Of a stretch of 64,000 bases of DNA, positions 1 to 64,000 are shown piece by piece. Location: the NCBI RefSeq assembly GCF_000007705.1, contig NC_005085.1, forward strand, positions 1,869,752 to 1,933,751, read 5' to 3'. Both the position numbers and the translations under genes were made by a program. The DNA comes from Chromobacterium violaceum ATCC 12472 (lineage in GTDB: Bacteria > Pseudomonadota > Gammaproteobacteria > Burkholderiales > Chromobacteriaceae). The notes beneath the pieces are model-generated. The model saw only the letters and a program-made list of their open reading frames with translations. It was not told where the DNA came from and did no database searches. Numbering within the stretch: position 1 is the stretch's first letter; every line of letters starts with the position of its first letter.

Positions 1-3
1 CCG

Positions 4-930
4 ATGACGGGCGACTTGGAGGACGGGGCCTGGGCCAAACAGGCCTTGCAAGCGTATCGGTCGTGGCAGTTCCAGCATCCGGGCGACAAGCTCGACATAG
101 ATTTGAAACCGGCGGAGGAGGAGGACAAAAAGGTCTTCAAGGAGCCGCCGAGGCCGACGACGGATACCGTGGGGGAGCAGTTGCCGCAGCAAGCGCCGCC
201 CAGTCCGGCCAAGCTGGCCCGCGAGGCGCTGGCCAAGCAGCAGGTACAGGCGCAGTACGGCATGAGCCTCCCCATGCTGCAGCTGATCAAGGGGACCGAC
301 GTGGCGGGCTTGTCGGTCGAGCAGCTCAAACAATACAGCCAGCTGTTGCAGACAGGCGGCGCGTTGTCCAAGGACGACGCGGAGTCGCTATTGCCGTTAA
401 CCCAGCGCGGGATGGCCGACCCGATGAACTATTACAAGCGTGATTTGAATTGGCTGGCGGACATGGCGGCGCAGGGGCGTACGCCGCAATTTTCGACGGT
501 CGGCGGCATGGCCGATTTGGCGAATCCGACAGGGAGAATGCGGAACGACCAGCGGGGGCAAAGCGTGCTGGAACGGTTGCAGTCCCTGCACCAGGCCTTG
601 CAGAACGACGACAGGGTGAGGACCGCGCCGACGGATAATCTGCGGCAGGCCGGCGACCAGGCCGCTTTCGACAAATGGGCCCAGGTCGAGAGCAAGGGCG
701 CGCGCAATGCGGAAGGCGTGGAGCCGGAGTTTCGCAGCCTGAGTGACGTGGACGGCATCTTCCGCGTGCTGCAGCGCATGGGCGTGGAGCTGACGCCGAT
801 GGAGGGGGACAGCAGTCCCAGCAAGCGCTTGGAGCAGGCGTGGAAGGATTACCGGTGCTGGCAGGACGGCCACCCGGCCCGGCAGTCGGCGGGCGGAGCG
901 GTCGGACGCGGCATCGACGCCTACGCCTGA
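4..930 (+). CDS. Hypothetical protein, possibly 5'-truncated by the window edge
   Basis: I do not recognise this protein. The first ATG is at position 4 and the frame is open to the window edge, so the true start may lie outside and no ribosome site can be judged. The visible 308 residues are hydrophilic, rich in Gln and Ala, with no signal peptide or membrane segment. A proline-rich linker covers roughly residues 35-70. A short motif near the N-terminus (AYRSWQFQHPG) recurs near the C-terminus (DYRCWQDGHPA), which suggests an internal duplication and perhaps more copies upstream. Such loosely ordered, Gln-rich repeat proteins can be secreted effectors, but nothing here proves it. Confidence 0.6.
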   Translation: MTGDLEDGAWAKQALQAYRSWQFQHPGDKLDIDLKPAEEEDKKVFKEPPRPTTDTVGEQLPQQAPPSPAKLAREALAKQQVQAQYGMSLPMLQLIKGTDVAGLSVEQLKQYSQLLQTGGALSKDDAESLLPLTQRGMADPMNYYKRDLNWLADMAAQGRTPQFSTVGGMADLANPTGRMRNDQRGQSVLERLQSLHQALQNDDRVRTAPTDNLRQAGDQAAFDKWAQVESKGARNAEGVEPEFRSLSDVDGIFRVLQRMGVELTPMEGDSSPSKRLEQAWKDYRCWQDGHPARQSAGGAVGRGIDAYA

Positions 931-957
931 GCGGTGTTTAGGCCAGCGCGCCGCAGT

Positions 958-1095
958 TTAGCCGCAACTGCGGCCTGACTTGATCCGCCAGGCCTCTAGC
1001 TGGCTGGGCGCATAGCCCCAGTGGGCCTTGGACGCCAGCGCGATCCGGTTCATTTGTTCCAGGTCGGCCGCCATGGCGCGGCGTATCGGCGGGGG
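958..1095 (-). pseudogene. Remnant of a GNAT acetyltransferase (N-terminal part only)
   Basis: Read on the minus strand, this stretch encodes PIRRAMAADLEQ followed by MNRIALASKAHWGYAPSQ. That is the first strand and helix typical of a GNAT N-acetyltransferase. The similarity stops after about 35 residues, and the frame ends at a TAA within an inverted repeat (CCGCAGTT...AACTGCGG, 951-973). The acetyl-CoA binding core is missing. This looks like a decayed gene whose 3' part was deleted. The hairpin may now serve as a transcription end for the gene to its left. The fold call rests on the visible motif only. Confidence 0.5.
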
Positions 1096-1138
1096 CGCAT
1101 GTCTCGCATTCCGCTAAAGTGGGGCAGTGACCTCATTG

Positions 1139-1606
1139 TCATCCATCGCCGGCGGCTTTGGCCAGCGCCGCCAGGCAGTCCGTCTGCCAGTCGAATTCCG
1201 GCTGAAAAGACTCCCGCTCCGACACCGCGCCATAGCCGCCTTGTCCGTAAACGGCGGCGTAGGCCGCGTAATCCGCCGCCTGCAGCGCCTGTCCCGCCAG
1301 CGCCTTGGCTACCGCGTAACTGGCCGATACCGCCGCGTGGCCGCAGCCGTCCAGCGAGCGGGAGCCGGGGTGGGCGCCGGCCAGCGCCGCCGCGCGGGCG
1401 GCGAGCGCGGCCAGGCTGCCGCGGTCCAATCCGCTCTCCAGCCAGCGTTCCAGCCCGTCCAGGCAAGCCAGCACTTCCCGATCTTCCAGCTGATGGGCGA
1501 CGCGGCGCGCGCAGGCGAGGCCGAAGCGCAGGCGCAGGGTTTCCCGCTCCGGCGAATCCAGCCGGAGGGCGGCGGCGAGGCGGTCCAGCTTCTCGTTCGT
1601 GGACAT
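1139..1606 (-). CDS. Small helical protein, resembles Imm5-like putative immunity proteins
   Basis: This 155-residue protein is Ala-rich and predicted to be all-helical. It has the pattern FGLACARRVAHQLED...CLDGLERWLE followed by runs of Ala, which recalls the 'putative immunity protein' (Imm5-like) family of polymorphic-toxin systems. That similarity is from memory of the pattern and is weak. Its ATG lies four bases after the stop of the upstream two-HD protein, so the two are almost certainly co-transcribed. No toxin gene is visible next to it. An alternative is an accessory protein of the HD signalling protein. Confidence 0.5.
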   Translation of the reverse strand: MSTNEKLDRLAAALRLDSPERETLRLRFGLACARRVAHQLEDREVLACLDGLERWLESGLDRGSLAALAARAAALAGAHPGSRSLDGCGHAAVSASYAVAKALAGQALQAADYAAYAAVYGQGGYGAVSERESFQPEFDWQTDCLAALAKAAGDG

Positions 1607-1609
1607 GGC

Positions 1610-2977
1610 TCAGGTCAGGCAGATGGCGTCGCTTTCCAGCGCGTCCTCTTCCCTCAGCACGGCTTCCAGCGCTTCGAAGCAGGCCGGGTCCAGCGCGCTG
1701 CCCAGGTTTTTCCGCATGATGTCCAGCGTTTCCGGCACCGGGTTTTCCGGATGGTAGGGGCGGGCGGCGTGGATGGCGTCGAAGATGTCGGCGGTGGTGA
1801 TGACGCGGGTTTCCAGCGCGATCTCGCTGGCCATCAGGCCGCGCGGGTAGCCCTTGCCGTCCAGCCGCTCATGGTGGGCGCCGGCCACCTTGGCCAGTTC
1901 GGCGAACGATTCGATGCGGCCGAGTATGGTTTCGGTGTGGCTGGCGTGAAGTTTCACCGCTTCCCACTCTTCGGGGGTCAACTTGCCCGGCTTGTCCAGG
2001 ATGGTGTTGCTGACGCCCAGCTTGCCCACATCGTGCAGCAAGGCGCCGCGCTTCAGCCAGCGCCGCCGCTGCGGACTCAGGCCCAGCTCCTCGCCGATGC
2101 GGTCGGCGTAGTGGCCGACGCGCTGGCTGTGGCCGGCGGTGAACGGGCTCTTGGAGTCCACCACTTGGCCGAAGCCCTCGGCGATCTCGTCCATATAGTC
2201 CTCGTCCAGCGGCACCGTGCACTGGGCGGGTTCCAGCGCCAGCACCGCGCGCTCTATGTCGTCGGATTCCAGGCGCTGCCAGAACGCCGTGTCGCGGCTG
2301 GCGCCGCGGAAGGCGGCCACCAGTTCCGGGTCGAACCAGCCGCCGCCGCGGCGCACCGCCTCGTCCAGCGCCGCGTGGCGGCCATGGGTGACGTGGAACA
2401 CGTCTATCACCTGGGCCAGCAGCGCGATGCGCGCGTTCAGCGGAATGGCGTCGCGCTGCAGCCCCAGCGGCCGGCCGGAGCCGTCCCAGTGCTCGTCCAG
2501 ATACTGGATGCCGTTGGCCACGTTCTCGTTGAAGCGCAGCTGGCGGGCGATGTCGGCGCCGCGGTGGCAGCGGGTGTTGATCAATTCGTCGGCCATCTCT
2601 TTGCCCCGTCGCAGCACCTGGACCACGGAGGCCGCGCGCTCGCGCCACCCGGCGGCATGGGTGCCGGTGTGGCTGAACACGAAGCCCAGCATTTGCGGCA
2701 GGCTGGCGCCCACCTGCTTGAAGTCCTGCTTGAAGCTGCGGTCGTCGGTGCGGTACAGCTCGCAGATGCGGGCGGCGTTGCTGCTGCAGCCCAGGTCCTT
2801 CAGCAGGATGGCGTAGTAGAGATCCCACAATTCCTGCGGCGCCAGGCCCAGCGCCCGGCCGATGTGCATGCCTATCCAGCAGCTGCGCACGCAATGGCCC
2901 TCGGGCTGGCCTTCGGTGATGTCCAGCGCGTAGCTGAGCGCGCTGATCAGTTGCGACAGTTTCAGGGTGGCGGCCAT
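1610..2977 (-). CDS. HD-GYP domain protein with a degenerate first HD domain
   Basis: This is a probable cyclic-di-GMP phosphodiesterase or related HD phosphohydrolase of 455 residues. The start at 2977 is chosen because GGGAG lies just upstream; a longer frame opens at 3037. The C-terminal half carries the catalytic HD-GYP signature, HDVGKLGVSNTILDKPGKL and later HHERLDGKGYP. The N-terminal half repeats the layout in decayed form: KDLG replaces the HD pair, and EHWDGSGRP replaces HHExxDGxGYP. That first domain is probably sensory or structural. There is no membrane segment, so it should act in the cytoplasm. The small helical protein follows in the same operon. It is divergent from the GNAT gene to its right. 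Confidence 0.85.
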   Translation of the reverse strand: MAATLKLSQLISALSYALDITEGQPEGHCVRSCWIGMHIGRALGLAPQELWDLYYAILLKDLGCSSNAARICELYRTDDRSFKQDFKQVGASLPQMLGFVFSHTGTHAAGWRERAASVVQVLRRGKEMADELINTRCHRGADIARQLRFNENVANGIQYLDEHWDGSGRPLGLQRDAIPLNARIALLAQVIDVFHVTHGRHAALDEAVRRGGGWFDPELVAAFRGASRDTAFWQRLESDDIERAVLALEPAQCTVPLDEDYMDEIAEGFGQVVDSKSPFTAGHSQRVGHYADRIGEELGLSPQRRRWLKRGALLHDVGKLGVSNTILDKPGKLTPEEWEAVKLHASHTETILGRIESFAELAKVAGAHHERLDGKGYPRGLMASEIALETRVITTADIFDAIHAARPYHPENPVPETLDIMRKNLGSALDPACFEALEAVLREEDALESDAICLT

Positions 2978-3167
2978 CGGCGCTCCCTTGCCGTAGGGCG
3001 TGGTGGGGATGTTTTGTTTATGCGTGGCGGGAGGCATTTTCGCAATGACAGTCGTTTTTCAGATAAAAATCAGAACGGATGCGCTGGACAGCGCGGAGCT
3101 GGCGTCTGAAAATGCCATCGACATCTTGCTTGCCATCCGTTCCCGCCATGCCCCTGGAGACCGCGCC

Positions 3168-3680
3168 ATGCTTGCCTCCGTTGTTCTGGATTTTCTGACT
3201 TCCGACGATTTTCCCGCCGTGGCCGAATTGGGCGCGGCCATCTGGCATAAGCACTTCATCGGCATGATCAGCCGAGAGCAGATCGACTACATGGTGTCCA
3301 GCCGCTACACGCCACAGAGGCTGGGCCGCTACCTGGACGCGCCGGACCGCTGGTTCCGCCTGCTGCGGGTGGACGGCAGGCCGGTCGGCTATTGCAGCTA
3401 CGCGCTGACCGGGCAGCCGGGCGAGATGAAGCTGGAGCAGCTGTATCTATTGGAAGAGATGCGCGGCTGGGGGCTGGGCGGCCGCATGATGGACGAGGCG
3501 GAGGCCGCCGCGCGCGCGCTGGGCTGCGCCACGCTGATGCTGACCGTCAACCGCCATAACGCCGGCGCCATCGCCGTGTATCAAAAGCGCGGCTTTGCCG
3601 TGCGGGAAGAGGTGGTGGCCGATATCGGCAATGGCTTCGTGATGGACGATTATATGATGGAGAAACTGCTTTCTCGATAG
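3168..3680 (+). CDS. GNAT family N-acetyltransferase
   Basis: This 170-residue single-domain acetyltransferase has the acetyl-CoA pyrophosphate-binding motif (RGWGLGGRMMDEAE) and the C-terminal NRHNAGAIAVYQKRGF motif of GNAT enzymes. The ATG at 3168 is preferred because GGAGA stands upstream and the fold starts there; an upstream ATG-like frame opens at 3000 but adds a non-homologous leader. The substrate is unknown. The sequence resembles the amine or amino-acid acetyltransferase branch that ends in 'VREEVVADIGNGFVMDDYMMEK'-like tails. It is monocistronic and divergent from the HD-GYP gene. Confidence 0.85.
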   Translation: MLASVVLDFLTSDDFPAVAELGAAIWHKHFIGMISREQIDYMVSSRYTPQRLGRYLDAPDRWFRLLRVDGRPVGYCSYALTGQPGEMKLEQLYLLEEMRGWGLGGRMMDEAEAAARALGCATLMLTVNRHNAGAIAVYQKRGFAVREEVVADIGNGFVMDDYMMEKLLSR

Positions 3681-3819
3681 AGAAGAGTTTGATCAGGAGG
3701 ATTCAGCCGTGTGTGGTTGAATTTTTCAATAGGCAGGGAAGAATATTTGTGATTTGTGCCGAATCATAGAAAGCGCTGGTTTTTTAAGGTTGATATGTGC
3801 GTCTGATTTGGAGTGGGGT

Positions 3820-4176
3820 TTATTTGGTCGTATTGCCTGAGGGTTGAAATTTCTTGCTATGTTCTAGATGCTCTAATAGTTTTAAGCATAAGTATCCATA
3901 TACAACTTCAGGGCCCGTGTCGCTTGCAACATATCGTATATGCGTGATTGAGTAATTTGTTCCCATCCTGCGGTTAGCTTCGGCTGCGCCTTCGATGACT
4001 CTTTGTGTGATGTTTTTTTTATCTAATGGTTTGTGTTTGCAGATGCAGTTTGAGGGAAGCGTTTCGCATACTGGGCTGCCTTGTGTTTCCTGGGTGACTC
4101 GCACCTGTAGTAAGTTGTGTTTGGGGCCTGTAATCATCGAGACGGCTAAGTATTCATCTATGCGAAAGAACTGCAT
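3820..4176 (-). CDS. AT-rich orphan hypothetical protein
   Basis: I do not recognise this 118-residue protein. It has a plausible length and a mixed alpha/beta composition with four cysteines, two of them close together (NCICKHK), and a C-terminal helix. No signal peptide or transmembrane segment is visible. Its base composition and codon use (many AT-ending codons) differ clearly from the GC-rich genes on both sides, and the flanking 3681-3819 and 4177-4274 are equally AT-rich. The block therefore looks horizontally acquired. It could also be a chance frame in a non-coding AT-rich island. Confidence 0.45.
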   Translation of the reverse strand: MQFFRIDEYLAVSMITGPKHNLLQVRVTQETQGSPVCETLPSNCICKHKPLDKKNITQRVIEGAAEANRRMGTNYSITHIRYVASDTGPEVVYGYLCLKLLEHLEHSKKFQPSGNTTK

Positions 4177-4274
4177 TTAATGGTGTCTCGGCAGGTAAGT
4201 GGTTTTTGATGTCCATTAAGGCATTGGCAATGCCGAAAGTCAGTGGCTTTGGCGCAGCGAAAAGCTCAGTTCTG

Positions 4275-5750
4275 TCACGTCCCACAAAACGTCCTGTAGC
4301 CCTCCGCCAGCTCCGCCGCCGCCGGCTGAGCGTAGCGATCCAGCCCGTCGCGCTCGGCGAACGGCTGGTGCAGCGCTTCCAGCAGCTTCAGCGTCGGCCC
4401 CATGTCGCCGCGCTCGCTGGCGGCGTCCAGCGCTTCCTCCACCAGGTGGTTGCGCGGGATGTAGAGCGGGCTTTCGCGGCGCATCGCGGCGGCGATGTCG
4501 GGCGGGCGGCGGGTGCGCGGCACGTGGCGGGCGTGCCATTGCTTGAGCCAGGGCGTCAGCGCGTCCGGAGATGGGAATAACGCAGCCAGCCGTTCGCCCT
4601 TGCCCTCCGCTTCGTCCGCCAGGTAGCGCCAGGCCAGCGTGTGGTCGACGCCGTGGGCGGCCAGCAGCATCAGCCAGTCGTCGGCCAGCGCCTGGTCGTC
4701 GTCGCGCTCGCCTTCCAAGCCCAGCTTGCGGCGGGCCTGCTCCAGCCAGCGGCGCTGGTACAGGTCTTCGAAGCCTTCGACGATTTCGGTCGCGGCCGGC
4801 ACGGCGGCGGCCGGATCGTCGGGGGAGATCAGCGGCAGCAGGGTCTCGGCGAAGCGGGCCAGATTCCACTGGGCGATGGCGGGCTGGTTGCCGTAGGCGT
4901 AGCGGCCCTGGTGGTCTATCGAGCTGAACACGGTGCCGGGGTAGTGGGCGTCCATGAAGGCGCAGGGGCCGTAGTCTATGGTTTCGCCGGACAGCGCCAT
5001 ATTGTCGGTGTTCATCACGCCGTGGATGAAGCCAGCGTGCATCCAGCGGGCGATCAGCGCCGCCTGGCGCTCCGCCACGGCGGCCAGCAGCGCCAGGTGG
5101 CGGCCGTCCCGGCCGGCCAGCTGCGGGTAGTGGCGGGCGATGGTGTAGTCGGCCAGCTTGTTCAGCATCGCGGTTTCGCCGCGGATGGCGAAGTACTGGA
5201 AGGTGCCGACGCGCAGGTGGCTGGCGGCGACGCGGGTCAGCACCGCGCCGGGCAGCGGCCGTTCGCGGTAGACCGGCTCGCCGGTGGTCGTCACCGCCAG
5301 CGCGCGGGTGGTGGGAATGCCCAGCGCCTGCATCGCCTCGCCGACGATCAGCTCCCTCAGCATCGGGCCGACGGCGGCCTTGCCGTCGCCGCGGCGCGAG
5401 AACGGCGTCTGGCCGCTGCCCTTGAGGGCGATGTCGCGGCGCTGGCCGTTGCGGTCCGTCACTTCGCCCAAGAGCAGCGCGCGCCCGTCGCCCAGCGACG
5501 GCGACAGGCCGCCGAACTGGTGGCCGGCATAGGCCTGGGCGATCGGTTGCGCGCCTTCGGGGATGTCCGCGCCGGAGAACAGCCGCGCCAGTTCGCCCTT
5601 GTCGGTCTGGCCGGCGTCCAGGCCCAGCTCATCGGCCAGTTCGGCGTTCCAGTAAAGCAGTTCCGGCGCGGGCGGCGTTTCCGGCCGCACCGGCGCCCAG
5701 GCCTCGGGCAGGTCGCGGGCGTAGCTATGGTCGAAGGCGATGCGGATCAT
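4275..5750 (-). CDS. selO: Protein adenylyltransferase SelO (YdiU family)
   Basis: This pseudokinase-fold enzyme transfers AMP from ATP to Ser, Thr or Tyr residues of proteins and is linked to oxidative-stress responses. At 491 residues it is the usual length for the bacterial family. The signatures YAGHQFGGLSPSLGDGRA, the glycine-rich DIALKGSGQTPFSRRGDG, GIPTTRALAV and GVMNTDNMAL are all present; the Asn and Asp in NTDN and the DYGPCAFMD metal motif are the expected catalytic residues. Eukaryotic relatives carry a C-terminal selenocysteine, which is absent here as is usual in bacteria. It appears monocistronic. Confidence 0.95.
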   Translation of the reverse strand: MIRIAFDHSYARDLPEAWAPVRPETPPAPELLYWNAELADELGLDAGQTDKGELARLFSGADIPEGAQPIAQAYAGHQFGGLSPSLGDGRALLLGEVTDRNGQRRDIALKGSGQTPFSRRGDGKAAVGPMLRELIVGEAMQALGIPTTRALAVTTTGEPVYRERPLPGAVLTRVAASHLRVGTFQYFAIRGETAMLNKLADYTIARHYPQLAGRDGRHLALLAAVAERQAALIARWMHAGFIHGVMNTDNMALSGETIDYGPCAFMDAHYPGTVFSSIDHQGRYAYGNQPAIAQWNLARFAETLLPLISPDDPAAAVPAATEIVEGFEDLYQRRWLEQARRKLGLEGERDDDQALADDWLMLLAAHGVDHTLAWRYLADEAEGKGERLAALFPSPDALTPWLKQWHARHVPRTRRPPDIAAAMRRESPLYIPRNHLVEEALDAASERGDMGPTLKLLEALHQPFAERDGLDRYAQPAAAELAEGYRTFCGT

Positions 5751-5984
5751 GGCTGGCGTGATTTTGGATGAGTTGGCTTGGATGCTAACTGAAAAGTTTT
5801 ACAAGACGTAATGCTGCTCGGTTATGCATCCAGTTCTGGGAGGCATAGGTCAGAACGATTTTCTCTCGTTGGAGCGGGTTTTTCAATTGTCGAATTGACA
5901 TGGTAATGGCATTTAATTTGCGTGCAAAGTGTTAATTTATGTTGCGGACTTAATGTGAATATTGTATACATAAACTATTTGCAT

Positions 5985-7271
5985 ATGAATTTGAATTTTA
6001 CTATCCATTTGAAGAGATTGCTTTTGGCCATCTCTAGTCCGATGTGGTGTGTCTTGCTTTTCTTATCATTCGGAGGGCAATGGGTTCACGCCACAGCAAA
6101 CGATTTTCTGCAGTTGTTACAGCGTGCCTCTTACTCCCACCCCCAAGTTGCCATGGCGCAAAGTCAGCGCGAAGGCGCGGACGGTGAGCGCCAAGCCGCT
6201 CGCTGGCAAAGATATCCCATGCCCAGTTTTCAGAGCGTGACGCCGCAGGACCGTTCCCGTTCTGAGCCAGTCAATCGGTTTTCCCTTGAGCAGCCAATTT
6301 TCGCGGGCGGACGGATTGATGCAGGCATTGATGAGGCAGAAGCGAAATACACTGCGAGCGAAGGCAATCTGGATCAGGTGGCTGTTGATCTGGGCGTGCG
6401 CTTGAGCACTGTCTGGTATGAGTGGCATCGCCAGCGGGAGCGCAAGATGGTGCTGATGGATAGCGTGCAAGCACATCAGCGCCTGCGCGACCAGATTAGC
6501 AGGCGTGTCAAGGAGGGGGTGAGCGCGCAGGCGGATCTGACGCTGGCTGTGGCGCGTTTGTCGCAGGCCGAGGGCGATTTACAGCAAGCCAAATCAGCCG
6601 AACGCAATCTTTATGCACAGCTTGTCCAGTTGGCCGGCGCACAAATCCATTATCTGAGCACATTCCCAGTTCCTTCCGCCGATCAGCGGGTGAGGGAGGC
6701 CCCGTCTGTCGACTGGCGCGAGAAAGCGATTGCGCGAGCCCCTGGTTTGGCAAAGTTGGATGCGGAGGCCGACGCTGCCGCCGCTGAGATCCGAGTGAAG
6801 CGTGGACAGCTGTCTCCTGTTGTGAGTGTCCGTTACGACTACGACGCTTCCGGGTTTAGAAAGGGATCCGGCGTGTTCCTTCAAGTGTCCGCGCAGCCAG
6901 GCGCGGGTTTGTCCGGTCTTTCCGGCGTTAAGGCCTCGGAAGCTTACTACCAAGCTGCCAAGGATGCGCGGCGCAGCGCTGAGCTGGAATTGCGGCAAAT
7001 GCTGGACACCGATTTTTCCGATTATGACTCTGCCTTGGGCCGGATCCAATCCTACGAACAATTACAGATCTCTTCCCGTGAGGTGGCTGCTTCATATGCC
7101 AGGCAGTTTGTCGCCGGGAGGAAAAGCTGGCTTGACGTGCTGAACGCGGTGCGCGAGTCGGTGGCGGCTGACCTTTCCATTATCGATGCGAAAACTCAGC
7201 GATCGCAGGCTTGGTGGCGTCTGCGCCTGCGGGCTTTTGGTCTTGGCGAAATAAGCAAGGAGCCGCAATGA
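5985..7271 (+). CDS. TolC-like outer-membrane channel of a type I secretion system
   Basis: This outer-membrane efflux/secretion protein of the TolC/LapE class has about 428 residues. The ATG at 5985 gives a long Sec signal ending ...GGQWVHA; a GTG at 5922 would add 21 residues and remains possible. After the signal come two rounds of the helix-strand-strand-helix OEP repeat, with SLEQPIFAGGRID typical of the first beta strand. Its last codon overlaps the ATG of the ABC exporter (ATGA), so translation is coupled. The protein should form the exit duct for the adhesin encoded three genes downstream. The 5751-5984 stretch is AT-rich with no gene and holds a perfect TTGACA at 5895, but no well-spaced -10. 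Confidence 0.85.
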   Translation: MNLNFTIHLKRLLLAISSPMWCVLLFLSFGGQWVHATANDFLQLLQRASYSHPQVAMAQSQREGADGERQAARWQRYPMPSFQSVTPQDRSRSEPVNRFSLEQPIFAGGRIDAGIDEAEAKYTASEGNLDQVAVDLGVRLSTVWYEWHRQRERKMVLMDSVQAHQRLRDQISRRVKEGVSAQADLTLAVARLSQAEGDLQQAKSAERNLYAQLVQLAGAQIHYLSTFPVPSADQRVREAPSVDWREKAIARAPGLAKLDAEADAAAAEIRVKRGQLSPVVSVRYDYDASGFRKGSGVFLQVSAQPGAGLSGLSGVKASEAYYQAAKDARRSAELELRQMLDTDFSDYDSALGRIQSYEQLQISSREVAASYARQFVAGRKSWLDVLNAVRESVAADLSIIDAKTQRSQAWWRLRLRAFGLGEISKEPQ

Positions 7272-9352
7272 ATAATCTTGGCGCGGCGTTGTTATATCTC
7301 TGTCGTTTGCAGCGGCATCGGATCAACTATCACAGCGTGACTTTTGCGGTTGAGACTTGTCTGCCGACGAGCGGGGCGAGGGAAGAGCTTGCGGAGCTAT
7401 GGCGCAGGCTTGAGCAGCCGGGGGAGCTTGCGATGCTTGACGCTTTGACTCCTGACCGTCTGCCTGCGTTGGTTTTTCATCCGCAATCAGGCTGGGGGGT
7501 GGCTGAAGCTCTCGATGCCCAGGGGCGACTGGTGGTGGCGAATGGTCTGGGAGAGCAAATAGCCATTGCCAAGGAGCAACAACCACGCCTGCAAGGCTTT
7601 GTCCTCCCCAAGAAGGAGAGTCAGGCTGGAGCTTTGTCGTGGGACATGATCAAGGCCTCGGTGCTGAAACATCGCCAAACGTTGATCCATGCCATGGTGG
7701 CGACGGCGTTGGTCAATCTGATCTCGCTGATCGTATCCATTTACAGCATGCAAGTGTACGACCGAGTGATTCCGACCTCAGGTGTGGCCACACTGACAGT
7801 GCTCACTTTCGGCGCGGTATTGGCGGCACTGTTCGAGTTTGCGCTCAAGTGGCTGCGCGGCCATGCCATTGATCAGGCCAGTGCAGTAGTGGATTGCGAG
7901 GTTTCCAATCAGCTGGTGGGCCGGCTGCTGGGCAGCCGCCTCGATGCGCGTCCAGCCCAGGTCGGCACTTTGGCGGCCCAGGTTCGAGGCTTTGATTACA
8001 TTCGTGGCTTGATGACGTCGACCACGCTGTTCTTCGCTATCGATTTGCCGTTTGGATTGGTTTTCATCGCGGTGATTGCCTTGTTGGGCGGCGTGGCGGT
8101 GATCGCTCCCATCGTGGTGGTGGTGATCAGCATTTTGCTGGGATTGTATGCCGCCAAGAGGGTAAGGAGGCTGAGCGCGCAAAGCTTGCACAACAGCAAC
8201 CGCAAAATGGGTGTGCTGGTCGAGGCGATCGAGGCGGGCGAAACACTCAAGGCGGGTGCCGGTGAATGGCGGCTGTTGGGCAAATGGCGCCATTTGGTCG
8301 AGCAAGTCGCTCTGGATGACTTGGAGCTGAAAAACCATAACTCAAATGTCAGCTATCTCGTCGCGCTGCTGCAAAGTGTCGGCTATGTCGCGATGATCGC
8401 CACCGGAGCGGTGCTGGCTATGGATGGCTACATCACCACGGGTGCTTTGCTGGCGTGTTCCATCTTGAATGGCCGCGCTGTAAGCCCGCTGCTGCAGTTA
8501 CCTTCATTGTTGCTGCAATGGTCGCAAGCGAAGTCTGCGCTGCAGACATTGGATCAGATGCTGGCTTTGCCGGCGGATGCGCCGGAGGAAAGCGAGCAGC
8601 TTACGCCCGATTTCTGCACAGGTGATATTTGGTCGGACGAACTGGGTTTTGGCTATGCAGAATCTTCTGTCGCGAGTGTGGCGTTGCGCGCGCCATTGTC
8701 CATCCATGCGGGTTGCAAAGTGGGGATCGTCGGCGAAGTCGGCTCCGGCAAATCGACTCTTCTGAAGTTGCTGGCAGGTTTGTATGAGCCGCAAAAAGGA
8801 CAGGTCCGCCTCGATGGTGTGGACATGCGCCATCTGAATCCGGGGTTTGTACGCGCCAATCTGGGCTACTTGGCTCAGGACTATCGTCTGGTGGGCGGCA
8901 CCCTGCGCGAAAACCTGACCTTGGGTTTGGCTGATCCAGGTGATGAGGTCCTGCTTGATGCTTGTCGCGCCACGGGATTGATCCAATTGATCAATGCCAG
9001 CCCGAAGGGTTTGGCGCTGCTGATCAGTGAAGGAGGGCGTGGGGTATCTGGAGGGCAACGTCAACTGATCGGCCTGACCCGCTTGTTGCTGGCCAATGCC
9101 AAGGTTTGGCTGTTGGACGAGCCCACCGCCTCGCTGGATGGAAATAGTGAAGGAAAAATACTAAGCATGCTGAAACAGCAGGGGGGCAGCCGCACCATGG
9201 TTGTGGTGACGCATAAGCAAAGTCTGCTGCCTCTGTTTGATCGCTTGATTGTTATCGCGAATGGCAATGTTGTTCTAGATGGTCCTCGAGATATTGTTTT
9301 GGCCAAACTGCAGGGTAATGCCCGTGCGCAGCAAACTGTAGAAGCGAATTGA
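7268..9352 (+). CDS. Type I secretion ABC transporter with a cysteine-less C39-like domain
   Basis: This is the energy-coupling exporter of the type I system, 694 residues, inner membrane. Residues 1 to about 130 form a peptidase-C39-like domain without the catalytic Cys, as in HlyB/LapB exporters that bind cargo rather than process it. Then come a six-helix ABC membrane domain and a nucleotide-binding domain with Walker A GEVGSGKST (about residue 490), signature VSGGQRQL (about 591), Walker B VWLLDEP and H-loop VVVTHK. AGGAG precedes the ATG. It overlaps the TolC gene by four bases and is followed six bases later by the fusion protein. Confidence 0.93.
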   Translation: MNNLGAALLYLCRLQRHRINYHSVTFAVETCLPTSGAREELAELWRRLEQPGELAMLDALTPDRLPALVFHPQSGWGVAEALDAQGRLVVANGLGEQIAIAKEQQPRLQGFVLPKKESQAGALSWDMIKASVLKHRQTLIHAMVATALVNLISLIVSIYSMQVYDRVIPTSGVATLTVLTFGAVLAALFEFALKWLRGHAIDQASAVVDCEVSNQLVGRLLGSRLDARPAQVGTLAAQVRGFDYIRGLMTSTTLFFAIDLPFGLVFIAVIALLGGVAVIAPIVVVVISILLGLYAAKRVRRLSAQSLHNSNRKMGVLVEAIEAGETLKAGAGEWRLLGKWRHLVEQVALDDLELKNHNSNVSYLVALLQSVGYVAMIATGAVLAMDGYITTGALLACSILNGRAVSPLLQLPSLLLQWSQAKSALQTLDQMLALPADAPEESEQLTPDFCTGDIWSDELGFGYAESSVASVALRAPLSIHAGCKVGIVGEVGSGKSTLLKLLAGLYEPQKGQVRLDGVDMRHLNPGFVRANLGYLAQDYRLVGGTLRENLTLGLADPGDEVLLDACRATGLIQLINASPKGLALLISEGGRGVSGGQRQLIGLTRLLLANAKVWLLDEPTASLDGNSEGKILSMLKQQGGSRTMVVVTHKQSLLPLFDRLIVIANGNVVLDGPRDIVLAKLQGNARAQQTVEAN

Positions 9353-9357
9353 TTTTC

Positions 9358-10533
9358 ATGAATGTCCTCAAGCAGCAACGAACATTGAAACCGCCTTCAA
9401 CTCATGGCGGACGTCTGATTTGGGCCAGTGCCGCGGCGGTGCTTGGCGCTGGTGTCTGGGCAGCGAATGCTCCTTTGGATCAGATTACTCGCGGATCGGG
9501 CCAAGTAATCGCAAGCTCTCACACGCAGATCGTACAAGCGGCTGATGGCGGCACTATGCAGCACCTGTATGTGCGAGAGGGGGATAGGGTCAAGCGTGGC
9601 CAGCTTTTAGCAGAGATGGACCGAGCTAGAGCCGAATCGATGGTTAAGGAAAGCGAGGCTAGAGCTGCGGCGTTGTATGCCAATATCTCTCGCTTGAAAG
9701 CAGAAGTATTTGGAGGCGAGCCGCAATTTCCGGTTGAGGTGAACGGGTATCCAGAGTTTCAGCGCAACCAGAGCATTTTGTTTATCAAGCGGCAGGCGGC
9801 AATACGCGAGGAGCTGAGCTCGTTGCAGTCCTCGCTGGCCATAGTCAAGAACGAATTGGACATGAATCTGCCGTTGGTGAAGCAGGGTGATGTCAGTAGG
9901 GCGGATATTCTCCGCTTGCAGCGTCAGATGGCTGAGCTGAGCGGGCAAATTACCAATAGAAAAAACAAATACTTGCAAGATAGTCAAACGGAATTGTCCA
10001 AGGCGGAAGAGGACTTGGCTTCTGTATCGCAGATCAAGGCGCAAAGGCAAGACGCGCTCAATAATACTCGTCTATCCGCACCGGTCGATGGCGTGATCAA
10101 GAGTGTCCGGATGACCACGCCGGGTGCAGTGTTGAAGCCTGGCGAGGAGTTATTGTCGATTGTGCCAGCTGGCGATGAGCTTGTGGTGGAAGCCAAGATC
10201 AAGCCCGCTGATATCGCATATCTAAAAAAAGGCCTACCGGCCACAGTTAAGTTTGATGCTTGGGACTACAGCATCTACGGTGCGTTCAAGGGGGTGGTGA
10301 GCTATATCAGCGCTGATACCTTGACGGAAGAGGGCAAGCACGGCGATCAGTTGTTCTATCGGGTGAAGATTAGTTTGCCCAGGCAGAATTTCTTGAACGT
10401 CAAGGGGAAGTTGATTGAACTGCAACCGGGCATGACTGCTCAGGTTGATATAAAGACAGGGACGAGAACAGTCCTGCAATATCTGACAAAACCTATTACC
10501 AAGACTTTGTTGGATTCCATGGGTGAGCGCTAA
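9358..10533 (+). CDS. HlyD-family membrane-fusion protein
   Basis: This periplasmic adaptor joins the ABC exporter to the outer-membrane channel. It has 391 residues, one N-terminal transmembrane helix (LIWASAAAVLGAGVWAANAP), a lipoyl half-motif (GSGQVIASSHTQIVQ), a long coiled coil (about residues 90-210), the second lipoyl half with RLSAPVDGVIKSVR, and a beta-barrel C-terminal domain with the usual PGMTAQVDIKTGTRTVLQYL ending. The ATG at 9358 sits five bases after the exporter stop. Only 55 bases separate it from the adhesin gene and no terminator is visible there, so the adhesin is probably in the same transcript. Confidence 0.92.
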   Translation: MNVLKQQRTLKPPSTHGGRLIWASAAAVLGAGVWAANAPLDQITRGSGQVIASSHTQIVQAADGGTMQHLYVREGDRVKRGQLLAEMDRARAESMVKESEARAAALYANISRLKAEVFGGEPQFPVEVNGYPEFQRNQSILFIKRQAAIREELSSLQSSLAIVKNELDMNLPLVKQGDVSRADILRLQRQMAELSGQITNRKNKYLQDSQTELSKAEEDLASVSQIKAQRQDALNNTRLSAPVDGVIKSVRMTTPGAVLKPGEELLSIVPAGDELVVEAKIKPADIAYLKKGLPATVKFDAWDYSIYGAFKGVVSYISADTLTEEGKHGDQLFYRVKISLPRQNFLNVKGKLIELQPGMTAQVDIKTGTRTVLQYLTKPITKTLLDSMGER

Positions 10534-10588
10534 AGCACATCGCCCTTTATTTTCGTGATGAATATTAATTGTTTAGGGGTTTTCTGGC

Positions 10589-13500
10589 ATGGCTATAAAA
10601 AAATCGGCACCGGCTCGCAGCGTTTCTGGTGTTATCGAAACGAAGGATAATATTGTTGCGACGCAGCTTGTTGAAAAGCCGGTAGGCAAAAAAGAAACGC
10701 AAGCTAAGAAGAAAATACTGGTAGCGGAAGCGGATGCCATCATCAAGTCTGATGCGGAGGCGAAAGGCATGGCTGCCGAAGAGCACGTTGTTTCGGGTGC
10801 TCAAAATGAGGTGGTGGCTCAAGCCGATGCATCTTCCGCTTCCTCGGTAGTCAGCAATGCTGGACAAGTTGATCCGTCGGCTTCTGCATCACATGAGGTC
10901 GTCGCAGGCAAAACCGGTTATTCGCCGTGGCTGCTCGGCACGGCGTTGGTGGGCGGTCTGGCTGCGGCAGCAGGCGGTGGTGGGGGCGGTGGAGGCAGTA
11001 GCGGTAGCAGCAGCAACGGAGGCAATGGGGGAGGTCCAGCGCCGCAGCCGACGGCTCAGTTTAAAGGCACCGTTATCGACGGCTACATCAAGGGTGCCGA
11101 TGTCTTCCTGGTGGATAGGAATGGCAAGGAAATCGCTACTGGGCAAAAAACTGATGACAAGGGTAATTTCAGCATCAACAACCCTAATGGTTTGGCAGTC
11201 AAGATCACCGGCGGAGTAAACGTTGATACCGGCGCGGCTAATACCTTGGAGTTGTATGCCCCGGCAGGCCAGTCCGGCAAGGTGATGGTTACACCATTGA
11301 CCACGTTGGTGCACAAGTTAGTCACCGCGCACGGCATGTCGAACGCGGATGCGAAAGCCCAGGTGCAGAAGGCATTGAGCTTGAAGGGCGATGCGGATTT
11401 GCTGACCCAAGATCCTATTGAGGCCAAGAATCTTGAAGCGCACAAGGCCGCGGTCAAGGTGGCGATTGTCATTGCAGGTATTGGCGCGGGCTCCGCGGCT
11501 ACGGACAAGGTGTTGGCCGATTTGGTGGCGTCGATCAAATCGAATTCGTTGCAAGATCTGAACCAGACGTTGAAGACTTTGGTTGAGCAGCATGTGGGCA
11601 GCGAGAAATCTGCGACTGTTGAGTTGCAGATGAAAGCTATTGATGCGGCTGCGGACTTTCAGAAAATCTCCGAATCCCAAAAAGTGATCGCCGGAGATAC
11701 CACTCCGCCCGAAAAAGCGCATATCGACGTTACAACTCTGGTTGGGGCCGAGGCGGCGAAATCTCCGCTGACGTTGAAAGTTAAGGCGGCGAGTGATGCC
11801 GAGACCGTAGTAGTCAAATTCAATGGCCAGGTACTGGTTGCGGATGGCAAGGGCGCTTATAGCATTGATGCCAGCAAGCTGGACGATGGCGATTACAAGG
11901 TGGAGGTGATCAGTGCCGACAAGGCCGGCAATGCTTCCATTAGCAGCCAGACGATCACTATCGATACAACTGCTCCGGTAGTGGAAATTCAGGCGCTGGG
12001 CGGCCAGGCTGGTTTCAGCAAGGGCTTCACGGTAAATGCGGGCGCGGTCGTCACTGGCGTGGATTTGGCCAAGTTCGACAAGACCAGCAAGGACGGCATC
12101 GATACTTATATCGCCAAGGCGGGGGCATTCAAGGGCGATGAAGCGCTGAAGCTGGATGCAAGCCTGATTGATGCAGCTGGCAATGAAGGCAAGGCTGGCC
12201 TGGAGCTGAAGATCGACACCATTGCGCCGGCTGTGCCGACGATCGCGCTGAAGGTCGACAGCGGCACCGTGGGCGACAAGATCACCAACGACGCCACGCT
12301 GGAGATCAGCCCGGCAACGGATGGTGTGGGTCGCGTGTTCAAGGTGGATGGCGTTCAGACAAGCGGCTACGACGCGGGCAAGCTGGCGGAAGGCAAGCAT
12401 ACGGTGGAAGTGATCGACACCGATGCGGCCGGCAACAGCGTATCGAGCGGCGAGTTTGTTTTTGACTTGGCCAAGACTGCGCCGGTTGTCGCGCTGAAGA
12501 CGATAACAGGCGAGGGTGGCTTCAGCCATGGCTTTACGGTAAATGCCGGCGCGGTCGTCACCGGTGTGGATTTGGCCAAGTTCGACAAGACCAGCAAGGA
12601 CGGCATCGATACTTATATCGCCAAGGCGGGGGCATTCAAGGGCGATGAAGCGCTGAAGCTGGATGCAAGCCTGATTGATGGCGCTGGCAATGAAGGCAAG
12701 GCTGGCCTGGAGCTGAAGATCGACACCATTGCGCCGGCCGTGCCGACGATCGCGCTGAAAGTCGACAGCGGCTCCGTGGGCGACAAGATCACCAACGACG
12801 CCACGCTGGAGATCAGCCCGGCAGCGGATGGTGTGGGTCGCGTGTACAAGGTGGATGGCGTTCAGACAAGCGGCTACGACGCGGGCAAGTTGGCGGATGG
12901 CAAGCATACGGTGGAAGTGATCGACACCGATGCGGCCGGCAACAGCGTATCGAGCGGCGAGTTTGTTTTTGACCTGGCCAAGACTGCGCCGGTTGTCGCG
13001 CTGAAGGCGATAACAGGCGAGGGTGGTTTTAGCCATGGCTTCACGGTAAATACGGACGCGGTCGTCACCGGTGTGGATTTGGCCAAGTTTGACAAGACCA
13101 GCAAGGACGGCATCGATACTTATATCGCCAAGGCGGGGGCATTCAAGGGCGATGAAGCGCTGAAGCTGGATGCAAGCCTGATTGATGCAGCTGGCAATGA
13201 AGGCAAGGCTGGCCTGGAGCTGAAGATCGACACCATTGTGCCTGCGCAACCGACAGTCGCGCTGAAGGTGGATAGTGGCATTGCTGGCGACCGGTTGACC
13301 AACGAAGCCACGTTGGACATTAGCTCTGCAGCCGATGGTGTGAGCCGCGTGATCAAGGTGGATGGTGTCAAGGTGGATGGCTACTACGGGGGCGAGCTGA
13401 CGGAGGGTAAGCACACTGTTGAGGTGGTCGACACCGACGTGGCCGGCAACAGCGTATCGAGCGGTGAGTTCGCCTTCGAGCTTGACAGAACTGCCCCAGT

Positions 13501-16500
13501 GGTAACGCTGGAAACGATATATCGGGAAGCTGGTTTCTACTCGGGCTTTACCGTGACTGCTGGCGCTGTGGTTGCGGGCGTTGATTTGGCAAAGTTTGAC
13601 AAGACTAGCAAGAATGGCGTCGATACCTATATCGCCAAAGTAGGGGAGTTCAAGGGCGATGAAGTATTGAAGCTAAGCGCGAGTTTGAAGGATGCTGCCG
13701 GGAACGAGGGCAAGTCACGGGATGTTGAGCTGAAGATTGATAGCACTGTGCCGGCGCAGCCGACGATCGCACTGAAGGTGGATAGCGGCATTGCTGGCGA
13801 TCAGTTGACCAATGATGCTACGTTGAACATCAGTGAGACAGCAGCGGGCGTGACGCGTGTGATCAAGCTGGATGGATTTAAACTGGATTACTATAACCCG
13901 AACCATATGGATCATTATGATCCAAGCAAGCTGACTGACGGTTTGCATAAGGTGGAGGTAATCGATACCAATGCGGTGGGTAATAGCATATCTAGTGGCG
14001 AGTTCTCGTTCGTGCTTGATAAAACACCTCCGAAATGGCCGTTGTTGAAGCTGGTTGAGGATACGGGAACTAAGGGCGATAACATTACTCGCAATGGCGA
14101 ATACACGGTTTCTGCTGAGGACGGTGTTCGTGTCGAGTATAAAGTGTATGGCGATGCTGAATGGCATGCTAATAAGCCTGTGGCCGTAGAGGGGCGCAAT
14201 TATACTAATATTATTATGGCGCGTGCGGTTGATAAGGCGGGTAATGTTTCAGACGAAACTGAGCTTAAATTTACCTTGGTAACCACTCCGCCACCTAAGC
14301 CATCTTTGCTTATCGATGTGTCTAATAACATAGTTGATGATCCTTTGTTGACCAATAAGAATTTGCATGGCATTTCTAGTGCTTATTGGGCAGAGTATAG
14401 TGTTGACGGTAAGCGTTGGACGCATTTGGAGCAGAATGCTGGTGCATCTTATCTTGGAAGTGCGGAAGGGGTGAATCATTTCTATGCTCGCGCTACTGAT
14501 GAAGCTGGAAATGTGTCGGAAATTGGAGAATATACCTTTACGAAAGATACTATTCCTCCTGCTCCTGCAGAAATTAATATCGATCCTTTGATAAATGGAG
14601 ATCGGGCAAAGAGTCCCTTTTCTTTCACGGTTAAGAATCCAGATGATGTTGTTAAGACGCTAGTTTCATTCTCGGGTATGGGGTTTGGTGATTTTGCAGC
14701 TAATTCTGATGTGAATGGAAGTTATGTCATAGATCCCAAAGGTCTAATAAATGGAGTTTATAAGATACAAGTTTTGAGCTACGATAAGGCAGGTAATAAG
14801 ACCGTATCTTATAAAGACTTCACACTGGATACAATAACGCCTCATATTTTCTTGGTTCATGATACTGGGCGTAGTGCAGTGGATGGAATTACTTCGGATG
14901 GCTATTTTGATGTGACTGCCATGCCCGAACTTGGTGCGACATTCTCTTATAGCTCGGATGGCGGTTTGACATGGTCCCAATACAAGCCAGATGCAGTAGA
15001 AGGTTTGAATGTCATCAAGGTGATTGCAAGGCCTGAGGCGGGGGGGGCTTCATCTGCCGCAGAGTTGCGTTTCATTCTAGATACTCATGCCCCGGATGTG
15101 CCGACTATTGCGTTGAAGGTGGACAGTGGGATCGTGGGAGATAAGATTACTAACGATGCCGCGCTGGAGTTTAGCAAGCTTGAGGATGGCGCAACGCGTG
15201 TGATTAAGCTGGATCATGTCAAGGTAGATGGTTATGATCCCGGCAAGTTGGGAGAAGGCAAACACACTATTGAAGTGATTGATACCGACGCGGCTGGCAA
15301 CAGCGCATCGAGCGGCGAATTTACTTTCGAGTTGGACAAGCCCGCGCCTCTGCTGGATATCCGAGCGCTGTACCTTGACGGGCAGGTGGATTACAGCAAG
15401 GGCTTTTCGGTAACGACGGGCGCGACGGTGACTGGCGTGAATCTGGCTAAGTTTGATAAGAGCAGCCACGACGGTCTCGATTTCTACATTGCCAAAAATA
15501 ATGCATTTAATGGCGAGATTTTATTGGCTAATGCCAGCCTGACGGATGCCGCAGGAAACGAGAGTAAGGCGTTTCAGCGATTCAAGGTGGATACTACTCC
15601 GCCGGATGTGCGTGTGACTCCTTTAAACCCACATAACGGTTTTTCTGATGGGTTTATCGTGCCAGCTGGGGCGGAAGTCTCTGGTGTGGATTTGAAAGAT
15701 TTTTATAAGACTACAGAGATGGATTCCCCAGACTATTACGGGGGGGCGGATGTTTATAGGCCGTCGACGATAAAGTTTAATGATGAGATGGTGACGGTCG
15801 TCGCGCGCCTAAAGGATCAGGTTGGCAATGTTGGTCAAGCTGAATTGACGATCAAAATAGATAACGTCCCTCCGACTTTGGAGCTGCGCGCGATTCCCCA
15901 TAAAGGCAGTTATAGCAGCGGCTTCACCGTGACCAAGGATGCGGAGGTGGATGGGCCGCTGGATAAGTTTGACAAAACGGTGGACAGTACGGGCCAGCTA
16001 TATATCTACACTGCCAAGGCTGGGGCGTTTGATGGCGAGTCTCCGATTATTAGTGCCAGCCTGAAGGATGCGGCCGGCAACGTGGCCAAGGCGACTATCC
16101 AGCCTAAGATAGATACTACAGCGCCGCACACGTCAGGAATATATAGTGTTGGCGGGCGTGCCATTGCTCATGGATTTGGCGTAGACGCTGGGGCGGAGGT
16201 GATTGGGGTGGATTTGACGAAGTTTGTCAAGTCGTTTGATGGTGCGAAGCAGTGGGACATTTATACCGCTCGCGATGGGGCGTTTAACGGAGAGCTGGTG
16301 GCGGTGAATGTGCGCCAGGTTGATGGGGCTGGAAATGCATCGGATACGACTAGCGGGTCGCTTAGGATTGATACCCAGGCTCCCGATGCCCCAGGCTTCA
16401 CGTTTGCAGCGGGTAATAGTATCAATTTTGTAGCGGAAGAGCATGCGTCATTGTGGTACAGCGTAGATGGTATTCAGTGGGATGGGGTCAAGCCCCTGAT

Positions 16501-16864
16501 ACTGCCCTTCAAGCCTCAATTTGGCAGTTATCTAGCGCATCAGGTTGATGAAGGCGGCAATGTGTCTGCCGCCGTAAAAACCTTCTATTCCACGACGACG
16601 CAGGCGGATCAGTTTGATATCCAAAAAGCTGATCCAGCTTCCAAAGTGGTATTAAAATTCAACAAGACCATGGACCATATTCATTTGGAAGGCTTGGCGG
16701 TAACGGCGGATACCGATTTGTCGGGCAAGGTCAGTGCGGAGCAGGCTGGCGGGGATGTGAAGCTGACGTTTGCTCAGGACAGCGGTTTTGCCGGCTCTTT
16801 GGTGCTGCATAATGTGACGCTGACTCCCGAAGAGTTGCACAAACCTAACGTGCTGTTCGTATAG
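10589..16864 (+). CDS. Giant Ig-repeat adhesin, probable type I secretion cargo
   Basis: This surface or biofilm adhesin has 2091 residues. It lacks a Sec signal. The first 120 residues are Lys/Ala-rich and end in SPWLLGTALVGG plus a run of Gly and Ser, a layout shared with BapA-like adhesins. A carboxypeptidase-regulatory-like module follows (GTVIDGYIKGADVFLVDRNG), then at least fifteen Ig-like modules marked by DTxAPxxPTIALKVDSG and DAAGNEGK motifs. Three modules are almost identical at DNA level. No GGxGxD calcium repeats (RTX) are visible near the C-terminus; the tail ends in PNVLFV, acceptable as a type I signal. An AAAG just before the Gly run could be a LapG-like cleavage site, but that is a guess. 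Confidence 0.85.
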   Translation: MAIKKSAPARSVSGVIETKDNIVATQLVEKPVGKKETQAKKKILVAEADAIIKSDAEAKGMAAEEHVVSGAQNEVVAQADASSASSVVSNAGQVDPSASASHEVVAGKTGYSPWLLGTALVGGLAAAAGGGGGGGGSSGSSSNGGNGGGPAPQPTAQFKGTVIDGYIKGADVFLVDRNGKEIATGQKTDDKGNFSINNPNGLAVKITGGVNVDTGAANTLELYAPAGQSGKVMVTPLTTLVHKLVTAHGMSNADAKAQVQKALSLKGDADLLTQDPIEAKNLEAHKAAVKVAIVIAGIGAGSAATDKVLADLVASIKSNSLQDLNQTLKTLVEQHVGSEKSATVELQMKAIDAAADFQKISESQKVIAGDTTPPEKAHIDVTTLVGAEAAKSPLTLKVKAASDAETVVVKFNGQVLVADGKGAYSIDASKLDDGDYKVEVISADKAGNASISSQTITIDTTAPVVEIQALGGQAGFSKGFTVNAGAVVTGVDLAKFDKTSKDGIDTYIAKAGAFKGDEALKLDASLIDAAGNEGKAGLELKIDTIAPAVPTIALKVDSGTVGDKITNDATLEISPATDGVGRVFKVDGVQTSGYDAGKLAEGKHTVEVIDTDAAGNSVSSGEFVFDLAKTAPVVALKTITGEGGFSHGFTVNAGAVVTGVDLAKFDKTSKDGIDTYIAKAGAFKGDEALKLDASLIDGAGNEGKAGLELKIDTIAPAVPTIALKVDSGSVGDKITNDATLEISPAADGVGRVYKVDGVQTSGYDAGKLADGKHTVEVIDTDAAGNSVSSGEFVFDLAKTAPVVALKAITGEGGFSHGFTVNTDAVVTGVDLAKFDKTSKDGIDTYIAKAGAFKGDEALKLDASLIDAAGNEGKAGLELKIDTIVPAQPTVALKVDSGIAGDRLTNEATLDISSAADGVSRVIKVDGVKVDGYYGGELTEGKHTVEVVDTDVAGNSVSSGEFAFELDRTAPVVTLETIYREAGFYSGFTVTAGAVVAGVDLAKFDKTSKNGVDTYIAKVGEFKGDEVLKLSASLKDAAGNEGKSRDVELKIDSTVPAQPTIALKVDSGIAGDQLTNDATLNISETAAGVTRVIKLDGFKLDYYNPNHMDHYDPSKLTDGLHKVEVIDTNAVGNSISSGEFSFVLDKTPPKWPLLKLVEDTGTKGDNITRNGEYTVSAEDGVRVEYKVYGDAEWHANKPVAVEGRNYTNIIMARAVDKAGNVSDETELKFTLVTTPPPKPSLLIDVSNNIVDDPLLTNKNLHGISSAYWAEYSVDGKRWTHLEQNAGASYLGSAEGVNHFYARATDEAGNVSEIGEYTFTKDTIPPAPAEINIDPLINGDRAKSPFSFTVKNPDDVVKTLVSFSGMGFGDFAANSDVNGSYVIDPKGLINGVYKIQVLSYDKAGNKTVSYKDFTLDTITPHIFLVHDTGRSAVDGITSDGYFDVTAMPELGATFSYSSDGGLTWSQYKPDAVEGLNVIKVIARPEAGGASSAAELRFILDTHAPDVPTIALKVDSGIVGDKITNDAALEFSKLEDGATRVIKLDHVKVDGYDPGKLGEGKHTIEVIDTDAAGNSASSGEFTFELDKPAPLLDIRALYLDGQVDYSKGFSVTTGATVTGVNLAKFDKSSHDGLDFYIAKNNAFNGEILLANASLTDAAGNESKAFQRFKVDTTPPDVRVTPLNPHNGFSDGFIVPAGAEVSGVDLKDFYKTTEMDSPDYYGGADVYRPSTIKFNDEMVTVVARLKDQVGNVGQAELTIKIDNVPPTLELRAIPHKGSYSSGFTVTKDAEVDGPLDKFDKTVDSTGQLYIYTAKAGAFDGESPIISASLKDAAGNVAKATIQPKIDTTAPHTSGIYSVGGRAIAHGFGVDAGAEVIGVDLTKFVKSFDGAKQWDIYTARDGAFNGELVAVNVRQVDGAGNASDTTSGSLRIDTQAPDAPGFTFAAGNSINFVAEEHASLWYSVDGIQWDGVKPLILPFKPQFGSYLAHQVDEGGNVSAAVKTFYSTTTQADQFDIQKADPASKVVLKFNKTMDHIHLEGLAVTADTDLSGKVSAEQAGGDVKLTFAQDSGFAGSLVLHNVTLTPEELHKPNVLFV
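11977..13497 (+). repeat. Three tandem 507-bp near-identical repeats inside the adhesin gene
   Basis: Corresponding GAT codons of the motif VDLAKFDKTSKDG begin at 12062, 12569 and 13076, exactly 507 bp apart (169 codons). Each unit encodes a pair of Ig-like modules. Units one and two differ at few positions; unit three diverges in its second half, after 13240. The exact borders are arbitrary because the repeats are in phase. Such units recombine easily, so copy number should vary between strains and is prone to assembly error. Confidence 0.9.
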
Positions 16865-16901
16865 ATCGGTTCTTTTCTGTTTCTCGGACTTAGAATCGGA
16901 G

Positions 16902-16930
16902 AACCCGGCAAGCAAGCTTGCCGGGTTTTT
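16902..16930 (+). terminator. Rho-independent terminator after the adhesin gene
   Basis: A stem of AACCCGGCAAG pairs with CTTGCCGGGTT around a very short loop and is followed by TTTTTAT. It lies about 40 bases after the adhesin stop and closes the secretion operon. Confidence 0.85.
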
Positions 16931-16951
16931 ATATGCGCAAAGTGAGCAAGA

Positions 16952-16990
16952 TAAGAAAATGGCGCGCCGCGTTTTCACGCGCCGCGCCAT
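16952..16990 (-). terminator. Terminator of ygiQ
   Basis: Arms 16959-16971 and 16978-16990 pair at 12 of 13 positions around a six-base loop. On the minus strand the stem is followed by a T-rich stretch (TTTTCTTATCTT). It lies about 30 bases after the ygiQ stop and faces the adhesin terminator. Confidence 0.75.
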
Positions 16991-17022
16991 CCGGTTCGAG
17001 TGCTGAGTGGCTCCGTGTTGCG

Positions 17023-19299
<2,277 letters not shown>

Positions 19300-19558
19300 G
19301 CGTTCACGTCGAATTCAGGCAGCCGGCTATTATGCCGCATTTTGGCAAAAAAATCAGCATAAACAATTGTTTATTCCGGCCAATCGCCCGCATGGCGATA
19401 GGGGCTTTCCAGCGGGGGATTCTCCAGCCGAATCAAGGCGCTGGCCGGCCCGTCCCAGCGAAGGGTGCCCGCGCCGCGGCTTTGGGTGTACCCTTGCCGG
19501 CTTGTGAGGCGCGGCCACGCGGCGCCGCGGCGATATATTGTCGGGTAGGAGACCAATC

Positions 19559-20410
19559 ATGGTGGAACGCATTGTCGGCGTGAAAGAAGGGGACAAGGGC
19601 CTGGTGAGCAGGCTGGAGGCGGGCGCGGTGCTGCATGTGCCGGATTTCGGCTTTACGCTCAGCGCCGCCGAGCAGGCGCTGCTGAACCCGGCCATCGCCG
19701 ATCCCAAGCGCAAGAACATCAGCCTGGAACCGAACAACGGCGCGCTGCATGGCGTGCTGGGCGGCGACGATGCCCAGCGGGCGGTGAGGGCGTTGATTTC
19801 CCGCTACCAGCACGCCGCGGCCGATCTGTTGGCCCGGGTGCTGCCGGAATACCAGGGCAAGACGCGCGCCGCCCCGACTAGCCTGCGTCTGGTTCGGGTG
19901 GAGGATCGCAAGACCTCGTGGCGCAAGGACGACAGCCGCCTGCACGTGGACGCCTTTCCATCCCGCCCCACCTACGGCGAACGCATCCTGCGCGTGTTCT
20001 GCAACATCAATCCGGCGGGCGAGCCGCGGGTGTGGCGCGTCGGCGAACCGTTCGAGGACATGGCCAGGAAGATGCTGCCGCGCGTGCCCGTGCAATGGCC
20101 CGGCTCGGCAGCGCTGCTGGCGGCGCTGAAGATCACCAAGCGCAAGCGCAGCGGCTACGACCACATCATGCTGCACCTGCATGACGCGATGAAGGCGGAC
20201 CTGGAGTATCAGAAAAATTGCCCGCAGGAGACGGTGCCGTTCGCGCCCGGCGGCGCCTGGATCTGCTTCTCCGACCACGCGTCGCACGCGGTGATGTCCG
20301 GCCAGTTCATGCTGGAGCAGACGCTGTGGCTGCCGTTGGAGAAGATGGATGATCCGGCCAAGTCGCCGCTGCGGCAGCTGGAGCGCTTGACGGGCAGAAC
20401 GCTGGCCTGA
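19559..20410 (+). CDS. kdoO: Kdo hydroxylase (Fe(II)/2-oxoglutarate dioxygenase)
   Basis: This enzyme hydroxylates C3 of Kdo in lipid A-Kdo to give Ko, a lipopolysaccharide core modification known from Burkholderia and Yersinia. It has 283 residues. The family signature YGERILRVFCNINPAGEPRV is clear. Iron ligands are probably His129 and Asp131 (RLHVDAF) plus a His in SDHASHAVMSGQF (residue 240 or 243). The ATG at 19559 is chosen for its upstream AGGAGA; the open frame extends 21 bases further. It stands alone between ygiQ (divergent) and the GNAT gene. The gene name follows family similarity. Confidence 0.85.
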   Translation: MVERIVGVKEGDKGLVSRLEAGAVLHVPDFGFTLSAAEQALLNPAIADPKRKNISLEPNNGALHGVLGGDDAQRAVRALISRYQHAAADLLARVLPEYQGKTRAAPTSLRLVRVEDRKTSWRKDDSRLHVDAFPSRPTYGERILRVFCNINPAGEPRVWRVGEPFEDMARKMLPRVPVQWPGSAALLAALKITKRKRSGYDHIMLHLHDAMKADLEYQKNCPQETVPFAPGGAWICFSDHASHAVMSGQFMLEQTLWLPLEKMDDPAKSPLRQLERLTGRTLA

Positions 20411-20552
20411 GTGCGTCACCTGTCCATAAGGATAGGTAAAACAGATTGCTATTCTGTAGCAGAATCAATATGTCCTTGCGATCCGGCGGCGCGTTTTCGC
20501 GTGCCGGACGTCTTGTTTCCCACCTTGAACCATAAGAAACGGCCGCACGAGC

Positions 20553-21263
20553 ATGCATTCCCCGCAGATATCCCCGCCCATCGCTCCCTCAACCCCGCTC
20601 TTGGCCGGATGGCGTTCCGCCGGCAAGGCGCCGGAAGCCGCCATCCGCGGCGAAGCCGTGTCCCTGCAGCCGCTGGATGCGCCGCGCCACGGCGCCGCGC
20701 TGTTCAGGCTGTTTGCCGGCGATGATTCGCACTGGGAGCATCTGCCGTATGGCCCCTTCGAGGATGAGGACGCTTTCATCACCTGGCTGGCGCTGACGGT
20801 GGCGCAGTCGGACACCGCGCTGTACGTCGTTTGCGCCAAGGATTCAGACCAGGCGCTCGGTTTCCTGGGTTATCGGCAGATGGTTCAGGCTCATGGGGCG
20901 ATCGAAATCGGCCACGTCAACTTTTCGCCGGCGCTGCGCCGCACCCGTTTGGCCACCGAGGCGGTGTTCCTGTTGCTGAAAACCGCGTTCGAGCTGGGCT
21001 ACCGGCGTTGCGAATGGCGCTGCGACTCGCGCAACGCCGCTTCGGCCGCCGCGGCGCGACGCTTTGGCTTCCAGTTCGAGGGCACCCTGCGGCAGGCGAT
21101 GGTGGTCAAGCGCCGCAATCGGGATACGCATGTGTTTTCCATGCTGGATGGCGAATGGGACGCGCTGAAGCCGGCTTATGCCGCCTATCTGGCAAACGGC
21201 AATTTCAGCGCCGATGGCAAGCAGCGCCGCCCGCTGGCCGATTTCCTGGGCGAGACGCGGTGA
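20553..21263 (+). CDS. GNAT acetyltransferase, RimJ/RimL-like
   Basis: This 236-residue acetyltransferase is of the Acetyltransf_3 type. The first 30 residues are a Pro-rich extension. The core contains IEIGHVNFSPALRRTRLATE (acetyl-CoA motif) and CDSRNAASAAAARRFGFQFEG, followed by the VKRRNRDTHVFSML strand. These features resemble the RimJ/YdaF branch that acetylates protein N-termini or small metabolites; the substrate cannot be told from sequence. Its stop overlaps the GTG of the methyltransferase (GTGA), so the two are translationally coupled. A small palindrome (ATTCTG-TAG-CAGAAT, 20451-20465) lies upstream and might be an operator. Confidence 0.87.
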   Translation: MHSPQISPPIAPSTPLLAGWRSAGKAPEAAIRGEAVSLQPLDAPRHGAALFRLFAGDDSHWEHLPYGPFEDEDAFITWLALTVAQSDTALYVVCAKDSDQALGFLGYRQMVQAHGAIEIGHVNFSPALRRTRLATEAVFLLLKTAFELGYRRCEWRCDSRNAASAAAARRFGFQFEGTLRQAMVVKRRNRDTHVFSMLDGEWDALKPAYAAYLANGNFSADGKQRRPLADFLGETR

Positions 21264-21859
21264 GCCGGCCTGAGCCGCCCGTGAGCCGGGATCCCTGGCT
21301 GGAGCGCTGGCTGCCCTTGTTGCGGGAGGCGGGCGGACAAGGGCCGGTGCTGGAGATAGGGTGCGGAGAGGGGGAAGATTCGCGGGCGCTGGCGGAGGCG
21401 GGGGTGCGGCTGATCGCTTTCGACCTGTCGGCCGACGCGGTGGCCGCGGCATCGGCCCGCGCGCCCGGCGCCAGATTCGTTTGCCAGGATGTCAGGCAAG
21501 CCTTTCCCCTGGGTGGCGAGAGGGCCGGCGCGGTAGTGGCCAGCCTGTCCCTGCATTACTTCCCTTGGGATGAAACAGTGGAGATCGTGGAGCGCATCCG
21601 CGACTGCCTGCCGCCCGGCGGCAAGCTGTTGTGCCGGCTGAACGCGACTGACGACCACCATTACGGCGCCAGCGGCCATCCTGAGATCGCGCCCGATTTT
21701 TATCTGGTCGATGGCGAGCCCAAGCGCTTTTTCGACGAGCGGTCGGCGCGCGCGCTGTTCGCCGACGGCTGGCGCATTCTGTCGCTGGAGCATCGCGTCA
21801 GCGGCAAGTACGCGCTGCCCAAGGCTTTGTGGGAGGCCGCGCTGGAAAAGACCGGTTGA
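21260..21859 (+). CDS. Class I SAM-dependent methyltransferase
   Basis: This 199-residue Rossmann-fold methyltransferase starts at the GTG that overlaps the preceding stop. Motif I is [15 protein letters not shown], with the acidic residue LIAFDLS ending strand two, then [12 protein letters not shown] and [14 protein letters not shown] (motif IV region). The family is close to the TehB/small-molecule type. The acceptor substrate is unknown; coupling to an acetyltransferase suggests a joint detoxification or modification role, but only by proximity. Immediately downstream lies the glnS promoter region with a TACAAT at 21921. Confidence 0.85.
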
Positions 21860-21959
21860 AGCGGCTTGGTCGGTGCGCGCGGCGAATCCGGTCATTGGCG
21901 AAAATGCTGGAAAAATCGGTTACAATGCCCGATTCGCTATCCATACCCACAGCCAGAAC

Positions 21960-23642
21960 ATGAGCACGGAAAACAACGCGCCGGTTGTCAACAACTTCAT
22001 TCGCAGCATCATCGACGAGGATTTGGCCACCGGCCGCCGCAGCTCGGTGGTGACCCGCTTCCCGCCCGAGCCGAACGGCTTCGCCCACATCGGCCACGCC
22101 AAGGCGATCTGCATCAACTTCGGCCTGGCCGAGGACTACAACGGCCAGTGCAATCTGCGCATGGACGACACCAATCCGGAAAAGGAATCGGACGAGTTCG
22201 TCGAGGCGTTCAAGCAGGACATCTCCTGGCTGGGCTTCAAGTGGAACGGCGAGGTGCGCTACGCATCCGACTACTTCGACCGCCTGTACGACTACGCGGT
22301 GGAGTTGATCCAGGCCGGCAAGGCCTACGTGGACGACCTGTCCGCCGAGGAAATGCGCCAGTACCGCGGCAATCTGACCGAGCCGGGCAAGAACAGCCCC
22401 TACCGCGACCGCACGCCGGAAGAGAACCTGGACCTGTTCACCCGCATGAAGAACGGCGAGTTCCCGGATGGCAGCAAGACGCTGCGCCTGAAGATCGATA
22501 TGGCTTCCGGCAACATCAATCTGCGCGATCCGGCCATCTACCGTATCCGCCGCGTGCATCACCATCGCACTGGGGACAAGTGGTGCATCTACCCGATGTA
22601 CGACTACACCCACTGCATCTCCGACGCGATCGAGGGCATCACCCATTCGCTGTGCTCGCTGGAGTTCGAGGACCACCGCCCGCTGTACGACTGGGTGCTG
22701 GACAACATCAGCATCGAGCACCATCCGCAGCAGATCGAATTCTCGCGCCTGGAACTGCTGTACGCGCTGACCTCCAAACGCAAGCTGCAGGCGCTGGTCA
22801 ACGACGGCGCCGTCACCGGCTGGGACGATCCGCGCATGCCCACCATCGCCGGCATGCGCCGCCGCGGCTACAGCCCGGCCGGCATCAAGCTGTTCGCCCA
22901 GCGCATCGGCGTGTCGAAGAGCGAAAACATCATCGACATGGCCATCCTGGAAGGCGCGGTGCGCGAGACGCTGGAAAACGATTCGCCGCGCGTGATGGCC
23001 GTGGTCAATCCGCTGAAAGTGACGCTGACCAACTACGACGCCGCCGTCACCGCCAGCCGCAGCGCGCCGTTCCACCCGCACCATCCGGAATTCGGCGAGC
23101 GCGACGTGCCGATCGCCCGCGAGATCTGGATCGAGCGCGACGACTTCGCCGAAACGCCGCCGCCGAAGTGGCAGCGCCTGACCGCCGGCGGCGAAGTGCG
23201 CCTGCGCTACTCGTACGTGATCAAGTGCGACGAGGTGGTGAAGGACGCCGCCGACGAGATCGTCGAGCTGAAGTGCTCGATCGACCACGACACGCTGGGC
23301 AAGAACCCGGAAGGCCGCAAGGTCAAGGGCGTGATCCACTGGGTGTCGGCCGAGCATGCGATCCAGGCCGACGTGCGCTGGTACGAGCGCCTGTTCACCG
23401 AGCAGCGTCCGGACGCGGTGCGCGGCGAGGACGGCGAATACGTCGATTTCCGCCAGTTCCTGAACCCGGAGTCGCTGAAACTGGTGCCGGCCTATGTCGA
23501 GGCCTCGGTGCTGCAGGCGGAGCCGGAGTCGCGTTTCCAGTTCGAGCGTCTGGGCTACTTCGTCACCGACCGCTACGAGCACCGGAAGGGCGACAAGGCG
23601 GTGTTCAACCGCACCGTCGGGCTGAAAGACAGCTGGAAGTAA
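21960..23642 (+). CDS. glnS: Glutaminyl-tRNA synthetase
   Basis: This class Ic aminoacyl-tRNA synthetase charges tRNA-Gln with glutamine. The 560-residue length is normal (E. coli 554). The HIGH signature appears in [15 protein letters not shown] and the KMSKS counterpart in [10 protein letters not shown]. The C-terminal anticodon-binding beta barrels are intact. The start [10 protein letters not shown] is preferred over an upstream in-frame start at 21711 that lies inside the methyltransferase gene. Presence of GlnRS fits a proteobacterium that uses the direct rather than the transamidation route for Gln-tRNA. Confidence 0.97.
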
Positions 23643-23739
23643 ATCACCGCAGCACTGCCGGATGGCGAGCCCCAGGGTTCGCCATTTTTGCATGCGGAAG
23701 CCGTTTCCGCGCGCGAGGCCCGGCCTACCAGGAGAAAAA

Positions 23740-25386
23740 ATGCGCACCGAGCTCAAATCCATCGCCGTATCCCTGCTGGCCGCCGGCCTGCTGTCCGCCT
23801 GCGCCACCCCGCCGGGCAAGGGCAATTACGAAAGCGGCAAGACCTACAAGATCACCATCCTGCACACCAACGACCACCACGGCCGCTTCTGGCCGAACAG
23901 CGACGGCGAGTACGGCCTCGCCGCGCAGAAGACGGTGGTGGACGCGGTGCGCGCCGAGGTGAAGGCCGACGGCGGCTACATGCTGCTGCTGTCCGGCGGG
24001 GACATCAACACCGGGGTGCCGGAATCCGATCTGCAGAATGCCGAGCCGGACTTCCGCGGCATGGACCGCATCGGCTACGACGCGATGGCGGTCGGCAACC
24101 ACGAGTTCGACAAGCCGGTGCCGGTGCTGATGCAGCAGCGCAAGTGGATCAACTTCCCGATGCTGTCCGCCAACATCTACCAGGACGGCAAACGGATGTT
24201 CGATCCTTACGCCATGTTCAACCTGGGCGGCGTCAAGGTGGCGGTGATGGGCCTGACCACCGACGATACCGCCAAGATGGTGAATCCGGCGCAGATCAAG
24301 GGCATCGAATTCAAAAGCCCGATCGCCGAGGCCGCCGCGCTGGTGCCGGAGTTGCGCCAGAAGGCCGACATTGTCATCGCCGCCACCCATATGGGCCATT
24401 ACGCCGACGGCAATCACGGCGTCAACGCGCCGGGCGACGTGGAGATGGCGCGCGCGGTGAAGGGGCTGGACCTGATCGTCGGCGGCCATAGCCAGAATCC
24501 GGTGTGCATGAAGGCTGAGAACGTCCGCGACGACGCCTACGTGCCGGGCGCGCCTTGCGCGCCGGACCGCCAGAACGGCGCCTGGATCGTGCAGGCGCAC
24601 GAGTGGGGCAAGTACGTCGGCCGCGCCGATTTCGAGTTCCGCAACGGCAAGCTCAAGCTGGTCAAATACCAGCTGATTCCGGTCAATCTGAAAAAGACGG
24701 TGAAGACCGCCGACGGCAAGACCGAGAAAGTGCCGTACACCGAGCTGATTCCAGAGGACGGCAAGCTGCGCAGCTTCCTCAAGGCCTACCAGGACAAGGG
24801 CCAGGCGGAGCTGGGCGTCAAAGTGGGCGAGCTGTCGGCCAAGCTGGAGGGCGACCGTTCCGTGGTGCGCGGCCAGCCCACCAATCTGGGCGTGTTCGTC
24901 GGCGAGGCGATGATGGCCAGGACCCAGGCCGACTTCGCGGTGATCAACTCCGGCGGCATCCGCGACTCGCTGCCGGCCGGCGTGGTCAGCTACAAGGACG
25001 TGCTCAAGGTGTTCCCGTTCGGCAGCACCTTGGCCTACGTCGACATGAGCGGGGCCGAGGCGCTGGATTACCTGAAGGCCGCGGCGCGGATGACGCCGGG
25101 CGCGGGCGCCTTCGCCCAGTTCGCCGGCGTGAAGCTGCGCATCGTCGGCGGCGAGCTGCAGCGGGCGGAGGCGGGCGGCAAGGCCATCGTGCCGACCGGT
25201 CGCTACCGGGTGGCGATCAATAGCTTCATGGCCTCCGGCGGCGATGGTTACCCGAAAATGGTCGACCATCCGGGCTATGTGAATACCGGCTTCGTCGACG
25301 CCGAAGTGCTCAAGGATTACGTGGCCAGGCATTCGCCTATCCAGGCCGCTCGTTACGCGCCGGCCGACGCGGTGGTGCGCCAGTAG
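23740..25386 (+). CDS. UshA/NutA-like 5'-nucleotidase, predicted lipoprotein
   Basis: This extracytoplasmic metallophosphoesterase cleaves UDP-sugars and nucleotides to nucleosides. It has 548 residues, like E. coli UshA (550). A lipoprotein signal precedes Cys21 (GLLSAC), so it should be membrane-anchored rather than free in the periplasm. The N-terminal metallophosphatase domain shows ILHTNDHHGRFW, GGDINTG, GNHEFD and GGHSQNP; the C-terminal nucleotidase domain ends with SFMASGGDGYPKM. The start follows AGGAGA. The anchored form resembles Vibrio NutA. It appears to be transcribed alone. Confidence 0.92.
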   Translation: MRTELKSIAVSLLAAGLLSACATPPGKGNYESGKTYKITILHTNDHHGRFWPNSDGEYGLAAQKTVVDAVRAEVKADGGYMLLLSGGDINTGVPESDLQNAEPDFRGMDRIGYDAMAVGNHEFDKPVPVLMQQRKWINFPMLSANIYQDGKRMFDPYAMFNLGGVKVAVMGLTTDDTAKMVNPAQIKGIEFKSPIAEAAALVPELRQKADIVIAATHMGHYADGNHGVNAPGDVEMARAVKGLDLIVGGHSQNPVCMKAENVRDDAYVPGAPCAPDRQNGAWIVQAHEWGKYVGRADFEFRNGKLKLVKYQLIPVNLKKTVKTADGKTEKVPYTELIPEDGKLRSFLKAYQDKGQAELGVKVGELSAKLEGDRSVVRGQPTNLGVFVGEAMMARTQADFAVINSGGIRDSLPAGVVSYKDVLKVFPFGSTLAYVDMSGAEALDYLKAAARMTPGAGAFAQFAGVKLRIVGGELQRAEAGGKAIVPTGRYRVAINSFMASGGDGYPKMVDHPGYVNTGFVDAEVLKDYVARHSPIQAARYAPADAVVRQ

Positions 25387-25585
25387 GCGCCGAGTCGGCC
25401 GCGGTGTTTGCACGCGGCGCGGAACTAGCCCTTAGTACTGGTGTGGGGTTCCGGAGGGTGGTCTAGCCTGACTGGGCCGGACGCGGCTTCGTTCGCGGAC
25501 GGCGCAGCTGCCCCGCCGCGCCGTCGGCGCCGCTTGAGAGCGGCGGTTTCGGCATGCGGGGCTCACTCTTGGCAAAGGAGTTACC

Positions 25586-25930
25586 ATGGCTCAGCAAGGC
25601 GTGTTCACGCTTCCCGCCCGCATCAATTTCGGCGTCACCGTTCTGGTCAATTCCGCGGCGACTCAGCATGTCGAAATCTTTGTCGATAATGAGCCGCGCG
25701 CCGCTTTCAGCGGCGTAGGCACCGGCGACAACAATCTGGGCACCAAGGTCATCAACTCTGGTTCCGGCAATGTTCGGGTGCAGATTACTGCCAACGGCAG
25801 GCAGTCCGACCTGGTATCCAGCCAGCTTGTCCTGGCCAACAAGCTGAATCTGGCCGTGGTTGGTTCCGAGGATGGTACCGACATGGACTACAACGACTCC
25901 ATCGTCATCCTGAACTGGCCGCTGGGCTGA
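25586..25930 (+). CDS. lecB: LecB-type (PA-IIL/CV-IIL) fucose- and mannose-binding lectin
   Basis: This small calcium-dependent lectin of 114 residues belongs to the Pseudomonas LecB family, and I recall it as essentially the C. violaceum lectin CV-IIL. QGVFTLPARINFGVT opens the fold; the acidic calcium loop is DGTDMDYND and the C-terminal Gly (NWPLG) completes the neighbouring subunit's site. The specificity loop after Asn is SAA (VNSAATQH), which in this family favours fucose. It has no signal peptide, as in its relatives. In C. violaceum lectin production is quorum-controlled; I found no convincing CviR box in 25387-25585. It has its own terminator. Confidence 0.96.
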   Translation: MAQQGVFTLPARINFGVTVLVNSAATQHVEIFVDNEPRAAFSGVGTGDNNLGTKVINSGSGNVRVQITANGRQSDLVSSQLVLANKLNLAVVGSEDGTDMDYNDSIVILNWPLG

Positions 25931-25946
25931 TCCGGCGCGCAAGCGC

Positions 25947-25978
25947 AGCCCCGCCATGGCGGCGGGGCTTTTCTTTTG
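25947..25978 (+). terminator. Terminator after lecB
   Basis: AGCCCCGCC pairs with GGCGGGGCT around a five-base loop and is followed by TTTTCTTTT, 17 bases after the lectin stop. Confidence 0.9.
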
Positions 25979-26160
25979 TCCCTCCGTGTAGCGCCGACGC
26001 TACTTTTCTTGCGGTTTGCCGCCGGTCAAGGAAGCGTTTTTTGCCGCGGCTCTGCGGCTTGAGGCTGTTCTCGGGCCAGTGGTATGGTGGTGGCGTTAGC
26101 AGCGTAGGCGTGCTGTCGGCCTTTGCGCTGCCCAGATTGTCCACTTTTCAGGTTGCGATC

Positions 26161-27378
26161 ATGACCAAGCCAAGAGCCGTATATCTGCAATCCGGCGGAC
26201 CCACCGCCGTTCTGAACGCTTCCGCCCAGGGCGCGATTGAAACCGCGCGTCGCCTCGGCCTTTCCTTGTACGCCGCTTACGATGGCCTGGCGGGATTGCT
26301 GGATGGCCGCCTGTGCGATACCGACGGCGTGTCCGACACCGCCATCGCCCAGCTGGCCTTCATGCCCGGCGGCAGCTTCGGCGTCAGCCGCCGCATGATA
26401 GGCACGTTCGAGGAAGCGCCGGAAGACTGGCTGCGGCTGCGCGACGTGCTGGCCAAGCACGACATCCACTACCTGCTGATCAACGGCGGCAACGGTTCGC
26501 TGGGCTGCGCCGAGCGCCTGGTCGATTTCGAAAAGCACACCGGCTACAAGCTGGGCGTGATCGGCATCCCCAAGACCATAGACAACGACCTGGTCGGCAC
26601 CGACAACAGCCCCGGCTACGGCTCCTCCGCCAAATTCCTGGCCAGCGCGATGCGCGAGGTCGGCCTGGACATGACCAGTATGGGCTGGGGCCGGGTGTTC
26701 ATCATGGAAACCATGGGCCGCCACACCGGCTGGCTGGCGGCCGCCTGCGCCGCCGCCTCCCGCAATCCGCACGAAGCGCCGCATTTGCTGCTGTTGCCCG
26801 AGGTGCCGTTCGACCAGGCGCGCTTCCTGGCGGCGCTGGACGCCAGCCTGGCGAAGTACGGCCAGTGCGCGATCGCGGTGGCCGAAGGCATCACCGGCCA
26901 GGACGGCCGCTTCGTCGCCGAGGCCAAGAAGTCCGAAACCTACGGCCACGAGCAACTGGGCGGCGCCGGCCACTGGCTGGCCCAGCTGATCCTGCGCGAG
27001 CGCGGCATCTCCGCCCACGTGGCGCAGGTGGACTATCTGCAGCGCGCCGGCGGCCACCTGGCTTCCGCCACCGACGTCCGCCAGGCCTACGTGATGGGCG
27101 AGAGGGCGGTGGAGTGGCTGCTGGCCGGCAAGACCGGCCTGATGGCCGGCATCAGGCGGCTGAACGACCATCCTTACTGCTGGGACGTGGCCGAAGTGCC
27201 GCTGTCGGCGGTGGGCGACAAGGAGAAGCGGCTGCCGCCGGAGTTCATCGGCGCCGACGGCTTCAGCGTCACCCAGGCTTTCCTGGACTACGTGAAGCCG
27301 TTGATAGAGGGCGAGCGCATCCCGCCGTTCAAGGACGGCTTGCCGGACTACCGCCCGATCGCCTGGCCGCGGGTCTGA
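26161..27378 (+). CDS. 6-phosphofructokinase with a mixed ATP/PPi signature
   Basis: This enzyme phosphorylates fructose 6-phosphate in glycolysis; if PPi-dependent, the reaction is reversible. It has 405 residues, the length of the PPi-type family in beta- and gammaproteobacteria. Conserved blocks are LQSGGPTAVLNAS, NGGNGS (about residue 107), PKTIDND (about 136) and METMGRHTGW. Lys in PKTIDND is the PPi-type residue, while the Gly after the Asn in GGNGS is ATP-like, and the usual Asp of GGDGS/GGDDS is Asn. The phosphoryl donor is therefore undecided. The start at 26161 lies at the family-conserved N-terminus. Confidence 0.9.
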   Translation: MTKPRAVYLQSGGPTAVLNASAQGAIETARRLGLSLYAAYDGLAGLLDGRLCDTDGVSDTAIAQLAFMPGGSFGVSRRMIGTFEEAPEDWLRLRDVLAKHDIHYLLINGGNGSLGCAERLVDFEKHTGYKLGVIGIPKTIDNDLVGTDNSPGYGSSAKFLASAMREVGLDMTSMGWGRVFIMETMGRHTGWLAAACAAASRNPHEAPHLLLLPEVPFDQARFLAALDASLAKYGQCAIAVAEGITGQDGRFVAEAKKSETYGHEQLGGAGHWLAQLILRERGISAHVAQVDYLQRAGGHLASATDVRQAYVMGERAVEWLLAGKTGLMAGIRRLNDHPYCWDVAEVPLSAVGDKEKRLPPEFIGADGFSVTQAFLDYVKPLIEGERIPPFKDGLPDYRPIAWPRV

Positions 27379-27397
27379 GCGGGATCGAACGGCGAAG

Positions 27398-27430
27398 CGG
27401 CCGCCGCGTCGAGAGGCGCGGCGGCCGTTT
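27398..27430 (+). terminator. Hairpin terminator candidate after the phosphofructokinase gene
   Basis: An 11-bp GC stem (CGGCCGCCGCG with its complement at 27417-27427) with an eight-base loop is followed by only TTT. The stem is strong but the T tract is short, so it may be an attenuator or RNA-stability hairpin. Confidence 0.55.
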
Positions 27431-27531
27431 GCGCATTTCAGCGCGTAATGTCGCGGCTCGAATGACAGAAGCCGGCGCCGCTCTGTTACAATCTCTTTCC
27501 TTTGAATCATCAACCATAGGTTTTTTTGATC

Positions 27532-28905
27532 ATGCTGAGCCTGTACAACACACTGACCCGCCAGAAGGAAGCGTTCAAACCCATCGAACCCGGCAAAGTG
27601 AGCATGTACGTCTGTGGCATGACCGTTTACGACCTCTGTCACATCGGCCACGCGCGCATGCTGGCTGCTTTCGACGTGATCTACCGCTGGCTGAAGGCCT
27701 CCGGCTACGATGTGAACTACGTGCGCAACATCACCGACATCGAAGACAAGATCATCAAGCGCGCGCTGGAGCGCGGCATCACGCCGGAGCAACTGGTGGA
27801 GGAAACCATCGCCGACATGCGCCAGGACGCCGCGGCGCTGGGCCTGCTGCCGCCGACGCACGAGCCGCGCGCCACCCACCACGTGGGCGGCATGGTCGCG
27901 ATGATCGAACAGCTGATCGCCAACGGCAAGGCCTATCCGGCCGCCAACGGCGACGTCTACTACGCGGTGCGCGAATTCGAGGGCTACGGCAAGCTGTCCG
28001 GCCGCACGCTGGACAAGCTGCGCGCCGGCGAGCGCGTGGAAGTGGATCCGAACAAGCGCGACCCGCTGGACTTCGTGCTGTGGAAGGCCGCCAAGCCGGG
28101 CGAGCCGTCCTGGGACAGCCCGTGGGGCAAGGGCCGTCCGGGCTGGCACATCGAGTGCTCGGTGATGAGCTGCCACCATCTGGGCGAGCATTTCGACATC
28201 CACGGCGGCGGCGAGGACCTGCAGTTCCCGCACCATGAAAACGAGATCGCCCAGTCCGAGGGCGCGCACGGCCACCAGTACGTCAACTACTGGCTGCACA
28301 ACGGCTTCATCAATGTCGACGGCGAGAAGATGTCCAAGAGCCTGGGCAATTTCTTCACCATCCGCGACGTGCTGCAGCATTTTGACGGCGAGGTGATCCG
28401 CTTCTTCATCGTGCGCAGCCACTACCGCAGCCCGGTCAACTACACCGACAGCATCCTCAACGACGCCAAGCATGGCCTGACCCGGCTGTACACCGCGCTG
28501 CGCGGCATCGAGCTGCCGACGTCCGATGGCATCGACTGGAACCACGCCTACGCCGCCCGTTTCAAGGCGGCGATGGACGACGACTTCGGCACTTCCGAAG
28601 CGGTGGCGGTGCTGTTCGAGCTGGCCGGCGAAGTGAACAAGAGCCGCGACCCGCAGCTGGCCCGCCTGCTGAAGGACCTGGGCGGTGTGCTGGGCCTGCT
28701 CACGCGCGATCCGGAAGTTTTCCTGCAAGGCGGCGTGGGCGAGGGCGAGCTGTCGGCCGAGCAGGTGGAGGCGCTGATCCAGGCGCGCAAGGACGCGCGC
28801 GCCGCCAAGGACTGGGCCGAATCCGACCGCATCCGCGACGAGCTCACCGCCAAGGGCATCGTGCTGGAGGATGGCGCCGGCGGCACCATCTGGCGCCGCG
28901 CCTGA
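27532..28905 (+). CDS. cysS: Cysteinyl-tRNA synthetase
   Basis: This class Ia synthetase charges tRNA-Cys. It has 457 residues (E. coli 461). The zinc-binding Cys in [18 protein letters not shown], the HIGH motif in the same block and KMSKSLGNF are intact, as are the [15 protein letters not shown] zinc ligands. The ATG at 27532 is used; a TTG two codons upstream is less likely. A -10-like TACAAT lies at 27487 about 40 bases before the start. It reads as monocistronic. Confidence 0.97.
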
Positions 28906-28926
28906 TCCCGGTTTAGCCGCCAGCGC

Positions 28927-28955
28927 TTGTCAACGGCGGTCAAACGGCGGATAAT
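28927..28955 (+). promoter_or_regulatory. Sigma-70 promoter of rpmE
   Basis: A -35 TTGTCA (28927-28932) and a -10 GATAAT (28950-28955) are separated by exactly 17 bases. Transcription should begin near 28962, about 50 bases before the rpmE start. Confidence 0.7.
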
Positions 28956-29013
28956 GCCATGTTTCGCAAGCAGTACAGGCAAAACCCCTGTACCCGATTT
29001 GAAAGGTAGAGAG

Positions 29014-29229
29014 ATGAAAAACGATATTCACCCGAACTACAAAGAACTGTCCGTGACCTGCTCCTGCGGTCAACAGTTCGTGACCAAGTCCACCATGGGC
29101 AAAGACGCTTTCTCGATCGAAGTGTGCTCCAGCTGCCACCCGTTCTACACTGGCAAGCAGAAGATCGTGGACACCGCCGGTCGCGTGGACAAGTTCAACC
29201 AGAAGTTCGGCAGCTTCTTCAAGCGCTAA
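29014..29229 (+). CDS. rpmE: 50S ribosomal protein L31, zinc-binding form
   Basis: This is a 71-residue ribosomal large-subunit protein. Four cysteines in the pattern CSC...CSSC mark the zinc-containing (C+) form, which stores zinc and is replaced by the C- paralogue under zinc limitation; the paralogue is not in this window. The start follows GGTAGAGAG. A strong promoter and terminator bracket the gene as a single unit. Confidence 0.97.
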
Positions 29230-29253
29230 GCGCGTTGCCGTATCTGGACCCCG

Positions 29254-29281
29254 AAAAAGGCAGCCTGCGGCTGCCTTTTTT
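29254..29281 (+). terminator. Terminator of rpmE
   Basis: AAAAAGGCAGCC and GGCTGCCTTTTTT form a classical hairpin with T tract, beginning 25 bases after the rpmE stop. Confidence 0.9.
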
Positions 29282-29344
29282 CATTCCTGCGCAGCATGCG
29301 TGGGATAATCATCAGATCCTTCGGAACAACAAGGTGGCAAACGG

Positions 29345-31003
29345 ATGCTGACTTATTCCGCTCAGGCCAGCTCGCTGGCCAAGCCGACCGAAAAACCCTG
29401 GATGCTGTTGCTGCTGTGCTTCATCTGGCTGTGGCCCGGCATTCTGGGGCACGATCCCTGGAAACCGGACGAACCCTTCGTGCTGGCTGTCGCGCAAGGC
29501 ATGCTGGACAGCGGTAATTGGCTGCTGCCCACGCTCAACGGCGCGCCGTATCTCGAAAATCCCCCCTTGTACTACTGGCTGGCGGCCGGCTGCATCAAGC
29601 TGTTCTCGTCCTGGCTGCTGCCCGCGCACGACGCGGCCCGGCTGGCGACGCCCTTGTTGATGTCGCTGTCGCTGCTGCTGGCCGGCATGGCGGGCCGCGA
29701 CCTGATAGGCCGCCGCCACGGCCGCAGCGTGGTGATGATACTGATAGGCTGCATCGGCCTGGTGGAGTCGGGCCACCAGCTGACGCCCAGCGTCGCCAGC
29801 TTCGCCGGCCTCACCGCCGCGTTCTACGCGCTGTCGCTGGCGCTGCGCTCGCCAGGGCTCGCCGGCGCGGTATTGGGCGCGGCCAGCGTGGCCATCTTCC
29901 TGGGCGGCAGCCTGCTGGACCTGGCGCTGATCTGGCTGGTGGCGCTGATGCTGCCCGCCTTCAGCGGCTGGCGGCGGAAGAACTACGCGATCACGCTGCT
30001 GCTGGGGCTGCTGCTGGCGCTGCCCGCCATCCTGGTATGGCCGATGCTGCTGCAGCGTCTGTATCCGGCGGTGTACGCCGAGTGGTGGGGCGGCTACGCG
30101 CTGGGGCAGACCAGCGGCTTCCATCATATCCGCCTGTTCCATGACTTCGGCTATTACAGCCTGAACGTGCTGTGGTTCGCTTTTCCGGCCTGGCCGCTCG
30201 CCTTGTGGACGCTGTACCGCCACCGGCTGCCGCAGTCGCCCAAGCTGCAGCTGCCGCTGCTGTTCGCGCTGATGAACGCGGTGCTGCTGACGTTGTCGGA
30301 CCGCACCAACATCACCGACGCGATGCCGCTGCTGCTGCCGCTGGCCGTGCTGGGCGCGGTGGAGCTGGACAATCTGCGGCGCGGCGCCGCAGCCTTCCTC
30401 AACTGGTTCGCGCTGATGACCTTCGGCCTGTTCGGCCTGCTGGTGTGGCTGGGCTGGGCGGCGATGAACTATGGCTGGCCAGAGGGCTTGGCCGGGCGCG
30501 CGCAGTACTTCAGCCCCTTCTACCAGCCGCATGTCTCCTGGCTGCAGGCTGCAGGCGGCCTGATTGCCACCCTGGTGTGGCTGTGGGCGCTGACCCGGCC
30601 CCATCTGCGCGGCCGCCAGGCGATCACCAACTGGGCGGCCGGGCTGACGCTGCTGTGGGGGCTGGGCATGACCTTGTGGCTGCCGTGGTTCGACGCCGCC
30701 AAGAGTTACCGCCCGGTGGTGAACAGCATGCTGCGCAAGCTGCCTGCCACGGCCACCTGCATCGCGACGGAAAACCGCAACAGCCTGGCCATGATCAGCT
30801 GGCGCTACTACGCCGGCATCGACCTGCTGTCCTTCCCATCCGGGGAGACGCCGCCGTGCGATTACTGGCTGGTGGTGCGCAGCAGCGAGGAGGGCGTGGC
30901 CGAGCCAGGCTGGCAGGTGCTGTGGACCGGCAACCGCCCGCGCGAGCAGAACATGACCTTCGCGCTGCTGCAGCGGCTGCCGCAGGCGAAAGCGCCCAAG
31001 TAA
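29345..31003 (+). CDS. ArnT/PMT-like membrane glycosyltransferase
   Basis: This polytopic GT-C fold glycosyltransferase has 552 residues and about twelve predicted membrane helices. The first periplasmic loop holds the catalytic acidic pair region (DPWKPDEPFVLAVA) and the PYLENPPLYYW motif typical of the PMT_2/ArnT family, which transfers a sugar from a polyprenyl-phosphate donor in the periplasm. ArnT itself adds aminoarabinose to lipid A; no arn biosynthesis genes are near, so the acceptor here may differ (lipid A, another glycolipid, or protein). A -10-like GATAAT at 29304 precedes it. A terminator follows. Confidence 0.82.
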   Translation: MLTYSAQASSLAKPTEKPWMLLLLCFIWLWPGILGHDPWKPDEPFVLAVAQGMLDSGNWLLPTLNGAPYLENPPLYYWLAAGCIKLFSSWLLPAHDAARLATPLLMSLSLLLAGMAGRDLIGRRHGRSVVMILIGCIGLVESGHQLTPSVASFAGLTAAFYALSLALRSPGLAGAVLGAASVAIFLGGSLLDLALIWLVALMLPAFSGWRRKNYAITLLLGLLLALPAILVWPMLLQRLYPAVYAEWWGGYALGQTSGFHHIRLFHDFGYYSLNVLWFAFPAWPLALWTLYRHRLPQSPKLQLPLLFALMNAVLLTLSDRTNITDAMPLLLPLAVLGAVELDNLRRGAAAFLNWFALMTFGLFGLLVWLGWAAMNYGWPEGLAGRAQYFSPFYQPHVSWLQAAGGLIATLVWLWALTRPHLRGRQAITNWAAGLTLLWGLGMTLWLPWFDAAKSYRPVVNSMLRKLPATATCIATENRNSLAMISWRYYAGIDLLSFPSGETPPCDYWLVVRSSEEGVAEPGWQVLWTGNRPREQNMTFALLQRLPQAKAPK

Positions 31004-31020
31004 GGGCGGCCGGCTGCGAA

Positions 31021-31056
31021 GAAGCCGTTCCGGGTCAATGCCGGGACGGCTTTTTT
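31021..31056 (+). terminator. Terminator after the ArnT-like gene
   Basis: AAGCCGT...CCGG pairs with CCGG...ACGGCTT with one bulged base and a short loop, followed by six T. It sits 18 bases after the stop. Confidence 0.85.
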
Positions 31057-31220
31057 CATGGCGGACAGCCGCCGGAGGACACATCCCCGGCATGCCGCCG
31101 CATGCCTCCCACCAGCGCGCTGAACACCGCCTTGCAGGCGGGATTGTGCCGTAGGTCCTCGTGCATGGTGATCCAGGTGTCCAGGCGCAGCGCGTAATGC
31201 TCCGGAATGACGGACGTGCG
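31056..31220 (-). pseudogene. 3' remnant of a LysR-type regulator at the distal end of the CRISPR array
   Basis: The minus strand reads PEHYALRLDTWITMHEDL then RHNPACKAVFSALVGGMRRHA before a stop at 31056. This is the final strand and helix of a LysR effector-binding domain. The frame is interrupted at 31227, where the first CRISPR repeat begins, and the missing N-terminal part is not found on the other side of the cas genes. The locus therefore appears to have replaced or deleted most of this gene. Family assignment rests on the C-terminal pattern only. Confidence 0.65.
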
Positions 31221-31226
31221 TACTAC

Positions 31227-32819
31227 TTTCTAAGCTGCCTATCCGGCAGTGAACATGCCGAAGTTCACAGCCCCTTGGCATTGGATTTTCTAAGCTGCCT
31301 ATCCGGCAGTGAACCGATTTACAGTAGACCGGTGGACCTGGAGGTGTTTCTAAGCTGCCTATCCGGCAGTGAACCTCACGCTCCTTGGGCGTCACCCATA
31401 ATTTCATTTTCTAAGCTGCCTATCCGGCAGTGAACGGCCAGAAATGGCCTGTTTCCATTTTGGAGATTTTCTAAGCTGCCTATCCGGCAGTGAACGCGCA
31501 GCAAACAACGGGACCAATTACGGCGGTTTTCTAAGCTGCCTATCCGGCAGTGAACGCTGCAGCGCTTGCTGCCGCGCGGCCGAGTGTTTTCTAAGCTGCC
31601 TATCCGGCAGTGAACCTGACGCTTGGATGGCTTACCTGCGACCTGTATTTCTAAGCTGCCTATCCGGCAGTGAACGTCATCGACCGTGCATTGCCTGTGA
31701 TGGTTCCGTTTCTAAGCTGCCTATCCGGCAGTGAACTGGGGCTTTCGAGTGGGTTTTGCTCTCCAGGTTTTCTAAGCTGCCTATCCGGCAGTGAACAGAT
31801 TGATTGTTTTGCTGCCGGTATTGGCATTTTTCTAAGCTGCCTATCCGGCAGTGAACTCTGGGTTCATGAAATGGCCAGGTTTCAGGTATTTCTAAGCTGC
31901 CTATCCGGCAGTGAACGTTTTCGAGCGAGAGCGAGCGCGGGCTGACCTTTTCTAAGCTGCCTATCCGGCAGTGAACTCGGTGTGACGTCTATATGGGTGT
32001 CTGGGTGTTTTCTAAGCTGCCTATCCGGCAGTGAACCCGTAGTAGTTGGGTTTGCCCAGCGCGCTGGATTTCTAAGCTGCCTATCCGGCAGTGAACTGCT
32101 GTGATCGACACCGAACTCACCTGGGCGATTTCTAAGCTGCCTATCCGGCAGTGAACATTCAACAGCCGCAGCAGGGTTGAATTGCGCATTTCTAAGCTGC
32201 CTATCCGGCAGTGAACGAGTCAGCATTACGCTCAATGGCGGTTCGGGCTTTCTAAGCTGCCTATCCGGCAGTGAACTTGAACATCACGTATGCGTGGCGT
32301 CTTGGACATTTCTAAGCTGCCTATCCGGCAGTGAACGCGAAGGGGCGCGTCACGGCAGGGCGGCAGATTTTCTAAGCTGCCTATCCGGCAGTGAACTGAA
32401 ACCGATGCCGCCTTGAGGATGCGGTGCTTTTCTAAGCTGCCTATCCGGCAGTGAACGGGTTTGCCAGCTACGGCGATCCGGACGGATGTTTCTAAGCTGC
32501 CTATCCGGCAGTGAACCGATGCCGGACACCGTCGTGACGCCCCCGGTCTTTCTAAGCTGCCTATCCGGCAGTGAACCCGTCGCGTTGGCGATGCTCTGCA
32601 CCGATGACTTTTCTAAGCTGCCTATCCGGCAGTGAACCCGGCCAGCGCGAACACCGCGCCCCAGCAGTATTTCTAAGCTGCCTATCCGGCAGTGAACCTC
32701 CTACCTGATCCAGGCGACCTACCAAGATCATTTCTAAGCTGCCTATCCGGCAGTGAACTTTTGTCCTTTCTATTCGTTGATGTGCCGTGAGTTTCTAAGC
32801 TGCCTATCCGGCAGTGAAC
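31227..32819 (-). CRISPR. Type I-F CRISPR array, 27 repeats and 26 spacers
   Basis: There are twenty-seven 28-bp repeats. On the minus (crRNA) strand each contains CACTGCCGGATAGGCAG, the Cas6f hairpin (stem CTGCC/GGCAG), followed by CTTAGAAA, the 5' handle. All copies look identical by eye, including the terminal one at 31227-31254. Repeat starts are 60 or 61 bp apart, so spacers are 32 or 33 bp; the 33-bp ones precede the repeats at 31408, 31709, 32610, 32731 and 32792. No spacer is duplicated. Transcription runs leftward from the leader next to csy4, so the newest spacers are at the 32.8-kb end. Confidence 0.99.
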
Positions 32820-32942
32820 TAGAGATCTTATTGCCCATCAGCCTTGTTCGGCAAGGCTGTCAGCCATTTCTGCCGGCAAAACCCTTTTTGCCGGCATGAT
32901 GTTAAGTCTCTGATTTTAAAAGGTGGAGGTTGGCGGGAGAGA
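32820..32942 (-). promoter_or_regulatory. CRISPR leader with an IHF-site match and two hairpins
   Basis: This AT-richer 120-bp stretch lies between the csy4 terminator and the first repeat. On the minus strand AATCAGAGACTTA (32903-32915) fits the IHF consensus WATCARNNNNTTR; IHF bending of the leader is known to direct spacer insertion in I-F systems. Two perfect inverted repeats lie nearer the array: GCCGGCAAAA with its complement (32872-32895, 4-base loop) and CAGCCTTG with its complement (32839-32859, 5-base loop). They may be Cas1-Cas2/3 or transcription signals. No clear -35/-10 pair was found. Confidence 0.7.
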
Positions 32943-32972
32943 AAAGGGTCGCGGGCCTGGCCGCGACCCTTT
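32943..32972 (-). terminator. Terminator of the csy operon
   Basis: A 12-bp stem (AAAGGGTCGCGG with CCGCGACCCTTT) begins five bases after the csy4 stop and is followed on the minus strand by TTTTCTCT. It separates cas mRNA from the array transcript. Confidence 0.88.
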
Positions 32973-32976
32973 CGGG

Positions 32977-33564
32977 CTACCAAGCCGGCAGGGCGGCGGC
33001 GGCGCTGAGGCCGTAGGCATTGAAGCTGCCCGCGGCGATGCTTGGCGCGGCCTGTTGCTCGACGAACAGCCGGAAGCATTGGCCGGTGCTGGCGCTGTCT
33101 ACGGTGAGGTAGGGCAGGTTCAGCCGCTGCGCCGTTTCGTCCGGTATCCGCCGGCGCGCTTCTTCCGCGCTGATGCCCTGGCGGCGCATCAGCCTGTCGC
33201 GCGCGCGCGCGGGGCTGCTCTTGGCCTGGCGGCGGCGCACGCTGACCGCGCTTGCGCCGGCGGGGACGGGGCGGATGTCGCCGACGATGGCGTGGTCGGC
33301 GAAGCCGCTGAGCCAACGGCGCGCCATCAGGCCATCCAGCGCCGCCGCGCTGCCATGCAGCCGCAGCGTCAGGCCCAGCGTGGGCGGCAGCGGCTTGCCG
33401 TCGTGGCTGCTCGGCGCCGGATCGTAGCCGGGAAAGCTGACGCCGATATCCTGCCTTTGCTGGGCAGCCAGCGCGCGGTGCAGCTTGGCGTACAGCGCGT
33501 TCATCAGCACCGGCGGGCCGAAATCGGCGTCCGGCAGCAGGCGGATGTCGAGGTAGTGGTCCAT
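32977..33564 (-). CDS. cas6f: Cas6f (Csy4) CRISPR RNA endoribonuclease
   Basis: This enzyme cleaves the precursor crRNA just 3' of the repeat hairpin and stays bound to it. It has 195 residues. The probable catalytic His is in the segment YAKLHRALAA (about residue 29), the position of P. aeruginosa Csy4 His29. The arginine-rich helix that docks in the hairpin major groove is VRRRQAKSSPARARDRLMRR. The C-terminal SFNAYGLS matches the family end. Its ATG shares a base with the csy3 stop (TGATG), so it is translationally coupled and last in the operon. Confidence 0.95.
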   Translation of the reverse strand: MDHYLDIRLLPDADFGPPVLMNALYAKLHRALAAQQRQDIGVSFPGYDPAPSSHDGKPLPPTLGLTLRLHGSAAALDGLMARRWLSGFADHAIVGDIRPVPAGASAVSVRRRQAKSSPARARDRLMRRQGISAEEARRRIPDETAQRLNLPYLTVDSASTGQCFRLFVEQQAAPSIAAGSFNAYGLSAAAALPAW

Positions 33565-34598
33565 CAGCCGGCCTCGCCGAAGACGCCGCCGCGTATCAGC
33601 GTGGCAATGACGAAGTGCTGTTGCTCCAGGGGCGGGGCTTCGTCTTTCAGCACCCAGTTGTCCAGGAGGTTATAGAAGTCTTGCTTCTGCTTGGGTTGCC
33701 GGTAGGCTTTGCCCTGGGTGGTGACCGAGCCGTAGGGTTCGATGGCGATGGGGCCGTTGTCGTCGGCTTCGGGATACCAGGTGTCTATGGTGCGGATGGC
33801 GTTGCCTATCTTCTGCGAGTGGATGGCGGCGATATCGCCGTCTTTCTGCTTCACCGCGTACAGGGTTTTGCTCTTGTCGCCGCGCTGGCGGTCCAGAATC
33901 AACTCTTGCGACGGGAACACTTCCTGGCCGGCGCCGATGCGGACGAAGGCGGTGACGCGCAGCAGCACATGCTGCTCGCCATTCAGGCCTGCTGCGATCA
34001 GCTTGGCCACCGCGTCCAGATCACTGGCGGCCTGTCCGGAGGCGGCGAAGTCGCGCAGGCGGAGAGCCTGCGCGTCGAAGGTCCAGCCAGCTTGCTCCTG
34101 GCCATCCGCCAACCGCTGAATCCGCACTTCCACCTGTTCCGCGCCGACGCGGTTGCGCCACAGGAAGCGGCCATTGGCCAGATTGTGAGCGTAGCGGCGC
34201 GCCAGTTCGCCAAAGCCGATATCCCGGGCATAAGCGCTGACGGTGACCAGCAGCTTGGCGCGGTAGGCGGCGCTGTTGCAGGCGGACGGCGCGCCGGCGC
34301 CGGCCAGCACGCGCAGGGTGAAGCTGGCTTTCAGCGTGTCGGCGTCGTGCGGCAGCGCGGCCACGTCCACTGTCTGCAGGTTGGGGCTTTCGATGGCGGC
34401 GTCCAGCTTGGCCGGGTCCTGGTCTTTGGTTTTCAGGCGGTTGGAGATGGTGCCGCGCACCGATTTTTCCTGAATGGCGATGTGCGGCCAGGTCTGGCTG
34501 GCGTCGCGGGCATCCCAGTTTCCGGCGTAGAACAAGGCGTCGGACGGATCCAGCTTGCGTTCGAAGGCGAGGACGGACGGATTTTCCAGCTTGCTCAT
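33564..34598 (-). CDS. cas7f: Cas7f (Csy3) backbone subunit of the Csy complex
   Basis: This subunit polymerises along the crRNA spacer to form the backbone of the type I-F surveillance complex. It has 344 residues. It opens with [20 protein letters not shown] and holds the family blocks [11 protein letters not shown] and [19 protein letters not shown], and ends near the [13 protein letters not shown] segment. The length is normal (P. aeruginosa 342). The ATG overlaps the csy2 stop by four bases (ATGA). Confidence 0.96.
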
Positions 34599-35593
34599 GC
34601 TTCAACTCCCAAATCGTTTTGAGTGGAGGGGGAGGGGGGTTGGTAATCGTTGCGGCAGCGGTAGACGCCAAGTTCGGCATCGTAGGCGGGGTACCACAGC
34701 AGATCGGCGGCATCCTGCAGGCGGTGCGGGCTGATCCATTCGCCCAGCGAGTACAGGCTTTCCACAAAGCGGAACGGCGCGGCGGCGTCTCGCGCGTTGG
34801 CCACGCTGCCGGCAGGGTAAAGTTCGGAGAGCGCGCCATAGCCCACAGGGATGGGCACGATCCAGCCTTCGCCCTGCTGGCGCGAGTGCCGCCAGATGGT
34901 TTGGCCGCCATCGCCGGCTTCCGGCCAGTGGTTGAGGCGGGATTTGTCCAGCCAGGCGTCCAGCAGCGTGGCGCCGGGCGCTGTCTCGCGCAGCCTGGCA
35001 TGGTGGCCGCTCAGCAGGTCGTCGCGGGCCACCAGCGCAAAGCCGGGCAGCCAGCGGCGGCGCAGGGCGCGGAATCGCGCGGCGCGTTCGTCCTCGCCTT
35101 CCGGCAGGGTGATCAATTGCGGCTTGGGCGCGTAATGGCCGGCGGGGGGCGGAATCAGCGTGCCGCCCGCCACGCGCATGGTTTCCAGCGCGCGGCTGAT
35201 TGCGGCGGCTCGCTCCGCCAGCGCGTCGTCGTTTTGCGCCAGCGCGTTGCCGCTTACGCCGAAGACCAGGGTGAGGTCGAGGTGGATGCGTCCTTCCTCG
35301 ACGATGGCGGCCGTGCCGCCATCCTTGTCCACCGGATTGCGGCTGAGATTGAAGCGCTGGATGTAGTCGCCGTTGGTGTGGGCCTGGTAGCCGTGGCAGA
35401 TGACGCCGACGCCGTGGAATGCCAGCTCGCTGTCCGCGCCCAGCTTGCGCTCCAGCGCCGTCATCAGGCCGGTGAAGGCCGACAACGCGGGAAAGCCCCA
35501 GGTGTGCGGGCTGGAGAGGGCGTTGGCGTTCTGCACGCGCAGCCGGGGCAGAATCAGCAGGCCTTGGGCGAGAGAGCGGGGATTAATCGGCAT
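34595..35593 (-). CDS. cas5f: Cas5f (Csy2) subunit
   Basis: This subunit caps the 5' handle of the crRNA together with Csy1. It has 332 residues, the normal family length. It begins with [20 protein letters not shown], followed by the family motif [20 protein letters not shown], and has the [13 protein letters not shown] segment in the middle. Its 5' end overlaps csy1 by 11 bases and its 3' end overlaps csy3 by four, so the three are tightly coupled. Confidence 0.95.
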
Positions 35594-36992
35594 TTTGGCC
35601 TCCCGGATTATGTCCAGCGGGCAGCAAGCGGGTGTTTTGCTCGCGCAGCTTATTGTCCTGCTGGCGCTGCCAGTCGATGTCGTGCGCCAGCTCGCGCCGC
35701 CAGTGGTGGAATTCCGCCTCCGCCAACTGCAGCCTGTCGCCGCCGAGCTGGCCGTTCAGCCAGCGCGCGAAGCTTTCCGTCAGTTGCCGCGGCCAGTCCT
35801 GAAACTGGAAATGCCGGTTGAAGTCTTCATCGCTGTCGGCGCGGCGCGGGTCCAGCCAGCACTGCTCCTCCAGCGGCAGCCGGCATTCGCTGTCGGCTGT
35901 CCAGCCGCGCGGCAGCTGGTTGGCGTAGGCCGCGCCGAATTGCAGCAGTTCCTCGAAAATCTGTTCCAGATAAGCGTCGCGGCGATTGCGGACATGCCTG
36001 TTGCCGGGCTTGGCTTGGTCCGGCGGCGTGGCTTCCGGGTTGAGCTTGGCCAGCCATTGCTTCAGCTCGCGAATGGTTTCCCTCACCGTCTTACGGCGGC
36101 CGAAGCGGGAAAAAACGCTGTCGAGGCGATAGAGCGGGCGCAGGTCGCTGTTGTCCCACAGCGGCGGCAGCGAGGCCAGCAAGTAGCTGCTGCCCTTGCG
36201 TTCGCTGTTGAGCTGGGAAATGTTCTGCGGCTTGGTGCCGCCTTTCTTCTCCTCCGCCAGCAGCGGGTAGTCGCTGTAGCCGCGCGGGTGGTCGACGCGG
36301 TCGCGCCGCGCCTGCCGCGCCGCCTTGGCTTCCTCGCCGAAACGGTCCCGCTGGATGCGCTGGTACAGCCAGTGCGACAGCGAGCTGGAGTAGAGCGGGG
36401 CGAGCAGATGGTAGTGGCTGTCGTCGTGCGGGTTGGCTGGAAGGCCGGACTCGGGGGGAACCGGCCAGTAGATCTGCTTGGCGCGGGTGTGGCTGGCCGG
36501 GCCGCCGCTGGGTTCGGCGATGGCGCAGAAGGCGTCGCGCCAGGCGGCGGCTTGCTCCGCGTCGTCGCTCAGCGCCGCCAGCAGGTCCGGATCGCCGGCG
36601 CGCAGCAGCGCCAGCAGGGTGTGTCCTTCGTGTTCCAGCTTCAGGAATTTGTAGACGTCCAGCGCGGCGGCATTGCCCACCACATCGCTGGCGGCGGAAG
36701 CCAGGTGGTGGCTGCCCGCCTCTGGCCGGGGCGGCAGCGATTCCGGCGTCACGAACAGGCTGCTGCCGCGCGCATCCGGATGGCTGGCCTTGACCGGGTG
36801 GGTGACCAGCTGCAGCTGGCCGGCGCGGCGGGCGGCATCGGCCAGCCAGGCTTGCGGCCGGTATTGCGCGCGCAGCTCGGCGCGTTTGGGATCGTCGTCG
36901 GCCAGCTTGTCCAGCTTGTCGGAGAGGCGTTGCTGGATGAAGTCCTGAATAAGGGTTTGTAGTCCCCTTGCTCGTGGATTGTGCTCGTTCAT
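35583..36992 (-). CDS. cas8f: Cas8f (Csy1) large subunit
   Basis: This is the large subunit of the type I-F complex. With Csy2 it recognises the double-stranded CC PAM and, by rearranging, recruits Cas2/3. It has 469 residues using the ATG at 36992, preceded by GGTGGGGGA; a GTG three codons upstream (37001) is possible. The N-terminus IQDFIQQRLSDKLDKL and the C-terminal EFHHWRRELAHDIDWQRQQD are typical. It begins a separate transcription unit from cas1-cas3, because 215 bases of non-coding sequence with promoter-like elements lie upstream. Confidence 0.95.
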   Translation of the reverse strand: MNEHNPRARGLQTLIQDFIQQRLSDKLDKLADDDPKRAELRAQYRPQAWLADAARRAGQLQLVTHPVKASHPDARGSSLFVTPESLPPRPEAGSHHLASAASDVVGNAAALDVYKFLKLEHEGHTLLALLRAGDPDLLAALSDDAEQAAAWRDAFCAIAEPSGGPASHTRAKQIYWPVPPESGLPANPHDDSHYHLLAPLYSSSLSHWLYQRIQRDRFGEEAKAARQARRDRVDHPRGYSDYPLLAEEKKGGTKPQNISQLNSERKGSSYLLASLPPLWDNSDLRPLYRLDSVFSRFGRRKTVRETIRELKQWLAKLNPEATPPDQAKPGNRHVRNRRDAYLEQIFEELLQFGAAYANQLPRGWTADSECRLPLEEQCWLDPRRADSDEDFNRHFQFQDWPRQLTESFARWLNGQLGGDRLQLAEAEFHHWRRELAHDIDWQRQQDNKLREQNTRLLPAGHNPGGQNAD

Positions 36993-37023
36993 GTCCCCCA
37001 CCTGTCAAAAGTTTGCGCGGACA

Positions 37024-37064
37024 TGCCAATCAATTTGTCATCCGGAATAAATAGTTGATTGGCA
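37024..37064 (-). repeat. Inverted repeat in the csy1 5' leader
   Basis: TGCCAATCAA (37024-37033) and TTGATTGGCA (37055-37064) are perfect 10-bp complements around a 21-base loop. If the promoter below is right, this hairpin lies in the untranslated leader of csy mRNA, just downstream of the predicted start. It could also be a DNA operator. Confidence 0.5.
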
Positions 37065-37074
37065 AGCTTTTTGC

Positions 37075-37103
37075 ATGTTAAAACTCATTTGGCATTTTAT
37101 CAA
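37075..37103 (-). promoter_or_regulatory. Candidate promoter of the csy operon
   Basis: On the minus strand a -35 TTGATA (37103-37098) and a -10 TAACAT (37080-37075) are 17 bases apart. Transcription would begin near 37068, about 75 bases before csy1. On the opposite strand TTGCAT (37071-37076) and TTTTAT (37095-37100), 18 bases apart, could form a divergent promoter for the repeat-derived RNA described in the next entry. Both are four- or five-of-six matches only. Confidence 0.45.
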
Positions 37104-37202
37104 CCAGAGAAATATGAAACTGTCGGATAGGCAGCTAAGCAAAGAGAGATATGTAGTCACTGCCGGACAGGCAGCCGCGGCCAAGCATTCCTGCTTGGCC
37201 GC
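37104..37202 (+). ncRNA. Candidate cas-regulating mini-CRISPR (two degenerate repeats, 12-nt spacer)
   Basis: Two repeat-like units lie in the cas3-csy1 gap, opposite in orientation to the array. Unit 1 (37115-37142) matches the repeat at 21 of 28 positions: hairpin CTGTC-GGATA-GGCAG, handle CTAAGCAA. Unit 2 (37155-37182) matches at 19 of 28 with a perfect hairpin but no handle. Between them is a 12-nt spacer, AGAGAGATATGT. At 37106 the sequence AGAGAAATATGA, directly preceded by CC (the I-F PAM), matches that spacer except at positions 6 and 12, the bases flipped out in type I R-loops. The target abuts the candidate csy -35 box. An 11-bp hairpin (37177-37202) follows. A 40-bp tandem duplication would also explain the match. 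Confidence 0.55.
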
Positions 37203-37207
37203 TCCAT

Positions 37208-40200
37208 TCACACCTTGCAGAACCCCAGCGCAGGGTGAAAGCGCCAGCCCTGGTGATGGTTCTGGTCAAACGGCAGCGACACGCAGCCGAAACGCCGCGC
37301 GCAGTCGGCCAGCGGCAGCTCAAGCTCCGCGGCCAGCCGTTCCAGTTCATTGAGGTAGCTCTCGTTGCTCCAGGGCGAGATGCCGTCCGCGCGGAACAGC
37401 GCCTCGTCGCTTATCCGATGCATCAGGTAATCGCTGGGCCGTTCGTTTTTCTGGTAGCGCTTGTCTCCTTCCGCCAGCCAGACCAAGTTGAAATCGTCCT
37501 CTTCCTCATTGGGCAGCAGCATCATTTCGCGCTCTTCCCGGTTTTGGCTGTCGCGGAAGGGTTGGCGGCGCAGCAGGCCGGCATGCAGCATCGCGTGTTT
37601 GATTTGCCAGCAGCTGGCGGCGCATAGCCTGGCCTGGGCGTCTTGTGGCCTGTCGCCGTTGAGCTCGGCGTTCAGCCGAACATGTTCCAGATCGGCCAGG
37701 CGGGTCTTGGGCTGGAGCGCGGCGCTCGGCAGCAGCCGCGGGCGGGCGTCCGGATGGCGGTATTCGTCCTCGCGCAGCAGCTGCGCCAGGTCGTGGCTGT
37801 CCAGCCGGTATTCCCTTTCGGTTTCGAAGCCGGGCCGGAGATAGGCTGCCTTGTCCGGTTCCAGCCAGCTCTTGATATTCTGTTGCAGGATCAAAAGGTT
37901 GAGCGGCGCGTAGGGTTCGGTCCAATGCCGCCGGACCCGGCCGGTCAGTTGAATCAGCGAACGCATGGATGAGGGCTCGGCTATCGCCCATGAATAGCAG
38001 TGGTCTCTTCCCACCTCGCTGACCGGCGACGACAGCGCGATGAACAGCTGGTCCGCAGCCGGGTTGGCGTCCAGGCGCTGGCGGATGTCGGGGAGCCGGA
38101 ACAGCGCTTGCCTGTCGTGGCGGGACAGCGCGGCGTCCAGCCGCCGCTCAATGGCGGAGCGCAGGAGCAGCGGGTATTGCGCGTGGTAGACGCAGAGGTG
38201 GATCTGCACGCCATCCAGCCGGCCCAGCGCGTAGAACGACTGGGCCAGTTGGTAGAGCTTGTCGATGTTGGCGATACGGATCAGCCCGACGCTGACGCGC
38301 TTGCCGCTGGCCGGATCGGTTTCCGCATTCAGCCGGTGCAGGCGCAGCGCGCCCTCGCGCAGGCGTTCGGCCAGCGCCGGGTAGAAGCTGGCGTTGCCAT
38401 GCCGCGGCAGGCCGGACAGGGGCAGCAGTTCGGCGGCGCGGCGCGGCGGCTGTTTGGCCAGCCATTGCGCGCGCGGCCGGGCGAAATCCAGATGGGCGGC
38501 GGCAAAGGCGGCGGCCTCGGCGCAATCGGCGGCGCGGGCGTCGTTTTCGTCCACCCACAGGCAGCAGACGTTCAGCGGCAAGCCGGGTTGGCCGCGGTTG
38601 GCCTGGTAGTGGCGGCGGCCGGCCAGGTAGGCGTCGAACAGGCAGCTCACCAGCGCCGGCGGCAGCGTGGCGGAGGACAACAGCACGCGGCTGCCCAACA
38701 GGCCGGCCCAATGAACCAGACGCGTCAGCGCGGGTAGATCTTCCATCGAGTAGTCGTCTATTTCGTCCAGCACGATGTCGGAGCTCATCAAGCGCAGCAT
38801 TGGCGCGATCTGCCGCCCGCCGCGCGCGCTTTCCGTGGCCGGCGTCAGATGATCGACAGTACAAACCAGGACCGGCGCCGCCAGCAGCGCGTTGAAGCGC
38901 GGATCGTGGCTGAGCTTTTGCAGCAGCGGATGGTCGGGATTGCCGTCGAAGCGGATATGGCTATCCTCGTCCAGCAGCGCTTGGCTGGATTCCGAACCGC
39001 TTTGCTCCGCCGCATTCGCATAGTGCTCGAACAGTTCGCGGCTGGCCGCGCCGCCGACGCGTATGGCGAGGTCGCCGTCATCCAGCCGCAGGCGGTCGCG
39101 CAGCGCGAGGCCGGTTTGCAGCGTCAGCGCGCGCAGGCCCAGCGCATAGGCGCAGCGCAAGCCGGCGGCAGGGTTGGCCAGCGCGTAGAGCAGGCGGGCA
39201 TTGGCAAGGGTTTTGCCGCAGCCGGTGGAGGCCAGGTTGACGATGAAGGCGCCGTGGGCGGCGGCCTTGTCGCGGATGCCCGCCGCCAGATCGAATGCCT
39301 TGTCCTGCCAGCGGAAACGAGGATCGGCGCTGCGTTGCCGCAGCGCCTTGTGCATCCCCAGCGCGGGCAGTTCGCGCGCGAGGCCGGGCAGGGCGCGGGC
39401 AGCGGCCAAAGCGTGGCGGGCCACGCCTGTCAGGTGTTCGGGCAGCGTTTGGTTGAAGCGGCGCTGCGGATCGTTTTTCAGCGTATTGGCGAAGGCGATG
39501 CGGTCCTCGTCTTCGCGTTGCCAGCGCTGTTTTACGGTCTGGCTGGAAAAATGGTGGTCGGCCAGCATCAGCAGCAGTCGGGAGATGTGCATCAGGTAGG
39601 CGTTGTCCAGCCATGGCGCCGGCTGGCCGGGCTGGCGCTTGAGCAGTTCGTTTGCCAGCGCCGCTGTTCTGTCGCGCCATAGCGCGTCGTCGCATGGCAG
39701 GCCGTAGGGAAAGGTCCAGTAAGTTTCGATTTCGCGGCGACCTGCCTCCGACAAGGGTTGGTTCCAGCCGGCATCCAGCTCGGCCAGACCGCTTTGCATG
39801 CGCAGGGCGGTGATGTCGCCGGCCTGTTGCGGCAGCCTGTGATGGCTGAGCACCAGCCAGCAGAGCGCTGCGGCCAGCGGCGGCAGCGCGCCGGGAGCGA
39901 ACGGTTTGGCATGGCGGGCATCCGCGTCCAGGCCGTCGCGCAGCTTGCGCGCCTTCAGCCGCTTGATCCAGCTTGCGCCGTCGATCTTTGCCGGATCCTG
40001 CAACCGTGACAACCAGCCGGCATCGTCGTCGTCGCCTACAAACGCCTGAAACAGCCGCAGCGATACCCATTCATGGCGATAGAGGTTGGCCCCGGCCGGG
40101 CCATTTGGACGCAGCCGGACCTGGAATGCCGAGCAGGCCTTGCCCAGATCGTGCAGCAGCGCAGCCAGGCCGGAGATCAGACGGATGTCCTCGCCGCTGA

Positions 40201-40519
40201 GCCAGTCGTTCTCGTCATCGGCCCGCAGCACATCGCGCTGGGTGGCGTTGGTGGGCACCGCGCCTTGGAGATTGAAGCGGCGGGCGTCGCCGACTATCCA
40301 CAACAGCTCGCTGTGGTCGCGTCCTCGTATCCAGTGGCAGGCGACGGAGGTGTTCTTGCGCGCGGTCTTGCGCAGCAGGCGGCGCAGCGTGTCCAGTCCA
40401 GCCTGAGTGATGGGCGTTTGCCAGACGCGGTCGCCGCGGCGCTCGGCGAACTGGTCCAGGATGCGGCGGGTTTCAGTCAGCGCCCGCTTGTCGCATTGCG
40501 AGATCAGCAGGATGTTCAT
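37208..40519 (-). CDS. cas3: Cas2-Cas3 fusion nuclease-helicase, type I-F
   Basis: This fusion degrades DNA marked by the Csy complex and, through its Cas2 part, joins Cas1 in spacer acquisition. It has 1103 residues. Residues 1-95 form a Cas2 domain (NILLISQCDKRALTETRRIL). The HD nuclease has LLHDLGK (His123, Asp124). The helicase shows Walker A STGCGKT (about 430), DEID (about 583), SSATLPP (about 617) and QLTGRVRRH (about 858). The ATG at 40519 overlaps the cas1 stop by four bases, replacing a longer frame to 40606. The gene ends 215 bases before csy1. Confidence 0.97.
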   Translation of the reverse strand: MNILLISQCDKRALTETRRILDQFAERRGDRVWQTPITQAGLDTLRRLLRKTARKNTSVACHWIRGRDHSELLWIVGDARRFNLQGAVPTNATQRDVLRADDENDWLSGEDIRLISGLAALLHDLGKACSAFQVRLRPNGPAGANLYRHEWVSLRLFQAFVGDDDDAGWLSRLQDPAKIDGASWIKRLKARKLRDGLDADARHAKPFAPGALPPLAAALCWLVLSHHRLPQQAGDITALRMQSGLAELDAGWNQPLSEAGRREIETYWTFPYGLPCDDALWRDRTAALANELLKRQPGQPAPWLDNAYLMHISRLLLMLADHHFSSQTVKQRWQREDEDRIAFANTLKNDPQRRFNQTLPEHLTGVARHALAAARALPGLARELPALGMHKALRQRSADPRFRWQDKAFDLAAGIRDKAAAHGAFIVNLASTGCGKTLANARLLYALANPAAGLRCAYALGLRALTLQTGLALRDRLRLDDGDLAIRVGGAASRELFEHYANAAEQSGSESSQALLDEDSHIRFDGNPDHPLLQKLSHDPRFNALLAAPVLVCTVDHLTPATESARGGRQIAPMLRLMSSDIVLDEIDDYSMEDLPALTRLVHWAGLLGSRVLLSSATLPPALVSCLFDAYLAGRRHYQANRGQPGLPLNVCCLWVDENDARAADCAEAAAFAAAHLDFARPRAQWLAKQPPRRAAELLPLSGLPRHGNASFYPALAERLREGALRLHRLNAETDPASGKRVSVGLIRIANIDKLYQLAQSFYALGRLDGVQIHLCVYHAQYPLLLRSAIERRLDAALSRHDRQALFRLPDIRQRLDANPAADQLFIALSSPVSEVGRDHCYSWAIAEPSSMRSLIQLTGRVRRHWTEPYAPLNLLILQQNIKSWLEPDKAAYLRPGFETEREYRLDSHDLAQLLREDEYRHPDARPRLLPSAALQPKTRLADLEHVRLNAELNGDRPQDAQARLCAASCWQIKHAMLHAGLLRRQPFRDSQNREEREMMLLPNEEEDDFNLVWLAEGDKRYQKNERPSDYLMHRISDEALFRADGISPWSNESYLNELERLAAELELPLADCARRFGCVSLPFDQNHHQGWRFHPALGFCKV

Positions 40520-41493
40520 CCATCCCGCCCCAGTTGCTCCGCGATGCGCTGAAGCTGATCGATCATGAAGTCCAGCGCCTCGCCGCGCGCCAGCTGTTCG
40601 ATGCATTGTTGGCGGAAGGTTTGTTCGTCGTCGCCCTTCATCGCGCTGACGAAGGCTTGCGGCAGGATGGCTGCGTCTTTGACCAAGTCCGCGGCGTCGA
40701 ACACCAGGCCGCCGCGGCGGGTTTTGCCGTGCAGGATAGCCAGGCTGTGCGGCAACCCCAACACCCAGGCGGCGGTGGCGCCGAGGCCGTAGGCCAGGTA
40801 GTTGCCGTGGTCCAGAAAACGGTTGGCTGGATCCACGCCGCCGCCGCGCTTGGCGCGCGTGAATTCGCCATAAGCGGTGGCTTGCGCCGCCAGCCGGAAC
40901 AGCTGTTTGGACAAGCGGGCCTCTTCCGTCAGCAGGGCGGTATGGTCCGGCGCGCGCTCCAGCGAGGCGAGGCTGGCGTCGAGCAGCTGTGTCAGCCGGG
41001 AGGGTTCGATTTCAAAGCCGGCCTCGCGCAACTGGCGGTTGTCCAGCCATTGCGCGCGGATGCGGGCAAGCCGCGCTTGCTGCAATTGTTTGGCGGCTTG
41101 CAGCCGTTTGTCGTCGTCGAACCAGAAGCGAGCCCACCATTGAAGGTATTCGGTGGGGCGGTATTCGCTTTGCGGCGACTGCCAGGCCACTTCCATTTCT
41201 ACTTCTCCGGCGCTGAACAGCGGCGTGCCGCCTCCGCCGCAGAATCCCACCATCACGCCGGCCTTGGCCAGTTCGCGCATCGCCGCCTGGGTAACGGAGG
41301 TGCCGGTGCCCAGCAACAGGGTGGTGGTGTTGGCGATGGGAATGTTCCAATACAGCGATTGCTTGCCGGCATCGGTGACGTATTCGACGCGGCCGCCGTT
41401 GACCAGCACCCGGCAGTGTTCCAGGTAGTAGAGGTTGGCTCGCTTGGAGTGAAGGATGGTTTTCAGATCGCCAGGGGTGAATGGCTCGCTCAT
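40516..41493 (-). CDS. cas1: Cas1, type I-F spacer integrase
   Basis: This is the metal-dependent integrase that inserts spacers at the leader-proximal repeat. It has 325 residues and the I-F opening LKTILHSKRANLYYLEHCRV. The C-terminal helical domain carries the metal ligands, with NYLAYGLGATAAWVLGLPHS, the conserved His in LAILHGKTRRGGLVFDAADL and the final Asp/Glu helix. It is first in the cas1-cas3 transcript and overlaps cas3. A palindrome upstream (41526-41540) may control it. Confidence 0.97.
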   Translation of the reverse strand: MSEPFTPGDLKTILHSKRANLYYLEHCRVLVNGGRVEYVTDAGKQSLYWNIPIANTTTLLLGTGTSVTQAAMRELAKAGVMVGFCGGGGTPLFSAGEVEMEVAWQSPQSEYRPTEYLQWWARFWFDDDKRLQAAKQLQQARLARIRAQWLDNRQLREAGFEIEPSRLTQLLDASLASLERAPDHTALLTEEARLSKQLFRLAAQATAYGEFTRAKRGGGVDPANRFLDHGNYLAYGLGATAAWVLGLPHSLAILHGKTRRGGLVFDAADLVKDAAILPQAFVSAMKGDDEQTFRQQCIEQLARGEALDFMIDQLQRIAEQLGRDG

Positions 41494-41525
41494 GGTCCGT
41501 GTCCGGCAGAGAGGAGGAGCGATAT

Positions 41526-41540
41526 TTTACTCAATGTAAA
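41526..41540. promoter_or_regulatory. Palindrome upstream of cas1
   Basis: TTTAC-TCAAT-GTAAA is a perfect 5-5-5 palindrome in an AT-rich patch centred 40 bases before the cas1 ATG, with partially symmetrical flanks (ATAT/TATT). Its position suits an operator over the cas1 promoter. The binding protein is unknown. Confidence 0.4.
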
Positions 41541-41622
41541 TATTTTCGCGTTGATGGGACGCAAGCCGATGCCGAATGTGTATGGCGCAGTCCCGAATCC
41601 GCGGAGGAGCCGAGGCGGGTTT

Positions 41623-42468
41623 TTATGTTTGCAGGCCCGCAAGAACATGGGCCCTCTGCTCATCGGAAATCGGCAGGACGGAGACCAGTTTTTCCTTGGA
41701 GACGCCCGGGATGTATTGGGCGATATTGCCGATGTCGGAAGGCAGCGCCGGATTGTCGGGGTTTTGCGTCAGATGGCGGGCGCAGTCGATGGCGATTTGC
41801 GCGATATGGGTGCGCGGCCTGTCGACGCCCCGTATCAGTTGGCTGATCATTTGCGGCAATTGCCAGACATCGGATAAAACCAGCGTCAATTGCCGGAAGG
41901 TGAATCCGGCGGTGTTCAATTGGGCGAGGCCGGTGCGGCTGGCGCGTCCGGATTCGAATTCCGCGATCGCCTCGGTCGGCAGTTCCGGGGCGAAATGCCA
42001 GAGCAGCAATTCACCGGTTTCGGAAAGCAGGGTGGCCAGGGAAATTTCCTCGGGGGAGGCGTCGGCGCGCAAATTCGACCAGGCGCGCGCGATGCTGGAC
42101 GCCATGACGGCGGTGGATACCGCCGCTTTCCAGCCCGAATGATCGACATTCACCACCGGGCTTCCCGCGATCAGCGAATACAATTCATCGCTGCCCAGCT
42201 GAAGTATGGTGCCCAGCTGGGTGGTGGTTTCCTTGCCCAGCCGCCTGGAGCGGTGCCGTTCGGCCTCTATCAGCAATTTGAGCGCCAGATAAGGATCGTC
42301 ATGGACGAAATCGACCATTTCCCGCGGCGAGAATTCCGGCGCGTCCTTGCCTTGCGACTTGAGCGTCTGGAAAACATCCCGGGTCGCCGATAAAACCGGG
42401 ATGTCCCTGTCTTTCAGATAGGCCGCCCACTGTTCAACACCCCAGCCTCGCTGGTGCCGGCTCAACAT
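41623..42468 (-). CDS. HDOD domain protein
   Basis: This HDOD-domain (degenerate HD) output protein of 281 residues is of the type that regulates signalling or stress programmes without catalysis. Family features include VLSATRDVFQTLKSQ, FSPREMVDFVHDDPYLALKL, SLATLLSETGELLLWHFAPE and a C-terminal NIAQYIPGVSKEKL. The catalytic His-Asp pair of true HD enzymes is absent. The ATG at 42468 follows GGAG; a longer frame to 42615 has no such site. It lies alone upstream of cas1 in the same direction, 129 bases apart, with no obvious functional link. The 42469-42683 stretch holds no gene. Confidence 0.85.
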   Translation of the reverse strand: MLSRHQRGWGVEQWAAYLKDRDIPVLSATRDVFQTLKSQGKDAPEFSPREMVDFVHDDPYLALKLLIEAERHRSRRLGKETTTQLGTILQLGSDELYSLIAGSPVVNVDHSGWKAAVSTAVMASSIARAWSNLRADASPEEISLATLLSETGELLLWHFAPELPTEAIAEFESGRASRTGLAQLNTAGFTFRQLTLVLSDVWQLPQMISQLIRGVDRPRTHIAQIAIDCARHLTQNPDNPALPSDIGNIAQYIPGVSKEKLVSVLPISDEQRAHVLAGLQT

Positions 42469-42683
42469 GATGCTCTGCTCCGAAAATCGTCGCGCTCCGT
42501 TTTCTGGCGTGTCGGACGGATTTCGCCTGGACCCGCAGGCCGATAGCGACTCGGGAAATACGCTGCCCCTGTTTTCATGATAATTCAGCTTGCAGCATTC
42601 AGTGTTTAAAAACATCCGGATTCGCGACTGCTGGCTTAAAACCCGCGGCGGTTTTCCGCGTGTGCTTGCCGTGGCGCGAAAGG

Positions 42684-42710
42684 AAACGAGGGCGCGCGGC
42701 CCTCGTTTGT
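42684..42710 (-). terminator. Terminator of the leucine catabolic cluster
   Basis: A 9-bp stem (AAACGAGGG with CCCTCGTTT) with a seven-base loop lies 22 bases after the acetoacetyl-CoA synthetase stop. The minus strand continues TTTCCTTT. Confidence 0.65.
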
Positions 42711-42732
42711 CAATGGCATGCGTGGTCGCCGC

Positions 42733-44694
<1,962 letters not shown>

Positions 44695-44806
44695 GATTTC
44701 TCCTGTGGCGGCCCGCGATGTTTTTTGATTGGAAGGGCGAGCCGGCCGGTATGATTCGGGCTCCGTCAACGCTCGGCGCGCGGCGGCGGAACGAGAGTCG
44801 GCAGGC

Positions 44807-45700
44807 CTAGCCCTGGCGGCCGAGCGCGTGCGCCAATTTGGAGGCGGGGGGCTTGCCCAGCGCGTCGGCGATGAACCAGGCGACGTCCACCAGTTTAGTG
44901 AGATCGATGCCAGTGTGGTAGCCCTCGCCGGCCAGCAGATAGGCGACGTCTTCCGTGGCGACGTTGCCGGATGCCCCGCGCGCGTACGGGCAGCCGCCCA
45001 GTCCCGCCACCGAAGCGTCGAACACGCGCAGGCCGACATCCAGCGCCGCGCGGATGTTGGCGACGGCCATGCCATAGGTGTCGTGGAAATGGCCGGCCAG
45101 CTGCCCGGCCGGCAGGACGTCCAGCACCGCGTCCAGCATCTCGCGCACCGAAGCCGGGGTGCCCACGCCTATGGTGTCGCCCAGCGAGATTTCGTAGCAG
45201 CCCAGATCCGCCAGCGCCTTGGCCACGTCGGCCACCTTGTGCGGGGCGATCCGGCCCTCGTAAGGGCAGCCGACCACGCAGGACACGTAGCCGCGCACCT
45301 TGACGCCTGCGTCCAGCGCGCGGCGGGCCACGCTGGCGAAGCGCTGCAGGCTTTCGGCGATGCTGGCGTTGATGTTCTTCTGGCTGAAGCTTTCGCTGGC
45401 GGCGCCGAACACGGCGATCTCGCGGGCGCCGGCTGCCAGCGCGGCGTCCAGGCCCATGTCGTTGGGCACCAGCACCGGGTAGGCGATGGCGCCGGTTGTG
45501 TCGAGCGCGGCCAGCACTTCGGCGCTGCCCGCCATCTGCGGCACCCATTTGGGCGAAACGAAGGCGCCGGCCTCGATCGCGGACAGGCCGGTTCCGGCCA
45601 GGCGGCGGATCAGCTCCAGCTTGATTTCGGCGCTCAGCGGCCGTTTTTCGTTCTGCAGCCCGTCGCGCGGGCCCACTTCCACTATCTTGACGCTCTGCAT
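44807..45700 (-). CDS. mvaB: Hydroxymethylglutaryl-CoA lyase
   Basis: This enzyme splits HMG-CoA into acetyl-CoA and acetoacetate, the last committed step of leucine breakdown. It has 297 residues in a TIM barrel. VEVGPRDGLQNE (metal-binding Asp), SGHFHDTYG-like (here LAGHFHDTYGMA) and the catalytic Cys in the glycine loop GLGGCPYARGASGN are intact. It is also known as liuE/yngG in liu operons. It follows the GyrI-like gene by nine bases and so belongs to the liu transcript. Confidence 0.96.
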   Translation of the reverse strand: MQSVKIVEVGPRDGLQNEKRPLSAEIKLELIRRLAGTGLSAIEAGAFVSPKWVPQMAGSAEVLAALDTTGAIAYPVLVPNDMGLDAALAAGAREIAVFGAASESFSQKNINASIAESLQRFASVARRALDAGVKVRGYVSCVVGCPYEGRIAPHKVADVAKALADLGCYEISLGDTIGVGTPASVREMLDAVLDVLPAGQLAGHFHDTYGMAVANIRAALDVGLRVFDASVAGLGGCPYARGASGNVATEDVAYLLAGEGYHTGIDLTKLVDVAWFIADALGKPPASKLAHALGRQG

Positions 45701-45709
45701 GGCTTTCCT

Positions 45710-46219
45710 TCAGCGCTTGGGCTGGATGGGGATGTAGATGTCCATCTGCAGCGTGTCCCGGCCCGGCGCGCAGCGCCCGTCGTAGCGTTCGAAGGATGCG
45801 CCGGCGGCGTGCTCCCACTTGGCGGACGCGGGCAGCCAGTTCTGGTAGATGTGCTGCCAGGTGGCGACGATGGCGTCGCCGAAACTGGCCGGGTCGGCGG
45901 CCGGCGGCGTGGTGAACACCGCGTACTTGGCCGGGGCCACGTTTCGGCGCTCGCTGTCCGGCGGCGGCGTGCCGTCCGCCGGGCATTCCATCGCGATCAG
46001 GTAGCGGAAGGCACCGGTTTCCGGGTTGAAGTCGCAGGTGACGCCGTATTCCGGCGCGTGGGGCTTGCCCAGCGCGTCCAGCAGCGGCTGGCGCAGTCGT
46101 TTGGCGTAATCATCCCAAAAAGCGGGAATCTGGCGCAGGTTATCGCCGTTTTCCAGCCGGGTGGGGATGCTGTAGCCGGCCAGGGACAGGCCGGGATGAT
46201 TGATGATGACGGGTTCCAT
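45710..46219 (-). CDS. GyrI-like small-molecule-binding domain protein
   Basis: This stand-alone GyrI/AraC effector-binding (SBM) domain has 169 residues. The family pattern appears in IPAFWDDYAKRL, YGVTCDFNPETGAFRYLIAM and YAVFTTPPA...TWQHIYQNWLPAS, ending DIYIPIQ. These domains bind or detoxify small hydrophobic compounds; here a ligand from the branched-chain acyl-CoA route is plausible by context only. The ATG at 46219 is chosen at the conserved start. It lies between the TPR gene (10 bases) and HMG-CoA lyase (9 bases), clearly in the operon. Confidence 0.82.
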   Translation of the reverse strand: MEPVIINHPGLSLAGYSIPTRLENGDNLRQIPAFWDDYAKRLRQPLLDALGKPHAPEYGVTCDFNPETGAFRYLIAMECPADGTPPPDSERRNVAPAKYAVFTTPPAADPASFGDAIVATWQHIYQNWLPASAKWEHAAGASFERYDGRCAPGRDTLQMDIYIPIQPKR

Positions 46220-46229
46220 GTCGGTCTCG

Positions 46230-46712
46230 TTACCAGGTTCGGTCCAGGTCTTCCGCATAGAAGCGGATGGCGCGGCGGTAGGCGCGGATGCCGTTGTCGG
46301 CGCTGCCGTCGGCCAGCAGCGCGAGCAGGCTCTGCGTGGCTTCCTTGTGCTGGCCGCGGTTGTACAGCGCCATTGCCAGAAAAGTGCGCAGCGCATGGTG
46401 TTCGGGAAACCGCTGCACGCCCTCCCGCAGCGCGGTTTCGGCTTCGTCGAAGCGGCCCAGCGCGCGATGGCTGCTGCCCAGTCCCAGCCAGGCTTCGGCC
46501 GCGGTGTCGCCGCTCAAGCCCAGCTCCAGCGCCTGCTGGTAATGGGGAATGGCTTCCGCTTCCAGGCCCAGGCTGTCGTGGATGCAGGCGGCGAGGTAGT
46601 GCAGGTCGGCATGCTGGGGCTGGTGTTGCAGCAGCTCCAGCGCCTGGCGGCGCGCGGCCTCGTGCTCCCCGCGCCGGCGCAGTTGCTGGATGTTTTCCAG
46701 GGCGATATGCAT
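46230..46712 (-). CDS. Tetratricopeptide-repeat protein in the leucine cluster
   Basis: This cytoplasmic TPR protein of 160 residues has about three to four repeats with the usual A-x-x-x-L and G-x-x-x-x-A spacing (LHYLAACIHDSLGLEAEAIP, AWLGLGSSHRALGRFDEAET). There is no signal peptide. The ATG at 46712 is used, although AAGGA stands only one base before it; a start further upstream near the liuD stop is possible. Function is unknown; TPRs mediate protein contacts, so it may scaffold enzymes of the pathway, by context only. Confidence 0.75.
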   Translation of the reverse strand: MHIALENIQQLRRRGEHEAARRQALELLQHQPQHADLHYLAACIHDSLGLEAEAIPHYQQALELGLSGDTAAEAWLGLGSSHRALGRFDEAETALREGVQRFPEHHALRTFLAMALYNRGQHKEATQSLLALLADGSADNGIRAYRRAIRFYAEDLDRTW

Positions 46713-46746
46713 ATCCTTGCCTTTGGTTGCTATGGTAATGACTTCG

Positions 46747-48702
<1,956 letters not shown>

Positions 48703-48715
48703 GGCGTTATCCTTG

Positions 48716-49504
48716 TTATTCCTGCCATTTCGGCGCGCGTTTGTCGAAGAACGAAGCCAGCCCCTCGCGGGCCTCGTCGCCGGCGCGGATGGAGGCGATG
48801 CGGCCGGCGGTGCGCTCCAGCAGCTGGTCGTCCCAGGGCGAGCCTTCGCGCAGCTCGGCCAGCAGCAGCTTGGCCTCGCGCAAGGCGCCGGGCGCGCCCT
48901 TGGCCAGCTCCTCGGCGATCTCGGCCACGCGCGCGTCCAGCAGTTCCTCGCTGACCAGTTCGTGGATCAGGCCCAGCTTCAGCGCGGTGCCGGCGGTGAT
49001 GCGCTCGGCGGACAGGAAGTAGCGCCGGGCCTGGCGCGGGCCGATGGCGTCGGCGACGTAGGGGCCGATGGTGGCGGGGACCAGGCCCAGCCGCACCTCG
49101 GTCAGCGCGAATTTGGCGGCGTCGGTGGCGATGGCGACGTCGCAGACCGCGGCCAGGCCGGTGCCGCCGGCCATCGCCGCGCCGTGGATGCGGGCGATCA
49201 CCGGCTTGGCGCTGCGGTAGATGCCCTTCAGCATGGCGGCCAGCTTTTGCGCGTCGGCCAGGTTTTCCGCCTCGCTGTAGCCGGCGGCGCGACGCATCCA
49301 GTCCAGGTCGGCGCCGGCGCAGAAGCTCTTGCCGCGGCCGGCCAGCACGATGACGCGAACGGCCTCGTTGCGGTTCAGCTGGCGCATCGCCTCGGTCAGC
49401 TCGGCGATCAGCACCTCGTTCAGCGCGTTGTGCAGCTCCGGCCGGTTCAGCCAGACGGTGGCCACCTTGCCGGTTTGCTCGATTTGCAGCGTGGTGTAGC
49501 TCAT
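48716..49504 (-). CDS. liuC: Methylglutaconyl-CoA hydratase
   Basis: This crotonase-fold enzyme hydrates 3-methylglutaconyl-CoA to HMG-CoA. It has 262 residues. Oxyanion-hole motifs are GRGKSFCAGADLDWMRR and HGAAMAGGTGLAAVCDVAIA; the catalytic-side motif is FALTEVRLGLVPATIGPYV, whose Glu replaces the second glutamate of classical hydratases. Two ATGs in tandem (49507 and 49504) follow GAGGAG; the second has better spacing. It lies between liuB and liuD in the operon. Confidence 0.92.
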   Translation of the reverse strand: MSYTTLQIEQTGKVATVWLNRPELHNALNEVLIAELTEAMRQLNRNEAVRVIVLAGRGKSFCAGADLDWMRRAAGYSEAENLADAQKLAAMLKGIYRSAKPVIARIHGAAMAGGTGLAAVCDVAIATDAAKFALTEVRLGLVPATIGPYVADAIGPRQARRYFLSAERITAGTALKLGLIHELVSEELLDARVAEIAEELAKGAPGALREAKLLLAELREGSPWDDQLLERTAGRIASIRAGDEAREGLASFFDKRAPKWQE

Positions 49505-49514
49505 CATCCGCTCC

Positions 49515-51113
49515 TCACATCCGGAACACGCCGAAGCGCGTGGCTTCAACCGGGGCGGACAGCGCGGCCTCCAGCGCCAGCGCCAACACGTCGCGGGTCT
49601 GGGCCGGGTCGATCACGCCGTCGTCCCACAAACGGGCGCTGGCGTAGTAGGGGTGGCCCTGCTCTTCGTATTGCTGGCGCACCGGGGCTTTCAGCGCTTC
49701 TTCCTGCTCTGGCGTGAAGGCGTCGCCCAGCTGTTCCTTTTTCACCTGGGCCAGCACGCCGGCGGCCTGTTCGCCGCCCATCACCGAGATGCGGCTGTTC
49801 GGCCACATCCACAGGAAACGCGGCGAGTAGGCGCGGCCGCACATGCCGTAGTTGCCGGCGCCGAAGCTGCCGCCTATCAGCACGGTGAACTTGGGCACCT
49901 TGGCGCAGGCCACCGCCGTCACCAGCTTGGCGCCGTCCTTGGCGATGCCGCCGTTCTCATACTTCTTGCCCACCATGAAGCCGGTGATGTTCTGCAGGAA
50001 GATCAGCGGAATGCCGCGCTGGCAGCACAGTTCGACGAAGTGCGCGCCCTTCAGCGCCGATTCGCTGAACAGGATGCCGTTATTGGCCAGGATGCCGACG
50101 CGGTAGCCGTTCAAACGGGCGAAGCCGGTTACCAGTGTGGTCCCGTAGTTTTGCTTGAATTCGTCAAAGTCCGAATCGTCCACCAGCCGGGCGATGATTT
50201 CGCGCACGTCGAACGGTTTTTTCGGATCGGCCGGGATCACGCCGTAGATTTCCTCCGCGGCGTAGCGCGGCGGCTTGGGCTCGGCGCGGTCCAGCTCGCC
50301 CTGTTTCTTCCAGTTCAGGTCCGACACGATGCGGCGGGCGATGGCCAGCGCGTGGGCGTCCGTTTGGGCCAGGTGGTCGGCCACGCCGGAGATTTTTGTG
50401 TGCACATCGCCGCCGCCCAGTTCCTCGGCGCTGACTACTTCGCCGGTGGCGGCCTTCACCAGCGGCGGGCCGCCGAGGAAGATGGTGCCCTGTTCCTTGA
50501 CGATGACGGTCTCGTCGCTCATCGCCGGCACGTAGGCGCCGCCGGCGGTGCAGCTGCCCATCACCACCGCGATCTGCGGAATGCCGGCGGCGGACAGATT
50601 GGCCTGGTTGTAGAAGATGCGGCCGAAGTGCTCCTTGTCCGGGAACACCTCGTCCTGCAGCGGCAGGAAGGCGCCGCCGGAGTCCACCAGGTAGACGCAG
50701 GGCAAGCGGTTGTCGCGGGCGATCTCCTGCGCGCGCAAATGCTTTTTCACCGTCATCGGGTAATAGGTGCCGCCCTTGACGGTGGCGTCGTTGGCGATGA
50801 TCAGGCAGTCGACGCCGCTGATGCGGCCGATGCCGGCTATCATGCCGGCGCCGGGCGCGTCGCCGCCATACATGCCGTAGGCGGCCAGCTGGGACAGCTC
50901 GAGGAACGGCGCGCCGGGGTCGAGCAATAGGTCGATGCGCTCGCGCGGCAGCAGCTTGCCGCGCGCGGTGTGCTTGGCGCGGGCTTTCTCGCCGCCGCCC
51001 AGCGCGGCCTGGGCGACCTTGTCTTTCAGATCGTCGACCAGCGCGCGCATCTTGTCGGCGTTGGCGACGAAGTTCGCGGCGCGCGGCGACAGCTTGGATT
51101 CGAGGATGGGCAT
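49515..51113 (-). CDS. liuB: Methylcrotonyl-CoA carboxylase, carboxyltransferase beta subunit
   Basis: This subunit moves the carboxyl group from biotin to 3-methylcrotonyl-CoA. It has 532 residues, two crotonase-like halves. [59 protein letters not shown] and the [17 protein letters not shown] loop identify the methylcrotonyl type, as does the C-terminal [20 protein letters not shown]. It is followed ten bases later by liuC and preceded by the SnoaL-like gene. Confidence 0.96.
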
Positions 51114-51126
51114 GTGGTTTACCTTG

Positions 51127-51471
51127 TCATTCGGCGTCGACGAACCAGACGGCGGCGATCAGGCCGTCGGCGTTGATGTCGTAGATGGCGACGGCGCGAA
51201 AACGGCTTTCGCCGTCCAGCGTCACGTCCTCATGATCGATGACGCGGCTGCCGTGGACGATGCGGTGCAGCAGCGCGGCGTGCAGCTTGGGCAGGTTGAA
51301 GCGCTTGGCGGCGTAGTGCTCGGCCAGCGCGGCGCGGCCGGACAGGCTCAGCGCCATGGCCGGCAGGCGGTAGACCTTGACGTTGTCGGCGTAGCAGGCG
51401 GCGAAGGCGTCCAGGTTGCGGGCGTTGTAGGCGTCCAGCTGGGCCTGGACGATGCGTTCGGCGTCGGTCAT
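51127..51471 (-). CDS. SnoaL/NTF2-like protein in the leucine cluster
   Basis: This NTF2-fold protein of 114 residues is of the SnoaL-like, steroid-isomerase-related type. The family start [20 protein letters not shown] and the pocket residues in [11 protein letters not shown] and [11 protein letters not shown] are evident. Members are cyclases, isomerases or binding proteins. It lies 13 bases before liuB and after the palindromic element, so it is likely co-transcribed with the carboxylase genes. The reaction is unknown; it is not a core leucine enzyme. Confidence 0.82.
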
Positions 51472-51519
51472 GTTCGGGTTTCTTCTAGCTTTGCTGAGAT
51501 AAGCCGGAGCGTGGTGGAG

Positions 51520-51599
51520 AAAGGGACCGAGGCAAGGCGCGCCGCCGCAGACAGTACAAATCGTACGGCCAGGCGGCGCAACGCGGCATCGGCCCCTTT
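51520..51599. repeat. Imperfect 80-bp palindrome between liuA and the SnoaL-like gene
   Basis: The ends AAAGGGACCGA and TCGGCCCCTTT pair with one mismatch; inside, GCCGCC pairs with GGCGGC, and GTAC occurs on both sides of the centre. The whole stretch could fold as one long hairpin in RNA. It resembles dispersed extragenic palindromes in related genomes, though I could not find a second copy in this window. It may tune expression between liuA and liuB. Confidence 0.5.
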
Positions 51600-51610
51600 A
51601 TCCGCCGCGA

Positions 51611-52780
51611 CTACCTGGTTTCGGCCATCAGTTCGCGGCCGATGAGCCAGCGGCGGATCTCGCTGGTGCCGGCGCCGATCTCATACAGCTTGGCGTCGCG
51701 CAACAGGCGGCCGGTGGCGTATTCGTTGATGTAGCCGTTGCCGCCCAGGCACTGGATGGCGTCCAGCGCCAGCTGGGTGGCGTTCTCTGCCGCGTACAGG
51801 ATGGCGCCGGCGGCGTCCTTGCGGGTCTGGCGGCCGGTCTCGCCTCGGTCCAGCGCCTGGCCGACGGCGTAGACGTAGGCGCGGCTGGCGGACAGCTTGA
51901 CGTACATGTCGGCCAGCTTGCCCTGCATCAGCTGGAAGTCGCCTATCGGCTGGCCGAACTGGCTGCGCTCGTTCAGGTAGGGCACGACGATGTCCAGGCT
52001 GGCCTGCATGATGCCCAGGGGGCCGGCCGCCAGCACCGAGCGCTCGTAGTCCAGGCCGCTCATCAGCACTTTCACGCCGTTGCCTTCGCCGCCCAGCACG
52101 TTTTCGTCCGGCACGAAACAGTTGTCGAAGAAGATGGGGTAGGTGTTGGAGCCGCGCATGCCCAGCTTGTCCAGCTTGCTGCCGTGGCTGAAGCCGGCGA
52201 AGCTTTTTTCAATGATGAAGGCGGTGATGCCCTTGGGGCCGGCGTTGACGTCGGTCTTGGCGTAAACCACCAGCGTGTCGGCATCGCCGCCGTTGGTGAT
52301 CCACATCTTGCTGCCGTTGAGCAGGTAGCCGCCGTCGGTCTTGTCGGCCCTGAGCTTCATGCTGACCACGTCGGAGCCGGCGTTGGGCTCGGACATCGCC
52401 AGCGCCCCGACGTGTTCGCCGGTGATCAGCTTGGGCAGGTAACGGCTGCGCTGGGCGTCGTTGCCGTTCTTGTAGATCTGGTTGACGCAGAGATTGGAGT
52501 GCGCGCCGTAGGACAGGCCCACCGAGGCGCTGGCGCGGCTGATTTCTTCCATCGCGATCATGTGGGCGAGGTAGCCCATGTCCACACCGCCGTACTGCTC
52601 GCTGACGGTGATGCCGAGCAAGCCCAGCTCGCCGAACTTGCGCCACAGATCGGCCGGGAACAGATTGTCCTGGTCGATGGCGGCGGCGCGCGGGGCGATC
52701 TCGCGCTCGGCGAAGTCGCGCACCGATTCGCGCAGGAGGTCGTAAGTCTCGCCGAAGGCGAAGCGCAGGCTGCTGTACAT
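51611..52780 (-). CDS. liuA: Isovaleryl-CoA dehydrogenase
   Basis: This FAD-dependent acyl-CoA dehydrogenase oxidises isovaleryl-CoA to 3-methylcrotonyl-CoA and passes electrons to ETF. It has 389 residues. Signatures [18 protein letters not shown] and [21 protein letters not shown] are present; the catalytic Glu of isovaleryl-CoA dehydrogenase is expected in the region [15 protein letters not shown], where an E is present. The start follows CGAGGAGAATTCC. It is first of the liu cluster, downstream of the operator candidate. Confidence 0.95.
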
Positions 52781-52835
52781 GGAATTCTCCTCGTTGGCGT
52801 GCGGCGCGGCTGGCGGCGCCTGATGAGCACATCAT

Positions 52836-52855
52836 CGCTTACGTTTACGTAAGCG
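52836..52855. promoter_or_regulatory. Candidate LiuR-type operator upstream of liuA
   Basis: CGCTTACG-TTTA-CGTAAGCG is a perfect 8-bp inverted repeat with a four-base centre, 56 bases upstream of the liuA ATG. MerR-family LiuR sites in proteobacterial leucine clusters are short palindromes of the ACGT...ACGT kind, which this resembles. No liuR gene lies in this window, so the regulator must be elsewhere if the assignment is right. Confidence 0.55.
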
Positions 52856-52896
52856 TCAATATGGCGGGATGATCAGGCCACGATCGGCGAGGAGGC

Positions 52897-53367
52897 CTAT
52901 TCGCGATTGACGACGTGGCGCAGGCTGCGGTCTTCGCCGCTCAGCAAGTCTTTCACCGCCAGCGGCAGAATGCGCAGCGTCGCCAGCTGTTCACGGCTGT
53001 ACCAGTCGAACTCCAGGCACGCGCCGCCGTCTTCGATAATGAAAGGCGCGGCGCGGCCAGGCAGCGCGGAGTCGACTGCCAGATGCGCCTGGAAATACAG
53101 GCCCAGCTCATGGTTGCGCTGGCCATCGGCGGCGAAGAAGTTTTCCATCAGCATCACCAGGTTGCCGCAGCGCATCGTCTCGCCCAGTTCCTCAAGCATT
53201 TCCCGTTCCACTGTCTTGGGTGCTTCCTCATCGGGTTCGACACGGCCGCCGGGCAAGGTCCAGAAGTCGTCGCGGATCAGGCGGTGCAGCAAGACCTTGC
53301 CTTCATGCTCGATGATGGCGGCGGCGCGCAGATTGAAGCGGGTGCCGGCTATGTCGATGCTGATCAT
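52897..53367 (-). CDS. NUDIX hydrolase
   Basis: This NUDIX-fold pyrophosphohydrolase has 156 residues. The full NUDIX box ([19 protein letters not shown], then EELGE) with its metal-binding glutamates is intact, residues about 40-62. Substrates are nucleoside diphosphate-X compounds, not specified by sequence. The tail [20 protein letters not shown] resembles the branch related to 8-oxo-dGTP or ADP-ribose hydrolases. It is convergent with nothing, 104 bases from the divergent UPF0178 gene. Confidence 0.88.
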
Positions 53368-53471
53368 TTGCTATCTCCTTGACATTTTTGGCGGGCGCGC
53401 AGGATAGCGGATTCTCATGTCATGGACAAGGGCGGGTATCATGGCGGCCTGTCGATAGAGAAAGATGCGAT

Positions 53472-53915
53472 ATGACGATCTGGGTAGACGCCGACGCCTG
53501 TCCCAAGGTGATACGGGAAGTGCTGTGCCGCGCGGCGCAGCGCACCGGCGTGGAGCTGGTGTTCGTCGCCAACCAGCTGCTGACGGTGCCGAAGGCGCCG
53601 AATATCCGCGCGCTGCAGGTGCCCAAGGGCTTCGACGTGGCCGACAACGAGATCGCCCGCCGCATCCAGCCGACGGACCTGTTGATCACCGGCGACATTC
53701 CGCTGGCGTCGGAGGCGCTGGCCAAGGGCGCGCAGGCGCTGAACTGGCGCGGCGACGCCTTTTCCAAGGAGACCATCGCCGCCCAACTGACGATGCGGGA
53801 CTTCATGGATACGCTGCGCGCCAGCGGCGTGCAGACCGAGGGGCCGCCGCCCTTGAGCCAGGCGGATCGGCAGGCTTTTGCCCGACAGTTGGATATCTGG
53901 CTGGCGCGGCGGTAG
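53472..53915 (+). CDS. UPF0178 (YaiI/YqxD) family protein
   Basis: This conserved 147-residue protein of the UPF0178 family has a PIN-like/NYN fold. The acidic motif [18 protein letters not shown] and [19 protein letters not shown] place aspartates as in PIN/NYN nucleases, so a ribonuclease role is possible but unproven. The ATG at 53472 is the family start; a longer frame to 53379 has no support. It is divergent from the NUDIX gene. Confidence 0.9.
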
Positions 53916-54064
53916 GGCGGAAGTCCGGCTCAGGCCGGGCGTTCCCTTAAGCCATGGCCGCAGGGTGATGATGTCCTGGCACCAATTCCGCCTGGTAGGC
54001 GGGTCAGGGGGCTGCGCGGCCAGCCCCCCGACACCCCCAGGCCGCCCCTGCAGCCCGTGAAACC

Positions 54065-54173
54065 CCGGTAAAAAAGCGCCTAGCCAGGAGCCGCCGAAAC
54101 TAGCTGCGCGCTACTGTCGCGCGGCGTCGAACAAGTCGGCGTCTTAAAACCTGGCCAGGCGCTTTTTTACCGG
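54065..54173. repeat. 109-bp inverted-repeat element (MITE-like or structured RNA)
   Basis: Terminal 24-bp arms (54065-54088 and 54150-54173) are complementary at 23 of 24 positions, beginning CCGGTAAAAAAGCGCC. The inside holds nested stems (GCGCG/CGCGC and CGCCGA/TCGGCG). The A-rich arms act as T tracts on either strand, so each end could terminate transcription. The layout fits a small palindromic mobile element or a double terminator after the UPF0178 gene. Confidence 0.6.
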
Positions 54174-54255
54174 CGCGTGCTGAAGGGGATATGGTCGCAT
54201 GGACGATCATGTGCCTGAATTGGAAAAGCCAACAAGCTGTCACTATCACATCGCA

Positions 54256-54287
54256 TGAGAAAAGCCCCCGAATCCGGGGGCTTTGTC
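54256..54287 (-). terminator. Terminator of the OFA-family transporter gene
   Basis: AAAGCCCCCG pairs with CGGGGGCTTT around AATC; on the minus strand TTTTCTC follows. It begins about 20 bases after the transporter stop. Confidence 0.88.
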
Positions 54288-54306
54288 ATGCAGGAAGGGG
54301 AGAGGC

Positions 54307-55530
54307 TCAGGCCTTGCCCAGCTGCGGCTCGGCGTCGAAGTCTTCCCGCTTGGACTGGGCCGCGCCTGGCTGGCGGATGGTCAGCGAGAACAGCAGGGCG
54401 ACGATCAGCAGCGCCAGGATCAGGTGGAAGGTGGCGAGGAAGCCGCCGAACAGCGAGGCCACGATGGAGCCGACGATGCTGCCGATGCCGAAGCCCAGGT
54501 AGATCACGCCGTAGTTCTTGGTCAGGTTGTTCAGGCCGAAGAAGTCGCTGACCAGCGATGGGTAGACGGTGATGGTGCCGCCGAAGCTGAAGGCGATGCA
54601 GGCGATGGCGGCGAAGAACAGGCCGGCGTTGAGCGGCGCGAACAGCAGGGTCAGCATGCCGGCCAGCGCGGCGATCTGGGCGAGGGTGATCACGCGGATG
54701 CGCGGCATCTTGTCGGACAGCACGCCCAGCACCAGGCGGCCGGACAGGTTGGCGACGGCGATCACGGCCACGGCGTTGGCGGCGGTGGCGGCCGACAGGT
54801 GGACGAAGCTCTCGCCGATGTCCTTGGCCACGCCGATCACATAGAGGCCGCTCATGCACACGGTCAGGAACATCAGCGCCAGCATCCAGTACTGCGGTTG
54901 GCGCATCGCTTCGGCCAGCGTGAAGTCTCGGCTGCCGCCGGTTTGCGCGGCGGCGGGCTGCTGGGGCGCGTCGCTCATCAGCAAGGCGCCTGCCACCACC
55001 ATGGCCATGGCGATCAGGCCCCATAGCTGGAAGGTGGCTTCCAGGCTGAAATGGGACAGCAGCGCCAGGTTGATGAACTTGAAGCCCAGGCTGCCCAGGC
55101 CGTAGGCGCCGATGGCGCAGGCGGAGATCAGGCCCTTGCGTTCCGGAAACCATTTCACGCAGTTGGACAGCGACATCAGGTAGCCGGCGCCGTCGGCGAA
55201 GCCCACCAGCAGGCCGGCGCACAGGTAGAGCATGATCAGGTTGTTGGCTTGCGAGGTCAGGTAGAAGCCCAGGCCCAGCATCAGGCCGGAGGCGATGGCG
55301 ACCTTGCGCACGCCGAAGCGTTCCTGCAGCTTGCCGGCCATCGACGACGCCACCGCCAGCGCCAGACTAAGCAGGCCGAAGGCGAAGGCCACCTGGCTGA
55401 CCGGCTCGGAGAGCTTGTGCGACAGCTGGGCGTTGAACAGGCTCCAGGTGTAGACGGAACCCAGCGCGAACTGGATGAGGACGGTACCGGCCAGAGTACG
55501 GTAGCGGATGGCGTTGCTTGAGGCGTTCAT
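54307..55530 (-). CDS. MFS transporter, OFA (oxalate/formate antiporter) family, YhjX-like
   Basis: This 12-helix inner-membrane transporter of the OFA family has 407 residues. It has the family's FALGSVYTWSLFN in helix 1, AGKLQERFGVRKVAI in the loop 2-3 MFS motif, and VKWFPERKGLISACAIGAYG. E. coli YhjX, which handles pyruvate, belongs here, and its expression is driven by the YpdA/YpdB two-component system. That system's homologues lie immediately upstream in the same orientation, so this gene is the likely target. Substrate identity (pyruvate or another small monocarboxylate) is inferred from this context. Confidence 0.9.
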   Translation of the reverse strand: MNASSNAIRYRTLAGTVLIQFALGSVYTWSLFNAQLSHKLSEPVSQVAFAFGLLSLALAVASSMAGKLQERFGVRKVAIASGLMLGLGFYLTSQANNLIMLYLCAGLLVGFADGAGYLMSLSNCVKWFPERKGLISACAIGAYGLGSLGFKFINLALLSHFSLEATFQLWGLIAMAMVVAGALLMSDAPQQPAAAQTGGSRDFTLAEAMRQPQYWMLALMFLTVCMSGLYVIGVAKDIGESFVHLSAATAANAVAVIAVANLSGRLVLGVLSDKMPRIRVITLAQIAALAGMLTLLFAPLNAGLFFAAIACIAFSFGGTITVYPSLVSDFFGLNNLTKNYGVIYLGFGIGSIVGSIVASLFGGFLATFHLILALLIVALLFSLTIRQPGAAQSKREDFDAEPQLGKA

Positions 55531-55636
55531 GGCGCTGCTCGCTTAAAGTCATTACTGTTGGCATGACTATAAGCCCGCGCTTATAGAGGTGGCGCAGCGC
55601 GGGAATGAAATGCAGGCGGCGCGGAATGAGCTGCAA

Positions 55637-56386
55637 TCAGAGGTGCATCAGCTGCCTGAACGCCTTGATGTTGCTGCGGCTGACCGGGATTTCCGCCTTC
55701 AGGTCGTACAGCTTGATGATGTAGGTGCTGTTCTGCCAGGGCGCGATTTCGCGGATCTTGTGGATGTTGACGCAGAAGGAGCGGTGGCAGCGGAAGAAGC
55801 TGTCTGCTGGGAGGCGGGACACGAACTCGCTGATGCTCATCGCCATCACGTAGCGGTCGCGCGCGGTGTAGACCAGGGTGACTTTCTCGTCCGCCTCGAC
55901 GTAATAGATGTCGTCGCAGGGGGTGACGATGATGCTGTCGCCCTTGGCCAGGTTCACCGTGCGGCTGACGGGCGCGCTTTCGGCTGGCTGAGGCGCGGCC
56001 GGCGCTGCGGGCGCGGAAACAGGCCGCTCCTGCGCTTCCAGCCTGGCCAGCACGCTGGCGATGCGGGTTTCGTTATAGGGCTTGAGAATGTAGTCGAAGG
56101 CTTCCAGCTCGAAGGCGTCCACCGCGAACTCCTTGTAGGCGGTGACGAAGACGATGCGCGGCGGCCGCGTGGTCTTGTGCAGATTCTTGGCCAGCAGCAG
56201 GCCGTCTATCGACGGGATGTTGATGTCCAGGAACACCACGTCCACGTCGTTTTCCTGCAGGAATTTGAACGCTTCCAGCCCGTCCTCGACGCTGGCGGCG
56301 ATCTCGATGGCGCTGTGCTCGCGGATCAGGTAGGCGAGCTCTTCGCGCGCCAGGTATTCGTCCTCGACGATCAGCGCCTTCATCAT
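55637..56386 (-). CDS. LytTR response regulator, YpdB-like
   Basis: This DNA-binding response regulator has 249 residues. The receiver domain (1-120) has the acidic pair VEDE and the phospho-accepting Asp54 in VFLDINIPSIDG, with the conserved Thr (VTAYK) and Lys (LKPYN). An Ala/Pro-rich linker leads to a C-terminal LytTR domain (about 145-245) with DDIYYVEADEKVTLVYT and FRCHRSFCVNIHKI. The first of two tandem ATGs (56386) follows GGAGGA and overlaps the kinase stop. It should act on the transporter gene 106 bases downstream. Confidence 0.93.
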   Translation of the reverse strand: MMKALIVEDEYLAREELAYLIREHSAIEIAASVEDGLEAFKFLQENDVDVVFLDINIPSIDGLLLAKNLHKTTRPPRIVFVTAYKEFAVDAFELEAFDYILKPYNETRIASVLARLEAQERPVSAPAAPAAPQPAESAPVSRTVNLAKGDSIIVTPCDDIYYVEADEKVTLVYTARDRYVMAMSISEFVSRLPADSFFRCHRSFCVNIHKIREIAPWQNSTYIIKLYDLKAEIPVSRSNIKAFRQLMHL

Positions 56387-58053
56387 GCTTTTTCCTCCAG
56401 CGGCAATTCGAAACTGACTTCGGTGCCCGGCTCCAGCCGGGTAAGCCGCAGGCCCTCGCCGTACAAGAGCTTGATGCGCTCGTTGACGTTGGACAGGCCG
56501 ATGCTGCGGCTCTCCACCTTGCCCTCGGCGATGCCGTCCATCACTTCCTGGCTGATGCCGTAGCCGGTGTCGCGCACGGATACCCGGATGCGGTCGTCCA
56601 GCTTCTTCACCGCGATGCGCACCTCGCCCGCCTCCTTGCGCGGCTGGATGCCGTGCAGTATCGCGTTTTCCACCAAGGGCTGCAGCAGCAGGCTGGGCAC
56701 GCGGGCGTGGACTTCGTCGATATCGAATGCGACGGACAGCTTGCTGCCGAAGCGTGCCTGCTCTATGGCCACGTAGTCGCGCACCTGCTTCAGTTCTTCC
56801 TGGATGTCGATCAGGGTGTCGCCCAGCGACAGGTTGTAGCGCAGGTAGTCGGCCAGCTTGGCGATCAGCTGCCGCGCCTCCGACGGCTGGATGCGGATCA
56901 AGGACGAGATGGCGTTCAACGCGTTGAACAGGAAGTGCGGGTTGATCTTGCTCTGCAGCGCGGCGAACTCGGCCTTGCGCGCCATCTCCTGCAGCTGCTT
57001 GATGCGCGACGCCTCCATCTGGGTGGAGATCAGCTGCGACAGGCCCAGCCCCAGCTCGCGCAGCGAGCCGGTGATGCCGCCGCTCTGGCGGAAGAAGATC
57101 TTCAGCGTGCCGGTGACGCGGCCGTTTTCGCGCAGCGGAATGATGATCACCGAGTGGAAGTCCGCCACCCGGTACTGGCGCAGGTCGTTCTCGATGATGA
57201 TCTGGTCCTGCTCCACCGCGCGGCGGGTGATCTCGCCGATGGCGGAGTGGGCGGCCGGTTCGTAGTAGTCCTTGCCCAGCCCCACGTAGGCCAGCACGTC
57301 GCGGGTATCGGTGATGGCCACCGCGTCGGCGCCGATGTGGTTGCGGATCACGGTGCACACTTCCACCAGCGCGTCGCGGTCCACGTTCTGGAAATAGGGC
57401 AGGGTGCGGTTGGCGATGGTCAGCGCCAGCTTGGCCTGGCGGGCCGCCAACAGTTCCTTCTCGTCGTCCAGATCCTGCACCAGCTTGATGATGAGGCCGA
57501 TGCAGACCGTGCCGGTGATCATCGGATAGGCGATGTGGCCGACGATGGCCTGGCCGACCGCCGGCTGGGTGAACCACAGGATCAGCGCCATGGTCAGGCT
57601 CTCGCAGGCGACGCCGGCGGCGATGCCGTACAGCCACAAGCGCTGGCGGCCGGCGCGGTAGTGGATGGCGGTGGCGAGCAAGCCGGCGCAGATGCTGGAG
57701 ATCAGGCAGGCCAGCGAGGTGTAGCCGTGGATGTCGATCAGGTAGCGGTGCAGGCCGGAGACGACGCCGGCCGGAATGCCCACCCAGGGGCCGAACAATA
57801 TGCCGCCGGCCAGGATGGCGATGGTGCGGACATTGACCAGCGAGCCGTCCACCGGAATGCCGGTATAGGTGCTGAACACGGCGAACAGGCAGAACAGCAG
57901 CGAGACGCCGGCCAGCTCCGCCGGGCTGTGCTTCTGCTGGCGCAGCAAATCCTGGAACGGACGGACGCGGGTCAGAAAGAACAGCGCCATCAGCATCAGC
58001 GCGGCGCGCTCGAACACCGCCAGCAGCAACATATTCGGGTTGTTTTCTATCAT
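56383..58053 (-). CDS. LytS-type sensor histidine kinase, YpdA-like
   Basis: This sensor kinase of 556 residues is in the inner membrane. The N-terminal 5TM-LYT domain (about 1-200) has FSTYTGIPVDGSLVNVRTI and the GLHRY segment; a GAF domain follows (about 225-355), then the HisKA_7TM/His_kinase box INPHFLFNALNAIS (phospho-accepting His near residue 372) and the HATPase with LVENAILHGI and GYGIS. Homologues YpdA and BtsS of E. coli sense pyruvate with this membrane domain. It is coupled to the regulator gene by a four-base overlap. Confidence 0.94.
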   Translation of the reverse strand: MIENNPNMLLLAVFERAALMLMALFFLTRVRPFQDLLRQQKHSPAELAGVSLLFCLFAVFSTYTGIPVDGSLVNVRTIAILAGGILFGPWVGIPAGVVSGLHRYLIDIHGYTSLACLISSICAGLLATAIHYRAGRQRLWLYGIAAGVACESLTMALILWFTQPAVGQAIVGHIAYPMITGTVCIGLIIKLVQDLDDEKELLAARQAKLALTIANRTLPYFQNVDRDALVEVCTVIRNHIGADAVAITDTRDVLAYVGLGKDYYEPAAHSAIGEITRRAVEQDQIIIENDLRQYRVADFHSVIIIPLRENGRVTGTLKIFFRQSGGITGSLRELGLGLSQLISTQMEASRIKQLQEMARKAEFAALQSKINPHFLFNALNAISSLIRIQPSEARQLIAKLADYLRYNLSLGDTLIDIQEELKQVRDYVAIEQARFGSKLSVAFDIDEVHARVPSLLLQPLVENAILHGIQPRKEAGEVRIAVKKLDDRIRVSVRDTGYGISQEVMDGIAEGKVESRSIGLSNVNERIKLLYGEGLRLTRLEPGTEVSFELPLEEKA

Positions 58054-58174
58054 CGGGAATTGAGCCGCGGCGGCGGCCGGGAAATCGGTGAAAACGGAAT
58101 GGTTGCCAGTATTTTAAGGCATGAGGACGGATGGAGCAGCCTGGCGGGCAATAAAAGACCATGGGCATGGAAGG

Positions 58175-58197
58175 GCCGGGGGCTGCCGGCCCCCGGC
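58175..58197 (-). terminator. Hairpin after the AhpD-like gene
   Basis: GCCGGGGG pairs with CCCCCGGC 11 bases after the AhpD-like stop. No T tract follows directly, so it may be only a stability hairpin. Confidence 0.4.
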
Positions 58198-58207
58198 GAC
58201 GGCGGGC

Positions 58208-58750
58208 TTACGCGCGGGTCTGGACCAGCGGAAAGTCCACTGCGGTGGCGGCGGCGTTATTGACGTAGTTGGTGAGGATGTTCAACGCCGCCGTCAGCAC
58301 GATTTCCAGCGTTTCCGCCTCGTCGAAGCCGGCGCCGCGCAGCGCGGCCAGCTCCGCGTCTTCCACGCGGCCGCGCTGCTCCGCCACTTGCCGCGCGAAG
58401 CGCAGCGCGGCGGCCTGGCGGGCGTCGGCGCTGGCGAAATCGCGGGCGGCGGCGATTTCATCATCGCCAAGCTTGGCCACGTGCTTGGCCAGGTAGCTGT
58501 GGGCGGACAGGCAGTAGTCGCAACCGTTGAACTCGGCCACCGCCAACGCAATGCGTTCACGCAGCCCGGCGCTCAGCTTGCCCTTGCCCAGCGCGCCGTT
58601 CAGCGCCAGATAGCCTTCCAGCGCGGCCGGGCTATGGGCCAGCAGTTTCATCAGATTCGGCACCATGCCCAGTTGTTGCTGCACGGCGGCCAGCAGCGGC
58701 TGGCTGGCGGCGGGGATGGCTTCCGCGGCGGGGATGGCGATGCGGTTCAT
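58208..58750 (-). CDS. AhpD/carboxymuconolactone decarboxylase family peroxidase-like protein
   Basis: This 180-residue all-helical protein of the CMD/AhpD family has the redox CxxC pair and nearby His in EFNGCDYCLSAHSYLAKH, which mark the alkylhydroperoxidase type rather than the decarboxylases. Relatives reduce peroxides or thiol partners. ATG at 58750 follows AGGAG. It is divergent from a LysR regulator 119 bases away that probably controls it, a common pairing for oxidant-responsive genes. Confidence 0.87.
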   Translation of the reverse strand: MNRIAIPAAEAIPAASQPLLAAVQQQLGMVPNLMKLLAHSPAALEGYLALNGALGKGKLSAGLRERIALAVAEFNGCDYCLSAHSYLAKHVAKLGDDEIAAARDFASADARQAAALRFARQVAEQRGRVEDAELAALRGAGFDEAETLEIVLTAALNILTNYVNNAAATAVDFPLVQTRA

Positions 58751-58869
58751 GGCAAGTCTCCTGGAGTGGGGGCGGAACGTTTCCGCCATGGAGCGCACTT
58801 TGCCAAATTCTTGATTGTGGAAGAATATCTGTTTTATTTAATTGATTGTTCCGTTTTGAGGAATAGCGA

Positions 58870-59769
58870 GTGGATCGTTTCCATTGGATGAGCGTTTTCG
58901 TCGCCGTGGCGGAGGAAGAGGGTTTCGCCGGGGCGGCGCGCAGGCTCAAGCTGTCGCCGCCGGCGGTGACGCGCGCGGTGGCGGCGCTGGAGGAAAACCT
59001 GGGCGTGCGCCTGCTTAACCGGACGACCCGTTACGTCAGGGTGACCGAGGCCGGCGCGCGCTACCTGGACGACGCGCGCCGCATCCTGGCCGCGGTGGAG
59101 GAGGCGGAGGAGACGGCGGCCGGCATCAACGCCGAGCCGCGCGGGCTGATCCGGCTGACCGCGCCCATGTTGTTCGGCCGGCTGTACGTGATGCCGGCGG
59201 CGCTGGATTTCCTGCGGCAATACCCGCAGGTGGAGGTGGAGGCGCTGCTGCAGGACCGCGTGGTGAATTTGATGGAGGAAGGGCTGGACGCGGCGGTGCG
59301 CATCGGCCATCTGCCCGATTCGTCGCTGCGGGCGATCAAGGTGGGAGAGGTGAGGCGAGTGACGTGCGCGTCGCCGGATTACCTGGCGCGCCATGGCGAG
59401 CCGGAGACGCCGGAGGCGCTGGGCGGGCACGCGGTGATCGCCTCCACCGCCGCGTCGTCGACGCTGGAGTGGAAGTTCGGCCCAGGGGGCGGCCATCGCC
59501 TCCGCGTCAGGCCGCGGCTGGCGGTCAGCAGCAACGACGTCGCGATAGACGCCGCTTGCGGCGGCTTCGGCGTTACCCGGGTGATGTCCTACCAGGTGGC
59601 GGAAGCGCTGGCGGCCGGCAAGCTCAAGCGCGTGCTCGTCCCTTACGAGAGCGAGCCCTTGCCCATCCACATCGTCCACGCGGAAAGCCGCCACGGCTCG
59701 ACGCGGATGCGCCGCTTCATCGATTTTCTGGCCGAGCGGCTGCGCGCCGACCCGCGGCTTACAGGTTGA
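58870..59769 (+). CDS. LysR-type transcriptional regulator
   Basis: This LysR regulator of 299 residues starts at a GTG. The winged-helix N-terminus is GFAGAARRLKLSPPAVTRAV, with ALEENLGVRLLNRTTR after it; the substrate-binding half has LIRLTAPMLFGRLYVMPAAL and AVRIGHLPDSSLRAIKVG. It is of the CrgA-like branch. It is divergent from the AhpD-like gene and convergent with the fusion oxidoreductase, overlapping its 3' end by 11 bases. The AhpD gene is its most likely target. Confidence 0.93.
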   Translation: MDRFHWMSVFVAVAEEEGFAGAARRLKLSPPAVTRAVAALEENLGVRLLNRTTRYVRVTEAGARYLDDARRILAAVEEAEETAAGINAEPRGLIRLTAPMLFGRLYVMPAALDFLRQYPQVEVEALLQDRVVNLMEEGLDAAVRIGHLPDSSLRAIKVGEVRRVTCASPDYLARHGEPETPEALGGHAVIASTAASSTLEWKFGPGGGHRLRVRPRLAVSSNDVAIDAACGGFGVTRVMSYQVAEALAAGKLKRVLVPYESEPLPIHIVHAESRHGSTRMRRFIDFLAERLRADPRLTG

Positions 59770-61741
59770 TTTCCAGCTTGCCCGAGCCTTCGGCCGGGTA
59801 GGCGCAGCACAGCAGAATCTCCCCGGATCGGGCGGCGTATTCCGGCGGCTGCAGATAGGTCGCCTCGCCGGACAGCAAGGCGGCGCGGCAACTGCCGCAA
59901 GCGCCGCCGCGGCAGCTGAAGTCGGGGTTCAGGCCGCAGGACTCGGCCAGCTCCAGCAGGCTCTGGCCCGGCCGCCATTCGGCGTCGATTGACGATGCCG
60001 AGAAACGCACCGGCACGGCATGGTCGGCCGGCGGCGGCCGCTTGCCCGCGACCTGGCCGATCCGTTGGATACCGGCCGGGCCGAAGGCTTCGGCGTGGAT
60101 GCGCTTATCGTCCACGCCCGCGGCGATCAACTGTTCGTACAGCGCTTGCATGAAGCCGGCCGGGCCGCACAGATAAAAGTCCCCATCCAGGCTCAGGCCA
60201 TTGCGGCGCAGCAGGTCGATATCGACATGGCCGGCATGCTGGTAGTCGACGCCGAGGCGGCGTCCGGTTTCCGGCTGGCTCGCCGCCTTGACGATGCGCA
60301 GCCGGCCGGCGGCCTTGGCCTGCAGCGCTTCCAGCTCGGCGTCGAACGCGCGCTCGGCGATGGTGCGGGTGGCGTAGGCCAGCAGCGTGGGCGGCATGGC
60401 GGCGGGACGCGCCGTCAGCTGGTGCAGCATCGCCAGCAGCGGGGTGATGCCGATGCCGCCGGCCAGCAGCGCGATCGGGCGGTCGGCGCGCGCCAGCGTG
60501 AAGTCGCCGCGCGGCGGCAGCGCCTCGACGATGTCGCCCGGCGCCAGCTGGTGCAGCCGGGCGGACGCCTTGCCCTGGCGCTTGACGCTGATGCGGTAGC
60601 CGCCGGTTTGCGACAGCGTGTAGTTGCGCATCCGCACGCCGTCCACGCCCGCGACTTTCAGGCTCAGGTGCTGGCCGGGCAGGAAGGGCGGCGGGGCCGA
60701 GCCGTCGGCCGGCTCAAGATAAATGGAGCGGACGGCGTCGCTCTCGTCCTCGGCATGGACCACCCGCAGCGGCAGCCATTGCCGCTCCGGCGCGGCGTGC
60801 GGCCAGGCGCCGGTGGCGAGCGCGAACGGCGAGTATTCGCGCAGCGTCCAGCGCAGGGCCAAGGCGTTGCGGCGGCGGACCACGCGCTCGACGCGAAAGG
60901 TCCACCAGCGCTCAGCGCCGGCGAACGGCGGCGGGGTCTCGGTGTCCGGCACCTCGGCGCGGCCGGCCAGCTGCAGCGTGTCGCCGCTGGCGAAATCGAC
61001 GAACAGCAGGCCGGCGCGCGGCTGCAGCAGCAGATTGCCCAGGGTGTTGAAATAGCCGTTGCCGGCGAAGTCGGGGATGGTCAGCGTGTCGCCATCCATC
61101 TTGACGAAGCCGGGCTTGCCGCCGCGGTGCGAGGCGTCGGCCTGCCAGCGGCCATGGCTGTCTTGAACGGCGCTGGCGACGAAGAAGGTGTCGGCGGCGG
61201 CGATGGCGGCGCGCGCGTCGTCGTCAAGCTCGTCCATCCACTCGACCGAACCCAGGATGCGCGGACCCGGCTCGCGGGAGAATTCGAACTCGCGCAGCTG
61301 GATGTACTTGGGGCAGTTGCCGAACGATTGGCCGACGGCGACGGCGAAGCCGCCGTCGTCCATCGCCGTCAGTTCGCCGTTCATCCGGTTGCGGCGGCGG
61401 GTATGCAGCTCGATGCCGAGCAGGCCCACCGCCGCGCCGGGACGCAGGCAGTCGCGCAGCGGGTCGGCGGGACTGGGCTGCGCGGCGATGCGCAGGCTGC
61501 GGGGATCGGGCGAGTCGACGAAGCCGGGGCGCCCCTCGACGATTCCCGCCCACGGCCTGCCGGCCTCGTCCACCGCCGCCATCACCATGAAGGGCAGTTG
61601 GCGGAAGAAGTCGCGATGCTGTTCCGGCATGTGGTCGCGCACCACGCGTGGGCCTGTCGCCGCCATGTGCTCCAGGCTGCCGGCGCGGCGTTGCATTTCC
61701 CGTTCGCCGGAGTGCCAGGGGATGGGAGGGGAGTCGGACAT
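59759..61741 (-). CDS. Fusion oxidoreductase: PNPOx-like domain, FNR-type reductase and 2Fe-2S ferredoxin
   Basis: A 660-residue protein joins three parts. Residues 1-300 form a pyridoxamine-phosphate-oxidase-like, flavin-binding split barrel (FFRQLPFMVMAAVDEAGRPW, GNCPKYIQLREF). The middle is a ferredoxin-NADP reductase module (MRNYTLSQTGG for flavin, LLAGGIGITPLLAMLH for NADPH). The C-terminus is a plant-type ferredoxin with cysteines in NPDFSCRGGACGSCRAALL and LCCAYP. Electrons would pass from NAD(P)H via flavin to the iron-sulfur centre. The substrate of the first domain is unknown. A GST gene lies 16 bases upstream in the same operon. Confidence 0.88.
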   Translation of the reverse strand: MSDSPPIPWHSGEREMQRRAGSLEHMAATGPRVVRDHMPEQHRDFFRQLPFMVMAAVDEAGRPWAGIVEGRPGFVDSPDPRSLRIAAQPSPADPLRDCLRPGAAVGLLGIELHTRRRNRMNGELTAMDDGGFAVAVGQSFGNCPKYIQLREFEFSREPGPRILGSVEWMDELDDDARAAIAAADTFFVASAVQDSHGRWQADASHRGGKPGFVKMDGDTLTIPDFAGNGYFNTLGNLLLQPRAGLLFVDFASGDTLQLAGRAEVPDTETPPPFAGAERWWTFRVERVVRRRNALALRWTLREYSPFALATGAWPHAAPERQWLPLRVVHAEDESDAVRSIYLEPADGSAPPPFLPGQHLSLKVAGVDGVRMRNYTLSQTGGYRISVKRQGKASARLHQLAPGDIVEALPPRGDFTLARADRPIALLAGGIGITPLLAMLHQLTARPAAMPPTLLAYATRTIAERAFDAELEALQAKAAGRLRIVKAASQPETGRRLGVDYQHAGHVDIDLLRRNGLSLDGDFYLCGPAGFMQALYEQLIAAGVDDKRIHAEAFGPAGIQRIGQVAGKRPPPADHAVPVRFSASSIDAEWRPGQSLLELAESCGLNPDFSCRGGACGSCRAALLSGEATYLQPPEYAARSGEILLCCAYPAEGSGKLEINL

Positions 61742-61757
61742 TCGCGGTTCCTGTCAT

Positions 61758-62372
61758 TTAAGCGTTGGCGGGCGGCATCGCCACGAAGCCGGGCAGCGCC
61801 TCGACGCGGGCCAGCCAGGCGCGGACATGCGGATACGGCGCCAACGGAATGTCGCCTTCCGGCGCGTGCGCGGTGTAGGTGTAGAGCGCGACGTCGGCGA
61901 TGGTGGCGGCGTCGCCGGCCAGGAAGGGGCGTTCGGCCAACTCCTCGTCCATCACCTGGAGAAGCGCCCTGGCTCGGCTGGCGGCCAGTTCGTAGTCCAG
62001 CGGCACGCCGCGCCATTTGTGCAGCCGCGCCTGGGCGGCGCCGAAGGCCAGCGGGCCGGCGGCGGCGGACAGCCAGCGCTGGACGCGGGCTTCGCGGACG
62101 GGATCGGACGGCAGCCAGTCGCCGTGGCCGTAGCGGCGCGCCAGGTAGACCAGGATGGCGTTGGAGTCGGCGATGACCTCGTCGCCATCGACCAGCACCG
62201 GAATCTGGCCGAAACGGTTCAGCTTGAGGAAGGCCGGCTGTTTATGCTCGCCTTCGCGCAGATTGACCGGAACGGCTTCGTACTCCAGGTCCAGCAGCGA
62301 CAGCATCAGCCGGGCGCGGTGGCTGTGGCCGGACAGGGCGAAATCGTACAGTTTGATGTCGGCGGGGGACAT
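61758..62372 (-). CDS. Glutathione S-transferase
   Basis: This 204-residue two-domain GST has the N-terminal thioredoxin-like domain (LYDFALSGHSHRARLMLSLL) and the glutathione-binding NRFGQIPVLVDGDEVIADSN, with the catalytic Ser/Tyr at the N-terminus. The C-terminal helical domain has PFLAGDAATIADVALYTYTA. It is of the beta/theta-like bacterial type. ATG at 62372 follows GGAGAAAAGC. It forms an operon with the fusion oxidoreductase, suggesting detoxification of an electrophile or xenobiotic. Confidence 0.92.
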   Translation of the reverse strand: MSPADIKLYDFALSGHSHRARLMLSLLDLEYEAVPVNLREGEHKQPAFLKLNRFGQIPVLVDGDEVIADSNAILVYLARRYGHGDWLPSDPVREARVQRWLSAAAGPLAFGAAQARLHKWRGVPLDYELAASRARALLQVMDEELAERPFLAGDAATIADVALYTYTAHAPEGDIPLAPYPHVRAWLARVEALPGFVAMPPANA

Positions 62373-62485
62373 GCTTTTCTCCTTGTGGCGGAAGCGGAAC
62401 ACGGCCACGACTTTGCCTGATGGCGGTTAAAAGCTGAATCGCCGTCAAGGACAATGGATTATTCCATTATCTGAAATAAACCGGA

Positions 62486-62998
62486 TCAGCCGCGCGGTGC
62501 CTCCAACGCCGCCAGCAGTTCGGCCAGCCGTTTTTCCAGCGCGTCTACGCTGCGCGCCGGCAGCGCGGACAATATCGCGTGCTCGTTGACGACATGGCCT
62601 TCCAGCGCGCGCTCCACCAAGGCGAAACCTTCCCCGCTCAATCTCACCAGCGTGCTGCGGGCGTCCTGGCTGCTGGCTTCGCGCACGATCCAGCCCTTGC
62701 CTTCCAAAACTTTAAGCCTGTGGGTCATGGTGCCCGAAGTGACCATCAGCGACGAGAACAATTCTGTCGGCGCCAGCTGGTAGGGCGCGCCGGCGCGGCG
62801 CAGTGTGGCCAGCACGTCGAACTCCCAGCCGCTGAGTCCGTATTCGGCGAACACCTCGTCCAGCCGTTGCGACAACAGCGCGGCGCAGCGGCTGAGCCGG
62901 CCTATCACCCCCATCGGACTGACATCCAGGTCCGGCCGCTCGCGCGCCCACTGTTCGAGTATGCGGTCCACCGCGTCGCCGCCTCTGGCATCGCTCAT
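62486..62998 (-). CDS. MarR-family transcriptional regulator
   Basis: This winged-helix dimeric repressor has 170 residues. Family blocks are GLSGWEFDVLATLRRAG, the recognition helix region ELFSSLMVTSGTMTHRLKVL and the wing GWIVREASSQDARSTLVRLS. ATG at 62998 follows AAGGAGA. It is divergent from the EamA transporter, and three related palindromes lie between them, so it should repress both itself and the exporter until an aromatic or phenolic ligand binds; the ligand is unknown. Confidence 0.95.
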   Translation of the reverse strand: MSDARGGDAVDRILEQWARERPDLDVSPMGVIGRLSRCAALLSQRLDEVFAEYGLSGWEFDVLATLRRAGAPYQLAPTELFSSLMVTSGTMTHRLKVLEGKGWIVREASSQDARSTLVRLSGEGFALVERALEGHVVNEHAILSALPARSVDALEKRLAELLAALEAPRG

Positions 62999-63010
62999 GC
63001 CGTCTCCTTG

Positions 63011-63068
63011 TCTTGAATTCAAGATTTATTTGCCTTGAATTCGAGATAAATGTTATCTTGAATTCAAG
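63011..63068. promoter_or_regulatory. Three MarR-type palindromic operators
   Basis: CTTGAATTCAAG (perfect) occurs at 63012-63023 and 63057-63068, and a near-perfect CTTGAATTCGAG at 63034-63045. Centres are 22 and 23 bp apart, about two helical turns, so three dimers could bind one DNA face. They fill the 113-bp gap between the MarR gene and the exporter. Confidence 0.85.
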
Positions 63069-63111
63069 TTAACTGTGATCGGGATTATAAACCCCGAAGA
63101 GAGGATTGCCC

Positions 63112-63990
63112 ATGTCTGCGAAAACCGAAGCCGGACACTGGCGGGATGTGCTGCTCACCGCGCTCACCCCGGTGATCTGGGGCTCCACCTATATCGTCAC
63201 CACCCAATTGCTGCCGCCGGACCGTCCGTTCACCGCTGCCTTGCTGCGGGTGCTGCCGGCGGGCCTGCTGCTGGTGTGGATGGGCGGGTGGCGGCCGCGC
63301 GCATCGGAATGGGGCAGGCTGTTGATCCTGTCAGCGCTCAACATCGGCGCGTTCCAGGCCTTGCTGTTCGTCGCCGCCTACCGTTTGCCGGGCGGCCTGG
63401 CCGCCGTGGTGGGGGCCTGTCAGCCCTTGCTGGTGATGGCGCTGGCCTGGCGGCTGGACAGCAGGCGTCCGGCGGCGATGGCCTTGTGGGCCAGCCTGTC
63501 CGGCGTGGCCGGTATGGCGGCGCTGCTGCTGTCGCCGGGTTCGAGCTGGGACGGCCTGGGCATGCTGGCGGCTTTCGGCGGCGCGGTATCGATGGCTTGC
63601 GGCACTTATCTGACGCGGCGCTGGCGATTGTCGGCGCCGGTGACCGCGTTGACTGGCTGGCAACTGGCGCTGGGCGGCCTGATGCTGCTGCCGCTGGCGA
63701 TGGCCATCGATCCGCCGCTGCCCAGCCTGGGCTGGACGCAGGTGGCAGGCTATGCCTACCTGGCGCTGTTCGGCGCGCTGCTGGCCTACCTGTTGTGGTT
63801 CCGCGGCATCGCGCGGCTGTCGCCGGTGGCGGTGTCGTCGCTGGGCCTGCTCAGCCCGCTGACCGCGGTGATCCTGGGTTGGGCGTTGCTGGGGCAGGCG
63901 TTGTCCGCGCAATCGCTGCTGGGCATGGCGGTGGTGTTGGCCAGCGTGCTGGCGGTGCAGTGGGGCATGATGAATGCCGCGCCAAAGTAA
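63112..63990 (+). CDS. EamA-family (DMT) exporter
   Basis: This 10-helix drug/metabolite transporter of the EamA family has 292 residues, two tandem EamA repeats. The N-terminal signature LTPVIWGSTYIVTTQLLPPD and the second-repeat VAGYAYLALFGALLAYLLWF are clear. ATG at 63112 is taken; a TTG two codons earlier is less likely. Its control by the divergent MarR suggests an exporter of a toxic small molecule or amino-acid-like compound. The gene ends 10 bases before the window end. Confidence 0.94.
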   Translation: MSAKTEAGHWRDVLLTALTPVIWGSTYIVTTQLLPPDRPFTAALLRVLPAGLLLVWMGGWRPRASEWGRLLILSALNIGAFQALLFVAAYRLPGGLAAVVGACQPLLVMALAWRLDSRRPAAMALWASLSGVAGMAALLLSPGSSWDGLGMLAAFGGAVSMACGTYLTRRWRLSAPVTALTGWQLALGGLMLLPLAMAIDPPLPSLGWTQVAGYAYLALFGALLAYLLWFRGIARLSPVAVSSLGLLSPLTAVILGWALLGQALSAQSLLGMAVVLASVLAVQWGMMNAAPK

Positions 63991-64000
63991 GGGAGTTTGC

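Follow-up and report, generated by a model that had tools for sequence, protein, structure and literature searches.

A CreR-like mini-CRISPR in the cas3-csy1 gap of Chromobacterium violaceum as a putative autorepressor of a type I-F CRISPR-Cas system

The gap between cas3 and csy1 in the type I-F CRISPR-Cas locus of Chromobacterium violaceum ATCC 12472 harbours a degenerate mini-CRISPR which, judged from its sequence, probably (at about two chances in three) represents a working CreR autorepressor of the type I-F system. A preliminary description of this DNA had proposed a crRNA-like RNA with a PAM and a seed match, through which the effector would repress its own csy genes, and this joint reading gains strong support from the comparison with 38 other loci that carry different spacers. 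Since CC-flanked matches with mismatches at guide positions 6, 12 and 18 recur across the relatives, we consider the unit a Cre-type crRNA-like regulator and not a decaying duplication. The assignment to CreR rests on the absence of a toxin-like mini-gene in the window, since 22 of the 39 loci with a unit have one. Here, the window is the whole 64-kb stretch of DNA that was analysed, which comes from a genome of 4,751,080 bases.

Materials and methods

The csy1 gene was searched for in 150 related genomes, of which 19 carry it (the window's own included), in a scan of GTDB contigs, from which the best 80 of 377 csy1 loci were used with some overlap with the 150-genome set, and in 398 genomes of the phylum, of which 23 have csy1 and partly overlap the earlier sets. 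Pooling gave 121 csy1 loci, 106 of which differ from one another in the final 150 nt leading up to and including the csy1 start. A fixed scan of the gap upstream of csy1 searched for pairs of hairpins resembling the I-F repeat at a distance of 28-75 nt, and pairs with a score of at least 31 were accepted; mononucleotide-shuffled gaps gave a hairpin pair in 16 of 495 cases, with scores of 26-30. This cut also dropped L059, L066 and L100 (scores 29-30), each with a target at p = 0.003, as well as L114, whose repeat pair (score 29) lacks a target (p = 0.153). L015 (score 30) was detected on the wrong strand, an artefact, the loop limit of the scan skipping its first repeat (psiR1) as judged by eye; L032 is a copy of L015.

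For the target test, the best CC-flanked site in a locus's own gap, with every 6th position ignored, was compared to that of shuffled spacers. The spacer match in the own gap was also scored with all positions equal and without requiring a PAM. In L077, L085 and L097 this left two tied sites, of which sorting by flanking letters placed the CC-flanked one first; mismatch and ORF counts for these loci may use the other tie, and class counts use the target of the 6n-aware test. The csy1 tree of the 106 loci was built with FastTree and contains long branches. On it, the CreR label covers 16 rows (L059 and L066 added) and the CreTA label 24 rows (L100 and L015 added, L015 by eye).

Results

Organization of the locus

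The type I-F locus is located on the minus strand in the order cas1, cas3 (with a Cas2 domain), csy1, csy2, csy3, csy4 and array, and open frames with Pfam matches are present for Csy1-4, Cas3 and Cas1. The cas1 frame (40516-41493) matches Cas_Cas1 (E 8e-13), and the cas2-3 fusion cas3 (37208-40606) matches Cas3_I-F_Cas2 and two Cas3-like C-terminal domains, with DEAD and HD matches below the Pfam cut-offs. The effector genes are csy1 (cas8f, 35583-36992; Cas_Csy1, E 4e-148), csy2 (cas5f, 34595-35593; Cas_Csy2, E 6e-117), csy3 (cas7f, 33564-34598; Cas_Csy3, E 6e-155) and csy4 (cas6f, 32977-33564; Cas_Csy4, E 6e-61), all on the minus strand like cas1 and cas3. The main array (31226-32819, minus strand) comprises 27 in-register repeats at 60-61 nt spacing, and its repeat, GTTCACTGCCGGATAGGCAGCTTAGAAA on the minus strand, has the same orientation as the csy genes.

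Translation of csy1 likely starts with the ATG at 36992, which is preceded by AGGTGGGGG; the mechanical ORF opens with GTG at 37001. With the cas3 stop at 37208, the cas3-csy1 gap is about 210 nt long and contains the mini-CRISPR unit on the plus strand. Two hairpins lie beside this unit. One, of 10 bp (GCCAATCAA...TTGATTGGC; 37024-37064, minus strand), belongs to the leader of csy1, folds with z -2.1 and is possibly regulatory. The other, of 11 bp (37177-37202), is placed between the second repeat of the unit and the cas3 stop, where no terminator was called, and could end or protect both converging transcripts.

The mini-CRISPR unit of the window

The first repeat-like element, psiR1 (37115-37142, plus strand), agrees with the array repeat at 21 of 28 positions. 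It forms a hairpin at 37120-37134 with one U.G pair and ends with the 5' handle CTAAGCAA (37135-37142). After a 12-nt guide, psiS (37143-37154, plus strand; AGAGAGATATGT), follows psiR2 (37155-37182, plus strand), which agrees at 19 of 28 positions, keeps the left flank AGTCA and a hairpin at 37160-37174, and has lost the handle. The coordinates and counts of the preliminary description that were recomputed proved exact. Apart from the array, neither strand of the 64-kb window contains a better match to the array repeat than psiR1 and psiR2, and the next one reaches 18/28.

From I-F processing, the mature CreR is predicted to span 37135-37174 (plus strand), i.e. 40 nt made up of the 8-nt handle, the 12-nt guide and a 20-nt 3' handle, with a fold z of -1.3. 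The fold prediction contains both hairpins. The mini-CRISPR RNA 37118-37178 is no stabler than its own shuffles (z -0.41), and with the hairpin behind psiR2 included z is -3.24. An ordinary array would have near-identical repeats and spacers of about 32 nt, which the unit with its 21/28 and 19/28 repeats and a spacer of 12 nt does not. With its two repeat-like elements flanking a spacer in the cas3-csy1 gap, close to cas genes, the unit agrees with what is expected of CreR. The psiS of the window is the shortest among the 39 loci (12 nt; 13-38 nt in the others).

Target, PAM and promoters in the window

The sequence of the window has the I-F PAM CC at 37104-37105 (plus strand), directly followed by the target of the guide, AGAGAAATATGA (37106-37117, plus strand), which agrees with the spacer at 10 of 12 positions and is mismatched at 6 and 12 only. 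A candidate csy promoter (37075-37103, minus strand) with the -35 box TTGATA (37103-37098), a 17-nt spacing and the -10 box TAACAT (37080-37075) is the sole promoter-like hit in 36950-37350, where shuffles average 0.2. The position of the target with its CC and its two mismatches had been described before and was exact on recomputation; the claimed contact with the csy -35 box was confirmed as well, since TTGATA directly adjoins the CC, the csy promoter itself being predicted. A weak candidate for a creR promoter (37089-37118, plus strand; TTGGCA, 18 nt, TATGAA; 9/12) overlaps the target, and the family peak of such promoters lies 5 nt further upstream. The start of the creR transcript is uncertain, because the predicted start falls inside the psiR1 stem.

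When the gap was shuffled 20,000 times with dinucleotides preserved, CC together with the ten matches never occurred, and any 10/12 match without a PAM occurred in 139 shuffles. In the 4.75-Mb genome CC-AGAGANATATG occurs once, at the target site, and a second such site is absent. A chance origin of the guide-target match of the window is therefore unlikely. Scored over 17 positions, the match of the window (11/17) does not stand out from the swapped controls, of which 47% reach 11, since pairing is possible at 12 positions only.

Related units upstream of csy1

A unit with a pair score of at least 31 was found upstream of csy1 in 39 of the 106 distinct loci, which is not a prevalence, since the 80 GTDB loci are the best 80 of 377 matches to the csy1 family of the window. 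At this cut no unit was found in 67 of the 106, nor in the nearest csy1 relatives of the window (L003-L007). The gaps of the unit-less loci, where measured (n = 61), are shorter than 100 nt in 23 cases, but a unit is missing as well from six gaps of 228 nt and from several that are longer. The unit lies on the strand opposite to csy in 39/39 loci, and cas3 is present across the gap in 36/39; in L018, L019 and L109 it was not found in the stretch examined.

The target test gave p <= 0.01 in 36 of the 37 loci with a score of at least 29 (the window and L051, a duplicate of L018, counted; L015 and L032 left out). In L019 the 6n-aware test gave p = 0.349, yet the best match is CC-flanked and comprises 12/17 positions. 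The unchanged procedure yielded 10 pairs in the phylum set, and without copies of the window, L008 and L067, 6 of the remaining 7 loci had a target at p = 0.003, L114 being the exception.

The two repeats have decayed in a complementary manner. While psiR1 has kept the handle (0.97 of consensus) and not the left flank (0.34), psiR2 has 0.53 for the left flank versus 0.33 for the handle. The handle is better preserved in psiR1 than in psiR2 in 38/39 loci; the left flank is better in psiR2 in 26/39 and equal or better in 34/39, so that this half of the pattern is the weaker one. According to known I-F processing, the retained parts are those a mature crRNA would use, and a tandem duplication would not produce such a pattern.

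Pairing pattern across loci

With all positions scored equally and no PAM required, the best spacer match in the own gap is preceded by CC outright in 36/39 loci and as one of two ties in the remaining 3/39. Swapped spacer-gap pairs of unrelated loci have a CC-flanked best match in 81 of 1446 cases. If one locus per spacer cluster is counted (27 clusters), mismatches occur at position 6 in 22/27, at position 12 in 22/27 and at position 18 in 16/22, which adds up to 60/76 versus 36/389 at the remaining positions of 1-18; in swapped pairs the mismatch rate is 0.37 at 6 and 12 versus 0.38 elsewhere. Where spacers of the same cluster differ at pairing positions, the target shows the corresponding change in 47 of 69 cases (18 locus pairs, not independent). 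Such a pattern would be expected of guides kept in step with their target by an effector that reads five positions and skips one, and for I-F Cascade 5+1 pairing with tolerance of every 6th mismatch is described (PMC7305327). The preliminary description had proposed to compare the gap in related genomes for co-variation of spacer and target. The outcome it had named as contradicting its reading, a decaying duplication with no conserved seed or PAM, was not upheld in the related genomes, where CC and 5+1 pairing recur.

The free positions 6, 12 and 18 are not neutral. Over 111 such positions in the 39 loci, the guides have a GC content of 0.59 and the DNA targets one of 0.12; at the remaining positions of 1-17 the values are 0.32 and 0.30, respectively. 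The sixth positions look actively mispaired, with G/C in the guide and A/T in the DNA, and A/T in the target might facilitate melting of the DNA at sites that gain no pair with the RNA.

The same data bear on a plain tandem duplication, by which the target and a repeat block would have been copied once and would have no function. In the window the target does adjoin psiR1 as psiS adjoins psiR2, with a 37-bp period and 3 extra nt before the second stem. However, the two copies cease to be identical precisely where the guide begins (0/10 directly upstream of it; 2/8 in the handles), and the PAM, the pairing and the 6n pattern have survived sequence divergence between loci. A tandem copy is not involved in the other loci that were tested, as their targets are 66-170 bp away from psiS. 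We therefore reject a duplication for the family, based on the window (0/10, 2/8) and on the pattern in 39 loci, and hold it to be very improbable as an explanation of the unit, although duplication may have been the origin of the compact spacer in the window.

Self-spacers exist in CRISPR arrays, and with repeats and a spacer being present, an ordinary small array that captured self DNA by accident would offer a further explanation. Against this stand the spacer lengths of 12-38 nt, mostly far from 32, the complementary decay of the repeats, the antisense orientation to csy in 39/39 loci and the CC-flanked best match in the own gap. Spacer length, strand and pairing pattern refute an accidental self-spacer for the family, and we give it hardly any credence for the window.

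Genes behind the target

Between target and csy1, 22 of the 39 loci contain an SD-led mini-ORF (21 by script and L097 by its 6n-aware target), namely in L008, L012, L018, L019, L033, L034, L037, L038, L042, L050, L055, L063, L067, L068, L074, L075, L079, L081, L084, L088, L097 and L099. Most of these CreT-like ORFs have about 10 codons and some end in IRRV; AGA AGA, read by eye in 9/22, is a codon pair reminiscent of tRNA-sequestering CreT. L018 and L019 are the weakest cases. By their sequence, the mini-ORFs are candidate CreT toxins of Beta- and Gammaproteobacterial I-F loci. A longer small ORF of 49, 54 and 62 codons lies behind the target in L101, L104 and L110, respectively (3/39). A Pfam search with these three ORFs gave nothing above the cut-off, and they are possibly CrePA-like small-protein genes under Csy control; those of L101 and L104 have a hydrophobic segment, as seen by eye.

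Neither type of ORF was found in 14/39 loci, among them the window; there, the next gene is csy1, either immediately behind the target or separated from it by a leader of at most about 170 nt. Since a toxin-like gene is absent in these 14 loci, csy1 itself is behind the target, which would correspond to CreR-like autorepression. A promoter (8/12 consensus) with the -35 box within 8 nt of the PAM was detected in 17/39 loci (L039 and L047 unscored, as the stretch ended), and six control offsets gave 3, 5, 12, 5, 3 and 3, the 12 being the offset at which the target would cover the -35 box. L039, L047 and L080 (Halomonas, Billgrantia and Litchfieldella) have the target just before the csy1 start, and by eye a -10-like box lies within it (TATAAT in L039, TACAAT in L047 and L080), so that the guide would cover the -10 box there and not adjoin the -35 box.

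In the window, no SD-led mini-ORF was found between target and csy1, a search which a toxic RNA lacking such an ORF would escape. An 11-codon ORF (ATG 37024, minus strand), noticed by eye, overlaps the csy1 start but has no SD. A mini-CRISPR with a PAM-flanked partial target is common to CreTA and the window, where a creT under the CreA target was not found; the PAM-flanked partial complementarity of the guide beside the -35 TTGATA of the predicted csy promoter, without a toxin gene found behind the target, agrees with CreR.

The unit could nevertheless be the antitoxin half of a CreTA with an unrecognised toxin, whose target would control a toxic RNA encoded within the 113 nt that precede csy1. 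A CreT-like mini-ORF is found at the same place in 22/39 loci, the published I-F case at the cas3-csy1 position is a CreTA, and the csy1 leader of the window has its 10-bp hairpin, a hairpin being important in Acinetobacter CreT (PMC10097628). In the window, however, an SD-led mini-ORF is absent, the distance from PAM to csy1 start is 113 nt versus 176-354 nt in the CreTA-like loci, and no terminator-like site was found between the csy promoter and csy1, so that a toxin would belong to the csy mRNA. A hidden toxin appears improbable to us.

Distribution on the csy1 tree

The CreR label needs 13 changes on the csy1 tree versus a shuffled mean of 15.2, and the CreTA label 18 versus 21.9. For four states (no unit, CreTA-like, CreR-like, small protein) at least 32 changes are required versus 39.2 in the shuffled mean. 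The states of the unit are hence interspersed on the tree and somewhat clustered, with frequent turnover at one site. The window is the sole CreR-like row in its 14-row clade, and its neighbours L003 and L013 are without a unit at the cut.

Discussion

CreR has been described as a mini-CRISPR that autorepresses a cas promoter, generally without a toxin (Liu et al. 2023, Cell Host Microbe; PMC13131331, PMC12737573, PMC12948488). The subtypes named for it are I-B, I-E and V-A (PMC13131331) or Type I and V-A in general (PMC12737573). The unit of the window shares with these systems the mini-CRISPR, a guide partly complementary to a cas promoter, the lack of a detectable toxin gene and a putative autorepression; it differs from published CreR by its subtype I-F, the operon-internal csy promoter and the 12-nt guide.

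At the same position, the cas3-csy1 gap, CreTA of three Acinetobacter species was reported, with a CC PAM and a toxin RNA repressed by Csy; Csy-CreA was found to repress a promoter there, and earlier creTA modules lay around cas6 (PMC10097628). Besides subtype and position, the window has in common with the Acinetobacter modules two degenerate repeats, the divergent orientation of creA and the gene on the csy side, the CC PAM and partial pairing, for which mismatches at 6, 11 and 18 are given in Acinetobacter. In contrast, the Acinetobacter CreTA has a 20-nt guide, and its gap of about 400 bp encodes the toxic RNA under control of the target, equipped with an SD and a mini-ORF, whereas the gap of the window is about 210 bp long with csy1 next to the unit (PMC10097628). 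CreTA modules of other subtypes (PMC8501985, PMC9458426) likewise use a degenerate mini-CRISPR to guide transcriptional repression, but possess a toxin gene, unlike the window; a term search for I-F and csy1 in PMC8501985 found no mention. Racr RNA anti-CRISPRs also are repeat-like RNAs outside an array. These are virus-encoded solitary repeats that inhibit CRISPR-Cas, in contrast to the two repeats, host locus and self target of the window (PMC10651486).

The preliminary description knew of no such RNA at this position of a type I-F locus. This does not hold for CreTA, which is in print there for Acinetobacter (PMC10097628). With respect to I-F CreR the statement stands for the open-access literature searched, in which none was found, though one may still be in print. 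As far as the sources go, the window contains a probable CreR in a subtype apparently new for CreR, with the shortest guide of the 39 loci.

From these data and the cited work we infer transcription, processing, loading, repression and its relief as follows. A short plus-strand transcript would arise from the cas3-csy1 gap, and Cas6f (Csy4) would cut psiR1 to give the 5' handle CTAAGCAA and psiR2 to give the 3' hairpin. The product, a crRNA-like RNA of about 40 nt with a 12-nt guide, would be loaded into the Csy complex. Csy-CreR would then bind the CC-flanked site 37104-37117 by pairing at positions 1-5 and 7-11, right against the csy -35 box. As the guide is far too short for Cas2/3, RNA polymerase would be blocked without cutting, and Csy1-4 would reduce their own synthesis. 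If crRNAs compete for the Csy proteins or anti-CRISPRs inactivate them, the csy promoter would be freed. Since the likely creR promoter overlaps the target site, CreR may limit itself, too. The csy1 gene may also be read from a cas1-cas3 transcript, which CreR at its target need not stop.

That a short guide avoids recruitment of Cas2/3 is directly supported by truncated I-F1 complexes, in which R-loops form and Cas2/3 is not triggered (PMC7296934), and for type I-B repression without interference was reported with 24-bp spacers (PMC10989794). The main doubt about CreR concerns the guide as well, as its predicted 12 nt are fewer than those of guides shown to work in the studies cited. In the I-F1 system of Aggregatibacter, spacers cut by at least 18 nt (at most 14 nt left) brought phage infection to the non-targeting level, and affinity fell with length (PMC7296934); Acinetobacter CreA requires pairs 13-17 (PMC10097628). 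The weak creR promoter, the fold of the mini-CRISPR at shuffle level and the nearest relatives without a unit also count against CreR.

A decayed Cre element has to be considered, i.e. a once functional CreTA or CreR of which only a remnant is left, with the spacer shortened to 12 nt and repression lost. The failure of guides of at most 14 nt in vivo in one I-F1 system (PMC7296934) would agree with this, as would the length of psiS at the lower end of the family. Likewise, the nearest relatives lost or never had the unit, and the tree needs many gains and losses. However, the window has preserved the PAM, the two stems, all ten positions that pair and the greater part of the handle, although decay should strike the pairing positions as fast as positions 6 and 12. 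Guides of 13 nt (L101, L109), 15 nt (L110) and 16 nt (L048, L070) elsewhere in the family are perfectly paired at 1-5 and 7-11. Decay is unlikely in our view, yet a serious alternative, and we prefer a functional CreR.

For the family as a whole, we tentatively propose, at somewhat less than even odds, that the cas3-csy1 gap of I-F loci serves as a standing regulatory socket, in which one crRNA-like RNA, held in register with a nearby promoter by a code of five paired positions and one free position, repeatedly swapped control among a toxic RNA (CreTA), a gene for a small protein (CrePA-like) and the csy genes (CreR), and that 12 nt, i.e. two pentamers, may suffice for self-throttling.

Research on Cascade structure and on anti-CRISPRs makes wide use of type I-F systems as models. 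If CreR is functional in the window, I-F systems regulate their own effector by a self-made guide, and csy expression would rise when anti-CRISPRs or surplus crRNAs occupy the Csy proteins. The family would further provide an evolutionary record of which guide positions are important in vivo, amounting to a mutagenesis of the I-F R-loop by nature that leaves positions 6, 12 and 18 free, and its natural guides of 12-38 nt offer material for testing the minimum length for repression. Over evolution, the loci seemingly switch between addiction by a toxin and autoregulation.
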